Positions 1-64,000 of a stretch of DNA of 64,000 bases are shown here, piece after piece. Each line of letters begins with the position of its first letter. The stretch's first letter is position 1. The DNA lies in assembly GCF_014250515.1 (NCBI RefSeq), contig NZ_CP060202.1:1-64000 (forward strand). The letters are read 5' to 3'. The position numbers were made by a program, and so were the translations under genes. The notes beneath the pieces were generated by a model that was not told where the DNA came from, searched no databases, and saw only the letters and a list, made by a program, of their open reading frames with translations. The stretch comes from Hymenobacter sediminicola (GTDB lineage: Bacteria > Bacteroidota > Bacteroidia > Cytophagales > Hymenobacteraceae).

Positions 1-202
1 TTATGAGCATTCTAGGCACTCAGGAGACAGCACAGCGCATTGAAGGTGCTGTAGCGACTCTGGCGCAGCCGGCTGCTTAGCACGCAACACCAAAAAATTC
101 CGGGATACCTTATCCGACATCGGGGCCGCTTCGTAGTGTGATGCTAGGAGCGGCCCTTCTGTTGGGAGCGGCTCTGTTACTCTACGCTTTACCGCCCCCG
201 TT

Positions 203-583
203 ATGGCCAAGAAACCCGTCAGCCCGAAAAAGAAGAAAAACGACCCTGAGAAAAAGGCCCGTGTGCACAAGGAGCTGGAAGGGTTTGAGATTAAGGTAAA
301 CCCCTTAGGAGAAATCACCTCTAACTACTCTATTGAGGATATTAACACGTTTCTCAACCGCCATGTGCGCGATAAGAAACTGGTGAACCGCGACGGGCAG
401 TTTGGTGAGAAGCCCGAGGATGACGAAGACTTTCCTCTGGAAGATGGCGCGGCAGAGCCGGAAGAGTCGGAAGATGAGTTTATGCGCCGCACCAGCCGCG
501 AAACCAGCCGAAAAAACGCAAAAAATGAACCCGATCCGGCAGTGGAAGCAGCAGATACGCGGACAGAACTGCCGGAGGAATAA
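203..583 (+). CDS. Small lysine-rich/acidic hypothetical protein
   Basis: This encodes a 126-residue soluble protein of unknown function with no signal peptide or membrane segment. The first ~20 residues are very lysine-rich. Residues ~24-65 form the only ordered-looking part, a short segment with predicted beta/helix character. The C-terminal half is acidic and disordered, dominated by Glu, Asp and Arg. It has an ATG start, normal codon use, and a strong terminator 45 bp after the stop, which together argue for a real single-gene unit. The charge pattern would suit a nucleic-acid or ribosome partner, but that is a guess and no domain is recognised. Confidence 0.7.
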   Translation: MAKKPVSPKKKKNDPEKKARVHKELEGFEIKVNPLGEITSNYSIEDINTFLNRHVRDKKLVNRDGQFGEKPEDDEDFPLEDGAAEPEESEDEFMRRTSRETSRKNAKNEPDPAVEAADTRTELPEE

Positions 584-627
584 GCCACAGCTAACCGCTG
601 TTTTTCTCTTCTCACATCAACACATTC

Positions 628-667
628 AACGTTCCCGATGCCTAATGGCGTCGGGAACGTTGTTTTT
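628..667 (+). terminator. Rho-independent terminator
   Basis: A 14-bp perfect stem (AACGTTCCCGATGC) with a 6-nt loop is followed by a T run. It lies 45 bp after the small acidic gene and insulates it from the AIM24-family gene at 790. Confidence 0.9.
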
Positions 668-789
668 TGCTCGCTGCCAGTGCGGCAGAGTAAGCCAAAG
701 CATACGCGCATAGGCAGCTGGAAGGCACGCCACAATAACAGCAGTTTCACTATACTTGAGGCACATTTTCATCTGCAACGCTCCTCTAT

Positions 790-1578
790 ATGGCCATGAA
801 TTCGCACGACGTAGACTACAAGATTCTGGGCACCGATATTCAGGTGCTGGAAGTAGAGCTGGACCCCAATGAAACCGTTATTGCCGAGGCCGGTGCCATG
901 GTGTACATGGACGAGGCCATTGCCTTCGAAACCAAAATGGGCGACGGCTCGGAGCCGGACCAGGGTTTCATGGGCAAGTTGTTTTCGGCCGGTACGCGTC
1001 TGCTTACGGGCGAGTCGCTGTTTATGACGCACTTCACGCATCGGGGCGGCTATGGCAAGAGCCGGGTTGCGTTTTCAGCCCCTTACCCGGGCACTATCAT
1101 TCCCATAGATCTGGGCACGATGCCGCAGGGCCTGATTGTGCAGAAGGATGGGTTTCTGGCCGCCGCACGAGGCACCAGAATGAGCATCCACCTCAATCAG
1201 AAGCTGGGGGCTGGCTTCTTCGGAGGTGAAGGCTTTATTCTACAGAAGCTAACCGGCGACGGGAAAGCCTTTATTCATGCCGGCGGCACCATCATCGAGA
1301 AACGCCTCAACAACGAGTTGCTCCGCGTGGATACGGGCTGTGTGGTAGCCTTCGAGCCGGGCATCGACTTCAGCGTGGCGCGGGCTGGCGGCCTCAAATC
1401 CATGATTTTTGGCGGCGAAGGCCTGCTGTTAGCCACCCTGCGCGGCACAGGCCGCGTGTGGCTGCAGTCTATGCCAATCAAAAAGCTGATTCAGGCATTG
1501 GCTCCTTCCGGCGGCAATGCGCAGAAGGAAAGCGGTGGTGTGCTGGGCAAAATGGTAGGCGGGATTTTGGATCAATAG
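790..1578 (+). CDS. AIM24/TIGR00266 family protein
   Basis: The 262-residue product matches the AIM24 (DUF124, TIGR00266) family of beta-rich, tryptophan RNA-binding attenuator-like folds found across bacteria and in mitochondria. Visible family features are the early '[17 protein letters not shown]' segment, glycine-rich turns such as 'GFFGGEGF' near residue 146, a conserved 'EPGIDF' and 'GGEGL' in the second half, and a glycine-rich hydrophobic tail. The family's biochemical role in bacteria is not established. Translation may start at the first ATG or six bases later. It stands alone between a terminator upstream and a convergent small gene downstream. Confidence 0.88.
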
Positions 1579-1595
1579 CCGCCTACTGCCTCAGG

Positions 1596-1838
1596 CTATC
1601 GGCTGACGAGGGAGTTAGCCGGTAGCTTGCGGCCACCATCATTGCCCGACGCCGAAACCGTATCGGAGTTGCCTAACTGCGCGGCAATAATTCCCAGGCT
1701 AACCAGCAAGCCTAATATCAATAAGCCAAGGAAACCGAGCATGGAGCGGTTACTCAGTAGAGGGGCTTCTTCAGAAAAACGGCGGCGTTTCCGGCGGGAA
1801 ACGTAGGGGCGGCTGGCAGAGGTGGCTACGGCGGACAC
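1596..1838 (-). CDS. Small single-pass membrane protein, hypothetical
   Basis: This encodes an 80-residue protein read from a GTG start. It has a basic N-terminal cytoplasmic region (an RRKRRR run around residue 16-20), one hydrophobic helix of ~22 residues at about 33-54, and a short polar tail. The positive-inside pattern predicts N-in topology. The stop lies 17 bp from the convergent AIM24-family gene. No family is recognised. The clean membrane helix and lack of a better ORF on either strand support it, but it is short. Confidence 0.5.
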   Translation of the reverse strand: MSAVATSASRPYVSRRKRRRFSEEAPLLSNRSMLGFLGLLILGLLVSLGIIAAQLGNSDTVSASGNDGGRKLPANSLVSR

Positions 1839-2010
1839 GGAGGGAACGGTTGGGCTATAACGAATCCTCTAATATATAGCTTGTTTTATCTAAACACCGA
1901 ATGTTGCTGAAAATTTGCTTAATTATTCAATAACCTAAGAAAGGTTTATCCGTAGGCGCCCAATCTCTGATTTCAGATAATTTGCGGCCATTAGGTAGGC
2001 AGCCTTCTGT

Positions 2011-3549
2011 TCAGACAGTACTCAGAATGTCATCCAGCAGGTCGCGGGAGTTGCTGAGGCGCGGCACCTTATGCTGTCCCCCTAGCTTGCCGCGGCGGGC
2101 CAGCCAACGCTCAAATAAGCCGGGAGCAGCTACTGTAAGGGTTGGTGGGGCGAGAGCCATGTCGCGGTGGCGCTTGGCATCGTAGTCGGAATTGAGCTGA
2201 CGCAGAGTGTGGTCTAAAACGGCAGCAAAATGTGCGGTGTCGTGAGGGGGCTGCGTGAATTCGATAAGCCACTGATGGCCACCACGAGAACCATCTGACG
2301 CCCCAGCAAAGTAAATGGGGGCCGCTGTGAAGTCACGGACCGTAGTGGCCGTGGCACGACAGGCTGCTGCAATGGCTGCTTCAGCATTTTCAATCACCAC
2401 CTCTTCTCCGAAAGCATTTAGAAAATGCTTAGTCCGCCCCGAAATACGGATGCGGTATGGTTTCAGACTGGTGAAGCGCACCGTATCCCCGATTTTGTAG
2501 CGCCAGAGGCCTGCATTGGTGCTGATGACCAGAGCGTAGCTTTTGCCCAATTCTACAGCCTCCAGCGGCACCGCCTGCGGTTCAGATGCATCCCACTGGT
2601 CGGCAGGCAGAAACTCGTAGTAGATGCCGTGGTTGAGCAGCAGCAACAGGTCCTCCGAATCCGGCTCGTCTTGTAAGGCTATGTACCCTTCCGAGGCGTT
2701 GTACACCTCCAGATAGTGCATCTGCGGGTTAGGAATAAGTTGCCGGAACAGTTCCCGGTAGGGCCCGAACGCCACTGCTCCGTGCAGAAACAGCCGCAGG
2801 TTGGGCCACACCTCCGTGATAGTATTTGCGCCGGCCAGCTCTGTTACGCGGCGCAGCAGCACTATCATCCAAGTAGGCACGCCAGCCAGGGCACGCACAT
2901 CCTGGTGCTGCACGTGGCGGGCAATTCGCTCGATCTTCTCCTCCCACTCATCCAGTAGCGCCAGTTCTAGCGGCGGCGTCCGGATGTGTTCGGCCCAGGC
3001 CGGCAGGTTCTGCATAATCACGGCCGATACGTCGCCGGCGCGGGACAGGGCATCATCGGGGCGCAGGGGATTGGGGGTGTGCGTGCCGCCAAGTGAGAGG
3101 GTTTTGCCACCCAGCAGTTGCGCTTCAGGGTAATGGAATGTGGAAAGCGCCACCATGTCGCGGCCGGCGCGGTAGTGGCACTCATGTAGCGCTTCGCGCG
3201 TGACGGGAATGTATTTGCTGCGGGCGTTGGTGGTACCACTGCTTTTGGCAAACCACTGCACCTGTCCGGGCCAGAGCACATCGGCCTCGCCGCGCATTAC
3301 CCGCTCCAGGTCGGGTACTAGCTCTTCGTAGGCACTAACCGGTACCCGCTCGGCAAACTCTTGGCCGCGCAACGCATCAGCAAACCCGTAGCGGCGGCCC
3401 CATTCCGTGGCACGTGCCGTGTGCAGCAACTCCCGCAACACCTGTTGTTGCACTTCGTGCGGATGGTCGCGGAAGTGGTAGATGCTGCGCAGGCGCCGCT
3501 GCGCCCCCCAGGACAGAACAGCAGATTGGGCGGAGGAAAGAAACGTCAC
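2011..3549 (-). CDS. GH3 auxin-responsive promoter family acyl-acid amido synthetase-like protein
   Basis: The 512-residue protein belongs to the GH3 branch of the ANL adenylating superfamily. In plants GH3 enzymes join acyl acids to amino acids through an acyl-adenylate; the substrate of bacterial members is unknown. Visible features are the ATP-binding P-loop-like 'FAKSSGTTNARSKYIP' near residue 103, a central 'YNASEGYIALQ' region (acyl-substrate/ATP motif), and 'LWRYKIGDTVRF' with 'ISGRTKHFLNAFGEE' toward the hinge, as in GH3 proteins. Length is typical of bacterial GH3 proteins (~500). The start is a GTG. It lies ahead of lptB on the same strand, with 86 bp between its stop-distal start and lptB's end. 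Confidence 0.9.
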   Translation of the reverse strand: MTFLSSAQSAVLSWGAQRRLRSIYHFRDHPHEVQQQVLRELLHTARATEWGRRYGFADALRGQEFAERVPVSAYEELVPDLERVMRGEADVLWPGQVQWFAKSSGTTNARSKYIPVTREALHECHYRAGRDMVALSTFHYPEAQLLGGKTLSLGGTHTPNPLRPDDALSRAGDVSAVIMQNLPAWAEHIRTPPLELALLDEWEEKIERIARHVQHQDVRALAGVPTWMIVLLRRVTELAGANTITEVWPNLRLFLHGAVAFGPYRELFRQLIPNPQMHYLEVYNASEGYIALQDEPDSEDLLLLLNHGIYYEFLPADQWDASEPQAVPLEAVELGKSYALVISTNAGLWRYKIGDTVRFTSLKPYRIRISGRTKHFLNAFGEEVVIENAEAAIAAACRATATTVRDFTAAPIYFAGASDGSRGGHQWLIEFTQPPHDTAHFAAVLDHTLRQLNSDYDAKRHRDMALAPPTLTVAAPGLFERWLARRGKLGGQHKVPRLSNSRDLLDDILSTV

Positions 3550-3635
3550 AGAGAAGACAAAGCGAGCAGAAAAAACCGGAGTGCGTTTAACGCAGCGAAG
3601 AAAGGGAAGTTAGCGCACTACTGCGCGGGCCCGCT

Positions 3636-4367
3636 CTATATCTTCCGTTTCAGCTCGAAATGCTTACCCAGATACACGCGCCGCACCATTTCGTCGGCGG
3701 CCAGTTCTTCAGCGGTGCCGGCTTTCAGCAGTTTGCCCTCGAAAAGCAGATAGGCCCGGTCCACGATGCTGAGCGTCTCGTTCACGTTGTGGTCGGTGAT
3801 GAGGATGCCGATGTTCTTGTGCTTGAGCTTGGCCACAATGCCCTGGATTTCCTCTACAGCAATAGGGTCGACGCCCGCGAAAGGCTCATCGAGCAGCACG
3901 AATTTGGGGTCCACGGCCAGGGCGCGGGCTATTTCGGTGCGCCGCCGCTCGCCGCCGCTCAGCACCTTGCCCAGGTTCTTGCGCACATGCGTCAGGCTGA
4001 ACTCATTGAGCAGTTCCTCTACTTTGTCTAGTTGGGCCTGGCGGGGCATTTTGGTCATTTCGAGCACCGACAGGATGTTCTCTTCCACGCTCAGGTCGCG
4101 GAACACGCTGGCCTCCTGGGCGAGGTAGCCGATGCCAAGGCGGGCCCGCTGGTAGATGGGCAGCCGGGTGATGTCCCGGTCGTCGAGGAATATCTTGCCC
4201 TCATTGGGCTTCACCATGCCCACGGTCATGTAGAAGGACGTGGTTTTGCCGGCCCCGTTCGGCCCGAGTAGTCCCACAATCTCGCCCTGTTCCACGTGCA
4301 ACGACATATCGTTGACGACGGTGCGGGCTTTGTATTTCTTAACCAGGTGTTCGGCTCTGAGAATCAT
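3636..4367 (-). CDS. lptB: LPS export ABC transporter ATP-binding protein LptB
   Basis: LptB is the cytoplasmic ATPase that powers extraction of lipopolysaccharide from the inner membrane with LptFG. The 243-residue product has a Walker A motif 'GPNGAGKTT' at ~35-43, a Q-loop 'YLAQEASVF', the signature 'LSGGERRR' and Walker B '[12 protein letters not shown]', in the LptB-type order and length. I chose the ATG at 4367 over an upstream in-frame Met because homology begins at MILRAEHL and a TACCTTTG promoter box lies only 7 bp upstream. lptC is 7 kb away, and lptF and lptG are not in the window. Confidence 0.95.
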
Positions 4368-4373
4368 CGGGGG

Positions 4374-4381
4374 CAAAGGTA
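4374..4381 (-). promoter_or_regulatory. Bacteroidota -7 box (TACCTTTG) for lptB
   Basis: Read on the minus strand this is a perfect TAnnTTTG element ending 7 bp before the chosen lptB start. The transcript would have almost no leader. No clear TTG -33 element is visible at the usual spacing. Confidence 0.6.
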
Positions 4382-4493
4382 GCGAAGCGGCGCGGGGTTG
4401 CACGGGCTAGTTTGTAACGCACAATCTGAGTTTTGTGTGCAAGTCTCCCTTCCTTGGCGGCTTATCCGTAAGCTTGCGCTTATTCCCACCCCA

Positions 4494-4853
4494 ATGCATC
4501 ATTTCCGCTACATCAGCCGCTACGTACTAGCCTTTTTATTCTTCAGTGCCGGCCTTCTTCATTTTCTGACTCCAGCGCCGTTCGTACGCATTGTGCCGCC
4601 TTATTTGCCCGCACCGCTACTGCTGGTATACCTGAGTGGCGCGGCCGAAATAGCTGGAGCGCTAGGTCTGCTGCTGCCTGCCACCCGCCGGCTGGCAGCC
4701 ATAGGATTGTTACTACTGCTTGTGGCAGTGTTTCCGGCCAACGTGTACATGCTGCAAACCCATGGCGCAGGCGTAGCAGTGCCGCTCTGGGCACTATGGA
4801 TGCGCCTGCCTCTGCAACTGCTCCTGATGGGCTGGGTGTGGTGGGTTCGGTAA
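4494..4853 (+). CDS. DoxX-like integral membrane protein
   Basis: A 119-residue protein with four hydrophobic segments (about 7-25, 45-65, 70-90, 98-117). The second begins in the small-residue motif 'LSGAAEIAGALGLL', which is characteristic of DoxX/DoxD-family proteins. Family members are linked to thiosulfate oxidation or oxidative stress, but most bacterial copies have no assigned role. An upstream in-frame ORF extension overlaps the lptB promoter, so the ATG at 4494 is preferred. It is divergent from lptB and converges on recJ with 68 bp between the stops. Confidence 0.8.
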   Translation: MHHFRYISRYVLAFLFFSAGLLHFLTPAPFVRIVPPYLPAPLLLVYLSGAAEIAGALGLLLPATRRLAAIGLLLLLVAVFPANVYMLQTHGAGVAVPLWALWMRLPLQLLLMGWVWWVR

Positions 4854-4921
4854 GGCGACGCACGCAGTAAACAAAGACTAGCTTCTACGCCGCCACAGCA
4901 TTCTATCCGCCTCTTGCCCTA

Positions 4922-6643
4922 CTACTCCCAGCGGATATCCTTAAGGCGGAGCTGCAGGGTTTTCACGCCGCGGTACTCGTTGATTTCGACGGTGTAGCAG
5001 ACGCTGAACGGCTGGCCCTGCTGAATTTGGGGCAGATGCTCAGCCAATCCAAAGCCAATGGCGTCGAGGACGTGGTGGCCATCCTGGGTGAGGGCCAGCT
5101 TGAGGTGAGAGTTGCCTACTACGCGGGCTGAGTTGGGGGCCGCGTATACGCCCCGGGCCATGAAGGTGGGGTTGCTGTTGCCGGGGCCGAAGGGCTCCAT
5201 CTGGCACAGCAGCTTGTGGAAGCTGGCCGTCACTTCATTCAGGTCCAGCTCGGCGTCAATTTCCACGGGCGGAATCATCTGCTCGGGGCGGATGCGGCTG
5301 GCAACGATTCGCTCAAACTTCGCCCGAAACGCCGGCACGTTCTCCACGGGTAGCGTGAGGCCGGCGGCGTACATGTGCCCCCCAAACTGGTCGAGCAAAT
5401 CGGCGCACTCCTCAATGGCCTGGTGCACATCGAAACCGGCCACGGAGCGGGCTGAGCCGGTAGCCTTGCCGTTGCTTTCGGTGAGAATGATGGTGGGGCG
5501 GTAGTACTTGTCGAGGCAGCGCGAGGCCACGATGCCCACCACCCCCTTGTGCCAGTCCTGCTTGAAGAGCACGGTGGTGTGGGCATCCGCAAACAGGGTA
5601 TCGGCCTCAATCATGTCCAGCGCCTCTTTCGTGATGCTGGTATCGAAGCCGCGGCGCTCTTGGTTGGTTTTATCTACCACAGCGGCCTTATCGAAGGCTT
5701 CCTGCTTGCTGTCGGCCAGCAGCATGGCCACCGAGCGTTTGGCGTCGCCCATGCGGCCAGCCGCATTGATACGGGGTGCAAAGCCGAACACGAGACTACT
5801 GATGTTGAGGTCAGACTTCTGCAGACCGGCCAGTTCGCGCAGGGCATCGAGGCCGGCGCGCTGGGGACGTTGGGGGTCATTGAGCAGGCGCAAGCCGTGG
5901 TAAGCCAGCGTGCGGTTTTCGCCCATAATGGGCACGATGTCGGCGGCGATACTCACCGCCACCAGGTCCAGCAGGTCGTAGAGCGGCGCTTCGTCGAGGC
6001 CCTGGTCTTCAGCAAAGGCCTGCATCAGCTTGAAGCCTACCCCGCAGCCGGAAAGCTCCTTGAACGGATAGTTGCAGTCTTGGCGCTTGGGGTCTAGTAC
6101 AGCCACGGCCGCGGGCAATTCGGCGCCCGGCAAGTGGTGGTCACAGATGATGAAGTCGACGCCCCGCTCGTTAGCGTAGGCAATCTTATCCACCGACTTC
6201 ACACCACAGTCGAGGGCAATGATGAGCGAGAAGTTGTGGTCGGCAGCATAGTCGATGCCGGCTTCCGAAATGCCGTAGCCTTCCTTGTAGCGGTCCGGAA
6301 TGTAGTATTCGATACGCTCCGTGCCGAAGTAGGGCAGCAGGAAGCTATAAGCCACCGCCACAGAGGTGGTACCATCCACATCATAGTCGCCGAATACCAG
6401 CACTTTCTGGCCGGCGTGCAGGGCCTCCCGCAGGCGGGCCACAGCGCGGTCCATGTCGCGCATCAGCAGCGGGTCGGGCAGCGTGCTCAGGTCGGGACGG
6501 AAATAGGCGCGGGCCTCTTCGAAAGTGCATACCTCGCGCTGGCAGAGCAGCGCTACAATGGCTTCTTTAACGCGCAGAGCGTCGGCCAGGTGCCGGACTT
6601 TTTCAGCGTCGGGCGCTGGCTTGCGAATCCATCGTTTTTCCAT
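4922..6643 (-). CDS. recJ: Single-stranded-DNA-specific exonuclease RecJ
   Basis: RecJ degrades single-stranded DNA 5'->3' in recombinational and mismatch repair. The 573-residue protein shows the DHH-phosphoesterase motifs in order: 'VFGDYDVDGTTSV' near residue 84, 'IALDCGVKS' near 142 and 'ICDHHLPG' near 166. These are followed by the DHHA1 domain with 'GGHMYAAGLTL' near 420 and a C-terminal OB-fold. Length matches the family. A TACTTTTG promoter box lies 35 bp upstream of the ATG, so it is probably its own transcription unit, divergent from the 37-residue peptide gene. Confidence 0.97.
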   Translation of the reverse strand: MEKRWIRKPAPDAEKVRHLADALRVKEAIVALLCQREVCTFEEARAYFRPDLSTLPDPLLMRDMDRAVARLREALHAGQKVLVFGDYDVDGTTSVAVAYSFLLPYFGTERIEYYIPDRYKEGYGISEAGIDYAADHNFSLIIALDCGVKSVDKIAYANERGVDFIICDHHLPGAELPAAVAVLDPKRQDCNYPFKELSGCGVGFKLMQAFAEDQGLDEAPLYDLLDLVAVSIAADIVPIMGENRTLAYHGLRLLNDPQRPQRAGLDALRELAGLQKSDLNISSLVFGFAPRINAAGRMGDAKRSVAMLLADSKQEAFDKAAVVDKTNQERRGFDTSITKEALDMIEADTLFADAHTTVLFKQDWHKGVVGIVASRCLDKYYRPTIILTESNGKATGSARSVAGFDVHQAIEECADLLDQFGGHMYAAGLTLPVENVPAFRAKFERIVASRIRPEQMIPPVEIDAELDLNEVTASFHKLLCQMEPFGPGNSNPTFMARGVYAAPNSARVVGNSHLKLALTQDGHHVLDAIGFGLAEHLPQIQQGQPFSVCYTVEINEYRGVKTLQLRLKDIRWE

Positions 6644-6677
6644 AACTAACTACTGCTGCCGGGGTCGGCGTTATCTT

Positions 6678-6685
6678 CAAAAGTA
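6678..6685 (-). promoter_or_regulatory. Bacteroidota -7 box (TACTTTTG) for recJ
   Basis: A perfect TAnnTTTG on the minus strand, 35 bp upstream of the recJ ATG, in the divergent region with the small peptide gene. Confidence 0.5.
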
Positions 6686-6718
6686 CGAAGAAAACGGCGC
6701 CCTGCCAGCCCGCCTGCG

Positions 6719-6726
6719 TACCTTTA
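6719..6726 (+). promoter_or_regulatory. -7 box (TACCTTTA) for the 37-residue membrane peptide
   Basis: A one-mismatch TAnnTTTG element ends 4 bp before the ATG at 6731. If used, it would yield a leaderless or nearly leaderless mRNA. Confidence 0.5.
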
Positions 6727-6730
6727 CTCC

Positions 6731-6844
6731 ATGTCCAGCTTCCGCGAGTTCTTCCGAAAATACGGTCAGTACATTCTCTCCGACGGGCTGATGTACCTGA
6801 TTTTTATCGTGGCCCTGGGTCTAATGTTTTTGTTTTTCAGCTAG
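6731..6844 (+). CDS. 37-residue single-pass membrane peptide
   Basis: A small ORF encodes MSSFREFFRKYGQ followed by a Tyr/Leu/Phe/Met-rich hydrophobic helix that runs to the C-terminus (residues ~19-36). The basic amphipathic N-terminus and terminal helix give an N-in single-pass design. It is divergent from recJ and has a near-perfect -7 promoter box directly in front of its ATG; a relict palindrome follows the stop. No family is recognised. Candidate roles are a small stress or transporter-partner peptide. Support comes from the promoter placement, codon use and a sensible membrane protein, not from homology. Confidence 0.6.
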   Translation: MSSFREFFRKYGQYILSDGLMYLIFIVALGLMFLFFS

Positions 6845-6856
6845 GTACCTGTAGCA

Positions 6857-6885
6857 CGTCATCCCTGTCTTCGCTTGGAATGACG
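6857..6885. repeat. Short relict of the GTCAT..ATGAC palindromic element
   Basis: CGTCAT and ATGACG ends flank a core containing 'CTTCGCTT'. The ends and core resemble the longer intergenic palindromes at 26903, 36861 and 55338, suggesting a degenerate or minimal copy. Confidence 0.5.
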
Positions 6886-6895
6886 CCCCCCGCTG

Positions 6896-8719
6896 CTACA
6901 AACTGTCGCCACGCAGCTTGCGGAACCGTTTGCGAGCTTCGGCCACGTAGATGCTGCCAGGATATTTCACCAGCAGTTGGTTGTAGAGGGTTTTCGCCTG
7001 CTCCTTGTCCTGCAGGTTTTCTTCCTGAATGCTGGCTAGCAAAAACAGCGCATCGTCGCTGAGCACGTCGTATTTAGGATTGGCCGTAATCTTTTCGAGT
7101 GTAGTTACGGCGGACTTGTAGTCGCCGGTGCGACGCTGCAACTGGGCTTTTAGCAGCCAAGCTTCGTCCTGCAGCGCGTGGCCAGGATACTTCTGCAGCA
7201 GTGCATCGAGGCCGCGTAGCGCTTCCGGCAGCTTGTTTTGGAATACCTGCTGCTCCACTACGGCATAGTCGCGCAGGGCCACCCCGGACGTATCCATGGC
7301 CGTATTGTCGGTGATGAGCAGCGAGAGCTGCATGGCATCGTTGGCAATTTCGCGGCTGGTGGCTTCCTTGAGAATATCGAGGTGGCTTTTGGCCAGCTTG
7401 AAGTCGCCGGCGAAATAGCTCAGGCGGGCGTTGCGCAACTTGGCCTCGTAGCCCAGCGGTGAGTCTTTGTGCGACTTTTCTACCTGTGAATACAGCAACG
7501 TAGCTTCCCACGGTTCGCCACGTAGCAGGTAGATATCGGCCAGGTCAATCTTGGCCTGGTCTACTACGTCGAGGTTGGCGCGGGGCATGTCAATTACTTC
7601 TTGGAGCAGCTTCACAGCTTCCGGCTTTTCATCGAGTTGGAAGGCGTGCAGCACGGCCATGCTACGCAGTACCGAAGCGGTTTGTGGAGTGCGGCCCAGC
7701 TCTGCCAGTACCTGCTGGTACTCCCCTATCAGGCCCCGGATTTTGGCCGGATCAATAGGATAAGTATCCCGCACTTGGGCTTCGCGGGTTTGCACGAGCC
7801 GCTGACGGGCGGTGGCGTAGAACGAGCCGCTACGGTACTCCCGCAACACGTATTCGTAGCCACTAATGGCGCTTTCGTAATCTTTGTTCTGCTGGGCAAT
7901 TGCCGCAATATCCATCACGCGGCTGCCTTCGGTGCGGCCACGGCGGTCGAGGGCCTTGGCCTGCACCAGTGCGCCAGTAAAGTCGCGGCGTTGCACCTGC
8001 AGCCACAGCAGCAATTCGCTATACACAGCCCGCTCAGGATATTTCTGCACGTTGGTGAGTAGCTCGCGCTCTAGTGCCTCAAAGCCTTTTTCGTCCTGTA
8101 GCGTGTTCTGGAGCATGTTGCGCACAAACGGTAATTGCTGCTCATCGTCCTGCACCAGCCGCAGCGTTTCGGCCATCAGGCGCTCCGAGTTGCCGTTCTG
8201 GGTGTAGAGCTGGATGAGTTGCGGGCCATACTCCGTATCATTTTTGGCCAGCACGCGGCCGCGCAGGTAGGTCTTCTCGGCCCACTCCGGCAGCTTGAAG
8301 CGGCTGAATTCGGTGGCAACAGGTACTATCTGGGTTGAGTTGAGTTGGCTTACTACCTTTTCGTACTGCTTTGTTGCGGCAGCCTGGTCACCAGCGGCGG
8401 CATACACGGCGCCCAGCGTGACACCATACACGGCCTCATCAGAGTGCTGGCGCTGCGCTTTCTTGACCAGCTTCTCGGCATCCTTGTAGCGCTTAAGCTG
8501 CTGCAAGGACGCCAGATAATCAGGCAGCACGTTGGGCGCTGTCTGGGCCTCAGTGGGCAGCTTACCGAACAGAAACACGGCCTTTTCGTGCTCCCCTTTG
8601 CGGGAATACTCTCTGGCCAACGAAATATTGCCGCCTTCCTGCTGCGCCTGCACAGGCAAGGAAGCCAGCAGCAGCAGAGAAAACAGCACAGGACGGAAAC
8701 GACGCATAGAATGAGACAT
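6896..8719 (-). CDS. Periplasmic tetratricopeptide-repeat protein
   Basis: A 607-residue protein with an N-terminal signal peptide (basic 'MRRFRP', Leu-rich core, cleavage probably after 'VQAQ' near residue 26) and helical TPR-like repeats through the whole mature chain. Examples are 'YGVTLGAVYAAAGDQAAATKQYEKV' type helices near 115 and a final tandem at ~500-600. TPR proteins of this form are protein-interaction scaffolds in the envelope. It lies downstream of the ppiD-like gene on the same strand, but a strong terminator between them makes it a separate unit. The start could be the fifth codon, also ATG. Confidence 0.85.
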   Translation of the reverse strand: MSHSMRRFRPVLFSLLLLASLPVQAQQEGGNISLAREYSRKGEHEKAVFLFGKLPTEAQTAPNVLPDYLASLQQLKRYKDAEKLVKKAQRQHSDEAVYGVTLGAVYAAAGDQAAATKQYEKVVSQLNSTQIVPVATEFSRFKLPEWAEKTYLRGRVLAKNDTEYGPQLIQLYTQNGNSERLMAETLRLVQDDEQQLPFVRNMLQNTLQDEKGFEALERELLTNVQKYPERAVYSELLLWLQVQRRDFTGALVQAKALDRRGRTEGSRVMDIAAIAQQNKDYESAISGYEYVLREYRSGSFYATARQRLVQTREAQVRDTYPIDPAKIRGLIGEYQQVLAELGRTPQTASVLRSMAVLHAFQLDEKPEAVKLLQEVIDMPRANLDVVDQAKIDLADIYLLRGEPWEATLLYSQVEKSHKDSPLGYEAKLRNARLSYFAGDFKLAKSHLDILKEATSREIANDAMQLSLLITDNTAMDTSGVALRDYAVVEQQVFQNKLPEALRGLDALLQKYPGHALQDEAWLLKAQLQRRTGDYKSAVTTLEKITANPKYDVLSDDALFLLASIQEENLQDKEQAKTLYNQLLVKYPGSIYVAEARKRFRKLRGDSL

Positions 8720-8816
8720 ATTCGGGGAAACGGCCCGGCGGCCGGATTCATTTCAAGATAGGCAGGAAATCTGGCTAGCAGCCTGCGCTACCACTACGCA
8801 ACAGACAGAAGCGCAC

Positions 8817-8848
8817 AAAAAAAGCCGCTCCTTTGGGAGCGGCTTTTC
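8817..8848 (-). terminator. Rho-independent terminator after ppiD-like gene
   Basis: The 12-bp perfect stem AAAAGCCGCTCC has a 4-nt loop. The minus-strand transcript ends in a U run. It lies 20 bp past the ppiD-like stop codon. Confidence 0.9.
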
Positions 8849-8867
8849 TGGAACTAGCTTATCAAGC

Positions 8868-10988
8868 TTAGAAGAACTTGTTCCGCTCGTCTTTGATGTC
8901 GGCGTGGTTCTTCACGGCTTCGTAGATGAGGCCATCGGCGCGGTTCTGGCGCTGGGCCATGAGCTGCTTTTTCACGGTGGCTACATCCGTAGTAGCCGTG
9001 GGCTTCTGCACGCTAACGGGCTCTACAATCAGCACGCCCTGTTCGCCTTGGATAGGCGTCGACTTTTGGCCAGCTTTCAGGCCGAACACCTTGCCGACTG
9101 CTACCGGCTCACCGCCAAGGCCAGGAATGGTACCCGAACCGAGTGCTACACCCTCAGCCGTTTTTACTTGCGCCTGCGGGCCATAGGTAGCCGCAATCTG
9201 CTCCAGAGTACCGGTTTTGCCTTTCAGCTTCTCAATGATTTGCTGAGCCTTGATTTCGTTACGGACTGCAGCCTGCAGTTCAGGCTTCAGGCTGGCTACG
9301 TCGGCAGTGCCCTTGCTCCGCTGCCCGGTCAGGACGGCAATAACGTACTGGTCGCCCATATCGAATACTTCCGATACGTCGCCAACGGCAGTTTCCTTGC
9401 CGGCAGTACCATAGGCCCAACGCACAATTTCGCGGGCATTCTGGAGGCTATTTACAGCCCGGTCGCCGCGGCCGAGGCCCTTGGCTTCCTGCTTCTGCAG
9501 CGTTTTGTCTTTCGCCACTGCCTTACGGAATGACTCTAGATCCGTCACTTCCCCTTTCAGAGCCTGCGCTTTGGCATAAGCTGCTTCGTTGGTAGCTTCA
9601 GAAGGAGCAATGCGTTTCTGTACGGCTGCCAGCTGGTAGGTTTGAGACGTTTTTGGAGCCGTGATTTTGATGATGTGGTAGCCAAAAGAGGTCTTCACCA
9701 AGCTAGGCAGCAAACCAGCCGAAGAAGCTCCAAACACTGCCTTTTCAAACTCTGGTACCATGCGGCCCTGCTGGAACCAGCCCAGGTCGCCGCCGGTGCT
9801 TACGGTACCGTCTGTACCGAACTGGCGAGCCATCGTAGCGAAATCAGCGCCTCCCTTGATTTTGTTCAGAACGTCGGTAGCCTTGGCTTTTGCAGCAGCG
9901 TCGGCTTCCGGCGTAGTGCCATCGGCTTTGATGAGGATATGGCTGGCGCGAGCGGCTGGCTGCGCGCCGGCTTTCTCACCGGTTACTTTATAGAGGCTGG
10001 TAGTGCCGTTTTCCGAATACGGGCCATACACTTTGCCTACTGCTAGCGGCAGTTGCTGACGCAGCTTCTCTGGCATTTCAGCCGGCGAAACGAAAGCGGC
10101 GCTATACGGCTGGTCCGAATTGAGCTTCACGAACAGAGAATCGTTCGGAGCAGAAGCAAACTGAGCCGCCAGCTGATCTACAGCCTGGCGGGAAGTGGTG
10201 CTGTCTTCTACCGAAGCTGTTACCGGAATGCTCACGTACTCAATCGTACGACCGTCTTCAACTTTGTAACGGCCTTTGTTTTTGTCGAGGTAGGCCTGCA
10301 GCTGGTCGTCCGTCACTTTCACCGCCGAGTCGGAGATGGAGAAGTACGGCACGAACAGGTAGCGCATCGACGCGCGCGTGTTCTGGTCCTCATCGAAGCG
10401 TTTGGCTTCAGCCGAAGTAACGTAGTTGCTCATCTTGAGCAGGTTGTTGTACTTCTGGCCCATACGCTCCGGACCAAGGTTGGCTTCGAAGTTGTGCCAG
10501 GCAGCCTGCGCATCCGGGGGCATTTTGTCGAGGCCCTGCAGATACTGAATGATTTTGGACCGGTCGAACTGGCCGGTTTGCTGGTCGGTGAAGGCTTGGC
10601 GGATGCTGGGGTGAATGTTCTTTCCCTGCACCATATCGGTCAGTTCCTCGTCGGAAACTGTCAGACCCAGCTTGTCGAACTCCTTCTGGAAGGCAATGCG
10701 GTAGATGGTCTGGTTCCAGGCTTGGTCGCGCAGGTAGCCCATTGTCTGCTCATCGGGCTGGCGGCCCTGCTGCTGCACAAACGACTGCTTGGCCTGCTCC
10801 AAGGTATTGTTGAAGTCCGCTAGCTCTACTTTCTCGCCGGCAATCTCCCCTACTACGTTTTCGTTGCGGTTGAACAGCCGGTTTTTACCTCCAACAAGGT
10901 CGCTGCCCACGATGAAGAACAGCATGCCGATGGCCACGGTGCCCACGGCCCAGCCTGATTTTTCTCGAATCGTGTTAATTAATGCCAT
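8868..10988 (-). CDS. ppiD: SurA_N/parvulin-type peptidyl-prolyl isomerase, PpiD-like
   Basis: PpiD-like proteins are inner-membrane-anchored periplasmic chaperones that help newly exported outer-membrane proteins. The 706-residue product has one N-terminal anchor (about 13-33), a SurA_N_3-type chaperone region, one clear parvulin domain at roughly 345-440 ('ASHILIK' to 'GGDLGWFQQGRMVPEFE'), and a second degenerate PPIase-like region after it. Size and layout match Bacteroidota PpiD. Its nearest upstream neighbours encode a small membrane protein and LptC, fitting an envelope-biogenesis cluster. Confidence 0.93.
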   Translation of the reverse strand: MALINTIREKSGWAVGTVAIGMLFFIVGSDLVGGKNRLFNRNENVVGEIAGEKVELADFNNTLEQAKQSFVQQQGRQPDEQTMGYLRDQAWNQTIYRIAFQKEFDKLGLTVSDEELTDMVQGKNIHPSIRQAFTDQQTGQFDRSKIIQYLQGLDKMPPDAQAAWHNFEANLGPERMGQKYNNLLKMSNYVTSAEAKRFDEDQNTRASMRYLFVPYFSISDSAVKVTDDQLQAYLDKNKGRYKVEDGRTIEYVSIPVTASVEDSTTSRQAVDQLAAQFASAPNDSLFVKLNSDQPYSAAFVSPAEMPEKLRQQLPLAVGKVYGPYSENGTTSLYKVTGEKAGAQPAARASHILIKADGTTPEADAAAKAKATDVLNKIKGGADFATMARQFGTDGTVSTGGDLGWFQQGRMVPEFEKAVFGASSAGLLPSLVKTSFGYHIIKITAPKTSQTYQLAAVQKRIAPSEATNEAAYAKAQALKGEVTDLESFRKAVAKDKTLQKQEAKGLGRGDRAVNSLQNAREIVRWAYGTAGKETAVGDVSEVFDMGDQYVIAVLTGQRSKGTADVASLKPELQAAVRNEIKAQQIIEKLKGKTGTLEQIAATYGPQAQVKTAEGVALGSGTIPGLGGEPVAVGKVFGLKAGQKSTPIQGEQGVLIVEPVSVQKPTATTDVATVKKQLMAQRQNRADGLIYEAVKNHADIKDERNKFF

Positions 10989-11105
10989 TTACTTGAAAAA
11001 AAGCGCAGTATGAAAAAGCGGAAAGAGGTGCAAAATAACCAGAATTGCTGGGAGAATCAAAGCTAATGTACCAAGCAGCAGGCCATAGGTAAGCCCACAA
11101 GCCAG

Positions 11106-11163
11106 AAAACGACTATCCTCCTGCACCAGACAGATGTCGGCGGCAGGATAACAGTCGTTTTAT
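11106..11163 (-). terminator. Terminator downstream of the lptC-linked small membrane gene
   Basis: Arms AAAACGAC/GTCGTTTT continue into an inner ATCCTCCTGC/GCGGCAGGAT pairing, followed by a U run on the minus strand. It lies just past the stop at 11182. Confidence 0.75.
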
Positions 11164-11181
11164 TCGGTCTTTGCTGCTTCG

Positions 11182-11445
11182 CTAGTTCCGGCGCTTGTTG
11201 CGGGGTACTGGCTTGGCGGGTGCCGTTGGCTGAGGCTTTTCAGGCGTTTTGGGCTCGGCCGGCGGCTTGAGGTAGCGGTAGAGCATAACGCACGCAAACG
11301 ACACCATAAAGAGCCAGTAATTGTCGCGGAGGGCGTTTTTGTCGTCCATGCGCTGTACCGTTTGGTAGGTACCGATGACGAACGACACAACGGCCAGCGC
11401 AAACAGGATGGTGCGTCCGAGACCCGGCGCCCAGAATCGTTTCAT
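11182..11445 (-). CDS. Small two-helix membrane protein, hypothetical
   Basis: An 87-residue protein with two hydrophobic helices (about 9-27 and 42-60) and a Pro/Lys/Arg-rich cytoplasmic tail. It starts 10 bp after the lptC stop and is followed by a terminator, so it is probably the last gene of the coaX - outer-membrane protein - lptC operon. No function is recognised. The conserved operon position suggests a minor envelope role, but this is inference. Confidence 0.72.
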   Translation of the reverse strand: MKRFWAPGLGRTILFALAVVSFVIGTYQTVQRMDDKNALRDNYWLFMVSFACVMLYRYLKPPAEPKTPEKPQPTAPAKPVPRNKRRN

Positions 11446-11455
11446 GCGGCAAAGA

Positions 11456-12046
11456 TTAGTTTCCGGGCTGCGTGGTGGCCTGGTCGATGGTAAACACGCC
11501 TTCCGGCTTGAGAATGGTGTAGCGCGAGAAATCCTGGTTGGCAGTCAGGCCATAGCCCGTGAGAATTTCCGTGGGCGTCTGGATGCGTACCAACTGTGTG
11601 GTGTCGTTGTAGATGAGTTGCTTCGACTGATCGAAGTACATTTCCTCGGTCTTCATCGACTGCTGCTTCTGCACGTTGCTCACGCGCACATCCCCCCGAA
11701 TGAAGTAGAGGTTTTTGGCCTTATCGAAACGGCCGTAATTGCCGCGCAACGTATTCAGCACCTCCGTGCCGCCTTTCGTGTAGAAGGTCACGTCAATACC
11801 TTTCGGATACAGCTTGTCGCCGTTTTCAAACTGCTGCTCCAGGGGCGCCTGGTACTTAATCTGTAGCCGAGCCGAGTCGCTGTACAGCGTCAGTACGTTG
11901 GTGGTTTCCAACAAGGGCCCCTTGTATACCACAGGCTTTTTGCTGGCTGCCGGATCTTTTTTCTGGCAACCAGCAGCCAGTAGCCCCGCACTCAGCAGCA
12001 GAGCCAGCAGTGGCCGGCAGCAAACGGTCAGACGAGCAGTAGCCAT
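11456..12046 (-). CDS. lptC: LPS export periplasmic protein LptC-like lipoprotein
   Basis: LptC relays lipopolysaccharide from the LptBFG complex to LptA across the periplasm. The 196-residue product starts with a lipoprotein signal ending in the lipobox 'LLAAGC'. After it comes a beta-rich LptC/OstA-like domain, with 'VVYKGPLLETTNV', 'DGTDV'-type strand signatures and 'GYGLTANQDFSRY' near the end. E. coli LptC has a membrane anchor instead; lipid-anchored versions are usual in Bacteroidota. I prefer the internal ATG at 12046 because the upstream one overlaps the preceding gene's stop and adds residues ahead of a normal signal peptide. Confidence 0.88.
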   Translation of the reverse strand: MATARLTVCCRPLLALLLSAGLLAAGCQKKDPAASKKPVVYKGPLLETTNVLTLYSDSARLQIKYQAPLEQQFENGDKLYPKGIDVTFYTKGGTEVLNTLRGNYGRFDKAKNLYFIRGDVRVSNVQKQQSMKTEEMYFDQSKQLIYNDTTQLVRIQTPTEILTGYGLTANQDFSRYTILKPEGVFTIDQATTQPGN

Positions 12047-12056
12047 AGGCGGCAGG

Positions 12057-13403
12057 TTACTCAATGCGGCGCTTGATAAACCAGCGGTTGTTAAGGGAGA
12101 TGCCCAATTGGGCCCGGATGTAGCTTTCTTTCACATTCCGTTCCGTGAGGCCAGTGCTCAACTGCCGAACGTCGGTGTTGCCGCGCTGCCCGTATGCGAA
12201 ACCCAGATTGAGGGTGGTAGCGTCGAGGGCCGAGGCAGAAACCGGGAACGAGAAGCCCCAGCTTACCGCCCGGTCATACAGTACCTGCCCACCGGGCCGG
12301 TAAGGCATCTGGGCTACCGACAGGCCGGCCCGATAGGTCACGCGCTTGAAGTAGTTCTCAACCGAGCTAGGATCGGGGGCAAATTCGCCGCCAACAGCCG
12401 CCCGCCACGTGTCGTCTAGCGGTACGCCTACAGTGCCGCCACGCTCATTGAACGCCCGGAATTTAGACCACTGCTGCTGCGCTACATCAATGTTAGCCGA
12501 CCAACTCTTGTTGTTATCGATGCTGATGCCGAACTGCGCCAGAGCCGGAACGGTGGCTTTGCCTTCGCCACTTTCCAGAATGATATTTTCGCCAATCTGG
12601 CTGCCGACTGCCGACTGGCGGTTAAGCGTCAGAGCCCGTTCTCCGTTCAGCTTCGTCTGGAAACCGTACGTGGCCCCTAGGTTATAGCTGAGCGTTTTGG
12701 CGAATTTGCCGCGGTAGTGCGCGCCACCCCGAAATTTGAAGTCGGAGTAGTGTATGTGGTCGAGCAGAATGGTTTTCTCCAGCTCGTTGTCCGACGTTAC
12801 GACATCCGGTATTACCTGCGTGGCCGTGCTCATATCGATGCTGCCAAACACGTAGGAAGCTGCTACGCCCACCGAGAGGCCTTTGGCAATCCGGACGCCC
12901 TGCGCGATATACGCCTCCGACAGCTCGCCTTCGCCGCTATATCGGTTGAGTACCTGCGCCAGGGTGGGGTTGTTGTTCACCCGTGTCAGCTCATTCGACT
13001 CAAAATCGACAGAGCTGAAAGGTTTGAGGCCCAGAGCAGCACCCCAGCGGCTGGATAGCGGAATAGCTAGGGCCAAATACCCCAACTTGCCACTACCAGT
13101 CTTCTGGGACGTTACGCTGTTGCTTACCGTTTTGTACTGCCCAATTGCCGTAGCCTCCCACGTGGTACGGTTCATATAGAAGAGCAGCGCAGGGTTGAGT
13201 TCATTCACCTGCACCCCGTTTGGAGCGGCTATGCCGGCTCCGCCCATTCCCATCTGCCGGACACCACCAGCGTTGAAGTAGGTGTCGCCCAGCCCGAGGC
13301 GGGAATAAGGAGAGTTACCGAGGCTTTGCCCGTGGCCGCGCGTAGCGCCCGCGAGGCTCAACACCGTCAATCCCAGCAGCCCGGCGTATTTAGAGTTTAA
13401 CAT
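12057..13403 (-). CDS. FadL/OmpP1-like outer-membrane beta-barrel protein
   Basis: A 448-residue protein with a signal peptide (cleavage near 'GHGQ', residue ~26). The mature N-terminus 'NSPYSRLGLGD' followed by 'GGVRQMGMGGAGIA' and 'NELNPALL' is typical of Bacteroidota FadL-like outer-membrane barrels. The rest alternates amphipathic strands and ends close to an aromatic/charged C-terminus. The substrate is unknown. The ATG at 13403 overlaps the end of coaX by 14 bp, so the two are translationally linked; an upstream in-frame start would overlap more and lacks signal-peptide character. Confidence 0.82.
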   Translation of the reverse strand: MLNSKYAGLLGLTVLSLAGATRGHGQSLGNSPYSRLGLGDTYFNAGGVRQMGMGGAGIAAPNGVQVNELNPALLFYMNRTTWEATAIGQYKTVSNSVTSQKTGSGKLGYLALAIPLSSRWGAALGLKPFSSVDFESNELTRVNNNPTLAQVLNRYSGEGELSEAYIAQGVRIAKGLSVGVAASYVFGSIDMSTATQVIPDVVTSDNELEKTILLDHIHYSDFKFRGGAHYRGKFAKTLSYNLGATYGFQTKLNGERALTLNRQSAVGSQIGENIILESGEGKATVPALAQFGISIDNNKSWSANIDVAQQQWSKFRAFNERGGTVGVPLDDTWRAAVGGEFAPDPSSVENYFKRVTYRAGLSVAQMPYRPGGQVLYDRAVSWGFSFPVSASALDATTLNLGFAYGQRGNTDVRQLSTGLTERNVKESYIRAQLGISLNNRWFIKRRIE

Positions 13404-14133
13404 TGTATGCCAATATACGGTGGAGCCCAATCAGCACGAGCTCCGGAATGCCAAAGATAAGGCCTTTCAGCCGTGGTTGGAAAAAAGCCGCGTCGCCGCC
13501 AGCTAGCACCACTGCCAGCCCCGGGTATTGCTCCCGGTAGCTGGCAATGAAGCCATTGACTTCCGCAGCCGCGCCGTTCAGCACGCCGCTACGAATCGAG
13601 GAAATGGTGTCGTCGCCGGTTAGCGGCAGCGGTGCGGCTACTTCTTCTGGCATTTCCACGAGTGGCAGCCGCCCCGTAAACGTGTGCAACGCCCGAAAAC
13701 GCATAGCCAGACCCGGCGCAATACTGCCGCCTCGAAACGTGTGTCCTCCTTCTACCAAGTCGCACTTGATGGCCGTGCCCGCATCCACAACAAGCGTATC
13801 GTGGCCAGGGCGCAGCCAGGCAGCACCTACGGCAGCAGCCAGACGGTCGGCCCCGAGTGTATGCGGAGTGGCGTAAGTAGTGCTAATAGGCAACGGCGTA
13901 GCTGCAGGTCGAAACTCCAATACGGTACCGCTCACCTCCTGCTGAAGCATAGTTACCCACCTTTCTGTGGGAGCCGCTACGGAGGCCAGCACTGCGTGGT
14001 ACGGGCGCAAGCGCCGCACAGCAGCCATTACCTGCTCCAGCGTCTGGCCGCTAGCTGTTTCCACTAATTCGTTTCCCTCGAAGCAACCGTATTTCACGGC
14101 TGTGTTACCAATATCGAGAGCAAACGTGCGCAC
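13390..14133 (-). CDS. coaX: Type III pantothenate kinase CoaX
   Basis: CoaX phosphorylates pantothenate, the first step of coenzyme A synthesis, and is the type III form that needs a monovalent cation. The 247-residue product has the ASKHA nucleotide motifs 'ALDIGNTAVKYG' at the N-terminus, 'LGADRLAAAVGA' near 93 and 'LVVDAGTAIKCDLV' near 117, plus 'GGSIAPGLAMR' near 135. It starts with GTG. It heads the operon coaX - outer-membrane protein - lptC - small membrane protein, an order I recall from other Cytophagales. Confidence 0.95.
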   Translation of the reverse strand: MRTFALDIGNTAVKYGCFEGNELVETASGQTLEQVMAAVRRLRPYHAVLASVAAPTERWVTMLQQEVSGTVLEFRPAATPLPISTTYATPHTLGADRLAAAVGAAWLRPGHDTLVVDAGTAIKCDLVEGGHTFRGGSIAPGLAMRFRALHTFTGRLPLVEMPEEVAAPLPLTGDDTISSIRSGVLNGAAAEVNGFIASYREQYPGLAVVLAGGDAAFFQPRLKGLIFGIPELVLIGLHRILAYNVKL

Positions 14134-14288
14134 GGAAGCGGTGATGGAATGTGAGGTGATGGACCAATAAGTTGGGCAGATGGTGAGCCTAATGTTCCGC
14201 TGACACGTTTGGCGCCGCGCTGAACATCAAACTCACCATTTAACCCATCTCACCTGTAAGAGACGCCTTGCAAGCCGGGGGTTGCGTT

Positions 14289-16121
14289 TTACATGAAATA
14301 CTTCAGCCGGATAACTTCCTTCTCGTTCAGGAAGCGCCATTTGCCGCGTGGCAGGTCTTTTTTCGTGAGGCCCGCGTACTGCACCCGGTCAAGCGTCACT
14401 ACATCGTAGCCTAGATGCTCGAAAATGCGGCGCACAATACGGTTCCGCCCAATGTGAATCTCAACGCCCACAAAGTGCGCGTTGCCTGCTACCACAGCTA
14501 CGTCGTCCACTTCAGCCTTGCCATCTTCCAGCTCTACACCGGCCGCAATCTGCTTCAGGTGCTCTTCTGTGAGTGGCTTGTCCAGCTCTACTTGGTAGAT
14601 TTTTTTGTTGCGGTGCGAAGGATGCGAAAGTTTCTGTGCCACCTCCCCGTCGTTGGTGAAGAGCAGCAGGCCCGTTGTGTTACGGTCGAGGCGGCCGACC
14701 GGGAAAATACGCTCCTTTGACGATTCCTTAATGAGGTCCATTACCGTGCGGCGGCCCTCCGGGTCTTCGGTCGTCGTGATGGTGTCTTTGGGCTTGTTTA
14801 GCAACACGTACACCAGCTTCTCCCGGTTGAGATTGGTCTTGCCATACTGCACCGTGTCGGTAGGCAGCACTTTGTAGCCCATTTCCGTCACAACTTCGCC
14901 ATTCACCTTGATTTCGCCCGCTGCAATCAGCGAGTCGGCCTCGCGGCGGGAGCAAACACCCGCGTTGGCGATGTAGCGGTTCAGACGCAGCTCGTCGCCA
15001 CTCTCATCCTCCTGCCGACGACGCTTATTGCCGCGGTTCTTGTCGTCTTCGTAGTGCTTGAGGTTCTTGTAGTCGGGAGCTTGGCCAGCTACTTCACCGC
15101 GCTTCAGCTTGTCGGCACGGTTGGGTGTGGAGGCGTCGCGGCCAAAGCGGGTCGGCGCTGGGCGCTCGGGTCGGGCCGGACGGGCGTCCCGCTCGCCGAA
15201 GCTGCGGCTGGCACCAAAACCGCCTTCTTTCCGGTCGGGTCGGTCATTCAGGCTACGCGTACCAAAGCTGCTCCGCTCGCCGGTGCTCCGGGTGCCGAAG
15301 CCTCCTTCACGCCGCTCGCCGTAGGTGCCACGAGTTCTGTCGCCTGATTCGGCATCCCGCTCACGACGGGGGGCTGGCTGCTCATCAAATCCTTCCGGAC
15401 GGCCCCGAAAATCGAAGGGGCGGGCAGGCCGGATTTCCCGGTCGGGTCCCAGGTTGCCATCAGTTCGTGGAGTTGCATCGAAAGACGTATCACGCGGCTT
15501 GAAGTCGCGCGGCGTTTCTGGCTGGTTGGGGTCCGATTTGATGAACTTCCGATTCCGTTCGCCGGCACCACCCCGAGGCACTGCCGGGCGGCCTTCCTGG
15601 CGATAGGGCTGGCCTTCCCACGTCTTTTTGGGTGCAAACGGGCGCACCGGACGGTCGTCCTCGCGGCGTGGCCCTCCGAAGCTGCTGCCCCGACGGTCAT
15701 CGTCGCGGCGCGGGCCGCCACGCTCAAAGCCACGGCCGCCTTCCGCCGGCCGGTTGCCGTAAGGACGGCCACCACTATCGTTGTCGCGGCCACGGAAGCC
15801 ACCACCAAAGCCACTGTCGTTGCTACGGCCAAAGCTGCCACCTGACTTGTTGGGTCCGCCAAATTTCTTCGGGCCACCAAAGCCACCGGTACGGTCGCCA
15901 GGGCCACGGCCGAAAGCAGGCCGGTCAGAAGAACTGTTTCGGTTGCCTGCGTCGCCGGAGCGGTTTGGCCGCTCACGGTCGCCGCCCGAGCTGGGCCGGT
16001 CGCTACCGCCACGTGGCGCGTTAAATTTTTGGTAGAAACCCGATCCGCCAGTGCTGCTGGAGGGTCGGTCGGTGCGGCCGCTACGGCCGGCCGGATTGCC
16101 GGAGTTGTGCTTCTTGCCCAT
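14289..16121 (-). CDS. RsuA/RluB-family pseudouridine synthase with long disordered Gly/Arg-rich N-terminus
   Basis: The C-terminal ~235 residues form a complete RsuA/RluB-type enzyme that isomerises uridine in rRNA. It has an S4 RNA-binding segment 'LRLNRYIANAGVCSRREAD' at ~378, the catalytic 'PVGRLDRNTTGLLLFTNDGE' region at ~477-496 (the Asp is the expected nucleophile) and 'GRNRIVRRIFEHLGYDV' near 560. The first ~375 residues are low complexity: Gly, Arg, Asp, Ser and Pro with many RGG-like and 'DRP' repeats. Such tails occur on Bacteroidota pseudouridine synthases but this one is longer than the enzyme itself. It may be an RNA-binding or condensate-forming region; that is inference. Confidence 0.92.
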   Translation of the reverse strand: MGKKHNSGNPAGRSGRTDRPSSSTGGSGFYQKFNAPRGGSDRPSSGGDRERPNRSGDAGNRNSSSDRPAFGRGPGDRTGGFGGPKKFGGPNKSGGSFGRSNDSGFGGGFRGRDNDSGGRPYGNRPAEGGRGFERGGPRRDDDRRGSSFGGPRREDDRPVRPFAPKKTWEGQPYRQEGRPAVPRGGAGERNRKFIKSDPNQPETPRDFKPRDTSFDATPRTDGNLGPDREIRPARPFDFRGRPEGFDEQPAPRRERDAESGDRTRGTYGERREGGFGTRSTGERSSFGTRSLNDRPDRKEGGFGASRSFGERDARPARPERPAPTRFGRDASTPNRADKLKRGEVAGQAPDYKNLKHYEDDKNRGNKRRRQEDESGDELRLNRYIANAGVCSRREADSLIAAGEIKVNGEVVTEMGYKVLPTDTVQYGKTNLNREKLVYVLLNKPKDTITTTEDPEGRRTVMDLIKESSKERIFPVGRLDRNTTGLLLFTNDGEVAQKLSHPSHRNKKIYQVELDKPLTEEHLKQIAAGVELEDGKAEVDDVAVVAGNAHFVGVEIHIGRNRIVRRIFEHLGYDVVTLDRVQYAGLTKKDLPRGKWRFLNEKEVIRLKYFM

Positions 16122-16228
16122 GGTTGCAAGGATGAGTTCCGTATCGCTACGGTACAGGTGAAAATAAGAACGTCAGGTAAGCGCTAGTCTGAGCGCGCTG
16201 GTGAGAACGAGCCAGACCAGAAAACAGT

Positions 16229-16279
16229 GCCCGGACCAACGGCCTTCCTTCTAAAAGAAGACAGACCGTTGGTCCGGGC
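16229..16279 (-). terminator. Long stem-loop after the DksA-like gene
   Basis: The perfect 14-bp arms GCCCGGACCAACGG / CCGTTGGTCCGGGC surround a 23-nt loop with a smaller internal CTTC/GAAG helix. It lies 22 bp past the DksA-like stop and is followed by a short U run on the minus strand. It most likely ends that transcript. Confidence 0.75.
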
Positions 16280-16301
16280 GCTGCAAGAGAAGTTGTCGGA
16301 C

Positions 16302-16685
16302 CTAGTCGCGACGAGCCATTTTGGCTTCGATGGAATGCTGGGTGTGCGGTACCGCGCGCAGGCGTTCTTTTGGAATCAGCTTGCCGGTGCCAATGCACAC
16401 ACCATACGTACCGTTCTTGATACGGACCAAGGCATTTTCAAGCTGCTGAATGAACTTCATCTGGCGGGAAGCCAACTGGTTCAGGCTTTCCTTTTCGGCC
16501 GTATCAGCGCCATCTTCCAGCACCTTCGAGGAAGACGCTGTATTGTCGGTGCCAGTATCGTTTTTGCGGCTTAAGGTTTCTTTGATGAAAGCAACCTCTT
16601 TGCGGGCGGCGGTTAGCTTATCCTGGATGATTTGCTCGAACTCGGCCAAATCTTCTCTGGAATAGCGTAGGGTTTCGTCACTCAT
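16302..16685 (-). CDS. TraR/DksA-family protein lacking zinc-binding cysteines
   Basis: DksA binds RNA polymerase in the secondary channel and, with ppGpp, tunes rRNA and amino-acid promoters. The 127-residue product has the N-terminal coiled-coil hairpin (about residues 8-85) and the C-terminal 'GTYGVC' to 'RLRAVPHTQHSI' segment of the family. Of the four zinc ligands only the first Cys remains; the others are Thr, His and a non-ligand. This degenerate finger is common in Bacteroidota homologues. It is flanked by ribH and the pseudouridine synthase but ends in its own terminator. Confidence 0.88.
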   Translation of the reverse strand: MSDETLRYSREDLAEFEQIIQDKLTAARKEVAFIKETLSRKNDTGTDNTASSSKVLEDGADTAEKESLNQLASRQMKFIQQLENALVRIKNGTYGVCIGTGKLIPKERLRAVPHTQHSIEAKMARRD

Positions 16686-16932
16686 GTCGGGGTCGGAAAA
16701 TGTAAACTAAAAATGGGAGAGAGAAGATGCTATCGAGTGCCGTGAACAGCCCTCGGGATGTTGGTGCCAACAGCTTTAGCAGAAAATTAGTTTAGCTATT
16801 TGTCTGCACTACCGGCAAAACCACCTAGAATCGAGCGGGATGCCCTGGCGTTTTCGGGCGCAAAGCTACGCTTTTGTGCGACAATCCCTTTTGCGTCGGC
16901 ACTTTACAACATGACTCTGGCGAATTACTGGC
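16686..16932. other. Intergenic region, nothing assigned
   Basis: The 247 bp between the ribH stop and the DksA-like start hold no convincing ORF, hairpin or repeat. The DksA-like promoter must be here but I see no perfect TAnnTTTG box. Confidence 0.5.
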
Positions 16933-17409
16933 TTAGAAGCTCAGCATTTGGATTGCGGCTACTGCCCCTTCGACACCTTTGTTACCGTGTTTGCCGCCGG
17001 CCCGGTCCCAGGCCTGTTCCAGTGTGTTGGTTGTCACTAGTCCAAAGATGACCGGCTTGTTAAACTTCAGGCCCACATTAGTAATGCCATTGGCAACTGC
17101 GTGGCAGATGTAGTCGTCGTGCTTGGTTTCGCCTTTGATAACAACGCCTAGGCAGATAACAGCATCTATTTCTTCATGCTGGGCCAGCAGTTGCGCACCC
17201 AGTGTCAGCTCGAAGCTACCTGGTACAGTGTTACGAAAGATGTTCTCTTCCTTGGCACCATGCTTAAGCAGTGTCTCGTAGGCGCCGCGTGCCAGTGTAT
17301 CGGTTATTTCGCGGTTCCACTCGGCCACTACTAAGCCGAATCGTTTGTCCGCAATGTCGATGAAGTGGTCGGAGTTGTACTCGCTCAGGTTCTTGAGGGA
17401 AGTGGCCAT
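16933..17409 (-). CDS. ribH: 6,7-dimethyl-8-ribityllumazine synthase RibH
   Basis: RibH condenses 5-amino-6-ribitylaminouracil with dihydroxybutanone phosphate in the penultimate step of riboflavin synthesis. The 158-residue product has 'VVAEWNREIT' near 28, 'VPGSFELTLGAQ' near 63, 'CLGVVIKGETKHDDYICHAV' across the active-site loop (His as general base), and a C-terminal 'GNKGVEGAVAA'. Length matches the family. A longer in-frame ORF reaches 17559 but runs through a terminator hairpin, so the ATG at 17409 is the real start. Confidence 0.96.
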   Translation of the reverse strand: MATSLKNLSEYNSDHFIDIADKRFGLVVAEWNREITDTLARGAYETLLKHGAKEENIFRNTVPGSFELTLGAQLLAQHEEIDAVICLGVVIKGETKHDDYICHAVANGITNVGLKFNKPVIFGLVTTNTLEQAWDRAGGKHGNKGVEGAVAAIQMLSF

Positions 17410-17493
17410 GAGGTATGAGGAAAAAAGCGTTGTGCGTAATCGAGGCCCGTTTTGGGTGTACGCCGTCGTGCGGGCCTGGTAAGGAAACCGGAT

Positions 17494-17530
17494 AAAAGAA
17501 AAGGACGGCACTACACCGTCCTTTTCTTTT
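17494..17530. terminator. Bidirectionally symmetric terminator between the TPR gene and ribH
   Basis: A perfect 15-bp stem with a 7-nt loop is bordered by A and T runs on both sides. It lies 34 bp past the TPR membrane protein's stop and upstream of ribH, so ribH needs its own promoter. Confidence 0.9.
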
Positions 17531-17563
17531 TGCGCCATCCCCGTTTGCCAGGGAGGCAATATG

Positions 17564-18334
17564 CTATTTACCGCTTAGCGCTTCGGCGCGGGCTTTGTAT
17601 TGGCGGGCTTCGTTCACCTCGAATGAGGCGGGATACTCCGTTACAATCCGGTCGTAGGCTTTCAGGGCACCTGTGTAGTCTTTAGCCAGTTCCAGGGCCG
17701 TAGCTTCCTTCAAGAGGTAGCCAGGCGTAAACTGCTCATTGGCGTTGTGGTTGGCGGCTTTATTGTAAAACTCTGCTGCCTCCTTGTATTTGTTTTGCTC
17801 CAGATTAGCGTCGCCAAGTAATGCATAGGCGCGGGCCTGCACCAGCAAATCATCAGACGAGAAATCCTCCAGATAGTCGGCGGCAGCTTTGTACTGGCCT
17901 TCTTTCAGCGCAGCTACACCGGCGTAGAAATTGGCCAAGTTGCCTGCTTTGGTACCGCTGTATTCGTTTGCTACCGACTCCAGTCCTACATACTGACCGT
18001 CGCCTTTCATGGCTTTCTTCAGCGAGTCAGCCTCCCAGTAGTTCACCGCCTGAAACATGGCAGCTTGTGCCTTGCTATCCTGCGATGAGCGCCACGTATA
18101 GAAGCCAAAGGCCCCTACTATTGCCAGCACCACTACGGCCAGCAAGCCCAACAGCACATTTTTATTGCGCCGCAGGAAATCCTCCGACTCAACCAGCCGA
18201 GTAGCCAAGGCGTCTGGATCTTCCAGCAGCGGATGCTCTGTGGAGAAGGTAGCAGGAGCAAGCGGGTCGGCCGAGACAGGTTGTTGCGGCTGACGTGCTC
18301 CGGGCGTTTTGCCCGTGTATGGAATCTTTGACAT
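17564..18334 (-). CDS. TPR-containing membrane-anchored protein (YfgM-like)
   Basis: A 256-residue protein with a Pro/Ala-rich cytoplasmic N-terminus (~1-55), one transmembrane helix (about 58-80, 'NVLLGLLAVVVLAIVGAFGF') and a periplasmic helical region with TPR motifs such as 'ARAYALLGDANLEQNKYKEA'. The layout matches YfgM-type ancillary SecYEG/PpiD partners, and a PpiD-like protein is encoded 8 kb away; a link is only suggested. It is 50 bp downstream of pdhA on the same strand and ends in a strong terminator, so it may be cotranscribed with pdhA. Confidence 0.85.
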   Translation of the reverse strand: MSKIPYTGKTPGARQPQQPVSADPLAPATFSTEHPLLEDPDALATRLVESEDFLRRNKNVLLGLLAVVVLAIVGAFGFYTWRSSQDSKAQAAMFQAVNYWEADSLKKAMKGDGQYVGLESVANEYSGTKAGNLANFYAGVAALKEGQYKAAADYLEDFSSDDLLVQARAYALLGDANLEQNKYKEAAEFYNKAANHNANEQFTPGYLLKEATALELAKDYTGALKAYDRIVTEYPASFEVNEARQYKARAEALSGK

Positions 18335-18384
18335 GAGTGGTTTCTGGTAACAGCGGCCAGAGCCGGGGTAAAGCCCGCTTCGTG

Positions 18385-19572
18385 TTAGTCGCGGATGTAA
18401 GGATAATCCTGCTGCACGTACACGTCCTTGAACAGTTCGTCGGCGGTTGGATAAGGCGAGGTTTCCGCAAAATCTACCGACTCCAGTACCTGCGCTTTGA
18501 TTTTTTCATCAATAGCAGTCAGTGCTTCTTCCGTGGCCATGTTGTTGGTCAGGATGGTGTGGCGCACTGCTTCGATGGCGTCGCGGGAGCGGTAATCCTC
18601 CAGCTCTTCCTTGGTGCGGTATTTAGCCGGGTCACTCATGGAGTGGCCTTTGTAGCGGTACGTTTTGAACTCCAGGAACGTCGGGCCTTCACCAGCACGG
18701 GCACGCTCAGCGGCTCGTGCTACAGCATCGTGCACGTCTTCTACATTCATGGCATTCACTGGCTCCGACGGCATGTCGTAGCCGCGGCCGATGTGGTAGA
18801 GCTCCGTTACGTTGGAAGTGCGCTGCACCGAAGTGCCCATGGCGTAGCCGTTGTTTTCTACCACAAAGATGACAGGCAGCTTCCACAGCATGGCCATGTT
18901 GAAAGCCTCGTGCAGAGCACCTTGGCGCACTGCGCCGTCGCCCATGTAGCAGATGCAGAGGTTGCCCGTCTTGTTGTACTTCTCGGCGAAAGCAATGCCG
19001 GCTCCCATCGGAACCTGTGCCCCTACGATACCGTGGCCACCAACGAAGTTCACCTCCTTATCGAAGATGTGCATCGAGCCGCCTTTGCCTTTCGAGCAGC
19101 CAGTAGCTTTTGCATATAGCTCGGCCATGATGGCGTTTGGCGAAGTGCCCAGTGCCAGCGGGTGCGCATGGTCACGGTAAGCCGTAATCCACTTGTCGCC
19201 CTTGCGCAAAGCTGATACTGCCCCGGCTGCACAGGCCTCTTGACCAATGTAGAGGTGGCAGAAGCCTTTTATCTTTTGCTGGCCATACAGCTGGCCGGCC
19301 TTCTCCTCAAACTTGCGCATGAGCTGCATTTGCTCATACCAGGTGAGGTAGGTTTCTTTCGAGAATTTGGGTTTAGCGGGTGAAGTAGCCTTGGCTTCCT
19401 TCACGTCGCCTTTTTTTGCTGACTTGCCTTTGCTCACAGCAGGCGGCATCACCGGGTCAGGCTGTTCTACCGTATTGGTAACAGCATTGCTCTTGGCAAC
19501 GGCTTTCTGGGCCGGCGTTTTCTTCGCCGAATTGGAAGCCTTCGGGGCAGCCTTTACTTTCGTCTCCGCCAT
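18385..19572 (-). CDS. pdhA: Pyruvate dehydrogenase E1 component, alpha subunit
   Basis: This is the thiamine-diphosphate-binding alpha subunit of the heterotetrameric E1 that decarboxylates pyruvate for acetyl-CoA synthesis. The 395-residue product has the E1 alpha N-terminus at ~71, 'HLYIGQEACAAG' near 107, 'GSMHIFD' near 165 and the ThDP/Mg motif from 'GDGAVRQGA' at 211 to 'VENN' at ~238-241. A phosphorylation-loop-like 'YRYKGHSMSDPAKYR' is also present. About 68 N-terminal residues are a Lys/Ala/Pro-rich disordered extension absent from many family members. The beta subunit is not in the window. Confidence 0.95.
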   Translation of the reverse strand: MAETKVKAAPKASNSAKKTPAQKAVAKSNAVTNTVEQPDPVMPPAVSKGKSAKKGDVKEAKATSPAKPKFSKETYLTWYEQMQLMRKFEEKAGQLYGQQKIKGFCHLYIGQEACAAGAVSALRKGDKWITAYRDHAHPLALGTSPNAIMAELYAKATGCSKGKGGSMHIFDKEVNFVGGHGIVGAQVPMGAGIAFAEKYNKTGNLCICYMGDGAVRQGALHEAFNMAMLWKLPVIFVVENNGYAMGTSVQRTSNVTELYHIGRGYDMPSEPVNAMNVEDVHDAVARAAERARAGEGPTFLEFKTYRYKGHSMSDPAKYRTKEELEDYRSRDAIEAVRHTILTNNMATEEALTAIDEKIKAQVLESVDFAETSPYPTADELFKDVYVQQDYPYIRD

Positions 19573-19641
19573 CTTGCTTTCGGTTGTTCGCGTTTGGGAT
19601 GCGAAAGTACGTAAAAGGATTGCAATTCCGAACCCCTACGC

Positions 19642-20769
19642 ATGATACTCGAAAGCCTGCACCTACTGTTTTTCAAAAATTACGACGAGGCGAATCTGCG
19701 CTTTTCTCCGCGCATCAATTGCTTTGTTGGGGACAACGGCAGCGGCAAAACCAATTTACTGGATGCTATTCATTACCTCTCTCTTACCAAGAGTGCCTTC
19801 ACTTCCTTGGATGCGCAAAGCATTAAGCAGGGGGAAGAGTTCTTTGTGGTCAAGGGCCGTTTCCAGCAGGGCGACACAGTGGTTTCGGCAACAGTTGGCA
19901 GCGAGGCCATCCAGGTAAGTCTGCGTGTTGGGCAGAAGAAAGCCGTCACTCACGACAAGCAACCCTACGAGCGGATATCTGACCACATTGGCCGTTACCC
20001 TGCTGTTCTTATCTCCCCTTATGACACAGACCTTATCCGGCAGGGTAGCGAAGAGCGGCGCAAGTACTTCGACAGCCTTATTTCTCAGCTGGACCACGAG
20101 TACCTGGAACTGCTGATTTCCTATAACCACATCTTACGTCAGCGCAACTCGTTGCTTAAGCTGGCCGCCGAGCGCCAAGGCGGTTACGACCGTGATTATT
20201 TGCTTGTACTTGATGAGCAGTTGGTGCCGGCTGGCCTGAAGATCGTGGATGCTCGTCAGCAGTTTCTAGTGGAGTTCACACCCATTTTCCAGCGCCACTA
20301 TCAGCAGCTTGCTGATAGCCGCGAGGTAGTGACGCTTTCTTATAAGAGTCAGTTGCCCGAAGCTGACTTTGCGAAACTGCTGAGAATACAGGAGCGCAAG
20401 GACCTTGCTCTTCAACGAACAACAGTTGGACCTCATAAGGATGACTTCGTTTTCCTGATGGATGAGCTGGCAGTTAAAAGTTACGGCTCGCAGGGGCAGC
20501 AGAAGTCCTATGTTATTGCGCTAAAGCTCGCGCAGTTTGAAATCCTTTCCCTGCGTCAACAACAAAAGCCCCTACTCCTACTCGACGACATATTTGACCG
20601 GCTGGATGAAAAGCGTATCACCCGTCTTCTACAGTTGGTAGCCGACCACACCTTTGGGCAAGTATTCCTGACCGATACCCACCTGGACCGTACCGACCTT
20701 GCGCTTGCTACTATCACGGACCAAATCAGTCGGTTTCAGGTTGAGAATGGTAGTGTTAGGCCCCTCTGA
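19642..20769 (+). CDS. recF: DNA replication/repair protein RecF
   Basis: RecF is an SMC-like ATPase that directs RecOR-mediated loading of RecA at gapped DNA. The 375-residue product has Walker A 'GDNGSGKTN' at 30-38, the Q-loop region, the ABC signature zone 'GSQGQQKSYVIALKLAQ' near 290, and Walker B 'LLLLDDIFDRLDEKR' near 315, with no long coiled coil, as in RecF. It is divergent from pdhA (69 bp apart) and leads to the DUF721 gene 73 bp downstream, an association common in Bacteroidota. Confidence 0.96.
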   Translation: MILESLHLLFFKNYDEANLRFSPRINCFVGDNGSGKTNLLDAIHYLSLTKSAFTSLDAQSIKQGEEFFVVKGRFQQGDTVVSATVGSEAIQVSLRVGQKKAVTHDKQPYERISDHIGRYPAVLISPYDTDLIRQGSEERRKYFDSLISQLDHEYLELLISYNHILRQRNSLLKLAAERQGGYDRDYLLVLDEQLVPAGLKIVDARQQFLVEFTPIFQRHYQQLADSREVVTLSYKSQLPEADFAKLLRIQERKDLALQRTTVGPHKDDFVFLMDELAVKSYGSQGQQKSYVIALKLAQFEILSLRQQQKPLLLLDDIFDRLDEKRITRLLQLVADHTFGQVFLTDTHLDRTDLALATITDQISRFQVENGSVRPL

Positions 20770-20775
20770 TTGGAG

Positions 20776-20783
20776 TACCTTTG
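20776..20783 (+). promoter_or_regulatory. Bacteroidota -7 box (TACCTTTG) for the DUF721 gene
   Basis: A perfect TAnnTTTG lies 7 bp after the recF stop and 60 bp before the GTG start of the DUF721 gene. A TTG at the usual -33 distance is not evident. Confidence 0.5.
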
Positions 20784-20842
20784 CGTGTCCTTTTTAAGTT
20801 AATTAGGCCTTGTTCCCTCGCGCGTTATTATAATCTCACTTC

Positions 20843-21160
20843 GTGAAAAAAGCAAGCTCGCCTGAGAATTCCCGTCAAGCGGATATTGTGCCTCTCAAAG
20901 ACAGCATCAAAGCCCTGCTAAAAGTATATCGTCTGCAGGGCAAGCTCAACGAGGTAACAGTAGTGGCCAACTGGGAAAAGGTGATGGGCAAGGCGGTTGC
21001 GCTTAAGACGAAGGAGATATATGTCAGCAATGGAAAGCTGTTCGTGCGGCTCACTTCTGCCCCACTCAAGCACGAGCTGGTCATGGCAAAGACCAGGGTT
21101 TTGGAGCTCATCAATGCTGCCGTAGGTGAAACGGTAGTCAAGGAAGTAGTATTCCTATGA
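20843..21160 (+). CDS. DUF721 (DciA-like) protein
   Basis: The 105-residue protein is a DUF721 domain, the family that contains DciA, the ancestral bacterial loader of the replicative helicase DnaB. Visible features are 'DSIKALLKVYRLQGKLNEV', the conserved Trp/Gly of 'ANWEKVMGKAVA' (residues ~43-54), and the 'LFVRLTSAPLKHEL' strand-helix region. The start is GTG. It follows recF on the same strand. Helicase-loading activity is a family inference, not shown here, but the position beside recF and near a likely origin fits a replication role. Confidence 0.85.
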   Translation: MKKASSPENSRQADIVPLKDSIKALLKVYRLQGKLNEVTVVANWEKVMGKAVALKTKEIYVSNGKLFVRLTSAPLKHELVMAKTRVLELINAAVGETVVKEVVFL

Positions 21161-21380
21161 CGTCAATCTTGGCATTAACACGTGCCATCAATGTGGCGTA
21201 TTGACTACCCAATTAGCCATACCGTCATATACGGCGGCGGCCTTGTGTCTGCTCTGCCTCGGAACACACATCACATTCAATTGACCAGTTCTTTCGCTAC
21301 CTACCACGGGAGGGGCTTTTGAATATCTATGACCTACTTTAAGGCTGCGCAGGCAATACAGCCTATTGCATACTCAGCCT

Positions 21381-21962
21381 ATGCCTATTACCTCTTCATC
21401 TCCTCTACCACCGCTGCCTGACTTCAGGCCGGTTTCTTATTCGCGCCTTACCCTGACGGAACTCATGATTCCGTCGTATGCCAACTTTGGCGGTAAGATC
21501 CACGGAGGCATTCTTCTTTCCCTTATGGATAAGGTTGCATATGCGGCCGCATCCAAGCATGCCGGCACCTACTGCGTTACGGTGAGTGTAGATGGGGTAA
21601 ACTTTCTGCAGCCAGTGGAAGTGGGCGAGTTAGTGTCGCTTTTAGCCTCCGTAAATTATGTGGGGCGCACTTCGCTGCTTGTGGGCATTAAGGTGGTTGC
21701 TGAAGATGTACGAACTGGCTTAGTCAAGCATACCAATACCTCTTATTTCACTATGGTTGCCAAGGACGACGTAGGCAAGCCAACAACCGTTCCTGGCCTC
21801 TCCTTAGAAAGGCCAGAGGACACCCGGCGCTTCCTTGAAGCAATTAAGAGACGTGAGTTCAACGCGCAGTTCAACCGTGAATTCAACAACGCAAGAACCG
21901 ACCTTGCTATTGAGGACTCGCTTCATTTATTAGAAGCAGAACGATGTCGGATCAGCTATTGA
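21381..21962 (+). CDS. Hotdog-fold acyl-CoA thioesterase
   Basis: A 193-residue single hotdog-domain protein of the YciA/ACOT type, which hydrolyses acyl-CoA to free acid and CoA. The helix motif 'GGKIHGGILLSLMDKVAYAA' with its Asn/Asp-position residues, the following 'GVNFLQPVEVGELV' and 'YVGRTSLLVGIKVVAED', are characteristic. The last ~55 residues are a charged helical tail beyond the fold. I prefer the ATG at 21381 to a TTG five codons upstream. A strong terminator follows 48 bp after the stop. Confidence 0.88.
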   Translation: MPITSSSPLPPLPDFRPVSYSRLTLTELMIPSYANFGGKIHGGILLSLMDKVAYAAASKHAGTYCVTVSVDGVNFLQPVEVGELVSLLASVNYVGRTSLLVGIKVVAEDVRTGLVKHTNTSYFTMVAKDDVGKPTTVPGLSLERPEDTRRFLEAIKRREFNAQFNREFNNARTDLAIEDSLHLLEAERCRISY

Positions 21963-22009
21963 TTTGCCGCTGTTAGGCAGAAGCAATAACTGCCATTCCC
22001 TCTAATTCG

Positions 22010-22055
22010 AATCGGCCATGCTAAGAGAAATTCGCTCTTGCTATGGCCGATTTTG
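22010..22055 (+). terminator. Terminator after the thioesterase gene
   Basis: The arms AATCGGCCATG and CTATGGCCGATT pair, with an inner AAGAG/CTCTT helix, and a T run follows. Confidence 0.85.
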
Positions 22056-22256
22056 TATTACATATCCTCTCCAATTTGCTCGTGCTACTACTGATTTACT
22101 ATGCCTAATTTCTGAGCCGAACTAATCTAAACAGAAGCAATAAAAGTGTATCCCTTCTTCTGTTCACTTACTCTTGCCTGTATTCCTTGCAGGCTGGTCA
22201 TAGCCCCTAGCACGCCTGCCTGATTCGGACGTCTGCTACTGAACAGCAGACAATAA

Positions 22257-22272
22257 TGTTTCACGTGGAACA
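22257..22272. promoter_or_regulatory. parS-like centromere site
   Basis: TGTTTCACGTGGAACA differs at one position from the classic ParB target TGTTTCACGTGAAACA and at one from the fully palindromic form TGTTCCACGTGGAACA. It lies in non-coding DNA between convergent genes, next to the helix-turn-helix gene and 26 kb from the predicted oriC. Chromosomal parS sites usually sit within the origin-proximal region, so the location agrees. No parA/parB genes are in the window. ParB loading here would organise and segregate the origin domain; this is inference from the sequence match. Confidence 0.75.
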
Positions 22273-22278
22273 ATTCTG

Positions 22279-22665
22279 TTAACGCGGACCATACACTTTC
22301 AACAGCAGTTCATTGTAGGCTTCCAACAGCGCAATATACTTCGATTGCAGAGCCATAAGCTGCTTTGAGCTATCAGGCTCAGGCTGTTGTAACACTGAGG
22401 CGCGTTGTGTTACAGTTTGTAAAGGTGTAACAACAGAGGCCTGTGTTACAAATGGCAAACTACCTTGTTGTAACTGTGTAAAATCATTTGAGAAATCATG
22501 TCCGATGATGTCGCCAACTCTTTTTACAAATGCGTAATCAAGTGTATCCTCTTTGAATTTACGGTATATAGTAGGGCGTGTAATACCAAGACTATCCACA
22601 ATACGTGTGATAGATATTCCGCTGCTTTTAATGGCTTCTTGCAGTATTTCGCCTTGGTGTGGCAT
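22279..22665 (-). CDS. Small helix-turn-helix DNA-binding protein
   Basis: The 128-residue protein has an N-terminal XRE-like helix-turn-helix (residues ~5-50; 'ISITRIVDSLGITRPTIYRKF' spans the two DNA-contacting helices). A Gln/Thr/Val-rich linker follows, then a C-terminal leucine-heptad helix (~100-125) likely to dimerise. Unusually, its own coding sequence carries five exact TGTAAC/GTTACA hexamers and its upstream region five more, so autoregulation by multiple operators is plausible. Base composition is more A+T-rich than its neighbours. No specific family is recognised beyond HTH; phage-repressor-like origin is possible. Confidence 0.75.
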   Translation of the reverse strand: MPHQGEILQEAIKSSGISITRIVDSLGITRPTIYRKFKEDTLDYAFVKRVGDIIGHDFSNDFTQLQQGSLPFVTQASVVTPLQTVTQRASVLQQPEPDSSKQLMALQSKYIALLEAYNELLLKVYGPR

Positions 22666-22990
22666 ATCAGAACGGGAATAGAACAGAGGTGTAAATATGA
22701 CAAATATGTTTCAAAGAACAAGATTACATTATTGAACTTTATGTACGAATAAACCGGTGTAACATTACAAGAGAAAATACACGTTACACTTGTTACAGAT
22801 ACAAATTATACGTTACACTATACAATAAGAAGTAACACAGATAACATATCAATGCAACAGAATTCTGCATAAACAGCGTTTTGAGCTATTGAGCACACTT
22901 TTATCCTGTAATACCCATTGTACACATCTATTCTACCCCGTTTCTTAACTCAGGACTGGGAGCTTTGCTATAACAGTAAGGGTTGTTACA
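22388..22990. repeat. Array of ten TGTAAC/GTTACA hexamers
   Basis: Exact copies start at 22388, 22409, 22426, 22445, 22469, 22758, 22783, 22792, 22812 and 22985, in both orientations. The extended form is often GTGTAAC or TTGTAACA. Five lie in the 3' half of the helix-turn-helix gene and five in the gene-free DNA upstream of it. Several imperfect copies (TGTAAA, AGTAAC, ATTACA) are interspersed. A protein-binding array is the simplest reading. Confidence 0.65.
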
Positions 22991-23016
22991 ACTTGTAGAC
23001 CCTTTCCGTCTAGAGG
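22666..23016. other. A+T-rich gene-free region upstream of the HTH gene
   Basis: These 351 bp contain no convincing gene. They carry five exact TGTAAC/GTTACA sites and are noticeably A+T-rich around 22680-22870. The promoter of the helix-turn-helix gene must lie here, and the phosphodiesterase gene ends at the right edge. Confidence 0.55.
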
Positions 23017-23865
23017 CTAACGGGCAAGCAATGCCAGCAAACGGTCAGGATAGTCAGTAGTGATACCCGCTATTCCAAGCGCACATATGCTGCGCATATC
23101 ATCTAGGTTATTGACAGTCCAAGGCACTACCTGTATGCCTTGGTGGTTCGTTTCCGCCAGGAGTTCAGAAGTCACTAAATCGTAGCGTGGTCCATATACC
23201 TCGGGGACAAAACCCAAGGCTTGGATATGCTCTTCAAAGGGTAGTGCATCCTCTACAAGTAGGCAACGAGCAAGCGCAGGAAGTTGGCGTCGGCACTCCT
23301 GCAGCACACGCACATCAAAGCAAAGTAGAGAGCTACGGGGCACCAAATCGAGGACGCGAAGCTCAGTTACTACTGCCGCCACGAAGACTGTGGGCGCGGG
23401 ATGAAACCGACCGTCTCCGGCAGGTTCACTCTTCACTTCTATACTAAAGCGAACCGGACTCCGACCTAGTTGCATCGAAAGAGCATCGGCAGCTTCTACT
23501 ACGTCCCGCAGTAGTGGCTTAACCGCTGGTAGAAGTACTTGCTCCGGGAAGCCAGGATGGCGTAGTTGCCCACAGTCGTAGCGCCGGATAGCTTCATAAG
23601 GAAGCTGATAAAGGTTATGCTGCTGCTGTACTGCGGCCGGAATGCGTAATCCCTGCGGGTCAAGACAGATAGCAGCATTCATCCAAGGCTCGTGCGATAC
23701 GACCACTTGCCCATCAGCGGAAAGCACCACATCCAGCTCCAGTACATCAACGCCCAAACGGACAGCATGCAAGAAACCTGGCAGCGTATTCTCAGGATAC
23801 AAGCCCCGGCAACCCCGGTGGCCGTGTACGTCAGGGCGTATAGAAGAGGCAGTTTGTAGAGTCAT
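23017..23865 (-). CDS. Glycerophosphodiester phosphodiesterase
   Basis: GDPD enzymes hydrolyse glycerophosphodiesters to glycerol-3-phosphate and an alcohol. The 282-residue protein shows the catalytic TIM-barrel signature: 'GHRGCRGLYPENTLPGF' at ~15-31, 'LELDVVLSADGQVVVSHEP' at ~41-59 (metal-binding Glu/Asp and catalytic His), 'FSIEVKSE' near 140, and a C-terminal 'VVPWTVNNLDDMRSI' with 'GITTDYPD'. There is no signal peptide, so it is probably cytoplasmic. It is divergent from the DUF2939 gene. Confidence 0.92.
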   Translation of the reverse strand: MTLQTASSIRPDVHGHRGCRGLYPENTLPGFLHAVRLGVDVLELDVVLSADGQVVVSHEPWMNAAICLDPQGLRIPAAVQQQHNLYQLPYEAIRRYDCGQLRHPGFPEQVLLPAVKPLLRDVVEAADALSMQLGRSPVRFSIEVKSEPAGDGRFHPAPTVFVAAVVTELRVLDLVPRSSLLCFDVRVLQECRRQLPALARCLLVEDALPFEEHIQALGFVPEVYGPRYDLVTSELLAETNHQGIQVVPWTVNNLDDMRSICALGIAGITTDYPDRLLALLAR

Positions 23866-24003
23866 AGCTGCTCTACGGTATAGGCCCTGCAGATGGAGAA
23901 ACCCAGCGTGTGTACACGGGGGTACTGCGAGTAAACTATAGGTGGTAAGCCGGAGCCAATCGAGTATTTTCGTCGCAAATTCACTTTTCCATTTCTATCC
24001 ACG

Positions 24004-24627
24004 ATGAAAAGATTGTTGATTCTGCTTGTGCTGGTGGCCGTGGCGGCAGGCGGCTACTTTTACTACCAAAGCCTAAAATCAGGCCCTAAATACTCACTGA
24101 TGCAGGCCGCCAACGCCGTACGAACCCACGACGTGGCTGACTTCGAGCGGTACGTAGATATAAGCAGCGTAACGGGTAGCCTAGTAGATCAGGTCACGAG
24201 CCAAGGCTCCGCATTGGGCTTATTGAATCCGGGCGGGATGATGTTCAAAGGCGCGCTCCGGTTGATGAAGCCCCAGCTCGCCCAAGCAGCCCGCAAAGAG
24301 CTGCAGAACTACATAGAAACCGGCTCAGTAGAAGCGGCAGCGGCGGCCCGGCCCGATAAGCTGGTGAACGTATCGATGCTGGGACTGGCAGGCAAAGTAG
24401 TGAATCCCGATAGCCAGTTTAAGGATATCAAATACGTGAATGAGCAAGGCGAGCAGGCACTGGTTGGCTTGGAATTCACGCAGCCCAAATACGACACCAC
24501 GCTGGTGGTAGAACTGAAGATGCTGAACCGAGGCGACCATTGGCAAGTGACAGAAATCACCAACTCAGGGGAGCTGCTCAAGCACGTAGCACGCCTAGAG
24601 AAAAAGAAGATTTTTGGAGCCAAATAG
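24004..24627 (+). CDS. DUF2939 membrane-anchored protein
   Basis: A 207-residue protein with an N-terminal uncleaved anchor (residues ~3-22, ending 'GGYFYYQSLKSGPKYSL') and a DUF2939 domain, recognisable from 'SLMQAANAVRTHDVADFERYVD'. The function of DUF2939 is unknown; the domain is predicted to sit in the periplasm. The gene stands alone, divergent from the phosphodiesterase gene, and ends in a strong terminator shared with the convergent PLDc_N gene. Confidence 0.82.
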   Translation: MKRLLILLVLVAVAAGGYFYYQSLKSGPKYSLMQAANAVRTHDVADFERYVDISSVTGSLVDQVTSQGSALGLLNPGGMMFKGALRLMKPQLAQAARKELQNYIETGSVEAAAAARPDKLVNVSMLGLAGKVVNPDSQFKDIKYVNEQGEQALVGLEFTQPKYDTTLVVELKMLNRGDHWQVTEITNSGELLKHVARLEKKKIFGAK

Positions 24628-24636
24628 GTAGGCAAG

Positions 24637-24686
24637 GCCCAACAAAAAGCCCCGACACGAATCCGTGTCGGGGCTTTTTGTTGGGC
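24637..24686. terminator. Bidirectional terminator
   Basis: A perfect ~22-bp stem (core AAAAAGCCCCGACACG) with a 4-nt loop has A and T runs on either side. It serves the convergent DUF2939 and PLDc_N genes. Confidence 0.93.
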
Positions 24687-24698
24687 GTGAACTGAATG

Positions 24699-24974
24699 CT
24701 ATCTACGGCCGGAAAACAGGAAGTAGATGATAGAGCCACCAAACGGGAAGAACCAGATGATAAGCCCCCAGATGATCTTCTTGCCAATTGACCAATCCTG
24801 CTTGATAAGGCTCAGGAAAGCCATGACTGCAACAATCAGGTAGATGACCCCGAAGATGGTGATGCTACCATTGCTGCTGCGGCCCGAGCAGCTGCTCAGT
24901 AATACGGAGAACGTCAGGACCAGAGAGAGAAGTCCAACCGGCAGGCGGCTAGCCAGGGAAGTCAGTTTGTTCAT
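24699..24974 (-). CDS. PLDc_N-domain small membrane lipoprotein
   Basis: The 91-residue protein carries a lipoprotein-like signal ending in 'VLLSSC' (residue ~29). Two hydrophobic helices follow (about 38-58 and 68-87), in the pattern of the phospholipase D nuclease N-terminal (PLDc_N) family, which is a membrane-anchor module without a catalytic domain. Stand-alone PLDc_N proteins are frequent in Bacteroidota and have no known activity. It converges on the DUF2939 gene. Confidence 0.72.
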   Translation of the reverse strand: MNKLTSLASRLPVGLLSLVLTFSVLLSSCSGRSSNGSITIFGVIYLIVAVMAFLSLIKQDWSIGKKIIWGLIIWFFPFGGSIIYFLFSGRR

Positions 24975-25065
24975 GGGAGTAGAGAGTATTGGTGTGAACT
25001 ACGTTTACGGTGTACTCTCAGGAATAGATATCTAAATTCAAGTATTTATATCATAATGCATTGAT

Positions 25066-25740
25066 TTACAGTATATTACTCAAATACTGCTGTACCTGAT
25101 GCCAAAAATCAACTGCTGCAGACGGCACTAGTATCAACGAAAGGACTACACCATAGAGCGCACCGTAAAAGTGAGCATCATGGTTAATGTTGTCGGCGCT
25201 ACGGCGGCTCATGTAGTAGGAATAGCCCAAGTACAGAAATCCGAAGATGAAGGGCTGGATAGCAATAGGCAGCGGGAAAATGTAAATCCCTCCCCCACCG
25301 GGTGCCACCGGAAAGAAGAGTACGCTGGCGAATACTACCGACGACACACCGCCCGAAGCACCGAGACTATGGTAGCCAGGATCATGGCGGTGGCGGAAAA
25401 AAGTTGGAACTGATGACAGAATAATACCGCCCAGATAGAGCAGCAAGAAGAAGCCGATACCTGCTACTGTTCCGAAGCCCGCCACGTATTCGCGCAGCAC
25501 GATGGGGCTGAATGAGTAGAAGGCAAACATGTTGAACAACAAATGTGTCAGGTCGGCGTGCAGGAAACCAGACGTCAGGAACCGGTACCACTGCTGCCGT
25601 TTCAGCATCAGGTAAGGACTCATTATCCAACTATCAAGCAAGGCACTGTTTGACCATGCGTACATCGAAATACAGGCCGTGAGGGCTATTAGGATCAGAA
25701 TAGGGTTGAGCAAGGACATAAATGAGAAGCGGAGCTCCAA
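25066..25740 (-). CDS. Rhomboid-family intramembrane serine protease
   Basis: Rhomboids cleave substrates inside the membrane with a Ser-His dyad. The 224-residue protein has six hydrophobic segments, the conserved 'HLLFNMFAFYSF' of TM2, the catalytic Ser in 'LGASGGVSSVVF' near residue 130, and the catalytic His in 'NHDAHFYGALYG' near 190. It is therefore probably active. The substrate is unknown. An alternative ATG seven codons downstream would remove the short N-terminal extension. Confidence 0.93.
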   Translation of the reverse strand: MELRFSFMSLLNPILILIALTACISMYAWSNSALLDSWIMSPYLMLKRQQWYRFLTSGFLHADLTHLLFNMFAFYSFSPIVLREYVAGFGTVAGIGFFLLLYLGGIILSSVPTFFRHRHDPGYHSLGASGGVSSVVFASVLFFPVAPGGGGIYIFPLPIAIQPFIFGFLYLGYSYYMSRRSADNINHDAHFYGALYGVVLSLILVPSAAVDFWHQVQQYLSNIL

Positions 25741-25852
25741 AAAGGTGTTTATAGGGCCTTCACACGCCTCGTGCCCAATGAAACGCCCAAAGACACTTCC
25801 GGCACTATCTGCGGGGCGTAGAGAGCCTAAAATTGAATAGTGGAGGGCTGGC

Positions 25853-26824
25853 TTAGCTCTCGCGCTCCAGCAGTTGCAGGGCCAGGTGGCGCAGGGGCTC
25901 CTTGCGGGCGGCTGGCACGCTCACGCGGTCCAAGTGCTGCAAGGCGTCCTCGAAGTAGTGGTTGATGCGGGCCTCGGTCTGGGGGCGAATATCCAGCTCG
26001 TCGTAGAGGGCGCGCACGGCCTGCACTTTGGCGTCGGCATCAGCTATGGGCTGGCCGATGTGGCGGGCCAGCTGGGCGCGCTGGGTTTCGTTGGCTTGAG
26101 TTTGGGCCGTGAGCAGCAGGAAGGTTTTCTTGTCGCTGAGGATGTCGCCGCCGACACGCTTGCCGAAGGTGGCGGCGTCGCCGTACACATCCAGCAGGTC
26201 GTCACGGAGCTGGAATGCTACGCCGATGCCTTCCCCAAACAGGCGTAGGTGCTCGGCATCTGCCTCAGAGCCGCCACCCAACCGGGCGCCTAGCTCCAGC
26301 GCGAAGCCCAGCAATACGGCCGTTTTCAGCCGAATCATGTCGATATATTGATCAATGCTGACCTCGGTTTCCGTCTCGAAGTTCATGTCCCACTGCTGGC
26401 CTTCGCACACCTCGGCGGCTGTTTGGGAGAAGCGGCGCAGCATGGGGGCCAACAGGGCGGGTGGCATATCAAACAGCAGCTCGTAGGCCCGCACCAGCAT
26501 CACGTCGCCTGATAGGATGGCCACGTTGGGGTTCCACTTTTCGTGCACCGTGGGCTGGCCGCGCCGCAGCGGAGCCTGGTCCATGATGTCGTCGTGGAGC
26601 AACGTGAAGTTGTGGAACACCTCCACGGCCAATGCGGGCTTCAGGGCCACATCCAGCGCATCGGTGTAGAGCTGGGCACCCAGCAGCGTGAGCAGCGGCC
26701 GGATGCGCTTGCCGCCCAGCGCCATGATGTAGCGAATGGGCTCGTAGAGGGCGGTGGGCTGGTCGCCGTAGTGCAGCTCGGCAAGAGCGGCCGTGAGTTT
26801 ATTGGAGAGGGCAGTAAGGTCCAC
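25853..26824 (-). CDS. Polyprenyl (isoprenyl) diphosphate synthase
   Basis: It elongates isoprenyl diphosphates for quinone or undecaprenyl synthesis. The 323-residue product has the first Asp-rich motif 'LLHDDIMDQAPLRRG' (~residue 75-89) and the second 'QLRDDLLDVYGD' (~210), plus 'GGKRIRPLL' near 38. There is no ATG before the family's start; the in-frame GTG at 26822-26824 gives the usual family length and lies just below a TACCTTTC promoter-like box at 26849-26856. A longer ORF to 26920 passes through that promoter. Chain length of the product is not predictable from what I can see. Confidence 0.92.
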   Translation of the reverse strand: MDLTALSNKLTAALAELHYGDQPTALYEPIRYIMALGGKRIRPLLTLLGAQLYTDALDVALKPALAVEVFHNFTLLHDDIMDQAPLRRGQPTVHEKWNPNVAILSGDVMLVRAYELLFDMPPALLAPMLRRFSQTAAEVCEGQQWDMNFETETEVSIDQYIDMIRLKTAVLLGFALELGARLGGGSEADAEHLRLFGEGIGVAFQLRDDLLDVYGDAATFGKRVGGDILSDKKTFLLLTAQTQANETQRAQLARHIGQPIADADAKVQAVRALYDELDIRPQTEARINHYFEDALQHLDRVSVPAARKEPLRHLALQLLERES

Positions 26825-26902
26825 AGAAACGGGTAAAGGTTCGGAGAGGAAAGGTACGGCAGCAGATATTGTTCTGAGTGCGGGGCAAGCGCACAAAGAA
26901 AC

Positions 26903-27010
26903 GCCCGTCACCCTGAGCAAAGCGAAGGGCCCTATTGCGTTGAAACGATTGATGCCACAACGGCTCGTTTCAATGCAACGAGGTCCTTCGCTTTGCTCAG
27001 GGTGACGGGC
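26903..27010. repeat. Intergenic palindromic element, copy A
   Basis: Two ~46-bp arms, inverted and ~90% matched, surround a 16-nt loop. The outer arm carries GTCACCCTGAGC and the inner arm CAAAGCGAAGG. It sits between the polyprenyl synthase and RNase R genes. The outer sequence resembles the ends of the palindromes at 36861 and 55338, so these belong to one family of extragenic palindromes. Confidence 0.85.
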
Positions 27011-27030
27011 AGTCCTGTAACAGCGCCCTC

Positions 27031-29538
27031 CTACCGGCGGCGCTTGCCTTTGTTGTCGCCACCAGGGCGGCCGCCGCTGCTGCGCTCGGGGCGGTAGCCG
27101 CGGGGCCTGCTGTTCTCGCGTCGCTCCTGTAGCTCGCGCTGCTTCACTGCATCGGGACGGTTATCTACCAGCTCGAAGTCGATAGTACGGTCGAGCAGAT
27201 TGGCCGATTTGACAATCACCTGAAGCTCGTCGCCGAACTGGATGATGCGCTTGCTGCGCTGCCCCACGATGCGGTAGTTGTCGCGGTCCAGCTCGAAATG
27301 GTCGCCGGGAATCTCGCTCAGGCGCACCATGCCTTCGCACTTGTTTTCCTCAATTTCGATATACATGCCGCGTTCCGTCAGGCCCGACACTACCCCGGTG
27401 AACGTCTCGCCAATCACCTCCGACATAAACTCCACCTGCTTGTATTTGATGCTGGCGCGCTCGGCGGAGGCCGCTACTTTCTCGCGTTCCGAGGAGTGCT
27501 TGCACTCTTCTTCCACGGGCTCCACCTCCACGTTCTTGCCACCTTCCAGGTAGTGCTCCAGCAGGCGGTGCGCCATCATATCGGGGTAGCGACGGATGGG
27601 TGAGGTGAAGTGTGAGTAATGGTCAAAGGCCAGACCGAAGTGGCCCAGCGGCTCGGTGGTATAAATGGCCTTGCTCATGGTGCGCACGGCCAGGGTCTGA
27701 ATCACGTTCTGCTCGGGCCGGCCCATTACCTCCATCGAGAGGTCGTTCAGCTCGGTGCTGATCTTCTTCGGGTTGGCCAGGTCGAGGTTGTGGCCAAATT
27801 TCTTGGCGAACAGCGCAAAGGTCTGCAGGCGGTCCGGGTCGGGGGCTTCGTGCACGCGGTACACCATTGTGAAGCGCGGCTTGCGGGCCTTGAGCTTGAA
27901 CACGAACTCAGCCACCTTGCGGTTGGCGAGTAGCATGAACTCCTCAATCATCTTGTGCGCGTCCTTGCGCTCCTTCACGTACACGCCCAGCGGCTTGCCG
28001 TTCTCGTCCAGACGGAACTTCACCTCCTGCGTCTCGAAGCTGATGGCGCCTTGCTTGAAGCGGGTTGCGCACAGCTTCTTGGCAATGCTGTTCATGAGCT
28101 GGATTTCGGTGGTGTAGTCCGAGTCCAGCCCTTCGATGCGCTCCTGCGCTTCCTCATAGGCGAAGCGGCGGTCGGAGTGAATGATGGTTTTGCCGAACCA
28201 CGACTCGTAGAGCTTGCCGTTTTCGTCGAGCTCAAACACGGCCGAGAAGGTCAGTTTATCCTCGTTAGGGCGCAACGAGCAGAGGCCGTTGGAGAGGCGC
28301 TCCGGTAGCATCGGAATCACCCGGTCTACGAGGTAGACCGATGTAGCGCGGTGCTTGGCTTCCTGCTCCAGGGCCGTGCCGGGCCGCACGTAGTGCGTCA
28401 CGTCGGCGATGTGCACCCCGATTTCCCAGTGGCCGTTTTCCAGCTTCTGGATACTCAAAGCATCGTCGAAGTCCTTGGCGTCGGCTGGGTCGATGGTGAA
28501 GGTGGTGATGTGGCGGAAGTCGCGGCGGCGCTCAATCTCAGCAGGCGGGATGACATCGGAAATAGATTCCGACTCCTCCTCTACCTCAGCCGGAAATTCA
28601 AACGGCAGCCCGAACTCGGCCATGATGGCATTTATCTCGGCTTCGTTGCCGCCGGCCTGCCCGAAGCTGCGCACCACTTCACCCAGCGGCGACCGGCCGG
28701 CATCATCCTCCGGAAACTCCGTGACGCGCACCAGCACTTTCTCGCCATCTACGGCGCCGTGCAGGTTCTCGAAAGGCACAAACACGTCGAAGTACATCTT
28801 GCGGTTGTCGGGCTTCACGAAGCCGATGCCGCCGCGCACCTGCAGGCGGCCTACCACCTCGGGGCGCACCCGCTTGAGCACTTCTACCACGTCGCCGACA
28901 GGGCGGCCGTCGCGGGAGCCGCGCAAGCGCAGGCGCACGGTGTCGCCGTGCATGGCAAACTTCAACCGGTCCGTGAACACGCGCACGTCACTTTCGCTTT
29001 CCTCCGAAATCACGAAGGCAAACTTGTCGGTAGCCAGCGCCACGGTCCCGACGATGGTTTCGGCGTGGGAGTCGCGGCGGCGGCGGGTTTCGGTGGCACC
29101 GTCGGCATCAGGAAAGTCGAAGCCGGCCTCGCGGCGGCGGTGCACCACAGGGTCTTGGCCGAAGTCGGCTTCGGGGGGCCGGATGCTGCGGCGAGCAGGC
29201 ACCGGTGTGTTATCGGTGTTGCGCGCCCGACGGCTACTGGCGGGCACTGTAGCCGCATCAGCAGCGGCGGAGTCCGTGAGGCGGTACTCGTCGTTTTGCA
29301 GCAGTGTGAGCATGCCGGCGTTTTTCAACGCCTTCAGATGGGCAAATATGTCTTCGCGCTGCTCCTTGGTTGTCACGCCGAGGCGGCGCGAAATCTGGCG
29401 GTAGGCAAAGACCTTACCGGGGTTGTCGCGGAAGATGCGGAATACGATGTCTTTGGTAATAGGGGCAGCATCATGGCTGCCAGCGGCTGCCTTCGCGCGG
29501 TCGGCGCGGGGGGCGGCGGAGTCGTCTTTTCTTTTCAT
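27031..29538 (-). CDS. rnr: Ribonuclease R
   Basis: RNase R is a processive 3'->5' exoribonuclease able to degrade structured RNA. The 835-residue product has an N-terminal winged helix (~25-88), a long Arg-rich linker (~100-160), two cold-shock domains (~160-290), the RNB catalytic domain beginning at 'DPADAKDFDDA' (350-360, metal-binding Asp cluster), and a C-terminal S1 domain with a basic tail. Length is in the family range. It is flanked by palindromic DNA on one side and a hairpin near 29680 on the other. Confidence 0.96.
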   Translation of the reverse strand: MKRKDDSAAPRADRAKAAAGSHDAAPITKDIVFRIFRDNPGKVFAYRQISRRLGVTTKEQREDIFAHLKALKNAGMLTLLQNDEYRLTDSAAADAATVPASSRRARNTDNTPVPARRSIRPPEADFGQDPVVHRRREAGFDFPDADGATETRRRRDSHAETIVGTVALATDKFAFVISEESESDVRVFTDRLKFAMHGDTVRLRLRGSRDGRPVGDVVEVLKRVRPEVVGRLQVRGGIGFVKPDNRKMYFDVFVPFENLHGAVDGEKVLVRVTEFPEDDAGRSPLGEVVRSFGQAGGNEAEINAIMAEFGLPFEFPAEVEEESESISDVIPPAEIERRRDFRHITTFTIDPADAKDFDDALSIQKLENGHWEIGVHIADVTHYVRPGTALEQEAKHRATSVYLVDRVIPMLPERLSNGLCSLRPNEDKLTFSAVFELDENGKLYESWFGKTIIHSDRRFAYEEAQERIEGLDSDYTTEIQLMNSIAKKLCATRFKQGAISFETQEVKFRLDENGKPLGVYVKERKDAHKMIEEFMLLANRKVAEFVFKLKARKPRFTMVYRVHEAPDPDRLQTFALFAKKFGHNLDLANPKKISTELNDLSMEVMGRPEQNVIQTLAVRTMSKAIYTTEPLGHFGLAFDHYSHFTSPIRRYPDMMAHRLLEHYLEGGKNVEVEPVEEECKHSSEREKVAASAERASIKYKQVEFMSEVIGETFTGVVSGLTERGMYIEIEENKCEGMVRLSEIPGDHFELDRDNYRIVGQRSKRIIQFGDELQVIVKSANLLDRTIDFELVDNRPDAVKQRELQERRENSRPRGYRPERSSGGRPGGDNKGKRRR

Positions 29539-29670
29539 TTAGAAAATGAGAGCCGCCAGTGGTTGTCTTTTTCGCAGGCGGCGGGGTTGATAGGAAAAGC
29601 CGTTTTACGAGGCTTTCCGGGTGAAGTATACAGGCCCGTGGAGGGCTTCGGGAAGATGATACGGAATATA

Positions 29671-29692
29671 GCAGGGAATAACTATTCCCTGC
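29671..29692. repeat. Short near-perfect palindrome upstream of rnr
   Basis: GCAGGGAATA and TATTCCCTGC pair around a 2-nt loop. There is no T run, so it may be an operator or mRNA leader hairpin and not a terminator. Confidence 0.45.
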
Positions 29693-29732
29693 GGCAAATG
29701 GGCTGTTATTGTTAGGTTACGCAGCGGAAGGC

Positions 29733-31736
29733 TTAGGCCCGGCTGGCCACAGCGGCCCGGATATCGGCGGGCTCGTCTTTGGGAATAGCGGCCAGCAGCG
29801 TGCGGGTATACTCGTGCTGTGGGTTGGCATACACCTCGGCAGCCAGGCCGCTTTCCACTATCTGCCCCTGGCGCATTACCAGAATCCGGTCGGACATAAA
29901 GCGAGCCACGGACAAGTCGTGGGTGATGAATAAATACGTAATACCGAACTCACGTTTGAGGTCGTTGAGCAGGTTGAGTACTTGGGCCTGCACCGACACG
30001 TCGAGGGCCGAAACGGACTCGTCGCAGATGATACACTTGGGCTGCAGCGCCAGGGCCCGCGCAATACAGATACGCTGGCGCTGGCCGCCGCTGAACTCGT
30101 GGGGATAGCGCAGGTAGTGGTCCTCTTTCAGGCCCACGGTGCGCAGCAACTCCAACACGCGGTCCTTTTGCTGCTGCCGGGTGCCACCTACGCCGTGCAC
30201 TCGCATGGGCTCCAGAATGGCTTCGCCCACAGTCATCATCGGGTTCAGGGCGGCATAAGGATCCTGAAACACCATCTGAAACTCGCGGCGGCGGCGGCGA
30301 AGCTGCTCAGCCGGAAGCGTAGCCAGATCAACTCCTTCGAACAGGATACTGCCCGAAGTTGGTTCCACCAGCCGCAACAGCGTCCGGCCCAGCGTGGTCT
30401 TGCCGCAGCCCGACTCCCCTACCAACCCCACAGTCTCGCCCGGATAGATATCGAAGCTCACGCCGTCCACGGCCCGCACGTATTCCTTCTTCCGGTTGAA
30501 GAAGCCCTTGCGAATCGGGAAGTGCACATTCAGGTTCTCAACCCGGAGTAAGGGTGCCTGGGAATCTGGAAAGACACTCGCCTCCTGAGTAACACCTGGT
30601 GACGCAACGGGCAAAACGCTTTGCTCTGCCATGTTGAAATCTGATGCCGTCTGCATCGGATCCAAGGGCTCGTTTCCTAGCAGCAACGGCTGGCCCGACT
30701 CTATGCCCGGTGCGGATTCCAGACCAAACGTGTGCTCTGCAGGCCGTGAAACAGAATGTTCCACGGGGAACGTTTTGGCGGTTTCAGGTATGCTTTGAGA
30801 GCCTAGTATGGCTACCTCACTAATTTCAGTAGCAGGCAGTTGCACGAACCCTGTTTCAGTAGCCGAAAAGGTGCCATCGGCGTTTTCCTGCATAAAATCG
30901 GCTACTACCGGAAGTTTTTTCCGGCCAACCGAAAGTTTTGGGCGGCACGCCAGCAAGCCCTTGGTGTAGGGGTGCTGCGGGTTCGTGAAGATGTCGAGCA
31001 CCGGGCCCTGTTCTACTACACGGCCCCGGTACATCACCAGAATCCGGTCGGCTATTTCGGCCACCACGCCCAGATCGTGGGTGATAAAAATGACAGCTGT
31101 GTTGTGCTGACGGCGTAGGTCATCTATCAGGCGAAGCATGCGGGCCTGCACCGTCACGTCGAGGGCCGTGGTAGGCTCATCGGCAATAAGGATGGCGGGG
31201 TTGCAGGCCATGGCCATGGCAATCATCACGCGCTGCTTCTGGCCGCCGCTGATTTCGTGGGGGTAGCTGCTGAAAATCTTCTCGGGGCGCGGCAGCTGGG
31301 CCATCGTAAATAGCTCCACCGTCCGGGCCTCGGCCTGCTTCTCTGTAAGAGTGGTGTGCAGGCGCAATGCCTCCACTACCTGGCTGCCACAGGTGTACAC
31401 GGGGTTCAGGGACGTCATCGGTTCCTGAAAAATCATGCTGATGTCGTTGCCGCGCACCTTCCGCAGCTGCTCGTCCGAGAGCTTCAGTAGGTCTACCTCC
31501 CCTAGCGCCTCGCTCTGAAACCGCGCCTCGCCCGAAGTAATCTGGCCGGGTGGCAGCGGAATCAGGCCCATCAGCGCCAACGACGTGACGGATTTTCCCG
31601 AGCCCGATTCGCCTACAATAGCCAGCGTTTCGCCCCGCCGCAGGTCGAAGGAAATATCGGCCACGGCCCGCGTGTTGCCGCGGTGGCTGTGAAAGTCGAT
31701 GGTGAGGTTGCGGACGGAGAGAATGGGCTGGGACAC
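29733..31736 (-). CDS. Fused double-NBD peptide ABC transporter ATP-binding protein
   Basis: The 667-residue protein fuses two DppD/OppD-DppF/OppF-type ATPase domains of a dipeptide/oligopeptide importer. Domain 1 (~1-265) has Walker A '[10 protein letters not shown]' near 40 and 'ISGGQKQRV' near 158. Domain 2 (~398-660) has Walker A 'GESGCGKTT' near 440, '[15 protein letters not shown]' and Walker B '[12 protein letters not shown]'. Between them is a ~120-residue low-complexity linker rich in Glu, Pro, Thr and Ala with no known fold. The start is GTG, under a TATCTTTA promoter-like box at 31764-31771. The permease and binding-protein genes are not adjacent. Confidence 0.94.
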
Positions 31737-31800
31737 GGCGGCGAAGGACGGAGCGGAAAAAAGTAAAGATAGGCCAAGTAGGCGGTAGCTTGCCGTGTGC

Positions 31801-31818
31801 CATTGGCGTATACCAATG
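31801..31818. repeat. CATTGG...CCAATG inverted repeat
   Basis: A 6-bp-arm inverted repeat lies in the divergent region between the ABC ATPase and the Imm50-like gene. A similar half occurs near 33236. It may be a regulatory site, but this is weak. Confidence 0.25.
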
Positions 31819-31938
31819 ATACCGAATCACACACTATTCCCTACAGAAGGCCGTATGATGAGCAGTGTATTAAGTCGCCGGTACACTAGTTGGTGATAAG
31901 AGCCTCTATTCTATCTATTTTCCTGAAGCTCTCTGGAT

Positions 31939-32349
31939 ATGACAAGCAGTGAGAATTCTGCAATCAGCCGAATAATCAACTCAGAAGCTGTTCTACAGCA
32001 CTTTGGCTATTGGCCAGACTTCCATGATGCCGAAATTACCAGAGTAATTTTTGAGGCTAACCCCGGTTATTACCCTTCCGTAACCGTTCTGCTTTCGGCT
32101 TTTGAAAGAACCCGGGAAACTGATGAGAGGGGTTACTATAGGACTATAAAAAACTGCGACATCAAGTTTCAATTCAATAATATTCAAGAAATGGAATTTG
32201 GCAATTTCAGTCATCAGAATGCCATTTTATGTTTGGTTTTCGAAGAAGCCGAGAAATCAATCAGGTGTACAATTGATGCCGCTACAGGCTTGGAAGCGGT
32301 TATTGTAGCTGAAGAGATAGTAGTTGAAAGCTTAACTATAACAAAGTAG
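31939..32349 (+). CDS. Imm50-like immunity-type protein (orphan)
   Basis: The 136-residue protein resembles immunity protein 50 (Imm50) of polymorphic-toxin systems, recognised by 'FGYWPDFHDAEITRVIFE' near residue 22, with later beta strands. No toxin domain, secretion cassette or other immunity gene is adjacent, so it is an orphan. Its composition is clearly more A+T-rich than its neighbours, suggesting recent acquisition. It sits between two terminator-bounded housekeeping units. An orphan immunity gene could protect against a toxin made by competitors. Imm50 assignment is by eye only. Confidence 0.6.
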   Translation: MTSSENSAISRIINSEAVLQHFGYWPDFHDAEITRVIFEANPGYYPSVTVLLSAFERTRETDERGYYRTIKNCDIKFQFNNIQEMEFGNFSHQNAILCLVFEEAEKSIRCTIDAATGLEAVIVAEEIVVESLTITK

Positions 32350-32377
32350 AAGCGCGCCTCAGCCAAGAGAAGCTAAC

Positions 32378-32415
32378 AAAAACGGCCCGCCGGAACGATT
32401 CCAGCGGGCCGTTTT
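32378..32415. terminator. Bidirectional terminator
   Basis: A 12-bp stem (AAAACGGCCCGC) with a loop containing a further CGGAA/TTCC pairing is flanked by A/T runs. It lies between the convergent Imm50-like and lspA genes. Confidence 0.85.
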
Positions 32416-32435
32416 CAGGCAATCAAAGACAAAAT

Positions 32436-33095
32436 CTACACAACTTCCGAAGCCTCTGCATCCTGGCGGGCCTGGGCGGCAGCGGGGTCGTCGGCAGCTA
32501 CAGGGTGCGCTTTTTCTTCTTCGGTGCTGTAAAAACGGTTCTGGAACAACAGAATCAGGACTACTCCGATGAAAATGCAGGAGTCCGCAATGTTGAAGAT
32601 GGGAAAATCGGGTATGATCTGTCCGCCCACCAATGGCCAGGAAGCCGGAAAAAACCCGTCCGGGAAGTCTACAAACAGCATATCAATCACCTGCCCATGC
32701 AGCCAAGGCGTTGGGGCATTGAATGGAGCATTATCGTAGAGCACACCGTAAAAAATGGAGTCTACGAGGTTGCCGATGGCGCCACCCAGAATCAGGGAGA
32801 TGCATAAGATGAGACCATTCGGTGCGTGCTGCTTCCAGAGCCGGTAGATGTAGTAGCTGATACCCGTGACAGCCAGCAGCCTAAACAGCGTGAGAATCAC
32901 TTTGCCATACGGCGCCGGCAGCTCTACCCCAAAGGCCATCCCCGGATTCAGCGTGTAATGCAGCTTGAACCAGTCGCCTAAAACGGGGACTTCGCCGGGC
33001 ATTCCCATGGGCATATAGCGGTGCACCGCCCACTTCGACAGCTGATCAATGACGATGACCAACAGGGCCACCAAGTAGTATTTCCAGTACTTCAT
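32436..33095 (-). CDS. lspA: Lipoprotein signal peptidase LspA
   Basis: LspA cleaves the signal peptide of prolipoproteins after diacylglyceryl modification; the envelope lipoproteins in this window are its likely substrates. The 219-residue product has four transmembrane helices and the catalytic Asp pair in 'GNLVDSIFYG' (Asp112) and 'FNIADSCIF' (Asp171). An Arg usual in the first motif is Ser here. A long Ala/Asp/Glu tail after ~190 is not essential to the family. The start at 33095 begins the first helix; an upstream ATG adds only a few residues. It is close to ileS on the same strand, an ancestral arrangement. Confidence 0.94.
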   Translation of the reverse strand: MKYWKYYLVALLVIVIDQLSKWAVHRYMPMGMPGEVPVLGDWFKLHYTLNPGMAFGVELPAPYGKVILTLFRLLAVTGISYYIYRLWKQHAPNGLILCISLILGGAIGNLVDSIFYGVLYDNAPFNAPTPWLHGQVIDMLFVDFPDGFFPASWPLVGGQIIPDFPIFNIADSCIFIGVVLILLFQNRFYSTEEEKAHPVAADDPAAAQARQDAEASEVV

Positions 33096-33318
33096 TCTTG
33101 GGAAGTGAGAGGTTTGCAATGAGAAGTGAGACTTTGCCCTGACAGCGTGTCAGAGCCCGAACCTCTCCCCTCTCGTGGCACAAAGTGACGCAGAATTTTA
33201 GACTTCACCACCCAAGCGCATGGCTTGGCTGCTGTGCCATTGGTATATGTTTCAGGTGGCAGTTTATGCCGTTTTGAGCTTGAACTAGCATCTGATTTGA
33301 CGCTTTGTGCGCCGGTGT

Positions 33319-33349
33319 GCCAACCGCCGTTTCTGAGGCGGCGGTTGGC
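33319..33349 (-). terminator. Hairpin at the end of ileS
   Basis: GCCAACCGCCG pairs perfectly with CGGCGGTTGGC around a 9-nt loop, 10 bp past the ileS stop. It has no T run, so it may be a stability hairpin instead of an intrinsic terminator. Confidence 0.55.
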
Positions 33350-33358
33350 TCCTGAGGC

Positions 33359-36300
33359 TTAGGCAGTTGCTACGTTCAGCAATACGGGCACGGAAAACTC
33401 GTCGAATTCGAGTACCGAGCCGCCGCTGATTTCCGGGGCGAAATCCAGGGCTAGGGCCTGCACTTCCTCGCGGATGTAGCTGCCGAAACTCTGCACGGCG
33501 GCTTCCAGCTCGGGCTGCTGGCCCAGCGTGACGCGGATTTTGTCCTGCACTTCCAGGCCGCTGTCTTTGCGCAGGTTCTGGAGGCGGTTCACCAACTCGC
33601 GGGCTACACCTTCCTGGCGCAACTCATCGGTCAGGGTCACGTCGAGGGCTACCGTGAGCGGGCCGTCGGTGGCTACCAGCCAGCCGGGCAGGTCCTGGGT
33701 GCGGATTTCTACGTCGTCGGGGGCCAGGGTGTAGGCTTCACCGTCGATTTCTACAGCCAGCTGACCAGTTTTTTCGAGGGTGCTGATTTCCTCGGCGCTC
33801 ATCTGCTGGATGCGGGCGCCCACGGCTTTCAGCTTGGCCCCGTACTGCTGGCCCAGGCGCTTGAAGTTGGGCTTCACCGACTTCACCAGCACGCCGCTGG
33901 CATCATCGAGGAACTCCACGTGCTTCACGTTCACCTCGGCGCAAATCAGGTCTTCCACCAGGGCCACCTGGGCACGGGTCGAGTCGTTGAATACCGGCAC
34001 CAGGATGCGCTGCAGCGGCTGGCGCACCTTCAGCACCGACTTCTTGCGGAGCGAGTGGGTGAGCGAAGAAATGCGCTGGGCCAACTCCATCCGCTCCTCC
34101 AGGGCCTTGTCGATTCGGGCTTCATCGGCCTCCACCAACAGAGTCAGGTGCACCGATTCGGCAGCCAGCGGCGTGTTGCGCTCGATGGCTTCTTCGCGCA
34201 TGCCGTTGGTCATGTTCTGGTATAGCCACTCGGCGAAAAAGGGCGCAATTGGGGCCATGAGCTGCGACACCACCACCAGACATTCCTGGAGGGTTTCGTA
34301 GGCGGCGCGCTTGTCAGCGGTCAGCTCGCCCTTCCAGAAGCGGCGGCGCGAGAGGCGCACGTGCCAGTTGGAAAGCTGGTCCGTCACGAAATCCTGGATG
34401 GCGCGGGCGGCCTTCGTGGGGTCGTAGCCGTCATAGTGGCCGCGCACTTCCAGAATCAGCGACTGGAGCTTGCTCAGAATCCAGCGGTCCAGCTCGCTTA
34501 GCTCGGCGTGCGGCGTGCGGTCGAACTCGCGGGCCTGGAAGCCGTCGAGGTTGGCGTAGAGGGCGTAGAACGAGTAGGTGTTGAAGAGCGTGCCGAAGAA
34601 GCGGCGCTGCACCTCCGTGATGCCCGCCACGTCGAACTTGAGGTTGTCCCAGGGCTGGGCGTTGGCAATCATGTACCAGCGGGTGGCATCGGGGCCAAAC
34701 TGGCTGATGGTGGCAAACGGATCCACGGCGTTGCCGAGGCGCTTGCTCATCTTGTTGCCGTTCTTGTCGAGCACCAGGCCGTTGGCCATCACGTTTTTAT
34801 AGGCCACCGAGTCCTCCAGCATCACCGCTAGCGCGTGCAGGGTGAAGAACCAGCCGCGGGTCTGGTCCACGCCTTCGGCAATGAAATCGGCGGGGAAGTT
34901 CTTCTGGAACTGCCCTTCGTTTTCAATCGGGTAGTGCCACTGAGCGTAGGGCATGGCGCCGCTGTCGAACCACACGTCGATGAGGTCGGTTTCGCGGTAC
35001 ATGGGCTGGCCCGAGGGCGACACCAGGAAGATGTCGTCCACATAGGGCCGGTGCAGGTCGATTTTAGTGGTTTGGTCCGTAGAGCCGTTGGCCATCACCC
35101 AGTTGCCATCCACCAGCTGGTAGGGGTTATGGGTCATCACCTCGGCGGCTACGGCCTTGTCGATTTCGGCGTTCAGCTGCTCGATGCTGCCGATGCAGAT
35201 TTCCTCGGTACCGTCCTGGGTGCGCCAGATGGGCAGCGGCGTGCCCCAGTAGCGCGAGCGGCTCAGGTTCCAGTCGACCAGGTTTTCCAGCCAGTTGCCG
35301 AAGCGGCCGGTGCCGGTGCTGGCGGGCTGCCAGTTGATGGTTTTGTTGAGCTCGATGAGCCGGTCTTTCACCGCCGTGGTCTTGATAAACCAGGAGTCGA
35401 GCGGGTAGTAGAGCACGGGCTTGTCGGTGCGCCAGCAGTGCGGGTAGGTGTGCTCGTACTTCTCCACTTTGAAGGCCGTGCCTTCTCCCTTCATGCGGAT
35501 GGCAATGCTTTCGTCGAGGGTTTTGTAGTCGGCGCCCGATTCGTCGTGACCGTCGTAGTTTTTCACCCAGCGGCCGCCGAATTCACCCATCTGGGCCACG
35601 TAGCGGCCCGTCCGGTCCACGATGGGGCCGAGTTTGCCTTCGTCGTCGGCTACCATCAGGGCGGGGACGCCGGCCAGCTGGGCTACCCGAAAGTCGTCGG
35701 CGCCGAAGGTGGGCGAGATGTGCACGATGCCGGTACCGTCCTCAGTCGTCACGAAGTCGCCGGGAATCACGCGGAAGGCGCGCTCCTCCCCTTCAAACGC
35801 CGGGAAGCCTTTATCCTGGCCGAAGAGACGCTCGTATTTGATACCCACGAGGTCAGCGCCGGTGAATTCGGCTTCTATTTCCCAAGGAACCTGTCTTTCT
35901 ATGCTTCCCCAATCTGAGTAAGTTGGCAGAATGGGGGTGCCATTTTTAGTGAACTCAGAGAAGTAGCTCTTCAGCCGTGCTTTGGCCAGAACAACGCGGA
36001 TATACTGTTTGGTGTAAGGATTAATGGTGCGAACAAGAACGTAAGGGATGTTCTTGCCAACGGCCAAAGCAGTGTTGGCTGGTAACGTCCAAGGTGTTGT
36101 AGTCCAAGCGAGAATGAATATGTCAGTGTTTTCGATTAACCAGGATGGACCATCAAACAGCTTCTCCGACTGCTCATCCCGCTTCACCTTAAATTGGGCC
36201 ACGATGGTCGTGTCCTTCACGTCCCGGTAGGTGCCGGGCTGATTCAGCTCGTGCGACGACAGGCCCGTGCCGGCCGCTGGGGAGTAGGGCTGGATGGTGT

Positions 36301-36829
36301 AGCCTTTGTAGAGCAGGCCCTTGTCGTAGAGCTTTTTGAGCAGGGCCCAGCAGCTTTCGATGTACTCGGGCTCGAAGGTGATGTATGGGTCGTCGAGGTC
36401 CACCCAATAGCCCATTTTCTCGGTGAGGTCGTCCCACTGGGCCTTGAAGCGCATCACGGTTTCGCGGCAGCGCTGGTTGTACTCCTCGATGCTTATTTTC
36501 TTGCCGATATCTTCCTTGGTGATACCCAGCTCCTTCTCCACCTGCAGCTCGATGGGCAGGCCGTGAGTGTCCCAGCCGCCTTTGCGGTGCACCTGCTTGC
36601 CCAGCAGCGTCTGGTAACGGCAGAAGATGTCCTTCACCGTCCGGGCCATCACGTGGTGGATGCCGGGGGCGCCGTTGGCCGAGGGCGGGCCCTCATAAAA
36701 CACGAACGTGGGCTGCCCTTCGCGGGTGCTCACGCTCTTTTCAAAGATGCCGTTCTGCTTCCACCACGCCAGGATATCGGTGCCGACCTGGCCGTAGTTG
36801 AGCGGCTGCTTGAATTCGGGGTAGTTCAT
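33359..36829 (-). CDS. ileS: Isoleucine-tRNA ligase
   Basis: IleRS charges tRNA-Ile and edits misactivated valine. The 1156-residue product has the class I HIGH-type motif in 'PPSANGAPGIHHVMART' near 51, the CP1 editing domain with the threonine-rich 'WTTTPWTLPANTA' near 240, and KMSKR in 'NKMSKRLGNAVDP' near 710, followed by the anticodon-binding domain. The start at 36829 was chosen because the upstream ATG extends through the palindromic repeat. A ~300-bp stretch inside the CP1 coding region is far less G+C-rich than either flank (see findings). Confidence 0.97.
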   Translation of the reverse strand: MNYPEFKQPLNYGQVGTDILAWWKQNGIFEKSVSTREGQPTFVFYEGPPSANGAPGIHHVMARTVKDIFCRYQTLLGKQVHRKGGWDTHGLPIELQVEKELGITKEDIGKKISIEEYNQRCRETVMRFKAQWDDLTEKMGYWVDLDDPYITFEPEYIESCWALLKKLYDKGLLYKGYTIQPYSPAAGTGLSSHELNQPGTYRDVKDTTIVAQFKVKRDEQSEKLFDGPSWLIENTDIFILAWTTTPWTLPANTALAVGKNIPYVLVRTINPYTKQYIRVVLAKARLKSYFSEFTKNGTPILPTYSDWGSIERQVPWEIEAEFTGADLVGIKYERLFGQDKGFPAFEGEERAFRVIPGDFVTTEDGTGIVHISPTFGADDFRVAQLAGVPALMVADDEGKLGPIVDRTGRYVAQMGEFGGRWVKNYDGHDESGADYKTLDESIAIRMKGEGTAFKVEKYEHTYPHCWRTDKPVLYYPLDSWFIKTTAVKDRLIELNKTINWQPASTGTGRFGNWLENLVDWNLSRSRYWGTPLPIWRTQDGTEEICIGSIEQLNAEIDKAVAAEVMTHNPYQLVDGNWVMANGSTDQTTKIDLHRPYVDDIFLVSPSGQPMYRETDLIDVWFDSGAMPYAQWHYPIENEGQFQKNFPADFIAEGVDQTRGWFFTLHALAVMLEDSVAYKNVMANGLVLDKNGNKMSKRLGNAVDPFATISQFGPDATRWYMIANAQPWDNLKFDVAGITEVQRRFFGTLFNTYSFYALYANLDGFQAREFDRTPHAELSELDRWILSKLQSLILEVRGHYDGYDPTKAARAIQDFVTDQLSNWHVRLSRRRFWKGELTADKRAAYETLQECLVVVSQLMAPIAPFFAEWLYQNMTNGMREEAIERNTPLAAESVHLTLLVEADEARIDKALEERMELAQRISSLTHSLRKKSVLKVRQPLQRILVPVFNDSTRAQVALVEDLICAEVNVKHVEFLDDASGVLVKSVKPNFKRLGQQYGAKLKAVGARIQQMSAEEISTLEKTGQLAVEIDGEAYTLAPDDVEIRTQDLPGWLVATDGPLTVALDVTLTDELRQEGVARELVNRLQNLRKDSGLEVQDKIRVTLGQQPELEAAVQSFGSYIREEVQALALDFAPEISGGSVLEFDEFSVPVLLNVATA

Positions 36830-36860
36830 ATGATCAGGGGGAGCTAAGCAACTTGTACGT

Positions 36861-36949
36861 CTGTCATTCTGAGCGGAAAGAGGGACCTTATCACGGCTGA
36901 ACAAGTTGTTATTACGTGATAAGGTCCTTCGCTCCGCTCAGGATGACAG
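36861..36949. repeat. Intergenic palindromic element, copy B
   Basis: Arms of ~35 bp (outer CTGTCATTCTGAGC, inner GGACCTTATCACG) face each other around a 19-nt loop, between the ileS start and the MMPL transporter stop. It is related to copies A and C by the GTCAT..CTGAGC outer end and the CCTTCGCT inner portion. Confidence 0.85.
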
Positions 36950-36964
36950 ATGGTTAGGGTGGTT

Positions 36965-39403
36965 TTATCCGTTTAGTTTGGGCTGTACCTGCATTTTATC
37001 CAGGTTCAGCTCTAGGTCGTCGTCTTCCTCGTGGTAGTTGTCGTCGTAGTGCTTGATGCCTGACTGGTCGATAACGTCCTCATCTTTGCCGTGCTCAAAC
37101 GTTACGAGCAAACAAGGCAGCAAAATCAGGTTAGAGAAGTTGGTGATGAGAAGGCTGGCCGACATCAGCAGGCCCAGTGCCTTGGTACCGCCAAACTCCG
37201 AGAAAGCAAACACCAGAAACCCCAAAAACAGCACAATGCTGGTGTAAATCATGCTGGTACCGGCTTCCGAAAGCGTGGTGCTGATAGCGGCCTTCACCCG
37301 GCGGCCGTTGGCGGCCATTTCCTGCCGAAACTTCGCCAGCAAATGGATAGAGTTGTCGCCATCAATACCCAGTGCGATACTGAAAATGAGGGCTGTACTA
37401 GGCTTGAGCGGAATATCAAAGTAGCCCATAATACCACCCGTGAGCAGCAGCGTGAAGAAGTTGGGCAGCAGCGTGAAGAACACCGCCCGGATGCTGCGGA
37501 ACAGAATCAGGACGACTGCCCCCACCAACAGAAACGCGTGCAGCAAGCTCGATTTGAGCGTGCCAATCAGAAACTCGTTGCCTTTAGTGAAAATGATGGT
37601 GGTGCCCGTCAGCTTCACATCGGTGCCCGTGCCGTTGAAAATCTTGTTAATCTCGGGCCGGATGCGGTTGTTGATGAGCGTATCAAGGTTGTGCGAGCCG
37701 ATATCAGCAATTTTGAGCGAGATGCGTGCCTTCTGCATGGTGCTGTCGGTGAAGGAGCGCAGCAGCTTGCTCGTCAGCTGGCCTTCGCTGCCTTCCGTCG
37801 ACTGCGAGCGGGCCAAATAACTGAACACGTAGTTCTTTTCGTCGTTGTCGGGCAGGCGGTAGTAGTTCGGGTCGCCGTTGTAGAACGCCTGCGTGGAAGC
37901 CTTCAGAAACGTAACCACACTAACCGGCGATGTAAGCACGGGCTGGGTGCGCAGGTAATTTTCCAGCCGGTCTATCCGCTCCAGATTCTTGAGTTTGAGC
38001 AGGCCTTTGGGCTTGCCCGTATCTACTACCAGTTCCAGCGGCATCACGCCGTTGAAGTGCTGCTCGAAGAATTTCAGGTCCGAGTTTACCGACGAATCCT
38101 TGGGCAAATCGTCCACCATGTAGCTCACTGAGCGCACTTTGCTTACTCCAACGGAAGCCAGCACGGCCAGCGCCAGCGCCGTGAGGTAGACGGTCCGGCG
38201 GCGCTCCAGCACCACGTAGTCGAAAAATTCAAGCAGCTTCATGAGCGGCTTGGCTTCCAGGTGTTCCAACTGCTTGGGCGTGGGCGGCGGCAGAATGGTA
38301 AAAACAATCGGCATCAGGATGAACGATACCGCAAAGGCCACGAAGATGTTGAGCGTGGCCACCGCCCCAAACTGGAACAGAATAGCAATGTTGGTGAAGC
38401 AGAACACTACAAAGCCGATGGCCGTGGTCGTGTTGTTCATGAGCGTTACGAGGCCGATTTTGCGCACTACCCGCGCCATAGCCAGCACCTGGTTGCCCGA
38501 TTTGCGGTAGTCGTAGTGGTAGCGGCTGAGCAGGTAGGTACAGTTTGGGATGCCGATAACGATGATAATACTCGGTATCAGGCCCGTAAGCAGGTTGATT
38601 TTGTAGCCTAGCAGCACCATGCTCCCGATACACCAGGTCACAACAATCAGCACAATCAGCAGCGGAAACACCACCGCCGACCACGTGCGGAAGAACATGA
38701 GCAGCGTGAGGGCCATCATCCCGATGGTCAGGCCCACGAACAGCTTCATTTCGGCCGCTACTTTGGTGGTCATAGTGGCCCGCACGTAGGGCAGGCCGGC
38801 GTAGTGCATTTTGATGCCAGTCTTCTTCTGAAACCGCTCGGCATGGCCCAGAATTTCCTGCATCACGCCTTCGCGCTTGCTGGAATTCAGGAATTTAGGA
38901 TCCATGGTAAGCGCCAGCAGCGTGGCCCCGGTGGTAGGCGAAATCAGCTGGCCTTTGTAGAATTCCTGCGCATTCACTACCCGCATCAGCGAGTCGAGTT
39001 CGGGCTGCGTTTGCGGGAAATTGCGGAAGATGGGCACCGCCCGGAACGTCTGGGTGGCCGTGTCCTTTTCCAGCTTGGGCAGACGCGTAACGCCCAGAAT
39101 GCCGCTCACGCCCTGCACCTTGCTTAGCGTATCCGTAAGGGCACGCAGCTCATTGAAGTTGCCGAGTCGGTAGACAGAACTGTCCTGCATGCCCAACACC
39201 AGCACGTTGCCATCCTCGCCGAAGGTCTGCTTGAACTTCTGGAAGTACACCATGTCGGGGTCGTCGGGCGACACCACCTGCGCGAAGTCGTAGGTCATTT
39301 CGACCTTGCGGGCTTCCCAGGCCATGAACACGGTAATAGCCGCCAGCAGTCCAATCAGGAGTCGACGGTTCTTGATGACAAACAGGGCGAGGTTTCTCCA
39401 CAT
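36965..39403 (-). CDS. MMPL/RND-family transporter
   Basis: An 812-residue, 12-helix RND-superfamily membrane protein of the MMPL/'patched'-type branch. The architecture shows an initial helix (~12-30), a periplasmic loop, five clustered helices (~225-390), a second periplasmic loop, and a repeat of five helices near 620-790. Paired sterol-sensing-like 'LTGLIPSIIIVIGIPNCTYL' and 'ALGIDGDNSIHLLAK' segments mark each half. The cargo (lipid, hopanoid or drug) is not predictable. The last ~40 residues are acidic. A TACCTTTG box lies 18 bp upstream of the ATG. Confidence 0.9.
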   Translation of the reverse strand: MWRNLALFVIKNRRLLIGLLAAITVFMAWEARKVEMTYDFAQVVSPDDPDMVYFQKFKQTFGEDGNVLVLGMQDSSVYRLGNFNELRALTDTLSKVQGVSGILGVTRLPKLEKDTATQTFRAVPIFRNFPQTQPELDSLMRVVNAQEFYKGQLISPTTGATLLALTMDPKFLNSSKREGVMQEILGHAERFQKKTGIKMHYAGLPYVRATMTTKVAAEMKLFVGLTIGMMALTLLMFFRTWSAVVFPLLIVLIVVTWCIGSMVLLGYKINLLTGLIPSIIIVIGIPNCTYLLSRYHYDYRKSGNQVLAMARVVRKIGLVTLMNNTTTAIGFVVFCFTNIAILFQFGAVATLNIFVAFAVSFILMPIVFTILPPPTPKQLEHLEAKPLMKLLEFFDYVVLERRRTVYLTALALAVLASVGVSKVRSVSYMVDDLPKDSSVNSDLKFFEQHFNGVMPLELVVDTGKPKGLLKLKNLERIDRLENYLRTQPVLTSPVSVVTFLKASTQAFYNGDPNYYRLPDNDEKNYVFSYLARSQSTEGSEGQLTSKLLRSFTDSTMQKARISLKIADIGSHNLDTLINNRIRPEINKIFNGTGTDVKLTGTTIIFTKGNEFLIGTLKSSLLHAFLLVGAVVLILFRSIRAVFFTLLPNFFTLLLTGGIMGYFDIPLKPSTALIFSIALGIDGDNSIHLLAKFRQEMAANGRRVKAAISTTLSEAGTSMIYTSIVLFLGFLVFAFSEFGGTKALGLLMSASLLITNFSNLILLPCLLVTFEHGKDEDVIDQSGIKHYDDNYHEEDDDLELNLDKMQVQPKLNG

Positions 39404-39420
39404 AGGCTGCTAAAATGCAG

Positions 39421-39428
39421 CAAAGGTA
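39421..39428 (-). promoter_or_regulatory. Bacteroidota -7 box (TACCTTTG) for the MMPL transporter
   Basis: A perfect TAnnTTTG on the minus strand ends 18 bp before the transporter ATG at 39403, predicting a very short leader. Confidence 0.6.
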
Positions 39429-39642
39429 CGCAACCCGCCGCAGGTAAGGCGCTGTGAGGCACAAACCTGCCGCTAGCTCGCCTGAAATCAGAGCCACTGT
39501 TTTCCAGGAAAGCTGAAATATTTAACTAAATATAGGCAACTCAAAATGCTAAACACAACGTAAACAACCGAAATTCAAGCACTTGGCCGAATAAAAAATT
39601 GCATTATAGTCAAGATACAGTATTAATTTTTCTGGTTTGCCT

Positions 39643-40050
39643 ATGACTCTGTTTCACACGCCCGAAGTATCTCTCACGTACCATCCAACTTCCGAAATTC
39701 TGCAGCTGAGCTACAATGCTACCCAGCTTTCCGTTTCGTTTGGCATGGCGTATCAACAGGCGTTGGAACAGATGCTGGAACACAATGTGGGCAAGCTGTT
39801 GCTGGACCTGAAGCGGAATGCGCCCCCTACCGATGATGAGTTTGAGCAGTTGCTGCCGCCACTAGCCAGCGTGCTGCCAGCCTACGAGACGCGGCCTCTG
39901 TTTATTGCGGCGGTTGTGTCGGAAGGGCAGTATCAGTACCAGATTGGCAATTCGCTGGCAGCCAGCGCTACTACGCTCCCACCGGCCAACGTCGAGTTCA
40001 ACTATTTTACCTCGCGCCGTGAGGCGGCCGACTGGCTCGGCAACAATTAG
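39643..40050 (+). CDS. STAS/SpoIIAA-like hypothetical protein
   Basis: A 135-residue soluble protein with alternating beta strands and helices in the order of a SpoIIAA/STAS-like fold: strand pair at 6-30, helix ~33-48, 'GKLLLDLKRNAPPTDDEF' strand-helix, and a final 'ADWLGNN' helix. Similar short proteins are common in Hymenobacter-like genomes, without assigned function. I chose the ATG over a TTG two codons upstream. It converges on the T9SS gene across a shared terminator, and its 5' region is very A+T-rich. Confidence 0.65.
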   Translation: MTLFHTPEVSLTYHPTSEILQLSYNATQLSVSFGMAYQQALEQMLEHNVGKLLLDLKRNAPPTDDEFEQLLPPLASVLPAYETRPLFIAAVVSEGQYQYQIGNSLAASATTLPPANVEFNYFTSRREAADWLGNN

Positions 40051-40070
40051 CAACCACATATCGTATAGTA

Positions 40071-40111
40071 ACAAAAAAGCCCCTGAACAGTGCGTTCAGG
40101 GGCTTTTTTGT
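40071..40111. terminator. Bidirectional terminator
   Basis: A perfect 18-bp stem (core AAAAAAGCCCCTGAAC) with a 5-nt loop sits between the STAS-like gene and the large T9SS gene. Confidence 0.92.
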
Positions 40112-40132
40112 TGCGCGAAAGAAGTAGATGAA

Positions 40133-43100
40133 CTAGCGGACTACCTCTACCCAGCCTTTCCAGGTTTCGCCGGTGCTGCTTTCCAGCAGGTAGTAGTACA
40201 CGCCACCAGGCACGTTGCTTTTGCCCCAGCCATCGGTGTAGTTGCTCTGCTCGAATACCTTTTTGCCCCAGCGGTTGAAAATCTGAATGTTCACCGGCTG
40301 GAAGGTCAGGAATGGGCGGAAGGTGTCGTTTTTGCCGTCCCCGTTCGGCGTAATGACGTTGGGTTTCTGAATGCCCCGAACCAATACGGTCAATGTCCGG
40401 ACTTCCTCACAGCCACCATTCGGGCCGTATTTGGCCGTCAGGCGCACTTGGTATGTAGTCCCGTTGGGTTCGGCGGAGGTGTAGGAGTGCGTAGCCGAAG
40501 CGCCGGTGCCGGTGGTACCATCCCCGAAGTCCCAGGTGTAGCTGCTTACAGTACCGCCCGTGGCAGAAGCCGTGAACGTGACGGGCGCACCTACCACCTC
40601 GTTCGGCGTGCTGGCAATAGCCGTTACTTGTGGGCGAGGAGCTACGTTCACGACAACTGTGTCAGTGCCGGTGCAGTTGTTGATGTTGCTGGCCGTGACG
40701 ACGTAGAACGTAGTAGCAGTAGGTGAGGCCACCACCGTTCGGCCAGTAGTAGTATTCAGGCCCAGTGGCGGGAACCAGGAGTACGTAACGCCCGGTCCGG
40801 CATCTGGCACCGACAGCGTTACGGAGCCGCCGCCACAAACCGTTTTATCGGGGCCGGCTGCCGCACGGGGCAGGCCATACACCACAATCGTATCGGTAGC
40901 AGTAGCAGTCTGCACGCAGTTAGATGGGTCCGTTACGGTCAGGCGCACGATGTAGCGGCCGGGAGTGGTATAAACGGTGTTTACGAAAGGCGTAGCGCTG
41001 TTGGAAGTCTGACCATTTCCAAAATTCCAGGTGGTGGAAGTACCACTAACGGAAGGCCGCGTGAAGAACACCGTGAGCGGCGCACAACCCGTCCGTAGCC
41101 GCGAGCCACCGGGAATGTTGGAAGGTGTAAACGTGGCATCCAGCTGCAATACGTCGATTTTGAAGGCAGCATTGTTATAGCTGCCAGTGCCCTTGTTGCG
41201 CGACCAGGCATTGGGCGTAGTATCGATGGCTGTACCGCCACCTACACACATTGACTGGTAAATAATGCCACGCTTATCGAAGCGCGAAGTGCCGCCGTCA
41301 ACGTGGGCATTGCCGTTGCCGAAGTATGTGCCATATACCAAGCTGGTGGCATTTGCCGATAGCTGCATAATGTAGTGGTAGCCCCCACTACCCGCCGTAG
41401 ACACAATAGCGCCCGGCGTCACGGGCATGCCAGCCATGGTGTTACCGGTACTGAGCTGGCCGCCCCAGCCAGAAAGCAGAATCTGGCCGCAGTTATCGAC
41501 CAAGAAAGCTGTAGGCGACATATTGATGGCTCCGCTGGCCGTGCCATTGCCAACCGTTGTAGAAAACCGGGTGGTGGTCAGGTTTCGGTTTAGCTTATGA
41601 ATAAACTGGCGGCTGTTGGGATTGACATACACACCAGCCGTCACCGGATAAGCGCCATCGGTCTGGCCGTATACATACACTTCACCCTGGCGGTCGAGCT
41701 GCACGAAATGAGCTTGGTCGTAGCCAGTAGTGCCGAGGTAGGTTGACTGGAAGAGGTCGTTGCCAGCGGCCGAAATACGGGCTACAAAGCCGTCGGCACT
41801 ACCGCCGCGGTACTGTGGATTCAGGCCTCCTATGGTCCCTGGCAGATTGGTACTAGTGGTACCACCACTCACAAATACAGTTCCCGTGCTGTCAACCTGC
41901 ACCGAGTAAGCCGCATCGGTGCCCGTACCACCCAGGAAAGTGCTCCACACCAAGCCCGTCAGACCGGAGTTCAGTTTCACAATCACAGCATCCGTCGCGC
42001 CAGATTTGGTCATCTGGAAGCCCCCTAGTGAAGGGAAGTTAGTAGAAGCCGATACGGTTGCCAGATAGATGTTGCCTTGCGTGTCCGTTGTTACGTCGCC
42101 CCGGTAGTCGTCGCCGTAGTTCTTCTGAAGCGCTGTTGGCAATTGGCCATCAACGCCGTTGCCACCTAAAAACGTAGACGCCAGCAGTTGGGTACCGGTT
42201 GGATTTAACTTCGAAATAACGATATCAACGCCGGTGTTGTAAGAACGGTCGTAAGCGCTGTTGCTAGTAGGGAAGTTCGACGAAGCTGTCGAACCCATAA
42301 TGATTAGGTCACCGGTCGGATCAACCACCATACTATGCGGATGGTCGTCGTCGGACCCGCCGATATAGGTTGCATACACCCGCGACGCCGCCCCAGTAGC
42401 AGCAGCTGGGTTAAATTTCATGATACCGTAGTCCTGACTACCGTTATGGCTAATATCATAAGCACCCGTAGTGGTCGGGTAGCCGGGGTCAAACACTACC
42501 CCACCGGCATAGAGGTTGCCTTGGGCATCATAAGTGGCTGTGTAGCCATAATTGTTGGCCGACGAGCCAGTATAGGAAGAGTAGGCCAACACCGGGTCAA
42601 TGACGAGTGGCAACTCCTTGTTGTAGCCTTTCGGGAAGCCGAATGCCAGTGTGTTGTTGGCCGATAGCACATAGTTGCAGGGCACCAGTACGCGTTGGCC
42701 TTTAACGAGTTGATACGCTACTGGGCTCTGTTCTACCACGGTACCCACTGAAGTGGTAACCTGTAGTGCGCCCTTCACAATGCTGAGCTTCTGTTGGCCT
42801 TCGTAGTGTAGTTGAATACGTTTGGCATCGGTACCTGCTGCCAGTTCGAAGTCGTATTCGAGGTGGTCGTTGCTGGTATAGAAACGCAGATTGGTGCCGG
42901 GGTAGAGGTCTTGGTAGCGCACTTCGCCGAAGGAAGGCACATTGGTTGCCCATTTGCTTCGGTCGTTGCCCAGAAAGAAGTTGCTAGCCTCGCCGGTTTC
43001 AGCCTCCCCATTCACCGCAGCCTGCAGGTTGGCCCCTACAAAAGAAACCGAGTAAGCGTGGGCCTTGATGCGGTGGTCGCGGCCATCGGGCCCTTGGTCG

Positions 43101-43375
43101 TGGAGCTTCTCTAACTCCTTGACATCATAAAGCGCCTGCAACAGGCGGCCGCGTTCCAGAAACAGGCGGCCACCGGGCACGTCCGTTGCAAACAGCACAG
43201 GCTTAGCCCATTGGTTTCGGTTGGCCACAAACTGCAGCTGTCGGGTTTCGGTAGGTGCAGCTACTTTGGGAGCCACCGATTGGGCTGTAGCCGGCAGAGC
43301 AGCCAGCAGACCCAGTGCAGCCAGCACACGCGGCAAACTGAGCGCGCGGCGCTCAGAAAGGGTAGAGAAGGGCAT
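40133..43375 (-). CDS. T9SS type B secreted surface protein with PKD and SBBP-like repeats
   Basis: A 1080-residue secreted protein. It has a signal peptide (Leu/Ala-rich, cleaving near 'ATAQ', residue ~32), an N-terminal DUF7948-like domain (~50-260), a long run of SBBP-like beta-propeller repeats ('DAQGNLYAGG', 'DPTGDLIIMG' spacing) to ~700, and two or three PKD/Ig-like domains marked by 'NFGNGQTS' and 'WDFGDGTT'. The C-terminal 80 residues start 'PNVITPNGDGKNDTF' and match the gliding-motility-associated CTD that directs type IX secretion and surface attachment. No catalytic domain is seen, so a cell-surface adhesin or scaffold role is likely. Confidence 0.93.
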   Translation of the reverse strand: MPFSTLSERRALSLPRVLAALGLLAALPATAQSVAPKVAAPTETRQLQFVANRNQWAKPVLFATDVPGGRLFLERGRLLQALYDVKELEKLHDQGPDGRDHRIKAHAYSVSFVGANLQAAVNGEAETGEASNFFLGNDRSKWATNVPSFGEVRYQDLYPGTNLRFYTSNDHLEYDFELAAGTDAKRIQLHYEGQQKLSIVKGALQVTTSVGTVVEQSPVAYQLVKGQRVLVPCNYVLSANNTLAFGFPKGYNKELPLVIDPVLAYSSYTGSSANNYGYTATYDAQGNLYAGGVVFDPGYPTTTGAYDISHNGSQDYGIMKFNPAAATGAASRVYATYIGGSDDDHPHSMVVDPTGDLIIMGSTASSNFPTSNSAYDRSYNTGVDIVISKLNPTGTQLLASTFLGGNGVDGQLPTALQKNYGDDYRGDVTTDTQGNIYLATVSASTNFPSLGGFQMTKSGATDAVIVKLNSGLTGLVWSTFLGGTGTDAAYSVQVDSTGTVFVSGGTTSTNLPGTIGGLNPQYRGGSADGFVARISAAGNDLFQSTYLGTTGYDQAHFVQLDRQGEVYVYGQTDGAYPVTAGVYVNPNSRQFIHKLNRNLTTTRFSTTVGNGTASGAINMSPTAFLVDNCGQILLSGWGGQLSTGNTMAGMPVTPGAIVSTAGSGGYHYIMQLSANATSLVYGTYFGNGNAHVDGGTSRFDKRGIIYQSMCVGGGTAIDTTPNAWSRNKGTGSYNNAAFKIDVLQLDATFTPSNIPGGSRLRTGCAPLTVFFTRPSVSGTSTTWNFGNGQTSNSATPFVNTVYTTPGRYIVRLTVTDPSNCVQTATATDTIVVYGLPRAAAGPDKTVCGGGSVTLSVPDAGPGVTYSWFPPLGLNTTTGRTVVASPTATTFYVVTASNINNCTGTDTVVVNVAPRPQVTAIASTPNEVVGAPVTFTASATGGTVSSYTWDFGDGTTGTGASATHSYTSAEPNGTTYQVRLTAKYGPNGGCEEVRTLTVLVRGIQKPNVITPNGDGKNDTFRPFLTFQPVNIQIFNRWGKKVFEQSNYTDGWGKSNVPGGVYYYLLESSTGETWKGWVEVVR

Positions 43376-43463
43376 AGAGAAACTATAAAGTGGAAGAAGA
43401 AAAAGTCAGACCAAAAACATATGCGAACCGATAGGGCGTAATTACCGCACCAAAACGCAATAA

Positions 43464-43511
43464 AAATCTCCGGCCTCAGTAAGCAAGAATCTTACCGAAA
43501 CCGGAGAATTA
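43464..43511 (-). terminator. Terminator after glyS
   Basis: Arms TCTCCGG/CCGGAGA enclose an inner GTAAG/CTTAC helix, and a U-rich tail follows on the minus strand. It is 58 bp past the glyS stop. Confidence 0.7.
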
Positions 43512-43568
43512 TTATATCCGATACTAAAAAAACCTATTTCGCTTACGCTTTAAGTAGCGCGTTTAGCC

Positions 43569-45092
43569 TTACAGGTTTTCGAAAATGCGTGAGAAGCTTA
43601 CTGCCTCTCCAATGTAGCCGCGCAGCTCCGAGATGGGCATACGGGTCTGCTCGCGCGAGTCGCGGTGTCGCACGGTCACAGTATTGTCTTCCAAGCTCTG
43701 GCCATCTACCACGATGCAGAAAGGCGTGCCGATGAGGTCTTGGCGGGTGTAGCGCTTGCCTATGGCGTCGCGCTCCTCCATTATCACGCGGAAGTCATGG
43801 CGCAGGCTGTTGAAGATTTCCTCGGCCTTTTCGGGCATCCCGTCTTTCTTCACCAGTGGGAAAATGGCGGCTTTAATGGGGGCCACGGCTGGGTGCAGCT
43901 TCAGGAAGGTGCGCGTTTTGGTCTGCTCCTTCTCGCCTTCGCCTTCCGTAATGGTTTCCTCGGTGTAAGCCTGGCACAGCGTAGCCAGAAACAGGCGGTC
44001 AGCGCCCACGGACGTTTCTACCACGAACGGTACGTAGTTGCCATACGCCTTGCCGGTTTCGGGGTCGATATCGGCATCAAAGTACTGCTGCTTCTTTTTC
44101 GACAGGTTCTGGTGCTGAGTCAGGTCAAAATCGGAACGAGAGTGGATGCCTTCGATTTCCTTGAAGCCGAACGGAAACTCATACTCGATATCCACGGCTG
44201 CCTTGGCGTAGTGGGCCAGCTTGTCGTGGTCGTGGAAGCGGAGCTTGGCGGCGGGCAGGCCCAGCGCCTCGTGCCAGCGGCGGCGTGTTTCTTTCCAGGC
44301 AGTGTACCACTCGCCTTCGGTGCCAGGTCGCACAAAGAATTGCATTTCCATCTGCTCGAACTCCCGCATTCGGAAGATGAACTGCCGGGCCACAATCTCA
44401 TTGCGGAAGGCCTTCCCAATCTGGGCAATGCCGAACGGCACCTTCATGCGCGCCGATTTCTGCACGTTCAGGAAGTTCACGAAGATGCCCTGGGCTGTTT
44501 CGGGCCGCAGGTAAATCTTGCTGGAGTCTTCGGCCACCGCCCCTACCTGCGTCGAGAACATGAGGTTGAACTGGCGTACATCGGTCCAGTTGCTGGTTTT
44601 GGAAACCGGACAGATGATTTTCTCATCAATGATGAGCTGTTTCACACCGGCTAGGTCTTCGCTGGTCAGCAGGCGGCCCATTTCGGCCAGCAAGGTTTCG
44701 GCGCGCGCCAGCTCGTTGTTCTTCTCGTATTCGGCAGCCTTGTCTTCCAGCAGCACATCGGCGCGGTAGCGTTTCTTGCTGTCGAGGTTGTCAATCATGG
44801 GGTCTGAGAAGCCGTCGACGTGGCCGGAGGCTTTCCAGGTGAGCGGGTGCATGAAGATGGCCGCATCAATGCCTACCACGTTCTGGTTGAGCTGCGTCAT
44901 GGCCTTCCACCAGAGCTGCTTAAGGTTGTTTTTCAGCTCCACGCCGTTGGGGCCATAGTCATAGACGGCGGCCAGACCATCGTATATTTCAGAAGAGGGA
45001 AATACGAACCCGTATTCCTTGGCGTGCGAGACGATAGTAGCCAGGGTGCCTTCGGTGGTGGCAGCGGGAGCTTTCTGGGGAGTGGTGCTCAT
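43569..45092 (-). CDS. glyS: Glycine-tRNA ligase (alpha2-type)
   Basis: This is a homodimeric class II glycyl-tRNA synthetase. The 507-residue product has motif 1 near 'FMHPLTWKASGHVDGFSDP', motif 2 'YLRPETAQGIFVNF' near 210 and motif 3 'VVETSVGADRLFLA' near 350, followed by the anticodon-binding domain. The start at 45092 is preferred over an ATG 13 codons upstream. A TACTTTTG promoter box lies at 45204-45211. The short N-terminal Ala/Pro-rich stretch is not conserved. Confidence 0.96.
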   Translation of the reverse strand: MSTTPQKAPAATTEGTLATIVSHAKEYGFVFPSSEIYDGLAAVYDYGPNGVELKNNLKQLWWKAMTQLNQNVVGIDAAIFMHPLTWKASGHVDGFSDPMIDNLDSKKRYRADVLLEDKAAEYEKNNELARAETLLAEMGRLLTSEDLAGVKQLIIDEKIICPVSKTSNWTDVRQFNLMFSTQVGAVAEDSSKIYLRPETAQGIFVNFLNVQKSARMKVPFGIAQIGKAFRNEIVARQFIFRMREFEQMEMQFFVRPGTEGEWYTAWKETRRRWHEALGLPAAKLRFHDHDKLAHYAKAAVDIEYEFPFGFKEIEGIHSRSDFDLTQHQNLSKKKQQYFDADIDPETGKAYGNYVPFVVETSVGADRLFLATLCQAYTEETITEGEGEKEQTKTRTFLKLHPAVAPIKAAIFPLVKKDGMPEKAEEIFNSLRHDFRVIMEERDAIGKRYTRQDLIGTPFCIVVDGQSLEDNTVTVRHRDSREQTRMPISELRGYIGEAVSFSRIFENL

Positions 45093-45203
45093 GGAGGAAT
45101 AAGGAATGAAGATGGGAAAACCGGAACACAACCTCTAGAAGCCGCAACCGAAACGCCGGACTTCTATGCGCTGCTCTCAGGCTCTCCTTTCTACGATGAA
45201 AGG

Positions 45204-45211
45204 CAAAAGTA
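45204..45211 (-). promoter_or_regulatory. Bacteroidota -7 box (TACTTTTG) for glyS
   Basis: A perfect TAnnTTTG, minus strand, ~110 bp upstream of the glyS ATG, in the divergent region with the phosphate transporter. Confidence 0.5.
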
Positions 45212-45338
45212 GCGCATGCGCGGGCTTGTGCTGTCATTCAACTCAACTTGTTGAATATTCCTGCGTTTAGCGCCTCAATACCGGAGGCGGTGGGCGCTCC
45301 GTAACAATTTCATAATCTTGCCCCGCCTCTGGTAGCTC

Positions 45339-45346
45339 TACCTTTG
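45339..45346 (+). promoter_or_regulatory. Bacteroidota promoter: TTG-N18-TACCTTTG for the PiT transporter
   Basis: TACCTTTG is preceded by TTG at 45318-45320 with 18 bp between them, the spacing expected for the -33/-7 promoter of the Bacteroidota housekeeping sigma factor. This is the best-formed promoter in the window and sets the transporter's ATG at 45383 instead of an upstream one. Confidence 0.75.
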
Positions 45347-45382
45347 GATGATGAAAACCGAATACTCACCAATTTCCTTTTT

Positions 45383-46786
45383 ATGTTTGGCTTAGAGCCT
45401 CACGTGCTGCTGCTGCTAATTCTCTGTCTGGTAGCGGCCTGCGCGTTCGAATTTGTCAATGGCTTCCACGATACGGCTAACGCCGTAGCAACAGTTATCT
45501 ACACCAACTCGCTGCGGCCCTGGGTGGCCGTGGTCTGGTCGGCGTTCTGGAACTTCATTGGCGTACTTACCGGTGGCATTGCCGTGGCCATGGGCATCGT
45601 GTATCTGCTGCCCGTCGAAAGCCTCGTCGATCAGAACGTGTATCATGGCATTGCCATGGTAGGCGCCCTGATTATTGCGGCCATTATCTGGAATGTAGGC
45701 ACCTGGTACTACGGACTGCCCTCGTCTTCCTCGCATGCTCTGATTGGGTCTATTCTGGGCGTGGGCATTGCGTTTTCGCTGCTACCCGGTGGCCAGAACG
45801 CAGCCGTGAACTGGAGCAAAGCCGGTGAAACCGGTATTGCGCTGCTCGTAGGCCCATTGCTGGGCTTCTCGCTCACCATCGGGCTGATGTTTCTGCTCAA
45901 GCGCTTCGTGCGTTCCAAGGCCATTTTCAAGGAGCCACACAAGCGCAAGCCGCCACCCATCTGGATTCGCCTGATTCTGATTTCTACCTGTACGCTGGTG
46001 AGCTTCTTTCACGGCTCCAACGATGGGCAGAAGGGCGTAGGCCTGATCATGCTCATCCTGATTGGTATTGTGCCGGTGCATTTTGCGCTCAACCACAACC
46101 TCAATCCGCTAGACATGCGCGACTCGCTGGGCCGGGTAGAGCAGGTGATGCAGAAGCTAAATACTACCGAACTGAGTGCCGCCGACCGGAAGCTGCTCAC
46201 GGAAGTGCAGGCCCAAACTGCTACGCTGGACCAGATTTTTGCGGGCAAAACCAATGTAAAACAACTGCCGGAGCAGGCTCGGTTCGAAATTCGGAAAGCC
46301 ATTTTGCTGCTGTACAACCGCGCCAAAAAGCTGGTGGCAAGCGAAAGAATTCCTCTCAGCGCCGCCGACCGCAAGACGTACGAGGACAGTATTGCCCAGA
46401 TGCGCACTTTCACGGACTATGCCCCCTGGCAGGTGTCGCTGATGGTGGCTGTTTCGCTGGGCTTGGGCACCATGATAGGCTGGCAGCGCATCGTGAAGAC
46501 GATAGGCGAGCGTATCGGGAAGGAGCACCTGACCTATGCACAGGGTGCTTCCTCGGAGCTCGTAGCCGCCGTCATGATTGGTGCCACTACTGGCTATGGT
46601 CTGCCCTCGTCTACCACGCACGTGCTGTCGTCGGCTATTGCCGGCTCCATGGTAGCTAACCGCGGCATCAAGAATCTGAACCCGCAGATGGTGCGCAACA
46701 TTGCGCTGGCCTGGGTGCTAACACTGCCCGTTACTATGGCCCTGTCAGGTGGGCTGTTCCTCTTATTCCGAGCCTTCGTAGACTAG
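45383..46786 (+). CDS. pit: PiT-family inorganic phosphate transporter
   Basis: PiT permeases import phosphate with a proton or sodium ion. The 467-residue protein has the paired signature repeats 'NGFHDTANAVATVIYT' and 'GLPSSSSHALIG' in the N-terminal half and 'GSNDGQKGVGLIML' with 'GLPSSTTHVLSSAIAGSM' in the C-terminal half. There are about ten membrane helices and a long cytoplasmic loop at ~250-360. The start is ATG downstream of a clear promoter. It is divergent from glyS. Confidence 0.95.
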   Translation: MFGLEPHVLLLLILCLVAACAFEFVNGFHDTANAVATVIYTNSLRPWVAVVWSAFWNFIGVLTGGIAVAMGIVYLLPVESLVDQNVYHGIAMVGALIIAAIIWNVGTWYYGLPSSSSHALIGSILGVGIAFSLLPGGQNAAVNWSKAGETGIALLVGPLLGFSLTIGLMFLLKRFVRSKAIFKEPHKRKPPPIWIRLILISTCTLVSFFHGSNDGQKGVGLIMLILIGIVPVHFALNHNLNPLDMRDSLGRVEQVMQKLNTTELSAADRKLLTEVQAQTATLDQIFAGKTNVKQLPEQARFEIRKAILLLYNRAKKLVASERIPLSAADRKTYEDSIAQMRTFTDYAPWQVSLMVAVSLGLGTMIGWQRIVKTIGERIGKEHLTYAQGASSELVAAVMIGATTGYGLPSSTTHVLSSAIAGSMVANRGIKNLNPQMVRNIALAWVLTLPVTMALSGGLFLLFRAFVD

Positions 46787-46828
46787 TTTAGTGCATCGAA
46801 CTCTGAACGCAGTATCTTAGCTGAATAC

Positions 46829-46864
46829 AAAAAGCCGCTCTTTTGCAAGAGCGGCTTTTTTTTA
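46829..46864 (+). terminator. Terminator after the phosphate transporter
   Basis: AAAAAGCCGCTCTT pairs with AAGAGCGGCTTTTT around a short loop, 43 bp after the stop, and is followed by a T run. Confidence 0.92.
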
Positions 46865-46951
46865 TGGCTTTGTTTTCCTAGGCGCGGAAAATGAGGATAA
46901 CTCCTGCTCTTCTGTTGCCTTATGCAGCTAAATACGTACCAAATCAGACAC

Positions 46952-46994
46952 TTATCCACTTATCCACAGTAGTTTCTGCAGTTTTTGTGGATAA
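46952..46994. promoter_or_regulatory. Satellite DnaA-box cluster
   Basis: Two perfect DnaA boxes, TTATCCACA at 46960-46968 and its reverse at 46986-46994, plus a one-mismatch box TTATCCACT at 46952-46960. They lie in 215 bp of non-coding DNA between the phosphate-transporter terminator and the acidic gene's stop. This is the second arm of a possible bipartite origin. Confidence 0.75.
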
Positions 46995-47001
46995 CCATAC
47001 G

Positions 47002-47487
47002 CTAGGCAGGCCACTGCACGTCCAAGTCCTCAGAGATGAAGACGCCGAAATTCACGAACTGCAACTCATCCTCATCAAAGTAAAGGTCAATCATCTCCTT
47101 CTCATAGGAGATGCGCATTTCGCCGGTATCCATCTTCTCTACTTCACTAGACTCATGGCCGTGGCGGCTCATCAGTTCCTGAATCTGCTCCGGGGATTTG
47201 CCGTGAATGTTCTCGCCATACAAGCGCATGCCGGGATGGTCGGTTTCGATGCAGCTTAGGCGGAAGTCATCCTCCCGGTCGAAGTACAGCGAGTAGCCTT
47301 CCTCGAGATAGTTCCAAGCTTGGTGCTCGAACTCGTCATCGTCTTCAGACTCTTCAATTTCTTCAGGCTCCCCCATCAGGGCGCGCACCTGGTCCATGGT
47401 AGCTCCAAAGCGCAGGGGGCCCATGCCGGTACCCAGAATGATTTCGTTCTCGTCGGTGCTTGAAGGCGTCGGGGTAGTGGGGGTCAT
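47002..47487 (-). CDS. Acidic hypothetical protein between the DnaA clusters
   Basis: A 161-residue, strongly acidic protein (a run of EESEDDDEF-type residues near 60). It has no signal peptide or membrane helix; a 'ILGTGMGPLRFGATMDQVRALMG' start suggests a beta-helix-type element near residue 17-40. No family is recognised. It has its own TACCTTTA promoter box at 47521-47528, right after the preceding gene's stop, so it is independently transcribed. The ATG at 47487 is downstream of that box. Confidence 0.65.
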   Translation of the reverse strand: MTPTTPTPSSTDENEIILGTGMGPLRFGATMDQVRALMGEPEEIEESEDDDEFEHQAWNYLEEGYSLYFDREDDFRLSCIETDHPGMRLYGENIHGKSPEQIQELMSRHGHESSEVEKMDTGEMRISYEKEMIDLYFDEDELQFVNFGVFISEDLDVQWPA

Positions 47488-47520
47488 ATCTCTGGGGAAT
47501 GAGGTGATGCTTGGAGAGAG

Positions 47521-47528
47521 TAAAGGTA
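47521..47528 (-). promoter_or_regulatory. -7 box (TACCTTTA) for the acidic gene
   Basis: A one-mismatch TAnnTTTG element lies 34 bp upstream of the 47487 start, and 13 bp past the stop of the DUF4385 gene. Confidence 0.5.
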
Positions 47529-47540
47529 GCCAATGCGGGG

Positions 47541-48032
47541 TCACTTCCCGTAGCGGGCTTCAAATTCGGCACGTTGCCGCAGGTACTCCGGATGCTGCTT
47601 AGCCTCATCCCACTTGCGCTTAAAGATGGCTGCAGCCTCCGCTTTTTCGGGGTCTTCAGGAGTGCGAGGCAGCTCGGGGCGGCCGTGGGCTCCGCTCTGG
47701 CCTTTTTTATCCGCCGGCACAGGACCATCGTATTTTTTGCCGCCTTGGTGGTTGGCATAGCGCCGGGCCCGCGTGAAGCCCATCTGCAGAAATTTGCGGG
47801 CCATATCGGCACCCACAAAATCGTTTGCCTTCAGATAGGCCTCAAATAGCCCGTAAATTGTTTCGGAAGACTCCCGGGCCACAGCCGGGGTCCGGAAGCG
47901 CCAGTGGGGCAGGATCTCGCCTTTATAAGGCTGTACCAGTAGCACGCCCTGCTCGCCTTTGCCCACGCGGTACAACTCGGGGTGCTGGCGCAAGTCGAGA
48001 GAACGGAAATCCTGGTTGTAGTTGAATGGCAT
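47541..48032 (-). CDS. DUF4385 family protein
   Basis: The 163-residue protein carries the DUF4385 signature: 'DFRSLDLRQHPELYRVGKGE', 'QGVLLVQPYKGEILPHWRF' and 'DMARKFLQMGFTRARRYANH'. A basic Pro/Lys/Glu tail follows. The function is unknown; the many conserved Arg/Trp/His residues suggest an enzyme or nucleic-acid-binding role. It borders the predicted origin. A longer in-frame ORF to 48170 runs into the origin's DnaA boxes and adds a Lys-rich leader, so the ATG at 48032 is preferred. Confidence 0.85.
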   Translation of the reverse strand: MPFNYNQDFRSLDLRQHPELYRVGKGEQGVLLVQPYKGEILPHWRFRTPAVARESSETIYGLFEAYLKANDFVGADMARKFLQMGFTRARRYANHQGGKKYDGPVPADKKGQSGAHGRPELPRTPEDPEKAEAAAIFKRKWDEAKQHPEYLRQRAEFEARYGK

Positions 48033-48936
48033 ACGAAGCGGGAGAGGCGCACTCTGTATACGCCAAATCGGGCCGCAGGATGGCCGCACTGTTTCGCCAG
48101 CTTTTCCGGAGTACCTGCGGCGCTTTGCTTTTTGCGGAGCCTCTTTTTTTTTGAGGCCTGACTTGTCCACAGGGTTAATAACTTTTTAAAAGAAGAAATT
48201 TTAAGAAATCTTTTTAATCTCTGTCGTTAGGGCTGTTTATAAGTGGACAATCCGAAAGAGTAATCCACAGGGCTGATAACTTGTGTACAGCTCCTGGTTT
48301 ATGCACCGTCTATCAACAGGGTATGTTGATAGTAAAGTAGTGTATAAGAGATAGTTAACTAGGTTTTTCACAATCCACATAGCTTATCCACTAATCCACA
48401 ATTCACAGCATAGGGGCTGTGTGGATTGTGGTGAAAACGGGTGTGGATTGTCCACGTGTATCCACACGCTGTGGACAGAGAAAAGGGGGTGCGGCAGCCC
48501 GGAGAATCCCAAAAAAACTTATCCTATTTTTCTCCACGGGTTATCCCCAGGTTGTGGCAGTATTATCCACAGATTAAGCCCATTGACCAAGTGGGCGTGG
48601 AAAAACCTGTGGAATAGGTGTGGAAAGATGCCTAAAACCCTTCTCAGTAACCGGAAACCGCTCATCAGGAATGTGGAAAGCCGTGAAAACCGCTCCTACA
48701 ACCTGTGTTTTAGGATATATGCCGTGGCCAAAGAAGAATCCGTGGAACATAGCATGCTGCTTAAAACAGCCATTGCCGCCTGTATTCGCGGATTTCAGTT
48801 TAGTCAAGTAGCTTTCAAAAACGTTCCACGGCCTTAGGCTCGTTCATTCAAGAGTAGGAGACGAAACATAACCAGGGCAAGGAAGCATGAGTAGCTCTAA
48901 GCAGACACTCTACCAGAGGCCGCAGACTACAGCGCA
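48033..48936. other. Predicted replication origin region (oriC)
   Basis: This 0.9-kb stretch has no credible gene. From 48163 to 48571 it holds a dozen or more DnaA-box-like nonamers on both strands: TTGTCCACA at 48163, TAATCCACA at 48261, TTATCCACT at 48384, TAATCCACA at 48392, TGTGGATTG at 48420 and 48442, TTGTCCACG at 48448, GTATCCACA at 48458, TTATCCCCA at 48541 and a perfect TTATCCACA at 48563. Next to the first box is a 46-bp tract (48175-48220) with only 6 G/C bases, a candidate unwinding element. mnmG is 3.5 kb downstream. The gene dnaA itself is not in the window. Confidence 0.8.
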
Positions 48937-48984
48937 GCAAAAAGCCCTGCGACCACCGAATACGGTAATGGCAGGGCTTTTTGC
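48937..48984 (-). terminator. Terminator after the Ig-like lipoprotein gene
   Basis: GCAAAAAGCCCTGC pairs with GCAGGGCTTTTTGC around a 20-nt loop, and is followed by a U run on the minus strand. It lies 14 bp past the gene's stop. Confidence 0.8.
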
Positions 48985-48997
48985 AAAGAACGTTTAG

Positions 48998-50617
48998 CTA
49001 AAATGCGAGGCGTAGGTCTTCCACTTCCCAGTTGGCGCGCACTTGCACCGGCTGGGGCAGCAGATATACCGGCTCAGGAGGCAGCAACAACTTAGGATCG
49101 GCACCCCGCCAGCGGCCATCGGCATCGGCATCAATCAGGACCCGGATGGTGTAAGCGCCTGGGGCCATCCGGTCGAAGCGGAAGGTGGCGCGGGGGCTGT
49201 TTAGAGTGGCGACGATGGTACCTTGCGCATCAAGCAGCTGTACATCGTAGCGTTTGTACTTGGTTTGAATGGTACCTGCCAGACTGCCCGTTCCAGATTG
49301 CTCCGTGACACGCAGCCGCAACGGTTTTGCGGCCAGCCGCTGCCCCGATATAGTAGTAAGGTTAATCGTATCGAGGCGCAGCGTGAGGATGGATTTGGCC
49401 TTGGTATTGAGCAGAACCGTCAGGCGCGACCGGTCGGGGTTCAGAGTGCCATCTGTGCCGAGCACCAGCGGCCGGCGTGCCGTGGAGTCTTCCTGCAAGG
49501 TCGCAAAAGGCTTGCCCGTAGCAATTCGGACAGGCTCCGTGAAGATAAAGCGGACTTCACCCTGCCGGTATACTTCGCGCGGATTGCCCTCTACCGAATA
49601 GATAGGTGGGCGGCGACTTGGGGCAGTTCCCTGAAACTTCACGTTGATAGTGTCGCGGCCGGTGTTGCCGGCGCTATCGGTGGCAGCCAGCAGGTAGCGG
49701 CCTTCCGTGAGAGCTGCAGTCCGGAAAAGCGCGACGGTGCGGCCTGCTTCTGCTAGCTGGATGGCTTCAGACAAGGCCGGCGTAGTTGCGCCGCCCAGGG
49801 GGGCCAGCACCGCGGTACGCAACCCTTCGTTGTAGCTGACACGGTATTGAGTAGGAGCTGCCTGCTGCCCGCTCACCAATGGCCGGCGGGCATCGGGGCG
49901 TACCAGTTCCAGCTGAACCGTATCGGGGCGTGGGCCGATGGTGACCGGCTGGGGCAGGTAGGCTATTTTCTCCCCTTCGTCGTAGCGGGTGTTCTGGTTT
50001 TTGTCGGCCAGAGCATAGAGACGGTAACGGCCGGCTTTCAGGTTGCGCAGTTTGTAAGCGCCGGCCTTGTCGGTGCGGGCCAGATAGTAGGGTTTGCCCT
50101 TGCGCAAGGCTGCCGTGTCAGTTTCCGGATAGAGGAGTACCGCGGCGGCATCAGCCGGTTTCTGGGTCAGCAGGTCGCGGACGGTGCCCTGTACCGCGCC
50201 CGAGTCCAGTACGGCCCCGGTGCTGAAACTCACCGTGGCCTCGGCTGCGGGCAGGCTCTCCGTAATATCGGAAATAGAGGTGCCGAAGTTGAACGAGTAC
50301 GTGGTGTTTTCCTCGAGCGGTTTCTCAAACAGCAGCGTTATGGCGTTGCGCTCCTCGCGTACCTTGTACTTGTTGTCTTCGGCAATGGTGGGCGCAATGA
50401 TGAGGTTCTTCTGCAGATCCTTCACCTGCACAGGCTCTGAAAACACCAGTCGTATTTCCTGCGTGCGTGCGTTGCGGGCACCATTGGCCGGCGAAGAACT
50501 GACTAGCTTAGGCGGCGTCACGTCGCGCGGGCCACCCTGCGGCGAACTGATAGAGGCACAGCCCGCCACACCAGCCGCCACCGAAAACAGAAGAAGAAGA
50601 TTAGCGCGAGCGGACAT
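48998..50617 (-). CDS. Ig-like (Big_5) domain lipoprotein
   Basis: The 539-residue lipoprotein has a signal ending in 'VAGCA' (Cys ~20). A Big_5-type Ig-like domain follows at ~30-135 ('DVTPPKLVSSSPANGARNA', 'EENTTYSFNFG'), then a carboxypeptidase-regulatory-like repeat region ('AYKLRNLKAGRYRLYALAD') and further beta-rich segments to the end. Such proteins are typical outer-surface lipoproteins of Bacteroidota, some SusE/F-like or cohesin-like in role; no function can be assigned. Its start overlaps the preceding small gene's end by 17 bp. Confidence 0.85.
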   Translation of the reverse strand: MSARANLLLLFSVAAGVAGCASISSPQGGPRDVTPPKLVSSSPANGARNARTQEIRLVFSEPVQVKDLQKNLIIAPTIAEDNKYKVREERNAITLLFEKPLEENTTYSFNFGTSISDITESLPAAEATVSFSTGAVLDSGAVQGTVRDLLTQKPADAAAVLLYPETDTAALRKGKPYYLARTDKAGAYKLRNLKAGRYRLYALADKNQNTRYDEGEKIAYLPQPVTIGPRPDTVQLELVRPDARRPLVSGQQAAPTQYRVSYNEGLRTAVLAPLGGATTPALSEAIQLAEAGRTVALFRTAALTEGRYLLAATDSAGNTGRDTINVKFQGTAPSRRPPIYSVEGNPREVYRQGEVRFIFTEPVRIATGKPFATLQEDSTARRPLVLGTDGTLNPDRSRLTVLLNTKAKSILTLRLDTINLTTISGQRLAAKPLRLRVTEQSGTGSLAGTIQTKYKRYDVQLLDAQGTIVATLNSPRATFRFDRMAPGAYTIRVLIDADADGRWRGADPKLLLPPEPVYLLPQPVQVRANWEVEDLRLAF

Positions 50618-50960
50618 TGTAGAGCAGAAGCGTGGAAATAGTCAGCACCGCAATGGCCAGCGCCGTAAACAGCGCTGTTCTGCGGGTTGGCTTGTCCTCA
50701 TCCACCACGGGGGTAGTGTCAGGAACAAGCGCGGGGCGTTGGGCCAGCGTATCGGGCGCGGCGGCGCGGCGGCTGGTGTCTGGCAGCAAGTACGTAGCAA
50801 CGCCGGAAATAACCGCAGGCGTATGTACGGTGCCATTTGCAGAAGTAGCCGGCATTACGCGCCAACTACTCCCCTCCTCCCCTGTCCCGGCCGTCGGCGC
50901 TGGAATCCGCAGCCCGGCGGCCAGCAGTATTCCCAGTATCCAGGTGGCCGGCGTAGGCAT
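50601..50960 (-). CDS. Small secreted/membrane hypothetical protein
   Basis: A 119-residue protein with a signal-like N-terminus (~1-22), a Pro/Ala/Thr-rich central region and a C-terminal hydrophobic helix (~93-113) before a short basic tail. It is sandwiched between the methyltransferase (4 bp upstream) and the Ig-like lipoprotein (17-bp overlap) on the same strand, so the three are an operon. No family is recognised. Confidence 0.6.
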   Translation of the reverse strand: MPTPATWILGILLAAGLRIPAPTAGTGEEGSSWRVMPATSANGTVHTPAVISGVATYLLPDTSRRAAAPDTLAQRPALVPDTTPVVDEDKPTRRTALFTALAIAVLTISTLLLYNVRSR

Positions 50961-50964
50961 AGAA

Positions 50965-51858
50965 TCAGCGTTTGGCCGCTACGTAAATCAGGCTCGAATA
51001 CTGGCCCTCGTGCTGCGCGGCGTATTGGTTAGACTTGTACCCCGCCTTCAGCACCGACAGCATACCGCCGTTGCGCTCGGCTCGGTGCTTTTCGCTGAGC
51101 ATGCTCACATAGTAAGCATCTAGGGCCATAGGCAGCGTTTCCAGCACCGTAAGCTTGTGCTTTTTGAGCAGCTGCGTCATAGTTTTGGGGCTGAAATGGT
51201 AGAGGTGGCGCGGCACATCGTAGGCGGCCCAGTCCTGGCGGTAGTGCTGGGCATCAAGGCTTTCCACGTTCGGCACTGCAATCAGCAGCACACCATCAGG
51301 CTTCAGCAGGCTAATAAGCTGCGTCAGGGTTTCGTTGAGGCTGTGTACATGCTCGAGCACGTGCCAGAGCGTAATGGCATCGAAGAAACCGGTCTGATAC
51401 GATACTAGGCTTTCGGTACCTACAGGCTGGCCTACCCGCTCCGTTGCTTCTTCGCGGGCACGGGCATTGGGCTCCCAGCCCGCCACCTGCCAGCCGTTGC
51501 CTTTGGCCGCCGCCAAAAAATGTCCTGTGCCGCATCCATAATCGAAGAGGCGGCCTTTGCGTGGAGCCAAGCGGTTGAGCAGGCCCACCTTGCGGCGCAT
51601 CGTGAAGAAGCGCGCCACCTTGTAGGCTTGGTTGATGAGCCCGCCCGCCCCGCTGTTGTGCGACACATATTCGTCCGACTCGTAGTAGCGGCCGATATGC
51701 GCCGCATCGGGGCGCGGGTTAGTGAACTGAAAAGAGCAAGCCACGCACTGCTGGATGGCGAAACTCTCCTTGCTGACGGACTTATCTTCTACGACCAGCT
51801 TGTTGCGAAACTCCGTTTTGCCACAGACCGGGCACTTCTCCAAACGCTCGTAAACCAC
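50965..51858 (-). CDS. SAM-dependent methyltransferase with N-terminal zinc ribbon
   Basis: A 297-residue class I methyltransferase of the Methyltransf_23-type. An N-terminal zinc-ribbon pair ('CPVCG' and 'CVACS') precedes the Rossmann fold, with the SAM-binding motif I 'LFDYGCGTGHFLAAA' near 105 and 'ITLWHVLEHVHSLNETL' in motif IV. The product modified is unknown; such enzymes often act on sugars or quinones. A GTG start fits a TACCTTCG-type box at 51918-51925. An ORF to 51942 would run through that promoter. Confidence 0.85.
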   Translation of the reverse strand: MVYERLEKCPVCGKTEFRNKLVVEDKSVSKESFAIQQCVACSFQFTNPRPDAAHIGRYYESDEYVSHNSGAGGLINQAYKVARFFTMRRKVGLLNRLAPRKGRLFDYGCGTGHFLAAAKGNGWQVAGWEPNARAREEATERVGQPVGTESLVSYQTGFFDAITLWHVLEHVHSLNETLTQLISLLKPDGVLLIAVPNVESLDAQHYRQDWAAYDVPRHLYHFSPKTMTQLLKKHKLTVLETLPMALDAYYVSMLSEKHRAERNGGMLSVLKAGYKSNQYAAQHEGQYSSLIYVAAKR

Positions 51859-51975
51859 AGACTCGGATTGATTATACTGATTGGGCCACGACAAGGTGCC
51901 GCCGCCCGGCGAAACACGAAGGTACGAAACCAAAGCGGCCACAGAATCACGAAGAAACTGTGGCCGCGGCCTGCA

Positions 51976-52449
51976 TCACAGCAGGCAGTCTGCCTCAGTT
52001 CGCTCCGGGCTTCTTACCGCAGGGTTAGGCTGGTTAATAAGTGAGTCTAGGCCGTCAGCATCGAGTCGTATGAGAAGTGAGTCTACACGTTCTGCCTCTA
52101 TTGCCCCTGGGCTGCCAGGAGGCGGCTCACCTATTGAGGTGCCGAGTCCGTTGAGCACCAGCACCGGGACTGTAGCAACAGCGCAAAGCCCCAAGCCGAG
52201 GGTAGCCCACAGCAGCCAGGCCAGGGCCGGGCCCCACCTCCGCTGGAGGAGCCTGCGGACCATCACCACAAGAGCAAGCAACCCTTGTGCTACCAGCAGC
52301 AGCCAGCAGCCTGTTAGCCAGAAGTGAGCTTCCGCAGACCGGCGGTTAATGAACAGCTCGATAAGCAACCCACACACGACAAGGCCATTCAGCAGACCCG
52401 TCCAAAACAAGGAACGGGACCAATAACTGGCTACCGTCCCGGTTTTCAC
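51976..52449 (-). CDS. Membrane protein coupled to mnmG
   Basis: A 157-residue protein with three hydrophobic helices (about 10-32, 43-65, 73-100) and an acidic, Pro-rich cytoplasmic C-terminal tail. Its GTG start overlaps the mnmG stop in a GTGA arrangement, so translation is almost certainly coupled. No family is recognised. Confidence 0.65.
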
Positions 52450-54314
52450 CGCCCCAGATACACCATCAGCACCGACACATCGGCCGGCGAGACACCGCTG
52501 ATGCGCGAGGCCTGGCCCAAGGTTTCGGGCTGAATTTTGAGCAACTTCTCGCGGGCTTCGTGCGAGAGGGCCGGCATGGCGGTGTAGTCGAGGCGGCCCT
52601 GAATCACGAAGTTTTCCAGCTCCTGTACGCGGGCGGCCTGCTGGTGCTCCTTCTCCAGGTAGGCCTCGTACTTCACCAGAATTTCGGCCTGCTCCAGCGC
52701 GTCGGGGCGGTACGGGGCCAGGGCCAACGTCAACTCGGGCAGCACGCGGGCCAGGGCCGGCAGCTCAATGCCAGGGCGGCGCAGCAAGTTCACGGCGCGG
52801 GTTTTCTCGCTGATAACAGCCGAGCCGATTTCGGTGAGCCAGCCGTTGATGTCCTGGGCCTCGATGCCGAAATTCTTCAGCAGCTTGGCTACTTCTTTGG
52901 TCTGCTGCTCCTTTTCGCGCACCAGCTGCATGCGCTCCTCCGAGGCCAAACCCAACTCGTAGCCCAGCGGAGTGAGGCGCAGGTCGGCGTTGTCCTGACG
53001 TAGTAGCAGGCGGTGCTCAGCGCGGCTCGTGAACATGCGGTAGGGCTCGTCGGTGCCTTTGTTCACGAGGTCGTCGATGAGCACGCCGATGTAGGCTTCG
53101 CTCCGCTTCAGCACGAAGGGCGCTTTGCCGTGCACCTTGTTGTGGGCGTTGATGCCGGCCATGAGACCCTGGCAGGCAGCCTCCTCGTAGCCCGTGGTGC
53201 CGTTGATCTGGCCCGCGAAGTAGAGGTTCTGGATCAGCTTGGTTTCCAGGGTGAGCTGGAGCTGCGTCGGCGGGAAGAAGTCGTACTCGATGGCGTAGCC
53301 GGGGCGGAACATCTTGGCGTTTTCGAAGCCAGCAATTTTGCGCAGGGCGCGGTACTGCACGTCCTCGGGCAGGCTGCTCGAAAAGCCGTTCACGTACACT
53401 TCCACCGTGCTCCAGCCTTCGGGCTCCACAAAAATCTGGTGGCGGTCCTTGTCGGCGAAGCGGTTGATTTTGTCCTCCACCGACGGGCAGTAGCGCGGCC
53501 CCAGGCCCTTGATGCGGCCCTGGAACATCGGCGACTTCTCGAAGCCTTCCTTCAGGATTTCGTGAACTTCGGAGTTGGTGTAGGTGATGTAGCACGGGCG
53601 CTGGTTGCGCAGCGCGGGCGTGTCGAGGTACGAAAACTTGCTGGGTTCAGCGTCGCCGGCCTGCTCCTCCATTTTGCTGTAGTCGAGGCTGCGGCCGTCC
53701 ACGCGGGGCGGGGTGCCGGTTTTCATGCGGCCGGCCTCGAAGCCCAATTCAATCAGCTGCTCCGTGATGCCGGTGCTGCCTTTCTCGGCCGCCCGGCCGC
53801 CGCCAAACTGCTTCTCCCCGATGTGGATGAGGCCGTTCAGAAACGTACCGTTGGTGAGCACCACCGATTTGCCCCGGAACTCAATGCCGAGCTGCGTTTT
53901 CACGCCCACGCACACGCCGTCTTCCACCACGAGGCCCGTGACGGCTTCCTGCCAGAAATCCACGTTGGGCGTCTGCTCCAACGTCATGCGCCACTCCTCG
54001 GCAAAACGCATCCGGTCCGACTGCGCCCGGGGGCTCCACATGGCGGGGCCTTTGGAGCGGTTCAGCATGCGGAACTGAATCATGGTTTTGTCGGTGATAA
54101 GGCCCGACTGGCCGCCCAGCGCGTCCACCTCGCGCACAATCTGGCCCTTCGCCACCCCGCCCATGGCCGGGTTGCACGACATCTGCGCGATGGTGTTCAT
54201 GTTCATCGTCACCAGCAGGACCTTGGAGCCCATGTTGGCAGCCGCGGCGGCGGCCTCGCAGCCGGCATGCCCGGCTCCTACTACAATGACATCGTATTCT
54301 TCTTGCTGAAACAT
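52446..54314 (-). CDS. mnmG: tRNA uridine-5-carboxymethylaminomethyl modification enzyme MnmG (GidA)
   Basis: MnmG, an FAD-dependent partner of MnmE, installs the cmnm5 modification at wobble uridine 34 of several tRNAs. The 622-residue protein has the N-terminal dinucleotide-binding '[10 protein letters not shown]' at 12-21, '[18 protein letters not shown]' near 200 and the second FAD motif region '[17 protein letters not shown]' near 383, with the helical MnmE-interacting C-terminus. Length is normal. It lies 3.5-4 kb from the predicted origin, as gidA does in many bacteria. It is translationally coupled to the membrane protein downstream. Confidence 0.96.
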
Positions 54315-54458
54315 GAATTCGCGGATTTAAGCTAACTGGGCGGTTTGAGCGGCGTGTTGCTGGCAGCCAACCAATGCGGCTGGCCGTTGCTGCGTTGCGC
54401 GGGCCGTTTGCAGGAAACAGCCTGCACCGGGGGGAAAGTTCGCGCTACGGTTAAACAG

Positions 54459-54485
54459 AAAACGCCCGCAGCTGGCAGGCGCTTT
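54459..54485 (-). terminator. Terminator after the Ate1-like gene / upstream of mnmG
   Basis: A minus-strand stem pairing CGCCTGC with GCGGGCG (one G-U) with U-rich 3' end. It is positioned ~90 bp past the Ate1-like stop and 145 bp upstream of the mnmG start. Confidence 0.5.
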
Positions 54486-54576
54486 GTCAGGAAAACCGTG
54501 GCCGAATGCCCTACGCAACACGCTCAAAACGTGCGCAAAGATACGCAGCGCGGCGCGTTTTTGCGTAGCCCGGCAC

Positions 54577-55305
54577 TCACGCTTCGTCGTCGGGCGCGAA
54601 GTCGTCCTCGTTCCAATCAGTCATTAGCTCAGCCGCTTGGCGGTTTACCTCCGGCCAGGAGAACGGCAGCCACTGCCCGGTCAGGCAGTCGAACACCTCC
54701 GTGGCGGCCGGGCAGGGGAACAGCTTGTAGTCGAACTTGGGGTAGTTGTGGACCACGTAGCCGGGGTAATAGTAGAAGTGGCCCAGGGCGCGGGCGTGCT
54801 CCAGCTTCAGCAGCATGAGCACCTTGCCCAAACTGAACTTACGGTACTCGGGGTGGTAGAAGTTCATGATGCCGGCCAGCGTGCGGGCCCCGGTATCGAA
54901 GATGCCGGCTGCTACCAGCCGGGCCTCATCCCGGATTTCCAGCACCTCGGTGCTGAACACGTTGTGGGTTGCGCCGGCCAGCAGAAAAGCCTCCACTGTG
55001 GGCGGCGCATCGAAGGAAATGGACTGGCGGTATGCAGCATACAACTCCTCCAGCTCGGCCGTGAGCCGGAACGGCCGCCGCCGTACCGTAAACCGCTCAG
55101 TGAGGCGCAGCAGGCGGCGCTGCTCGGGGCCGTAATGCACGCGAGCCAGTTCCAGCCGTAGCCAGTGCACCGTGTACAGCTCGTTTTCGATGGGCAGGAA
55201 CCGGCAGGTAAACAGGTCCTGGTGCATGCGGTAGTAGCCCTGGCCGAGGTAATAGTCCAGCGCCGGGCCGGGTATAATGCGGATAGGATGCGGAGTAGCG
55301 GACAT
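54577..55305 (-). CDS. Arginyl-tRNA-protein transferase-like (Ate1/Bpt family)
   Basis: The 242-residue protein resembles Ate1/Bpt aminoacyl-tRNA-protein transferases, which add Arg or Leu to acidic N-termini. Support is the C-terminal GNAT-like region with 'AGIFDTGARTLAGIMNFYHP', 'FSLGKVLMLLKLEHARALG' and 'YYYPGYVV', the typical core order of the family. The N-terminal Cys-rich motif of classic Ate1/Bpt is missing, so target recognition may differ. It stands alone between the mnmG leader and the palindromic repeat. Confidence 0.7.
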   Translation of the reverse strand: MSATPHPIRIIPGPALDYYLGQGYYRMHQDLFTCRFLPIENELYTVHWLRLELARVHYGPEQRRLLRLTERFTVRRRPFRLTAELEELYAAYRQSISFDAPPTVEAFLLAGATHNVFSTEVLEIRDEARLVAAGIFDTGARTLAGIMNFYHPEYRKFSLGKVLMLLKLEHARALGHFYYYPGYVVHNYPKFDYKLFPCPAATEVFDCLTGQWLPFSWPEVNRQAAELMTDWNEDDFAPDDEA

Positions 55306-55337
55306 AGCAGAGTAGTTGGGGCATTCGGAATATAAAG

Positions 55338-55448
55338 AACGTCATGCTGAGCGAAGCTGGAGGCGCACTCGAAGCATCTTTACCGCTTCGTTGTGCAGGC
55401 ATTGATTAGCCAGCGGTAGAGATGCTTCGGCAAGCTCAGCATGACGTT
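55338..55448. repeat. Intergenic palindromic element, copy C
   Basis: The outer arms AACGTCATGCTGAGCGAAGC and GCTCAGCATGACGTT are perfectly matched apart from small bulges. The inner portion pairs GAAGCATCTTTACCGCT with AGCGGTAGAGATGCTTC. It is bounded by the Ate1-like start and the ybeY stop. It is related to copies A (26903), B (36861) and the short relict D (6857). Confidence 0.85.
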
Positions 55449-55490
55449 TTTCTATCAACCGGTAATCAATCAAATAACCAGTCAACAAAA

Positions 55491-55517
55491 AAACGCCCAC
55501 CAGATGGCGGGCGTTTC
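55491..55517 (-). terminator. Terminator after ybeY
   Basis: AAACGCCCACCA pairs with TGGCGGGCGTTT around a 3-nt loop with one mismatch. The minus-strand transcript ends in U-rich sequence. It is 22 bp past the ybeY stop. Confidence 0.75.
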
Positions 55518-55538
55518 AATCTAGTAAAGCAGCGCAGG

Positions 55539-56024
55539 TTAGAACGTGCGTAGCGAAAGGCAGTCGTCTTCCTTTTTGCGCATGGCGGTCTGGCTGAGCA
55601 GGTCCTTATCAGCGTAGCCGAGCAGGTGGAGCACACCGTGAATCATGACGCGGTGCAGTTCGTCGCGGAACGTAACGCCGTGGGTGACGGCGTTTTCGCG
55701 CACCCGGTCCACCGAAATGAAGATGTCGCCCTCGATGATGTCGGCGTCGTCGGCGTTGTCGAAGGTGATGACATCGGTGTAGGTATCGTGGTCGAGGTAC
55801 TCCACGTTTACCTTGTGCAGATACTCATCGGAGCAGAAAATGTAGGTGAGCTGCACAATTTCGTACTCGTGCACCTCAGCTACTCGCTCAATCCAAGACG
55901 TCAGCTCCTCGGCATCAGCGACTTTGAAGTCTACATCTTCCACCAGAAACTCGATGCCCGAGCCTTCGTCGCGGCCGAAATCATCGTCTTCCTGGTCGTT
56001 GTGCTCGGTAGGCAGGTCGCTCAT
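55539..56024 (-). CDS. ybeY: Endoribonuclease YbeY
   Basis: YbeY is a metal-dependent endoribonuclease needed for 16S rRNA 3'-end maturation and ribosome quality control. The 161-residue product has the 'HDTYTDVITFDN' region near 85-96 and the metal site 'HGVLHLLGYADK' near 136. The usual third His of the motif (HxxxHxxxxxH) is replaced by Lys or Asp, as in other Bacteroidota. The N-terminal ~25 residues are acidic and extra. It starts 15 bp past the anti-sigma-like ATPase gene, so both probably belong to one operon ending at the terminator. Confidence 0.9.
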   Translation of the reverse strand: MSDLPTEHNDQEDDDFGRDEGSGIEFLVEDVDFKVADAEELTSWIERVAEVHEYEIVQLTYIFCSDEYLHKVNVEYLDHDTYTDVITFDNADDADIIEGDIFISVDRVRENAVTHGVTFRDELHRVMIHGVLHLLGYADKDLLSQTAMRKKEDDCLSLRTF

Positions 56025-56039
56025 GCTGGCAAAGGCAGG

Positions 56040-56492
56040 CTAGTGAGAGGTAGTTTCAGCGCCGTTGATAGCCGATTCGGACTCAGAAGGCGCGGGCAGC
56101 AGAAACGTGAGCTGCACGTTGCGGCCATCTTTGTGGAACTCCACTTCGTCGGCAAGATGCCGGATGAGGAAAATGCCGCGGCCACCTGGGTTCTCCAGGT
56201 TTTCGGGTGCCGTAGGATCAATCAGGTTGGTATAGTCGAAGCCCGAGCCTTCGTCTTCTATCTCAAACTTCACCTTGTCCTGCTCCACGAACAACGACAA
56301 ATAGACGTTTTTGTCTTTATCGAACTTGTTGCCGTGGCGGATAGCGTTGTTGACGGCCTCGGTGACGGCCACCATAATGTTGCCGTAGATGTCGTCCTCG
56401 ATGTGGAAAGTGTCTTTCGAATTATCGATAAAACTTTCAACCACACGAATATTCTCAACAAGAGAAGGAATCTGAATTTTAACCTGCTTCAT
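56040..56492 (-). CDS. RsbW-like ATP-binding (HATPase_c) regulator
   Basis: A 150-residue stand-alone GHKL ATPase of the anti-sigma-factor (RsbW/SpoIIAB) class, with 'AVTEAVNNAIRHGNKFD' as the N box near 41 and 'IEDEGSGFDY' and 'GGRGIFLIRHLADEV' as the G1 and G2 boxes. Partner-switching kinases of this class regulate sigma factors, but cognate SpoIIAA-like or sigma genes are not adjacent (the STAS-like 39643 gene is 16 kb away). The chosen ATG at 56492 gives the normal family length. Confidence 0.88.
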   Translation of the reverse strand: MKQVKIQIPSLVENIRVVESFIDNSKDTFHIEDDIYGNIMVAVTEAVNNAIRHGNKFDKDKNVYLSLFVEQDKVKFEIEDEGSGFDYTNLIDPTAPENLENPGGRGIFLIRHLADEVEFHKDGRNVQLTFLLPAPSESESAINGAETTSH

Positions 56493-56535
56493 TAGGTAGT
56501 GGTGAGGGGCGGCGGGGCGCAAACTTAGCGAGTCG

Positions 56536-59500
56536 CTATTTCATTTTCTGAAAATATTCACTTACCTCCCGCTGATAGTAGGGCGTGAGGGCTGGCGGCA
56601 CGGTACGGAGCAGCTCAGTCTGGCGGTCTTTCTGACGTTTGTATTGGTCAAAGGCAGGCGGAAAAACAGGTGGGCGATTTTGAGCCGACTGTGCCTCACG
56701 TTTATCGTCCTGGTCCCGTTCCCGGGCCGATTTCTCGGCTTCGAGCAGGCGGGTCAGGATTTGGCGCTGGCGCATGATAGTCTGCTCCGTCAGCCGCTTG
56801 TTTACGAGGTCGGTTTCGGTTTGTTCCATTAATTTTTTCAGTTCGCCGGAGCCGCCACCGCCCATTTCACCTTTGCCATCTTTCTGGCCGGCTTTGGTGC
56901 CTTTCTGCTGTTTTTCCAACTCCTGCAGGGCCTGCCGCAACATTTGCTGCTGGGCGGCCAGCTTCGCCAGATCCTCGGAGAGGCCGCGGCCCTGCTTGCC
57001 GCTCTGTTGCAATTGCTGAATCTGCTGGTTGAGCTGCTGCTGCATTTTGCCGAGTTGACCTTCGCCGGGGGCGCTGCTTTTTTTCTTTTTCTTGCCAGGC
57101 TTGCCGCCACCCTGCTGTTGCTGCTGGCTCTGGCTTTCGCGCTGCTCCTGCTGCATCTGTTGCAGCGTCGAGTTCAGCATCAGGGCCAAGTTGTTCATGC
57201 TGGTCATGGCCTGCTGCTGGCTGGCGGTGGCGCGGCTCACGTCGCGCTGCCGGATGTGGTCGAGGCTTTCGTCCATGCGGCCGTTCATCTCGCCTACTTC
57301 CCGCGTCACAAAGCTCTGCAGTTGAAATACGCGCTTGGCTAGGGCATATAGGGAGTCCTGCACCACGCGGGCATCGTCCTTGAGCTTGCGCTGGGTTTGG
57401 CCGAGCTGCACGAAGCGCGGGTCAGACTGGTCGACGCGGCGGAAGTCCTTAGCCAGCCCTTCCTGATCGAAGCTGAGTTTGAGCAGATTTTCGAGGATGT
57501 CGCGCAGGTCGTCAATGTTTTCCTGCTGCTGGTCCTGTTCCTCGTCGCTCATCTGCTGCTTCATCTTCTGAGCCATCTGTTTCATGCTCTGAGAAGCTTT
57601 TTGCTGGCTCTGGCTGGCTTTCTGGTTCTGGTTTTTGCCTAGCTGCTGCTCACTGTCCTGCATCTGCTCGTCCACCTGCTGCTGCTCAGGCTTCATTTCG
57701 TCGGCGCCATTCTCGTTGCCGAGCTGGTCATCCATCTTCTTCAGGTCCTGCAGGTCTTTCTTCAGCTCCTCGAATTGCTGCTGCTTCTCCTGCTGCTGTT
57801 GTTTGAGCTGGTCCTGTTTCTGCTGCTGGCTCTGCTTGCTGTCTTTGTTTTCGGGGTTGTCCTTGTCGTTTTTCTGGGTTTCCTCCGCTAGTTTCTCCTG
57901 CTCTTTCGCCAGTTGCTCCAGTTTCTCCAGAGCAGCTTCCTGCTTCTGCTCAAACTGCAGCTGCTTGAACATTTCGAGGGCGCGCTCTAGCTCTTTTTGG
58001 AGGGTGTTTTCTTTGTTTTCGAGCTGCTGCAAGAGTTTTTGCATCTCGGGCTGGTTCATGTCCTTCTGCTGTTCCAGCAGCTTCTGCAGCTCGTCGTAGA
58101 GTTTCTTGGTCTCAGGGTCGAGCAGGCTTTCCATCATCTTCTGCAACTCCTTCGCCTTTTCGGCCAGCTCCTGGCTTTTGGGGTCCAGCTCGTCCTGCTT
58201 CTGGGTCAGCTCGTCGAACATCTTTTTCATGTCGGCCATCTGCTGGTCCATCTGCTGCTTCTGCTCCAGCATGTCCTGCAGCTGTTTGCGGTCCTGGAAA
58301 TTCAGCTCGCGCTTGGTCTTGAGCTTGTCCTGGCTTTTGGCCAGTTCACGCTCCAGCTTCTTGCTCTGCTCCGCCGATTTGCTCAACTGACTCTGCACCG
58401 ACTCCGACTGCGAGTTCAGCTGCTCGCGTAATTCGGTGCGGCTGGGCAGGCGGAACTCCGCGGCCCGCGTGCGGGTAGCTTTCGGACCGTGTACGCCGTC
58501 GTTGTCCCACACCTGCACGAAATATTCGAGCCGGTCGCCGGGCTGCATTTTCAAGGAGCGCAAATCCCACTGGTAGGCATACGACTGCACCGGCCCAGCG
58601 CCTAGCGGCAGCGCCCGCGCCTGAAATGCGGCGTTGGGCCGGGCTTTACTGGTCACGCGGTAGTGCAGCTGCAAGCGCGAAAGGCCATAGTCGTCGCGCA
58701 GGTTGCCGCCCAGCGCGAGGTAGCGCAGTGAAGTGGTATCGGGGAAAGATTCTAGGCTGATTTCCGGGCCTTGGTCGGGAATGGCTGTGAGCTGGTACTC
58801 GATTGGGTCGCGGTTGAGACTGGCCGGATTCTGCAGTCGCACGGCGTAGCTCTGGGTGCGGCTCACTACCCGCGAAGCCGTAAACTGCTCGTCTTCGGAG
58901 GTGGCCGTCAGGGTTTCGTCGGGGCTTTTGAAGAGGAGCTGCAACTGCTCGGTGGCCTGCGTGGCGAAGCGCCAGCGCACGGTGCTGCCCTCCGGTACGG
59001 TGAGGTTGCCGGTGTTGCGGATAGTTTCGCGGGGCTTGCCGAGGTAGGCCGGATACGTCACGTCCACCTGAAAGTCGCGCAGGTTAGGGCGTTGGCGCAG
59101 GCGCAGGTCGTAGTCGGCGGACGTCACGTTGGCCGCGGCCAGCTGGAACTCCACGTCCTTCTGCAGCTGCTGAAACTGGTAGCTGAAGTGGCCGGGCCGG
59201 TCCTGCACGAGGTGCCGCTCCTGGCCGCCGTACTGAATGGTCACATCGTTGGGCAAGGCCTCCCCTTCTACCGTCACCTGCAGCTTAAAATCTTCGCCCT
59301 GAAACGCAGTAAGATCTTTGTTTTCAACAATAAACCGGAACGGGGCGGGCGGCGCGTACTTCTGGCGGTAGTTGAGGATGCGGGCCGTGCCCTGCACGAA
59401 AAACGCCGGATAAATCAGCAGCACGGCCATGATAACGGCCGCCGGCACAGCCACATATTTCCACAGCGGCCGGGTTTGCTGCCGGATGTTAATGCCGTTT

Positions 59501-59952
59501 TCGAATTGCACGCCCGCCAGCTGGCCGGCACGCTGCTCCAGGCTGGCCGCAATCAGGGCGTTGCCCTGGGCTTTGTCTTGGAGTTGCAGCGCGTTCAGCA
59601 ACTTGTCCTGCACATCCGGAAACAGCTCCCCGATGCGCTGGGCCGCCTGCTCGTCGCTCAGCAGCCGGCGCAGGTTGGTGAGGGCGGCCAGCGGCTGCCA
59701 GATCCAGCGCATGAAGGCATAGGCAGCCAAGCCCAGGAACCCGAATAACAGCCCGCCCCGCACCCAAGTGGGCAGGTACAGGAAGTATTCGAGCAGGTTG
59801 AGCACCAGGAACAGACTCAGCAGCAGCGCCCCGGCTACCAGTGCGCCACGTACCAGCAACGACAGGTAAAATTTGCGCTTGAAGGCCTCCAGGCGGGCCA
59901 GCACTTCGCGCAAAGCAGAAGATGTAGAAGACGTTTCTTGCGACACAGGCAT
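56536..59952 (-). CDS. DUF4175 family membrane protein with Gln-rich coiled coil
   Basis: The 1138-residue protein starts with two or three hydrophobic helices (~25-90, and one near 165), matching the DUF4175 N-terminus. Beta-rich segments follow at ~200-500. From ~540 to ~870 lies a very long, Lys/Glu/Gln-rich coiled coil ('QQKQDQLKQQQQEKQQQ'-type), and the last ~220 residues are helical and Gln-rich. Such proteins are Bacteroidota-specific and have no known function; a filamentous envelope or cell-shape role is possible. A TATCTTTC promoter-like box lies 27 bp before the ATG at 59952. Confidence 0.85.
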   Translation of the reverse strand: MPVSQETSSTSSALREVLARLEAFKRKFYLSLLVRGALVAGALLLSLFLVLNLLEYFLYLPTWVRGGLLFGFLGLAAYAFMRWIWQPLAALTNLRRLLSDEQAAQRIGELFPDVQDKLLNALQLQDKAQGNALIAASLEQRAGQLAGVQFENGINIRQQTRPLWKYVAVPAAVIMAVLLIYPAFFVQGTARILNYRQKYAPPAPFRFIVENKDLTAFQGEDFKLQVTVEGEALPNDVTIQYGGQERHLVQDRPGHFSYQFQQLQKDVEFQLAAANVTSADYDLRLRQRPNLRDFQVDVTYPAYLGKPRETIRNTGNLTVPEGSTVRWRFATQATEQLQLLFKSPDETLTATSEDEQFTASRVVSRTQSYAVRLQNPASLNRDPIEYQLTAIPDQGPEISLESFPDTTSLRYLALGGNLRDDYGLSRLQLHYRVTSKARPNAAFQARALPLGAGPVQSYAYQWDLRSLKMQPGDRLEYFVQVWDNDGVHGPKATRTRAAEFRLPSRTELREQLNSQSESVQSQLSKSAEQSKKLERELAKSQDKLKTKRELNFQDRKQLQDMLEQKQQMDQQMADMKKMFDELTQKQDELDPKSQELAEKAKELQKMMESLLDPETKKLYDELQKLLEQQKDMNQPEMQKLLQQLENKENTLQKELERALEMFKQLQFEQKQEAALEKLEQLAKEQEKLAEETQKNDKDNPENKDSKQSQQQKQDQLKQQQQEKQQQFEELKKDLQDLKKMDDQLGNENGADEMKPEQQQVDEQMQDSEQQLGKNQNQKASQSQQKASQSMKQMAQKMKQQMSDEEQDQQQENIDDLRDILENLLKLSFDQEGLAKDFRRVDQSDPRFVQLGQTQRKLKDDARVVQDSLYALAKRVFQLQSFVTREVGEMNGRMDESLDHIRQRDVSRATASQQQAMTSMNNLALMLNSTLQQMQQEQRESQSQQQQQGGGKPGKKKKKSSAPGEGQLGKMQQQLNQQIQQLQQSGKQGRGLSEDLAKLAAQQQMLRQALQELEKQQKGTKAGQKDGKGEMGGGGSGELKKLMEQTETDLVNKRLTEQTIMRQRQILTRLLEAEKSARERDQDDKREAQSAQNRPPVFPPAFDQYKRQKDRQTELLRTVPPALTPYYQREVSEYFQKMK

Positions 59953-60141
59953 ATCCAACGGCCATAGTGGCCTCCGGGGAAAGATACGGATTAAGCGGTG
60001 CGGGCTGCACGCCCGCCGCCGATAGAACCGGCGCAGTTGCTGGGCGGTTCCGAACGAAATAACCAAGTGGTGCAAAAACCGTGCGGCAGCTAAGCTCCTA
60101 GGCGTTCAGGCGGTTTGCTCCAACTTCACTAAGCCAGAAAA

Positions 60142-60375
60142 TTAGCCTAGGTAGAAGGGCAGCAAAAAGCCCTGGCTGATAGACCAGGGCTTCTTCGTGA
60201 TTCTTGTTTTGGATACTGGCTGTTCCTGACTGCTACTGTAAAGCAGGTAGAGCAACAGCAGCATCAGAGCAATATAGCCCGTGGTTTGGAGCAGGCGCCG
60301 GGTATGACCTGACGGAAGGGGACTCTCCTCGGTAAGGGTGTTCCAGTCGTTTGATGGAGGAGTAATCAGGGTCAT
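60142..60375 (-). CDS. Small single-pass membrane protein (terminator inside ORF)
   Basis: A 77-residue ORF encodes a polar N-terminus, one hydrophobic helix (~32-48, 'YIALMLLLLYLLY') and a basic tail. A strong terminator hairpin at 60164-60195 sits inside the last ~18 codons, ahead of the stop. Either the tail has evolved to encode the hairpin, or the ORF is not translated as drawn. The membrane helix looks genuine. Confidence 0.4.
   Translation of the reverse strand: MTLITPPSNDWNTLTEESPLPSGHTRRLLQTTGYIALMLLLLYLLYSSSQEQPVSKTRITKKPWSISQGFLLPFYLG
60164..60195 (-). terminator. Terminator overlapping the small membrane gene
   Basis: AAAAAGCCCTGG pairs with CCAGGGCTTCTT around an 8-nt loop, and the minus-strand transcript ends in U's. 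Confidence 0.7.
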
Positions 60376-60507
60376 ATAAAGGAATTGAGGCCACAAAGGC
60401 ACGCGTAAACCGTTTCGTATCCGCCATAAGTTCCCTCAGGCAGAAATAGGCTAAAAACCGACTAGCCCCTGACGACGCCTTTGGCCGTTTCCAGGCCTAA
60501 GCCATTC

Positions 60508-62172
60508 TTACTCCACTAATAGTCGTTGGCTTGTGCCCGCGCTTCTAACTAAATAGAGGCCGGCCGGTAGCGTAAGCGGCAATGGACCTTGGCTGGGCTG
60601 CGTATGCGTTGACAAGTGTTGCCCCAGCGCCGTGAATACCTCTACCTGTTGGCCGGGCTCCGGGCCCAGTAGCCGGACGGTGCCGGTAGAGGGGTTGGGC
60701 CACAGTGTAAAGGAGGGCTTCGGGGAAGCAGAGTTAGAGGAAAGCGGGCTGGCAGTCAAACGGGCCAGAAACCCTGTTGGCAGCGACCCAGCGTTGTTGA
60801 TGAGGCGCAACGAGCCAAAATCGGCCGGGGCATCGGCAAAATTACCGGTCAGATACAGCGAATTGCTGGGGCCACTGGCCAGGTGCTGTACCTGGTCGGA
60901 GCCGGTGCCGCCGGCTACTACTGCTCCTTGCCATGTTCCAGTAGTCGCACTTAGTCGGCCCACCAGCGCATCGAAACTACCCGCCGAGGTTAGGCTGCTG
61001 CTACCCAGCGTGAGAGTGGCGCTATTGAAAGAAGCGCCTACGTACACGCTGCCCATACCGTCGAGGGCTATGCCATGTCCTATTTCGGTGCCGCCGCCGC
61101 CACCCGCCGTAGCCCAAACAAAAGCTCCTGTGTTGTCGAGCCGGGCTACTACCATATCTGCATTCGTGGAGCCGGTGCTAATTAAGCGCGCCGAGCCAAA
61201 GGTGGCAGTACCGAAGAACTGACCTGCCACGAAGGAGTTGCCAGCGGCATCTACTGTGAGGTCGTAGCCGTTAACCCTGCCTGTACTGCCGCTGCCAGTG
61301 GCCCATTGCCAGGTACCGGCCGTGCTAAGCCGAGCCACCAGCAGCCCCGAGTTCGAGCTGGTGCGCACCAGGCCCACGGAGCCGAATACGGCGTTCAGGC
61401 TGTTGGTTGAGCCCGTGACATAGGCATTGCCGCTGCCATCCAGTACGATGCTTTCAGCGAAGTCGGCCCCACTGCCGCCACCACTCACGGCCCACTGCCA
61501 GCTACCGGCGTCGTTCAGCTTGGCCACAAATATTTCTGCCGAGCCAGTAGGGCCAGTATTGGTAAGGGCTGTGCTGCCGAAGGTAGCGGAGGCCGAGCTG
61601 TATGTCCCGGTGATATAGGCGTTGCCGGTTCCGTCCACGGCCAGGCTTTGAGCGTACTCTTCGCCGCCACTGCCGCCCCCGCCCTGCACTGCCCATAGCC
61701 AAGTGCCGCTGGGGCTGAGCTTGGCTACATATATATCAAATAGGCCGCCGTTGGAGGCCCGTAGTGTAGTAGAACCGAAGGTAGCGGTGGGCCCGGCAAA
61801 AATACCCGTGATATACACGTTGCCGGCCGCATCTACCCCAATGCCCCGTCCATAGTCGGTGGTGGAGCCGCCCCCGTTCAGGGCCCATACCACGTTGCCG
61901 GCCGCATCCAACTTGGCCACAAAAGCATCGGAGCCGCCGTTGCTGTAGAGCGTGGTGGTGCCCAGGCGTAGCGTGCTCCCGAATGTGCCCACAATGTAGG
62001 TGTTGCCCTGCGCGTCCACCACGGTTTGGTCTACGTCTGAGCCGCCCTGGCTACCCAGGTTACTGAAGGCCATGGCCCGGTCGAAGGCGGGTGCCTGAGC
62101 CGCCGCGCTGTAGAAAGCTAGGCTGCCCACTGCGGCAAGCATAAATCGGCGAAAACGGTAGAAAAGGAGCAT
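60508..62172 (-). CDS. T9SS type A secreted protein with SBBP-like repeats
   Basis: The 554-residue secreted protein has a signal peptide (cleavage near 'SAAAQAP', residue ~26) and eight or so SBBP/beta-propeller-type repeats of ~45 residues ('GNTYIVGTF', 'GNVYITGIF', 'GNAYITGTY' each followed by 'ATFGS' type strands). The C-terminal ~80 residues ('FTLWPNPSTGTVRLLG' to 'AGLYLVR') match the type A sorting domain of type IX secretion. The ATG at 62172 follows a TACCTTTG box at 62208-62215. A longer ORF to 62262 would run through it. Confidence 0.9.
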   Translation of the reverse strand: MLLFYRFRRFMLAAVGSLAFYSAAAQAPAFDRAMAFSNLGSQGGSDVDQTVVDAQGNTYIVGTFGSTLRLGTTTLYSNGGSDAFVAKLDAAGNVVWALNGGGSTTDYGRGIGVDAAGNVYITGIFAGPTATFGSTTLRASNGGLFDIYVAKLSPSGTWLWAVQGGGGSGGEEYAQSLAVDGTGNAYITGTYSSASATFGSTALTNTGPTGSAEIFVAKLNDAGSWQWAVSGGGSGADFAESIVLDGSGNAYVTGSTNSLNAVFGSVGLVRTSSNSGLLVARLSTAGTWQWATGSGSTGRVNGYDLTVDAAGNSFVAGQFFGTATFGSARLISTGSTNADMVVARLDNTGAFVWATAGGGGGTEIGHGIALDGMGSVYVGASFNSATLTLGSSSLTSAGSFDALVGRLSATTGTWQGAVVAGGTGSDQVQHLASGPSNSLYLTGNFADAPADFGSLRLINNAGSLPTGFLARLTASPLSSNSASPKPSFTLWPNPSTGTVRLLGPEPGQQVEVFTALGQHLSTHTQPSQGPLPLTLPAGLYLVRSAGTSQRLLVE

Positions 62173-62207
62173 CGGCAGAATAGAAAACGAGTAGGACTGA
62201 AGACAAA

Positions 62208-62215
62208 CAAAGGTA
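62208..62215 (-). promoter_or_regulatory. Bacteroidota -7 box (TACCTTTG) for the SBBP-repeat T9SS gene
   Basis: A perfect TAnnTTTG on the minus strand, 36 bp upstream of the ATG at 62172. Confidence 0.6.
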
Positions 62216-62264
62216 GCCGGCGCACCGGTTGGTTGCCGCCCTTCGTCCGGACTTTTTAGCACCC

Positions 62265-62300
62265 AAAAAAGCCCGGCCTGAAAACCAGGCCGGGCTTTTT
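62265..62300 (-). terminator. Terminator after the M16 peptidase gene
   Basis: A perfect 15-bp stem (core AAAAAGCCCGGCCTG) with a 5-nt loop and a U run on the minus strand, ~30 bp past the M16 stop. Confidence 0.92.
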
Positions 62301-62329
62301 ACCCAGTTTTATGCAAGAAAGCGCAACGG

Positions 62330-64000
62330 CTATTCGCCTTTGCCGGCGGTGCCGTCTTCGTTGGTTTTCTGCTTGCGCTTCTTCTTGCCGTCTTTGTCCT
62401 TCTTCACCACCTTCATCTTCTCGGCAGTAGCCGGAGCCGCCGTAGGCGCCGTAGTGGCAGCAGCGGCCGGAGCCGTCAGCGTGGCCACTTTGTTGCCGTT
62501 GAGGTCCAGTTCCACTACTTCGTAGCCTAGCTCCGAGAGGCCTGGGAAGGCCTTGGTCCGGTCACCAACTACTACGATGTACATCTGGTCGATGGGGAGG
62601 TATTTCTGGGCGCTGGTTTGCAGGTCCTCGCGCTTCAGGTTTTTCAGGATTTCGCTCTGCTTGCTCACGTAGTCGGTGGGCAGGTCATACTCCAGCAGGC
62701 GGCCCAGGAAAGCGGCTTTCTGCTGGCCGGTTTCGTACTTGAGGGCGTCGCTCTGGCCCACCGACGCCTGCAGAAACTGCAATTCCTCGTCGGTAGCACC
62801 GTTGCGGTAATCCTTAATTTCCTTCACAAATTCTTTCACCGAAGCCGCCGTAGCATCGGCGCGCACGCCGGCCTGTGCCGTGTACGGACCAACGTAGCGC
62901 GTGCTCTGGAAGCCCGAGCGGGCGCCGTAGGTATAGCCTTTGTCTTCGCGCAGGTTCAGGTTGATGCGCGAGTTGAAGGCGCCGCCCAGAATGTAGTTGG
63001 CCAGATACGCGCGGTAAAAGTCACCGGTGGCATCATAGGTGAGCGGCGTGAGGTAGCCCACCCGGATTTCCGACTGCGCGGCCCCATCCTTGTTCACGAA
63101 GTAAATGCGCGTCTTGTCGGGCTGTGGGTTTGGGTCGCTGGCGGGCAGTGTCACGGCTTTGCGGCCCCAGGTTTTCAGGAAGCCTAGGCGCGGTAGCACA
63201 TCCTTCTGGTCTACGTCGCCTACCACGGTCAGGTAGCTCACGTTGGGGGCGTAATTCTGCTGATAGAACTGCTTCACATCGTCCAGCGTAAGGCCCTGCA
63301 CCGATGTAGTCGAGCCCGATGTCGGGATGCTCATCACGTCGCCGGGACCGTAGAGCAGGCGGGCGTACGTGTTGTTGGCAATAGCTACGGGCTGGGTGCT
63401 CTGGTTGGCAATGCCTTCCAGGGTCTGCTTCTTCAACCGGTCGAAGTCAGCCTGCGCGAAGCGCGGACGCATCAGCACCTCCTCCAGCAGTGCCAGCGTG
63501 GCGGGCAGGTTTTTGGTGAGGCTGCGCACCACAATCGTCGTGTTGTCGTCGCCGGCATTGGTCGAAATGTCGCTGCCCAGCTTCTCCAGCGCGGCAGCAA
63601 ACTGCTCGCCGGTGTATTTCTGGGTGCCTTCTTCCAGCATGGCCGCCGTGAGCGAGGCTACGCCGGCTTTGTTGCGGTTCTGCTGCTCCAGGCGGTGGCC
63701 GCCCCGGATAGTGAGCAGCATGGTCACGGTTGGAATTTCGGTGTTGCGGTTGCCGATGATCTTCAAGCCGTTATCGAACTCCTGGCGCCATACAGCGGGC
63801 ACCTGGATGACTGGATTGGCACCGCCTTTCGGCTGCACGCTCCTGTCGAAGCTGTCGGTGGCTTTGGCGTATTTCAGGCCGGCGTACTCGTCGGTAGCAG
63901 GAGCTTTGTAGCCGTCCTTGCTCACCGTGAAGTTGTCGGCTTTGGCTACCAGGGCTGTGCTGCCCTTAGGCACCACGCTCAGCACCACAGCTTTCTTGCC
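62330..64000 (-). CDS. M16-family metallopeptidase, C-terminal part (truncated by window edge)
   Basis: The visible ~556 residues are the C-terminal portion of a pitrilysin/M16 zinc peptidase: a domain start at 'FDNGLKIIGNRNTEIPTVTM', 'LLTIRGGHRLEQ', a second M16-type domain ('PLTYDATGDFYRAYLANYIL', 'NLREDKGYTYGARSGF'), and a Lys-rich tail. The HxxEH zinc motif is absent here; the equivalent position reads 'RNKAGVASLTAAMLEEGT', as in the inactive second half of M16 proteins. The reading frame stays open to the window end, so the catalytic half is probably beyond it. A GTG near 63988 is not the likely true start. Confidence 0.85.
   Translation of the reverse strand, partial: GKKAVVLSVVPKGSTALVAKADNFTVSKDGYKAPATDEYAGLKYAKATDSFDRSVQPKGGANPVIQVPAVWRQEFDNGLKIIGNRNTEIPTVTMLLTIRGGHRLEQQNRNKAGVASLTAAMLEEGTQKYTGEQFAAALEKLGSDISTNAGDDNTTIVVRSLTKNLPATLALLEEVLMRPRFAQADFDRLKKQTLEGIANQSTQPVAIANNTYARLLYGPGDVMSIPTSGSTTSVQGLTLDDVKQFYQQNYAPNVSYLTVVGDVDQKDVLPRLGFLKTWGRKAVTLPASDPNPQPDKTRIYFVNKDGAAQSEIRVGYLTPLTYDATGDFYRAYLANYILGGAFNSRINLNLREDKGYTYGARSGFQSTRYVGPYTAQAGVRADATAASVKEFVKEIKDYRNGATDEELQFLQASVGQSDALKYETGQQKAAFLGRLLEYDLPTDYVSKQSEILKNLKREDLQTSAQKYLPIDQMYIVVVGDRTKAFPGLSELGYEVVELDLNGNKVATLTAPAAAATTAPTAAPATAEKMKVVKKDKDGKKKRKQKTNEDGTAGKGE

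Follow-up and report, generated by a model that had tools for sequence, protein, structure and literature searches.

A probable chromosomal replication origin in Hymenobacter sediminicola, distant from dnaA and accompanied by a conserved second DnaA-box cluster

Genes and features of the locus

The window (the whole stretch of DNA analyzed, 64,000 bp) covers positions 1 to 64000 of a single contig of 4,511,071 bp, and the assembly is estimated to be 99.95% complete. An array of DnaA boxes lies between the start of the minus-strand DUF4385 gene, at 48032, and the end of a Big_5-domain gene, at 48998 (Table 1). Beyond DUF4385 and a small gene, the product of which is a conserved acidic small protein, lies a second cluster of boxes (46892 to 46994), which includes two perfect boxes in inverted orientation. 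An inverted repeat, detected as a self-match at 48937 to 48984 and carrying A/T runs at its ends, separates the array from the end of the Big_5 gene and, judged by its letters, looks like a two-way terminator.

An earlier note, made from the letters of the window, had placed mnmG (gidA) within 4 kb of the candidate origin and recF, a DciA-like gene, and a parS-like site 26 to 29 kb from it, and all of these were identified (Table 1). Across the genome, the parS pattern had an exact match at 22257, a one-mismatch match at 4288, and no others. Since the reversed pattern matched equally often, the number of parS matches is no evidence; the position of both hits is, as they fall within 22 kb of the contig start and <44 kb from the candidate oriC. 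The array is overlapped by an open reading frame (ORF) of 138 amino acids with a GTG start (48421 to 48837), which has no Pfam match and was taken not to be a gene. The description of this stretch in the earlier note as gene-free stands as far as judged genes are concerned, although a mechanically possible ORF runs through it.

Table 1. Coordinates of features in the window
Feature	Coordinates	Strand	Remarks
recF	19642-20769		TIGR00611
dciA, presumed helicase operator	20843-21160	+	PF05258, E 3.9e-15
parS	22257-22272		Sole exact TGTTNCACGTGNAACA in genome; exact pattern search
Outlying box TTATCCTCA of second cluster	46892-46900	-	In few of the relatives listed
Three-box element	46952-46994		Overlapping forward boxes at 46952 and 46960, reverse box at 46986
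Small conserved gene, family unassigned	47002-47487	-	Lies between the clusters; Pfam and NCBIfam searched, no match
DUF4385 gene	47541-48032	-	Between the two box clusters; PF14328, E 2.1e-69
Main DnaA-box array, candidate oriC core	48163-48680		25 boxes with ≤2 mismatches, both strands; from sequence
DUE-proximal DnaA box TTGTCCACA	48163-48171	+	CACA end towards the A+T tract
A+T-rich tract, presumed DNA unwinding element (DUE)	48172-48220		Begins GGGTTAATAACTTTT; putative unwinding site
GTTAGGG element beyond the tract	48226-48232	+	[GA]TTAGG in 51/65 aligned sequences
Inverted weak-box pair CTATCAACA / TGTTGATAG	48310-48332		Kept (≤2 mismatches) in 45/65 and 59/65
Perfect DnaA box TTATCCACA	48563-48571	+	≤2 mismatches in 65/65, ≤1 in 48/65
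Four weak reverse boxes, closing end of array	48596-48680	-	≤2 mismatches in 56, 61, 39, and 39 of 65
Big_5-domain gene, right neighbor of array	48998-50617	-	Homologue beside box array in two other-family genomes
mnmG (gidA)	52446-54314	-	PF01134; 3.8 kb from array

The main DnaA-box array

Seven nonamers within one mismatch of TTATCCACA start at 48163, 48261, 48384, 48392, 48458, 48541, and 48563, and 25 nonamers within two mismatches lie in the segment from 48153 to 48700. Dinucleotide shuffles of that segment (n = 500) gave a mean of 0.19 one-mismatch boxes (maximum, 2) and 2.11 two-mismatch boxes (maximum, 8). Given 515 one-mismatch boxes per 4.51 Mb across the genome, the occurrence of seven in 409 bp had a Poisson P value of ~9e-14. 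These counts agree with the dozen or more nonamers within one or two mismatches, on both strands, that had been noticed earlier, and the single perfect copy was found at 48563 as described. The span given at that time, 48163 to 48620, needs widening, since the reverse boxes continue to 48680, and the cluster at 46892 to 46994 had been missed.

The whole genome contained 515 one-mismatch and 19 perfect boxes, compared with 584 and 31, respectively, for a reversed control pattern. Because the total falls below that of the control, the DnaA box is not enriched genome-wide, and clustering is what stands out. One-mismatch clusters were scanned in 1.25 of the 4.51 Mb, and perfect boxes were listed for the entire genome. 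With seven boxes (≤1 mismatch) per 500 bp, the array was the densest cluster in the 1,251,071 bp scanned, followed by four boxes at 46892 to 46994 and three at 204537. No other group of three perfect boxes within 2 kb was found anywhere in the genome. As at an oriC, the boxes thus cluster beyond chance in DNA taken as noncoding, with the 138-amino-acid ORF overlapping.

Conservation of the array in relatives

The relatives of the DUF4385 gene were the best 80 of 245 named, and 65 of them came from Hymenobacter or Solirubrum; the closest among these best 80 was that of H. duratus (99% protein identity). In 30 loci (29 relatives and the locus itself), 6 to 18 one-mismatch boxes were present within ≤1.1 kb upstream of DUF4385, and 64 of the 65 Hymenobacter/Solirubrum loci among the best 80 had 4 to 19 such boxes within 1 kb upstream. 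L161 (H. montanus) was the exception, with one box upstream of DUF4385 and other ORFs there; candidate causes for the array not being beside DUF4385 in this sequence (L161, 1 to 4342) are an insertion, a rearrangement, or a contig-end effect. All 15 loci outside Hymenobacter/Solirubrum among the best 80, from Pontibacter (8), Psychrobacter (2), Acinetobacter (2), Alkanindiges, a Saprospiraceae metagenome-assembled genome (MAG), and a Verrucomicrobia MAG, had zero or one box upstream of DUF4385. Since DUF4385 loci elsewhere are without the array, the array is tied to the Hymenobacter chromosome and not to the DUF4385 gene. In addition, a 2.2-kb query (46780 to 49000) had a match in every one of the 36 other genomes of the genus that were searched; of 22 other-family genomes, 4 had a match, in the DUF4385 coding part only.

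Two genomes of another family (L275 and L277) carried 23 and 22 boxes, respectively, in 600 bp, adjoining homologues of the Big_5 gene, a methyltransferase gene, mnmG, and a gene that we label ybeY. No DUF4385 or phosphate transporter match (E values up to 1e-8) was found in the 20-kb stretch of either genome. The candidate origin therefore shares its mnmG neighborhood with one or more other families of the order (as seen in two genomes), though dnaA lies 1.16 Mb away here, and this right-hand neighborhood is probably the older one. The same data bear on whether the box cluster is instead a DnaA-controlled promoter region of DUF4385. The array does lie directly upstream of that gene, as such a region would, but DUF4385 occurs without an array at the 15 loci outside Hymenobacter, and the two other-family genomes have an array beside Big_5-mnmG with no DUF4385 match in the 20 kb covered. 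An array of 520 bp and 25 boxes also goes far beyond what is known to be required for promoter control, and this explanation appears exceedingly improbable.

An alignment of 65 sequences was built from 64 loci and the window, leaving out of the best 80 the 15 loci from outside Hymenobacter/Solirubrum and L161. When a box was counted as kept at ≤2 mismatches with 2 nt of slippage allowed, 14 of the 25 window boxes were kept in at least 54 of the 65 sequences, seven in 36 to 45, and four in 2 to 7; the corresponding mean for nonbox positions was 2.1 of 65 sequences, with a maximum of 41 at one position. The box at 48163 was the alignment anchor, so its count of 64 of 65 (≤2 mismatches) arises by construction and is excluded from the conservation argument; 44 of the 65 sequences matched it within one mismatch. 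Both the site and its neighborhood are conserved in relatives, with H. montanus L161 excepted on the DUF4385 side.

The A+T-rich tract

Directly beside the box at 48163, the segment from 48175 to 48220 contains 40 A/T in 46 bases, which matches the six G/C reported earlier, and no other 46-mer in the window is as rich in A+T. Its nearest-neighbor duplex energy ranked first at a length of 46 bp, second at 30 bp, and fourth at 60 bp and was outside the top four at 100 bp; because the ranking drops with other lengths, the tract is not uniquely weak. In each aligned sequence, the DUE box was defined as the box (≤2 mismatches) with the most A+T-rich next 40 bases, a choice that favors finding a tract, and with this definition a tract of at least 31 A/T in 40 lay beside the box in 64 of the 65 sequences (28 of 40 in L154). 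An A+T-rich, putatively unwinding element beside a box, as is usual in an oriC, is thus present. At the DUE-side box, the CACA end faces the tract, which is also the polarity of R1 in E. coli and of boxes 6 and 7 in B. subtilis.

The heptamer TTAATAA lies by the box in just 31 of the 65 aligned sequences, and the DUE motif is thus confined to part of the clade. An order-wide DUE motif, AAAGTTATTAA-n-NGTGGANAA, was tried and dropped: it was present in 16 of 291 genomes, namely, 15 of the 32 Hymenobacter genomes drawn (the genome itself included) and one genome of another family (L092), where it was rejected as an origin, with two one-mismatch boxes in 3 kb.

The arrangement of DnaA box, short spacer, and A+T-rich tract resembles the DnaA-trio type of basal unwinding system (BUS). 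The rule for that system, as given in PMC8287927, asks for at least three 3'-NAN-5' trios no more than 16 nt away from the box. The sequence here is unlike it: base-by-base reading and a rule search found no run of three trios after 48171 in this genome, and TTAATAAC follows the box at 48163 instead. A search over 30 loci, taking the two best forward hits and the best reverse hit per locus, found matches to the rule at the DUE box of at least four relatives (L075, L088, L090, and L091).

Position on the chromosome

GC skew was sampled over 1.25 of the 4.51 Mb of this chromosome and over 0.4 Mb (20 stretches) of each relative. Among 43 sampled 20-kb stretches, the 21 lying right of the site had a mean skew of +0.0132, with 16 positive, and the 22 lying left of it had a mean of -0.0139, with 17 negative; the contrast between right and left was matched by 0 of 5,000 permutations. 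A fit with two skew switches (249 bins of 5 kb) gave a minimum at 0 and a maximum between 2.26 and 2.34 Mb, the antipode of the site being at 2.30 Mb. The best antipodal contrast was 0.0312, near the contig junction, versus 0.0271 at the site; the local cumulative skew minimum lay ~50 kb to the left of the site, and within the window the skew left of the site was also positive on average. The ~50-kb offset was taken to lie within the resolution of this weak skew.

Antipodal fits were also compared with the homologous sites of three other Hymenobacter chromosomes, each assembled as a single contig. In G012, the fit (3.42 to 3.52 Mb) included the homologous site at 3.459 Mb (13 of 5,000 permutations). 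In G031, the fit (2.07 to 2.11 Mb) lay 62 to 102 kb from the site at 2.008 Mb (60 of 5,000 permutations), and in G020 it was at 0.89 to 0.95 Mb, with the site at 0.891 Mb, a weak case in which the contrast alone was not significant (573 of 5,000 permutations). In the sampled skew, a switch opposite the terminus, as is sought at an oriC, thus lies within ~50 to 100 kb of the site, weakly so for G020. A skew minimum far from the region, which had been named earlier as speaking against an origin here, was not seen; the sampled minimum is ~50 kb off on a 4.5-Mb circle, and the maximum is at the antipode.

The dnaA gene was located at 1,203,711 to 1,205,165, outside the window, as had been noted. 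It is therefore not adjacent to the site, from which it lies 1.16 Mb away; a position of dnaA beside oriC is common but not required. The DnaA protein encoded there carries the N-terminal, AAA+ ATPase, and DNA-binding domains that are usual for it. Two one-mismatch boxes lie ≤1.2 kb upstream of the dnaA start, and no array was found there, with at most four boxes (≤2 mismatches) per 500 bp across the surrounding 20 kb. A better box cluster beside dnaA, the other finding that had been named as counting against the site, was thus absent from these 20 kb. No dif was found to fix the terminus: a degenerate dif-like pattern had four hits in the genome versus three for its reversed control. One of these hits, at 2,319,980 near the antipode, was rejected as dif because it was present in 1 of 61 genus genomes, its own.

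An array of this kind could also be a site of DnaA titration or inactivation, similar to datA, that lies near but is distinct from the true origin. DnaA-box-rich regions near oriC titrate DnaA in E. coli, according to an account in PMC12371093, and the distance of ~50 kb between the array and the local skew minimum would suit such a site. Around the skew minimum, however, no array of equal density was found in the sequence that runs from 4.26 Mb across position 0 to 0.27 Mb (a 10-kb gap excepted). Furthermore, titration needs no A+T tract, and one lies by the box in 64 of 65 sequences (the box being chosen for its tract), while the skew origins of three other chromosomes were fitted near the homologous site. 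Titration in place of initiation is accordingly very unlikely.

The three-box element

The second cluster contains a compact element of three boxes, in which the forward boxes at 46952 and 46960 overlap by one base. The distance from 46960 to 46986 is 26 bp start to start and was the same in all 64 testable sequences (63 loci and the window), L159 ending at a contig edge there and thus lowering the total from 65. The overlapping 5' box (46952) was within one mismatch in 43 of these 64 sequences. The box letters are near-invariant, the exception in either forward box being a single C/A position, and among the 17 bases between the 46960 and 46986 boxes, AAAA is kept (54 to 59 of 64 sequences per position) and the end is T/A-rich. 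In L161 (H. montanus), the box pair is retained at the 26-bp spacing on the other side of DUF4385.

The element lies 7 bases from the stop codon of the gene at 47002 to 47487 and 165 bases from the stop of a convergent PHO4-family phosphate transporter gene, and a promoter role is unlikely because it sits between two gene ends in this genome. The main array is ~1.2 kb away, with DUF4385 and the small gene between. The 26-bp three-box pattern (≤1 mismatch) was found in 34 of 148 genomes of the order, 10 of them of the same genus. Eight stretches were inspected, of which seven had been chosen for the three-box pattern and the eighth (G044) for the DUE motif; two of the eight were origin-like and six were not. 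The origin-like stretches, L275 and L277, have the three-box pattern inside a large array. The pattern alone is therefore not diagnostic.

Two conserved box clusters thus flank coding DNA, as in a bipartite oriC. The conservation of the three-box element indicates that the origin is probably bipartite or has an element like DARS, and the element is probably, on our analysis, a second origin sub-site, which is favored over the DARS-like reading. In the latter, the element would be a site that reactivates DnaA and not part of the origin. The cores of E. coli DARS1 and DARS2 have three boxes, one of them opposite, with equal spacing in both, as outlined in PMC5742627. The element likewise has three boxes, one inverted, at a spacing fixed in all 64 testable sequences. 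The likeness covers the number of boxes, the inversion of one of them, and the constancy of their spacing. Unlike E. coli DARS, the element has two boxes that overlap by one base, and it lies 1.2 kb from the candidate oriC; DARS1 and DARS2 are far from oriC in E. coli, as mentioned in PMC4585315. A reactivating site distinct from the origin is therefore the less likely reading, though one of some substance.

Proposed origin and comparison with known systems

The stretch from 48163 to 48680 is very probably the oriC of the Hymenobacter chromosome, judging by sequence. This reading, put forward in the earlier note, draws support from the observed array and tract and the conservation of both (64 of 65 clade loci), from the sampled skew position, with that of three further chromosomes, and from the absence of an array at dnaA. 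In the proposed mechanism, DnaA, which is encoded 1.16 Mb away, would load onto the array at 48163 to 48680, and a filament growing from the box at 48163 would open the tract at 48172 to 48220. The helicase would be loaded next, probably with DciA. DnaA may also bridge the three-box element at 46952 to 46994, as a probable sub-site, to the main array, looping out the two small genes. We infer these binding, unwinding, loading, and bridging steps and assign a probability of roughly 0.94 to the region being the chromosomal oriC that works in this way. A more specific version is put forward tentatively and is considerably less secure: a two-part origin in which the fixed 26-bp three-box element bridges or resets DnaA, as an origin-linked DARS, and a tract of the TTAATAAC type unwinds without DnaA-trios.

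Helicobacter pylori and Bacillus subtilis have a bipartite oriC in which both sub-sites are bound by DnaA and the dnaA gene between them is looped out, as summarized in PMC8235120. The Hymenobacter region resembles those described there in that coding DNA splits the boxes into two clusters, one of which includes the DUE. It differs from them in that DUF4385 and a small gene lie between the clusters, with dnaA 1.16 Mb off, and in that its second cluster takes the form of a compact three-box element that is nearly invariant. Like E. coli oriC, the region has an A+T-rich DUE beside a box. The boxes of the DUE-near half of E. coli oriC share one orientation and those of the far half have the opposite one, in the description given in PMC5742627, and the Hymenobacter array roughly follows this arrangement. 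A further likeness is the proximity of gidA/mnmG, E. coli oriC lying between gidA and mioC in the account of PMC10225481. Unlike E. coli oriC, the array is longer, has mixed orientations in its middle, lies 3.8 kb from mnmG, and has an extra element 1.2 kb away. The candidate origin is of the ordinary bacterial kind and is set apart by its distance from dnaA and by its unusually rigid second box cluster.

A search of one literature library found no paper on a Hymenobacter oriC with DnaA boxes and, judged by titles, none on a bipartite DnaA-box oriC in Bacteroidetes; DoriC may well list predicted Hymenobacter origins. The present locus provides a concrete, testable candidate origin for this genus of Bacteroidota, and the array region would point to the sequence required for a Hymenobacter oriC plasmid. 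The rigid three-box element offers a test case, outside the well-studied models, for origin-linked control of DnaA beyond the classic sub-sites.

Other DnaA-box clusters in the chromosome

Outside the origin region, the next densest cluster in the scanned sequence has three boxes in 40 bp, at contig positions 204537 to 204576 (locus L047). In addition, an inverted pair of perfect boxes, 16 bp apart, was noticed at 4128182 to 4128206 (locus L020), by eye in coding DNA.
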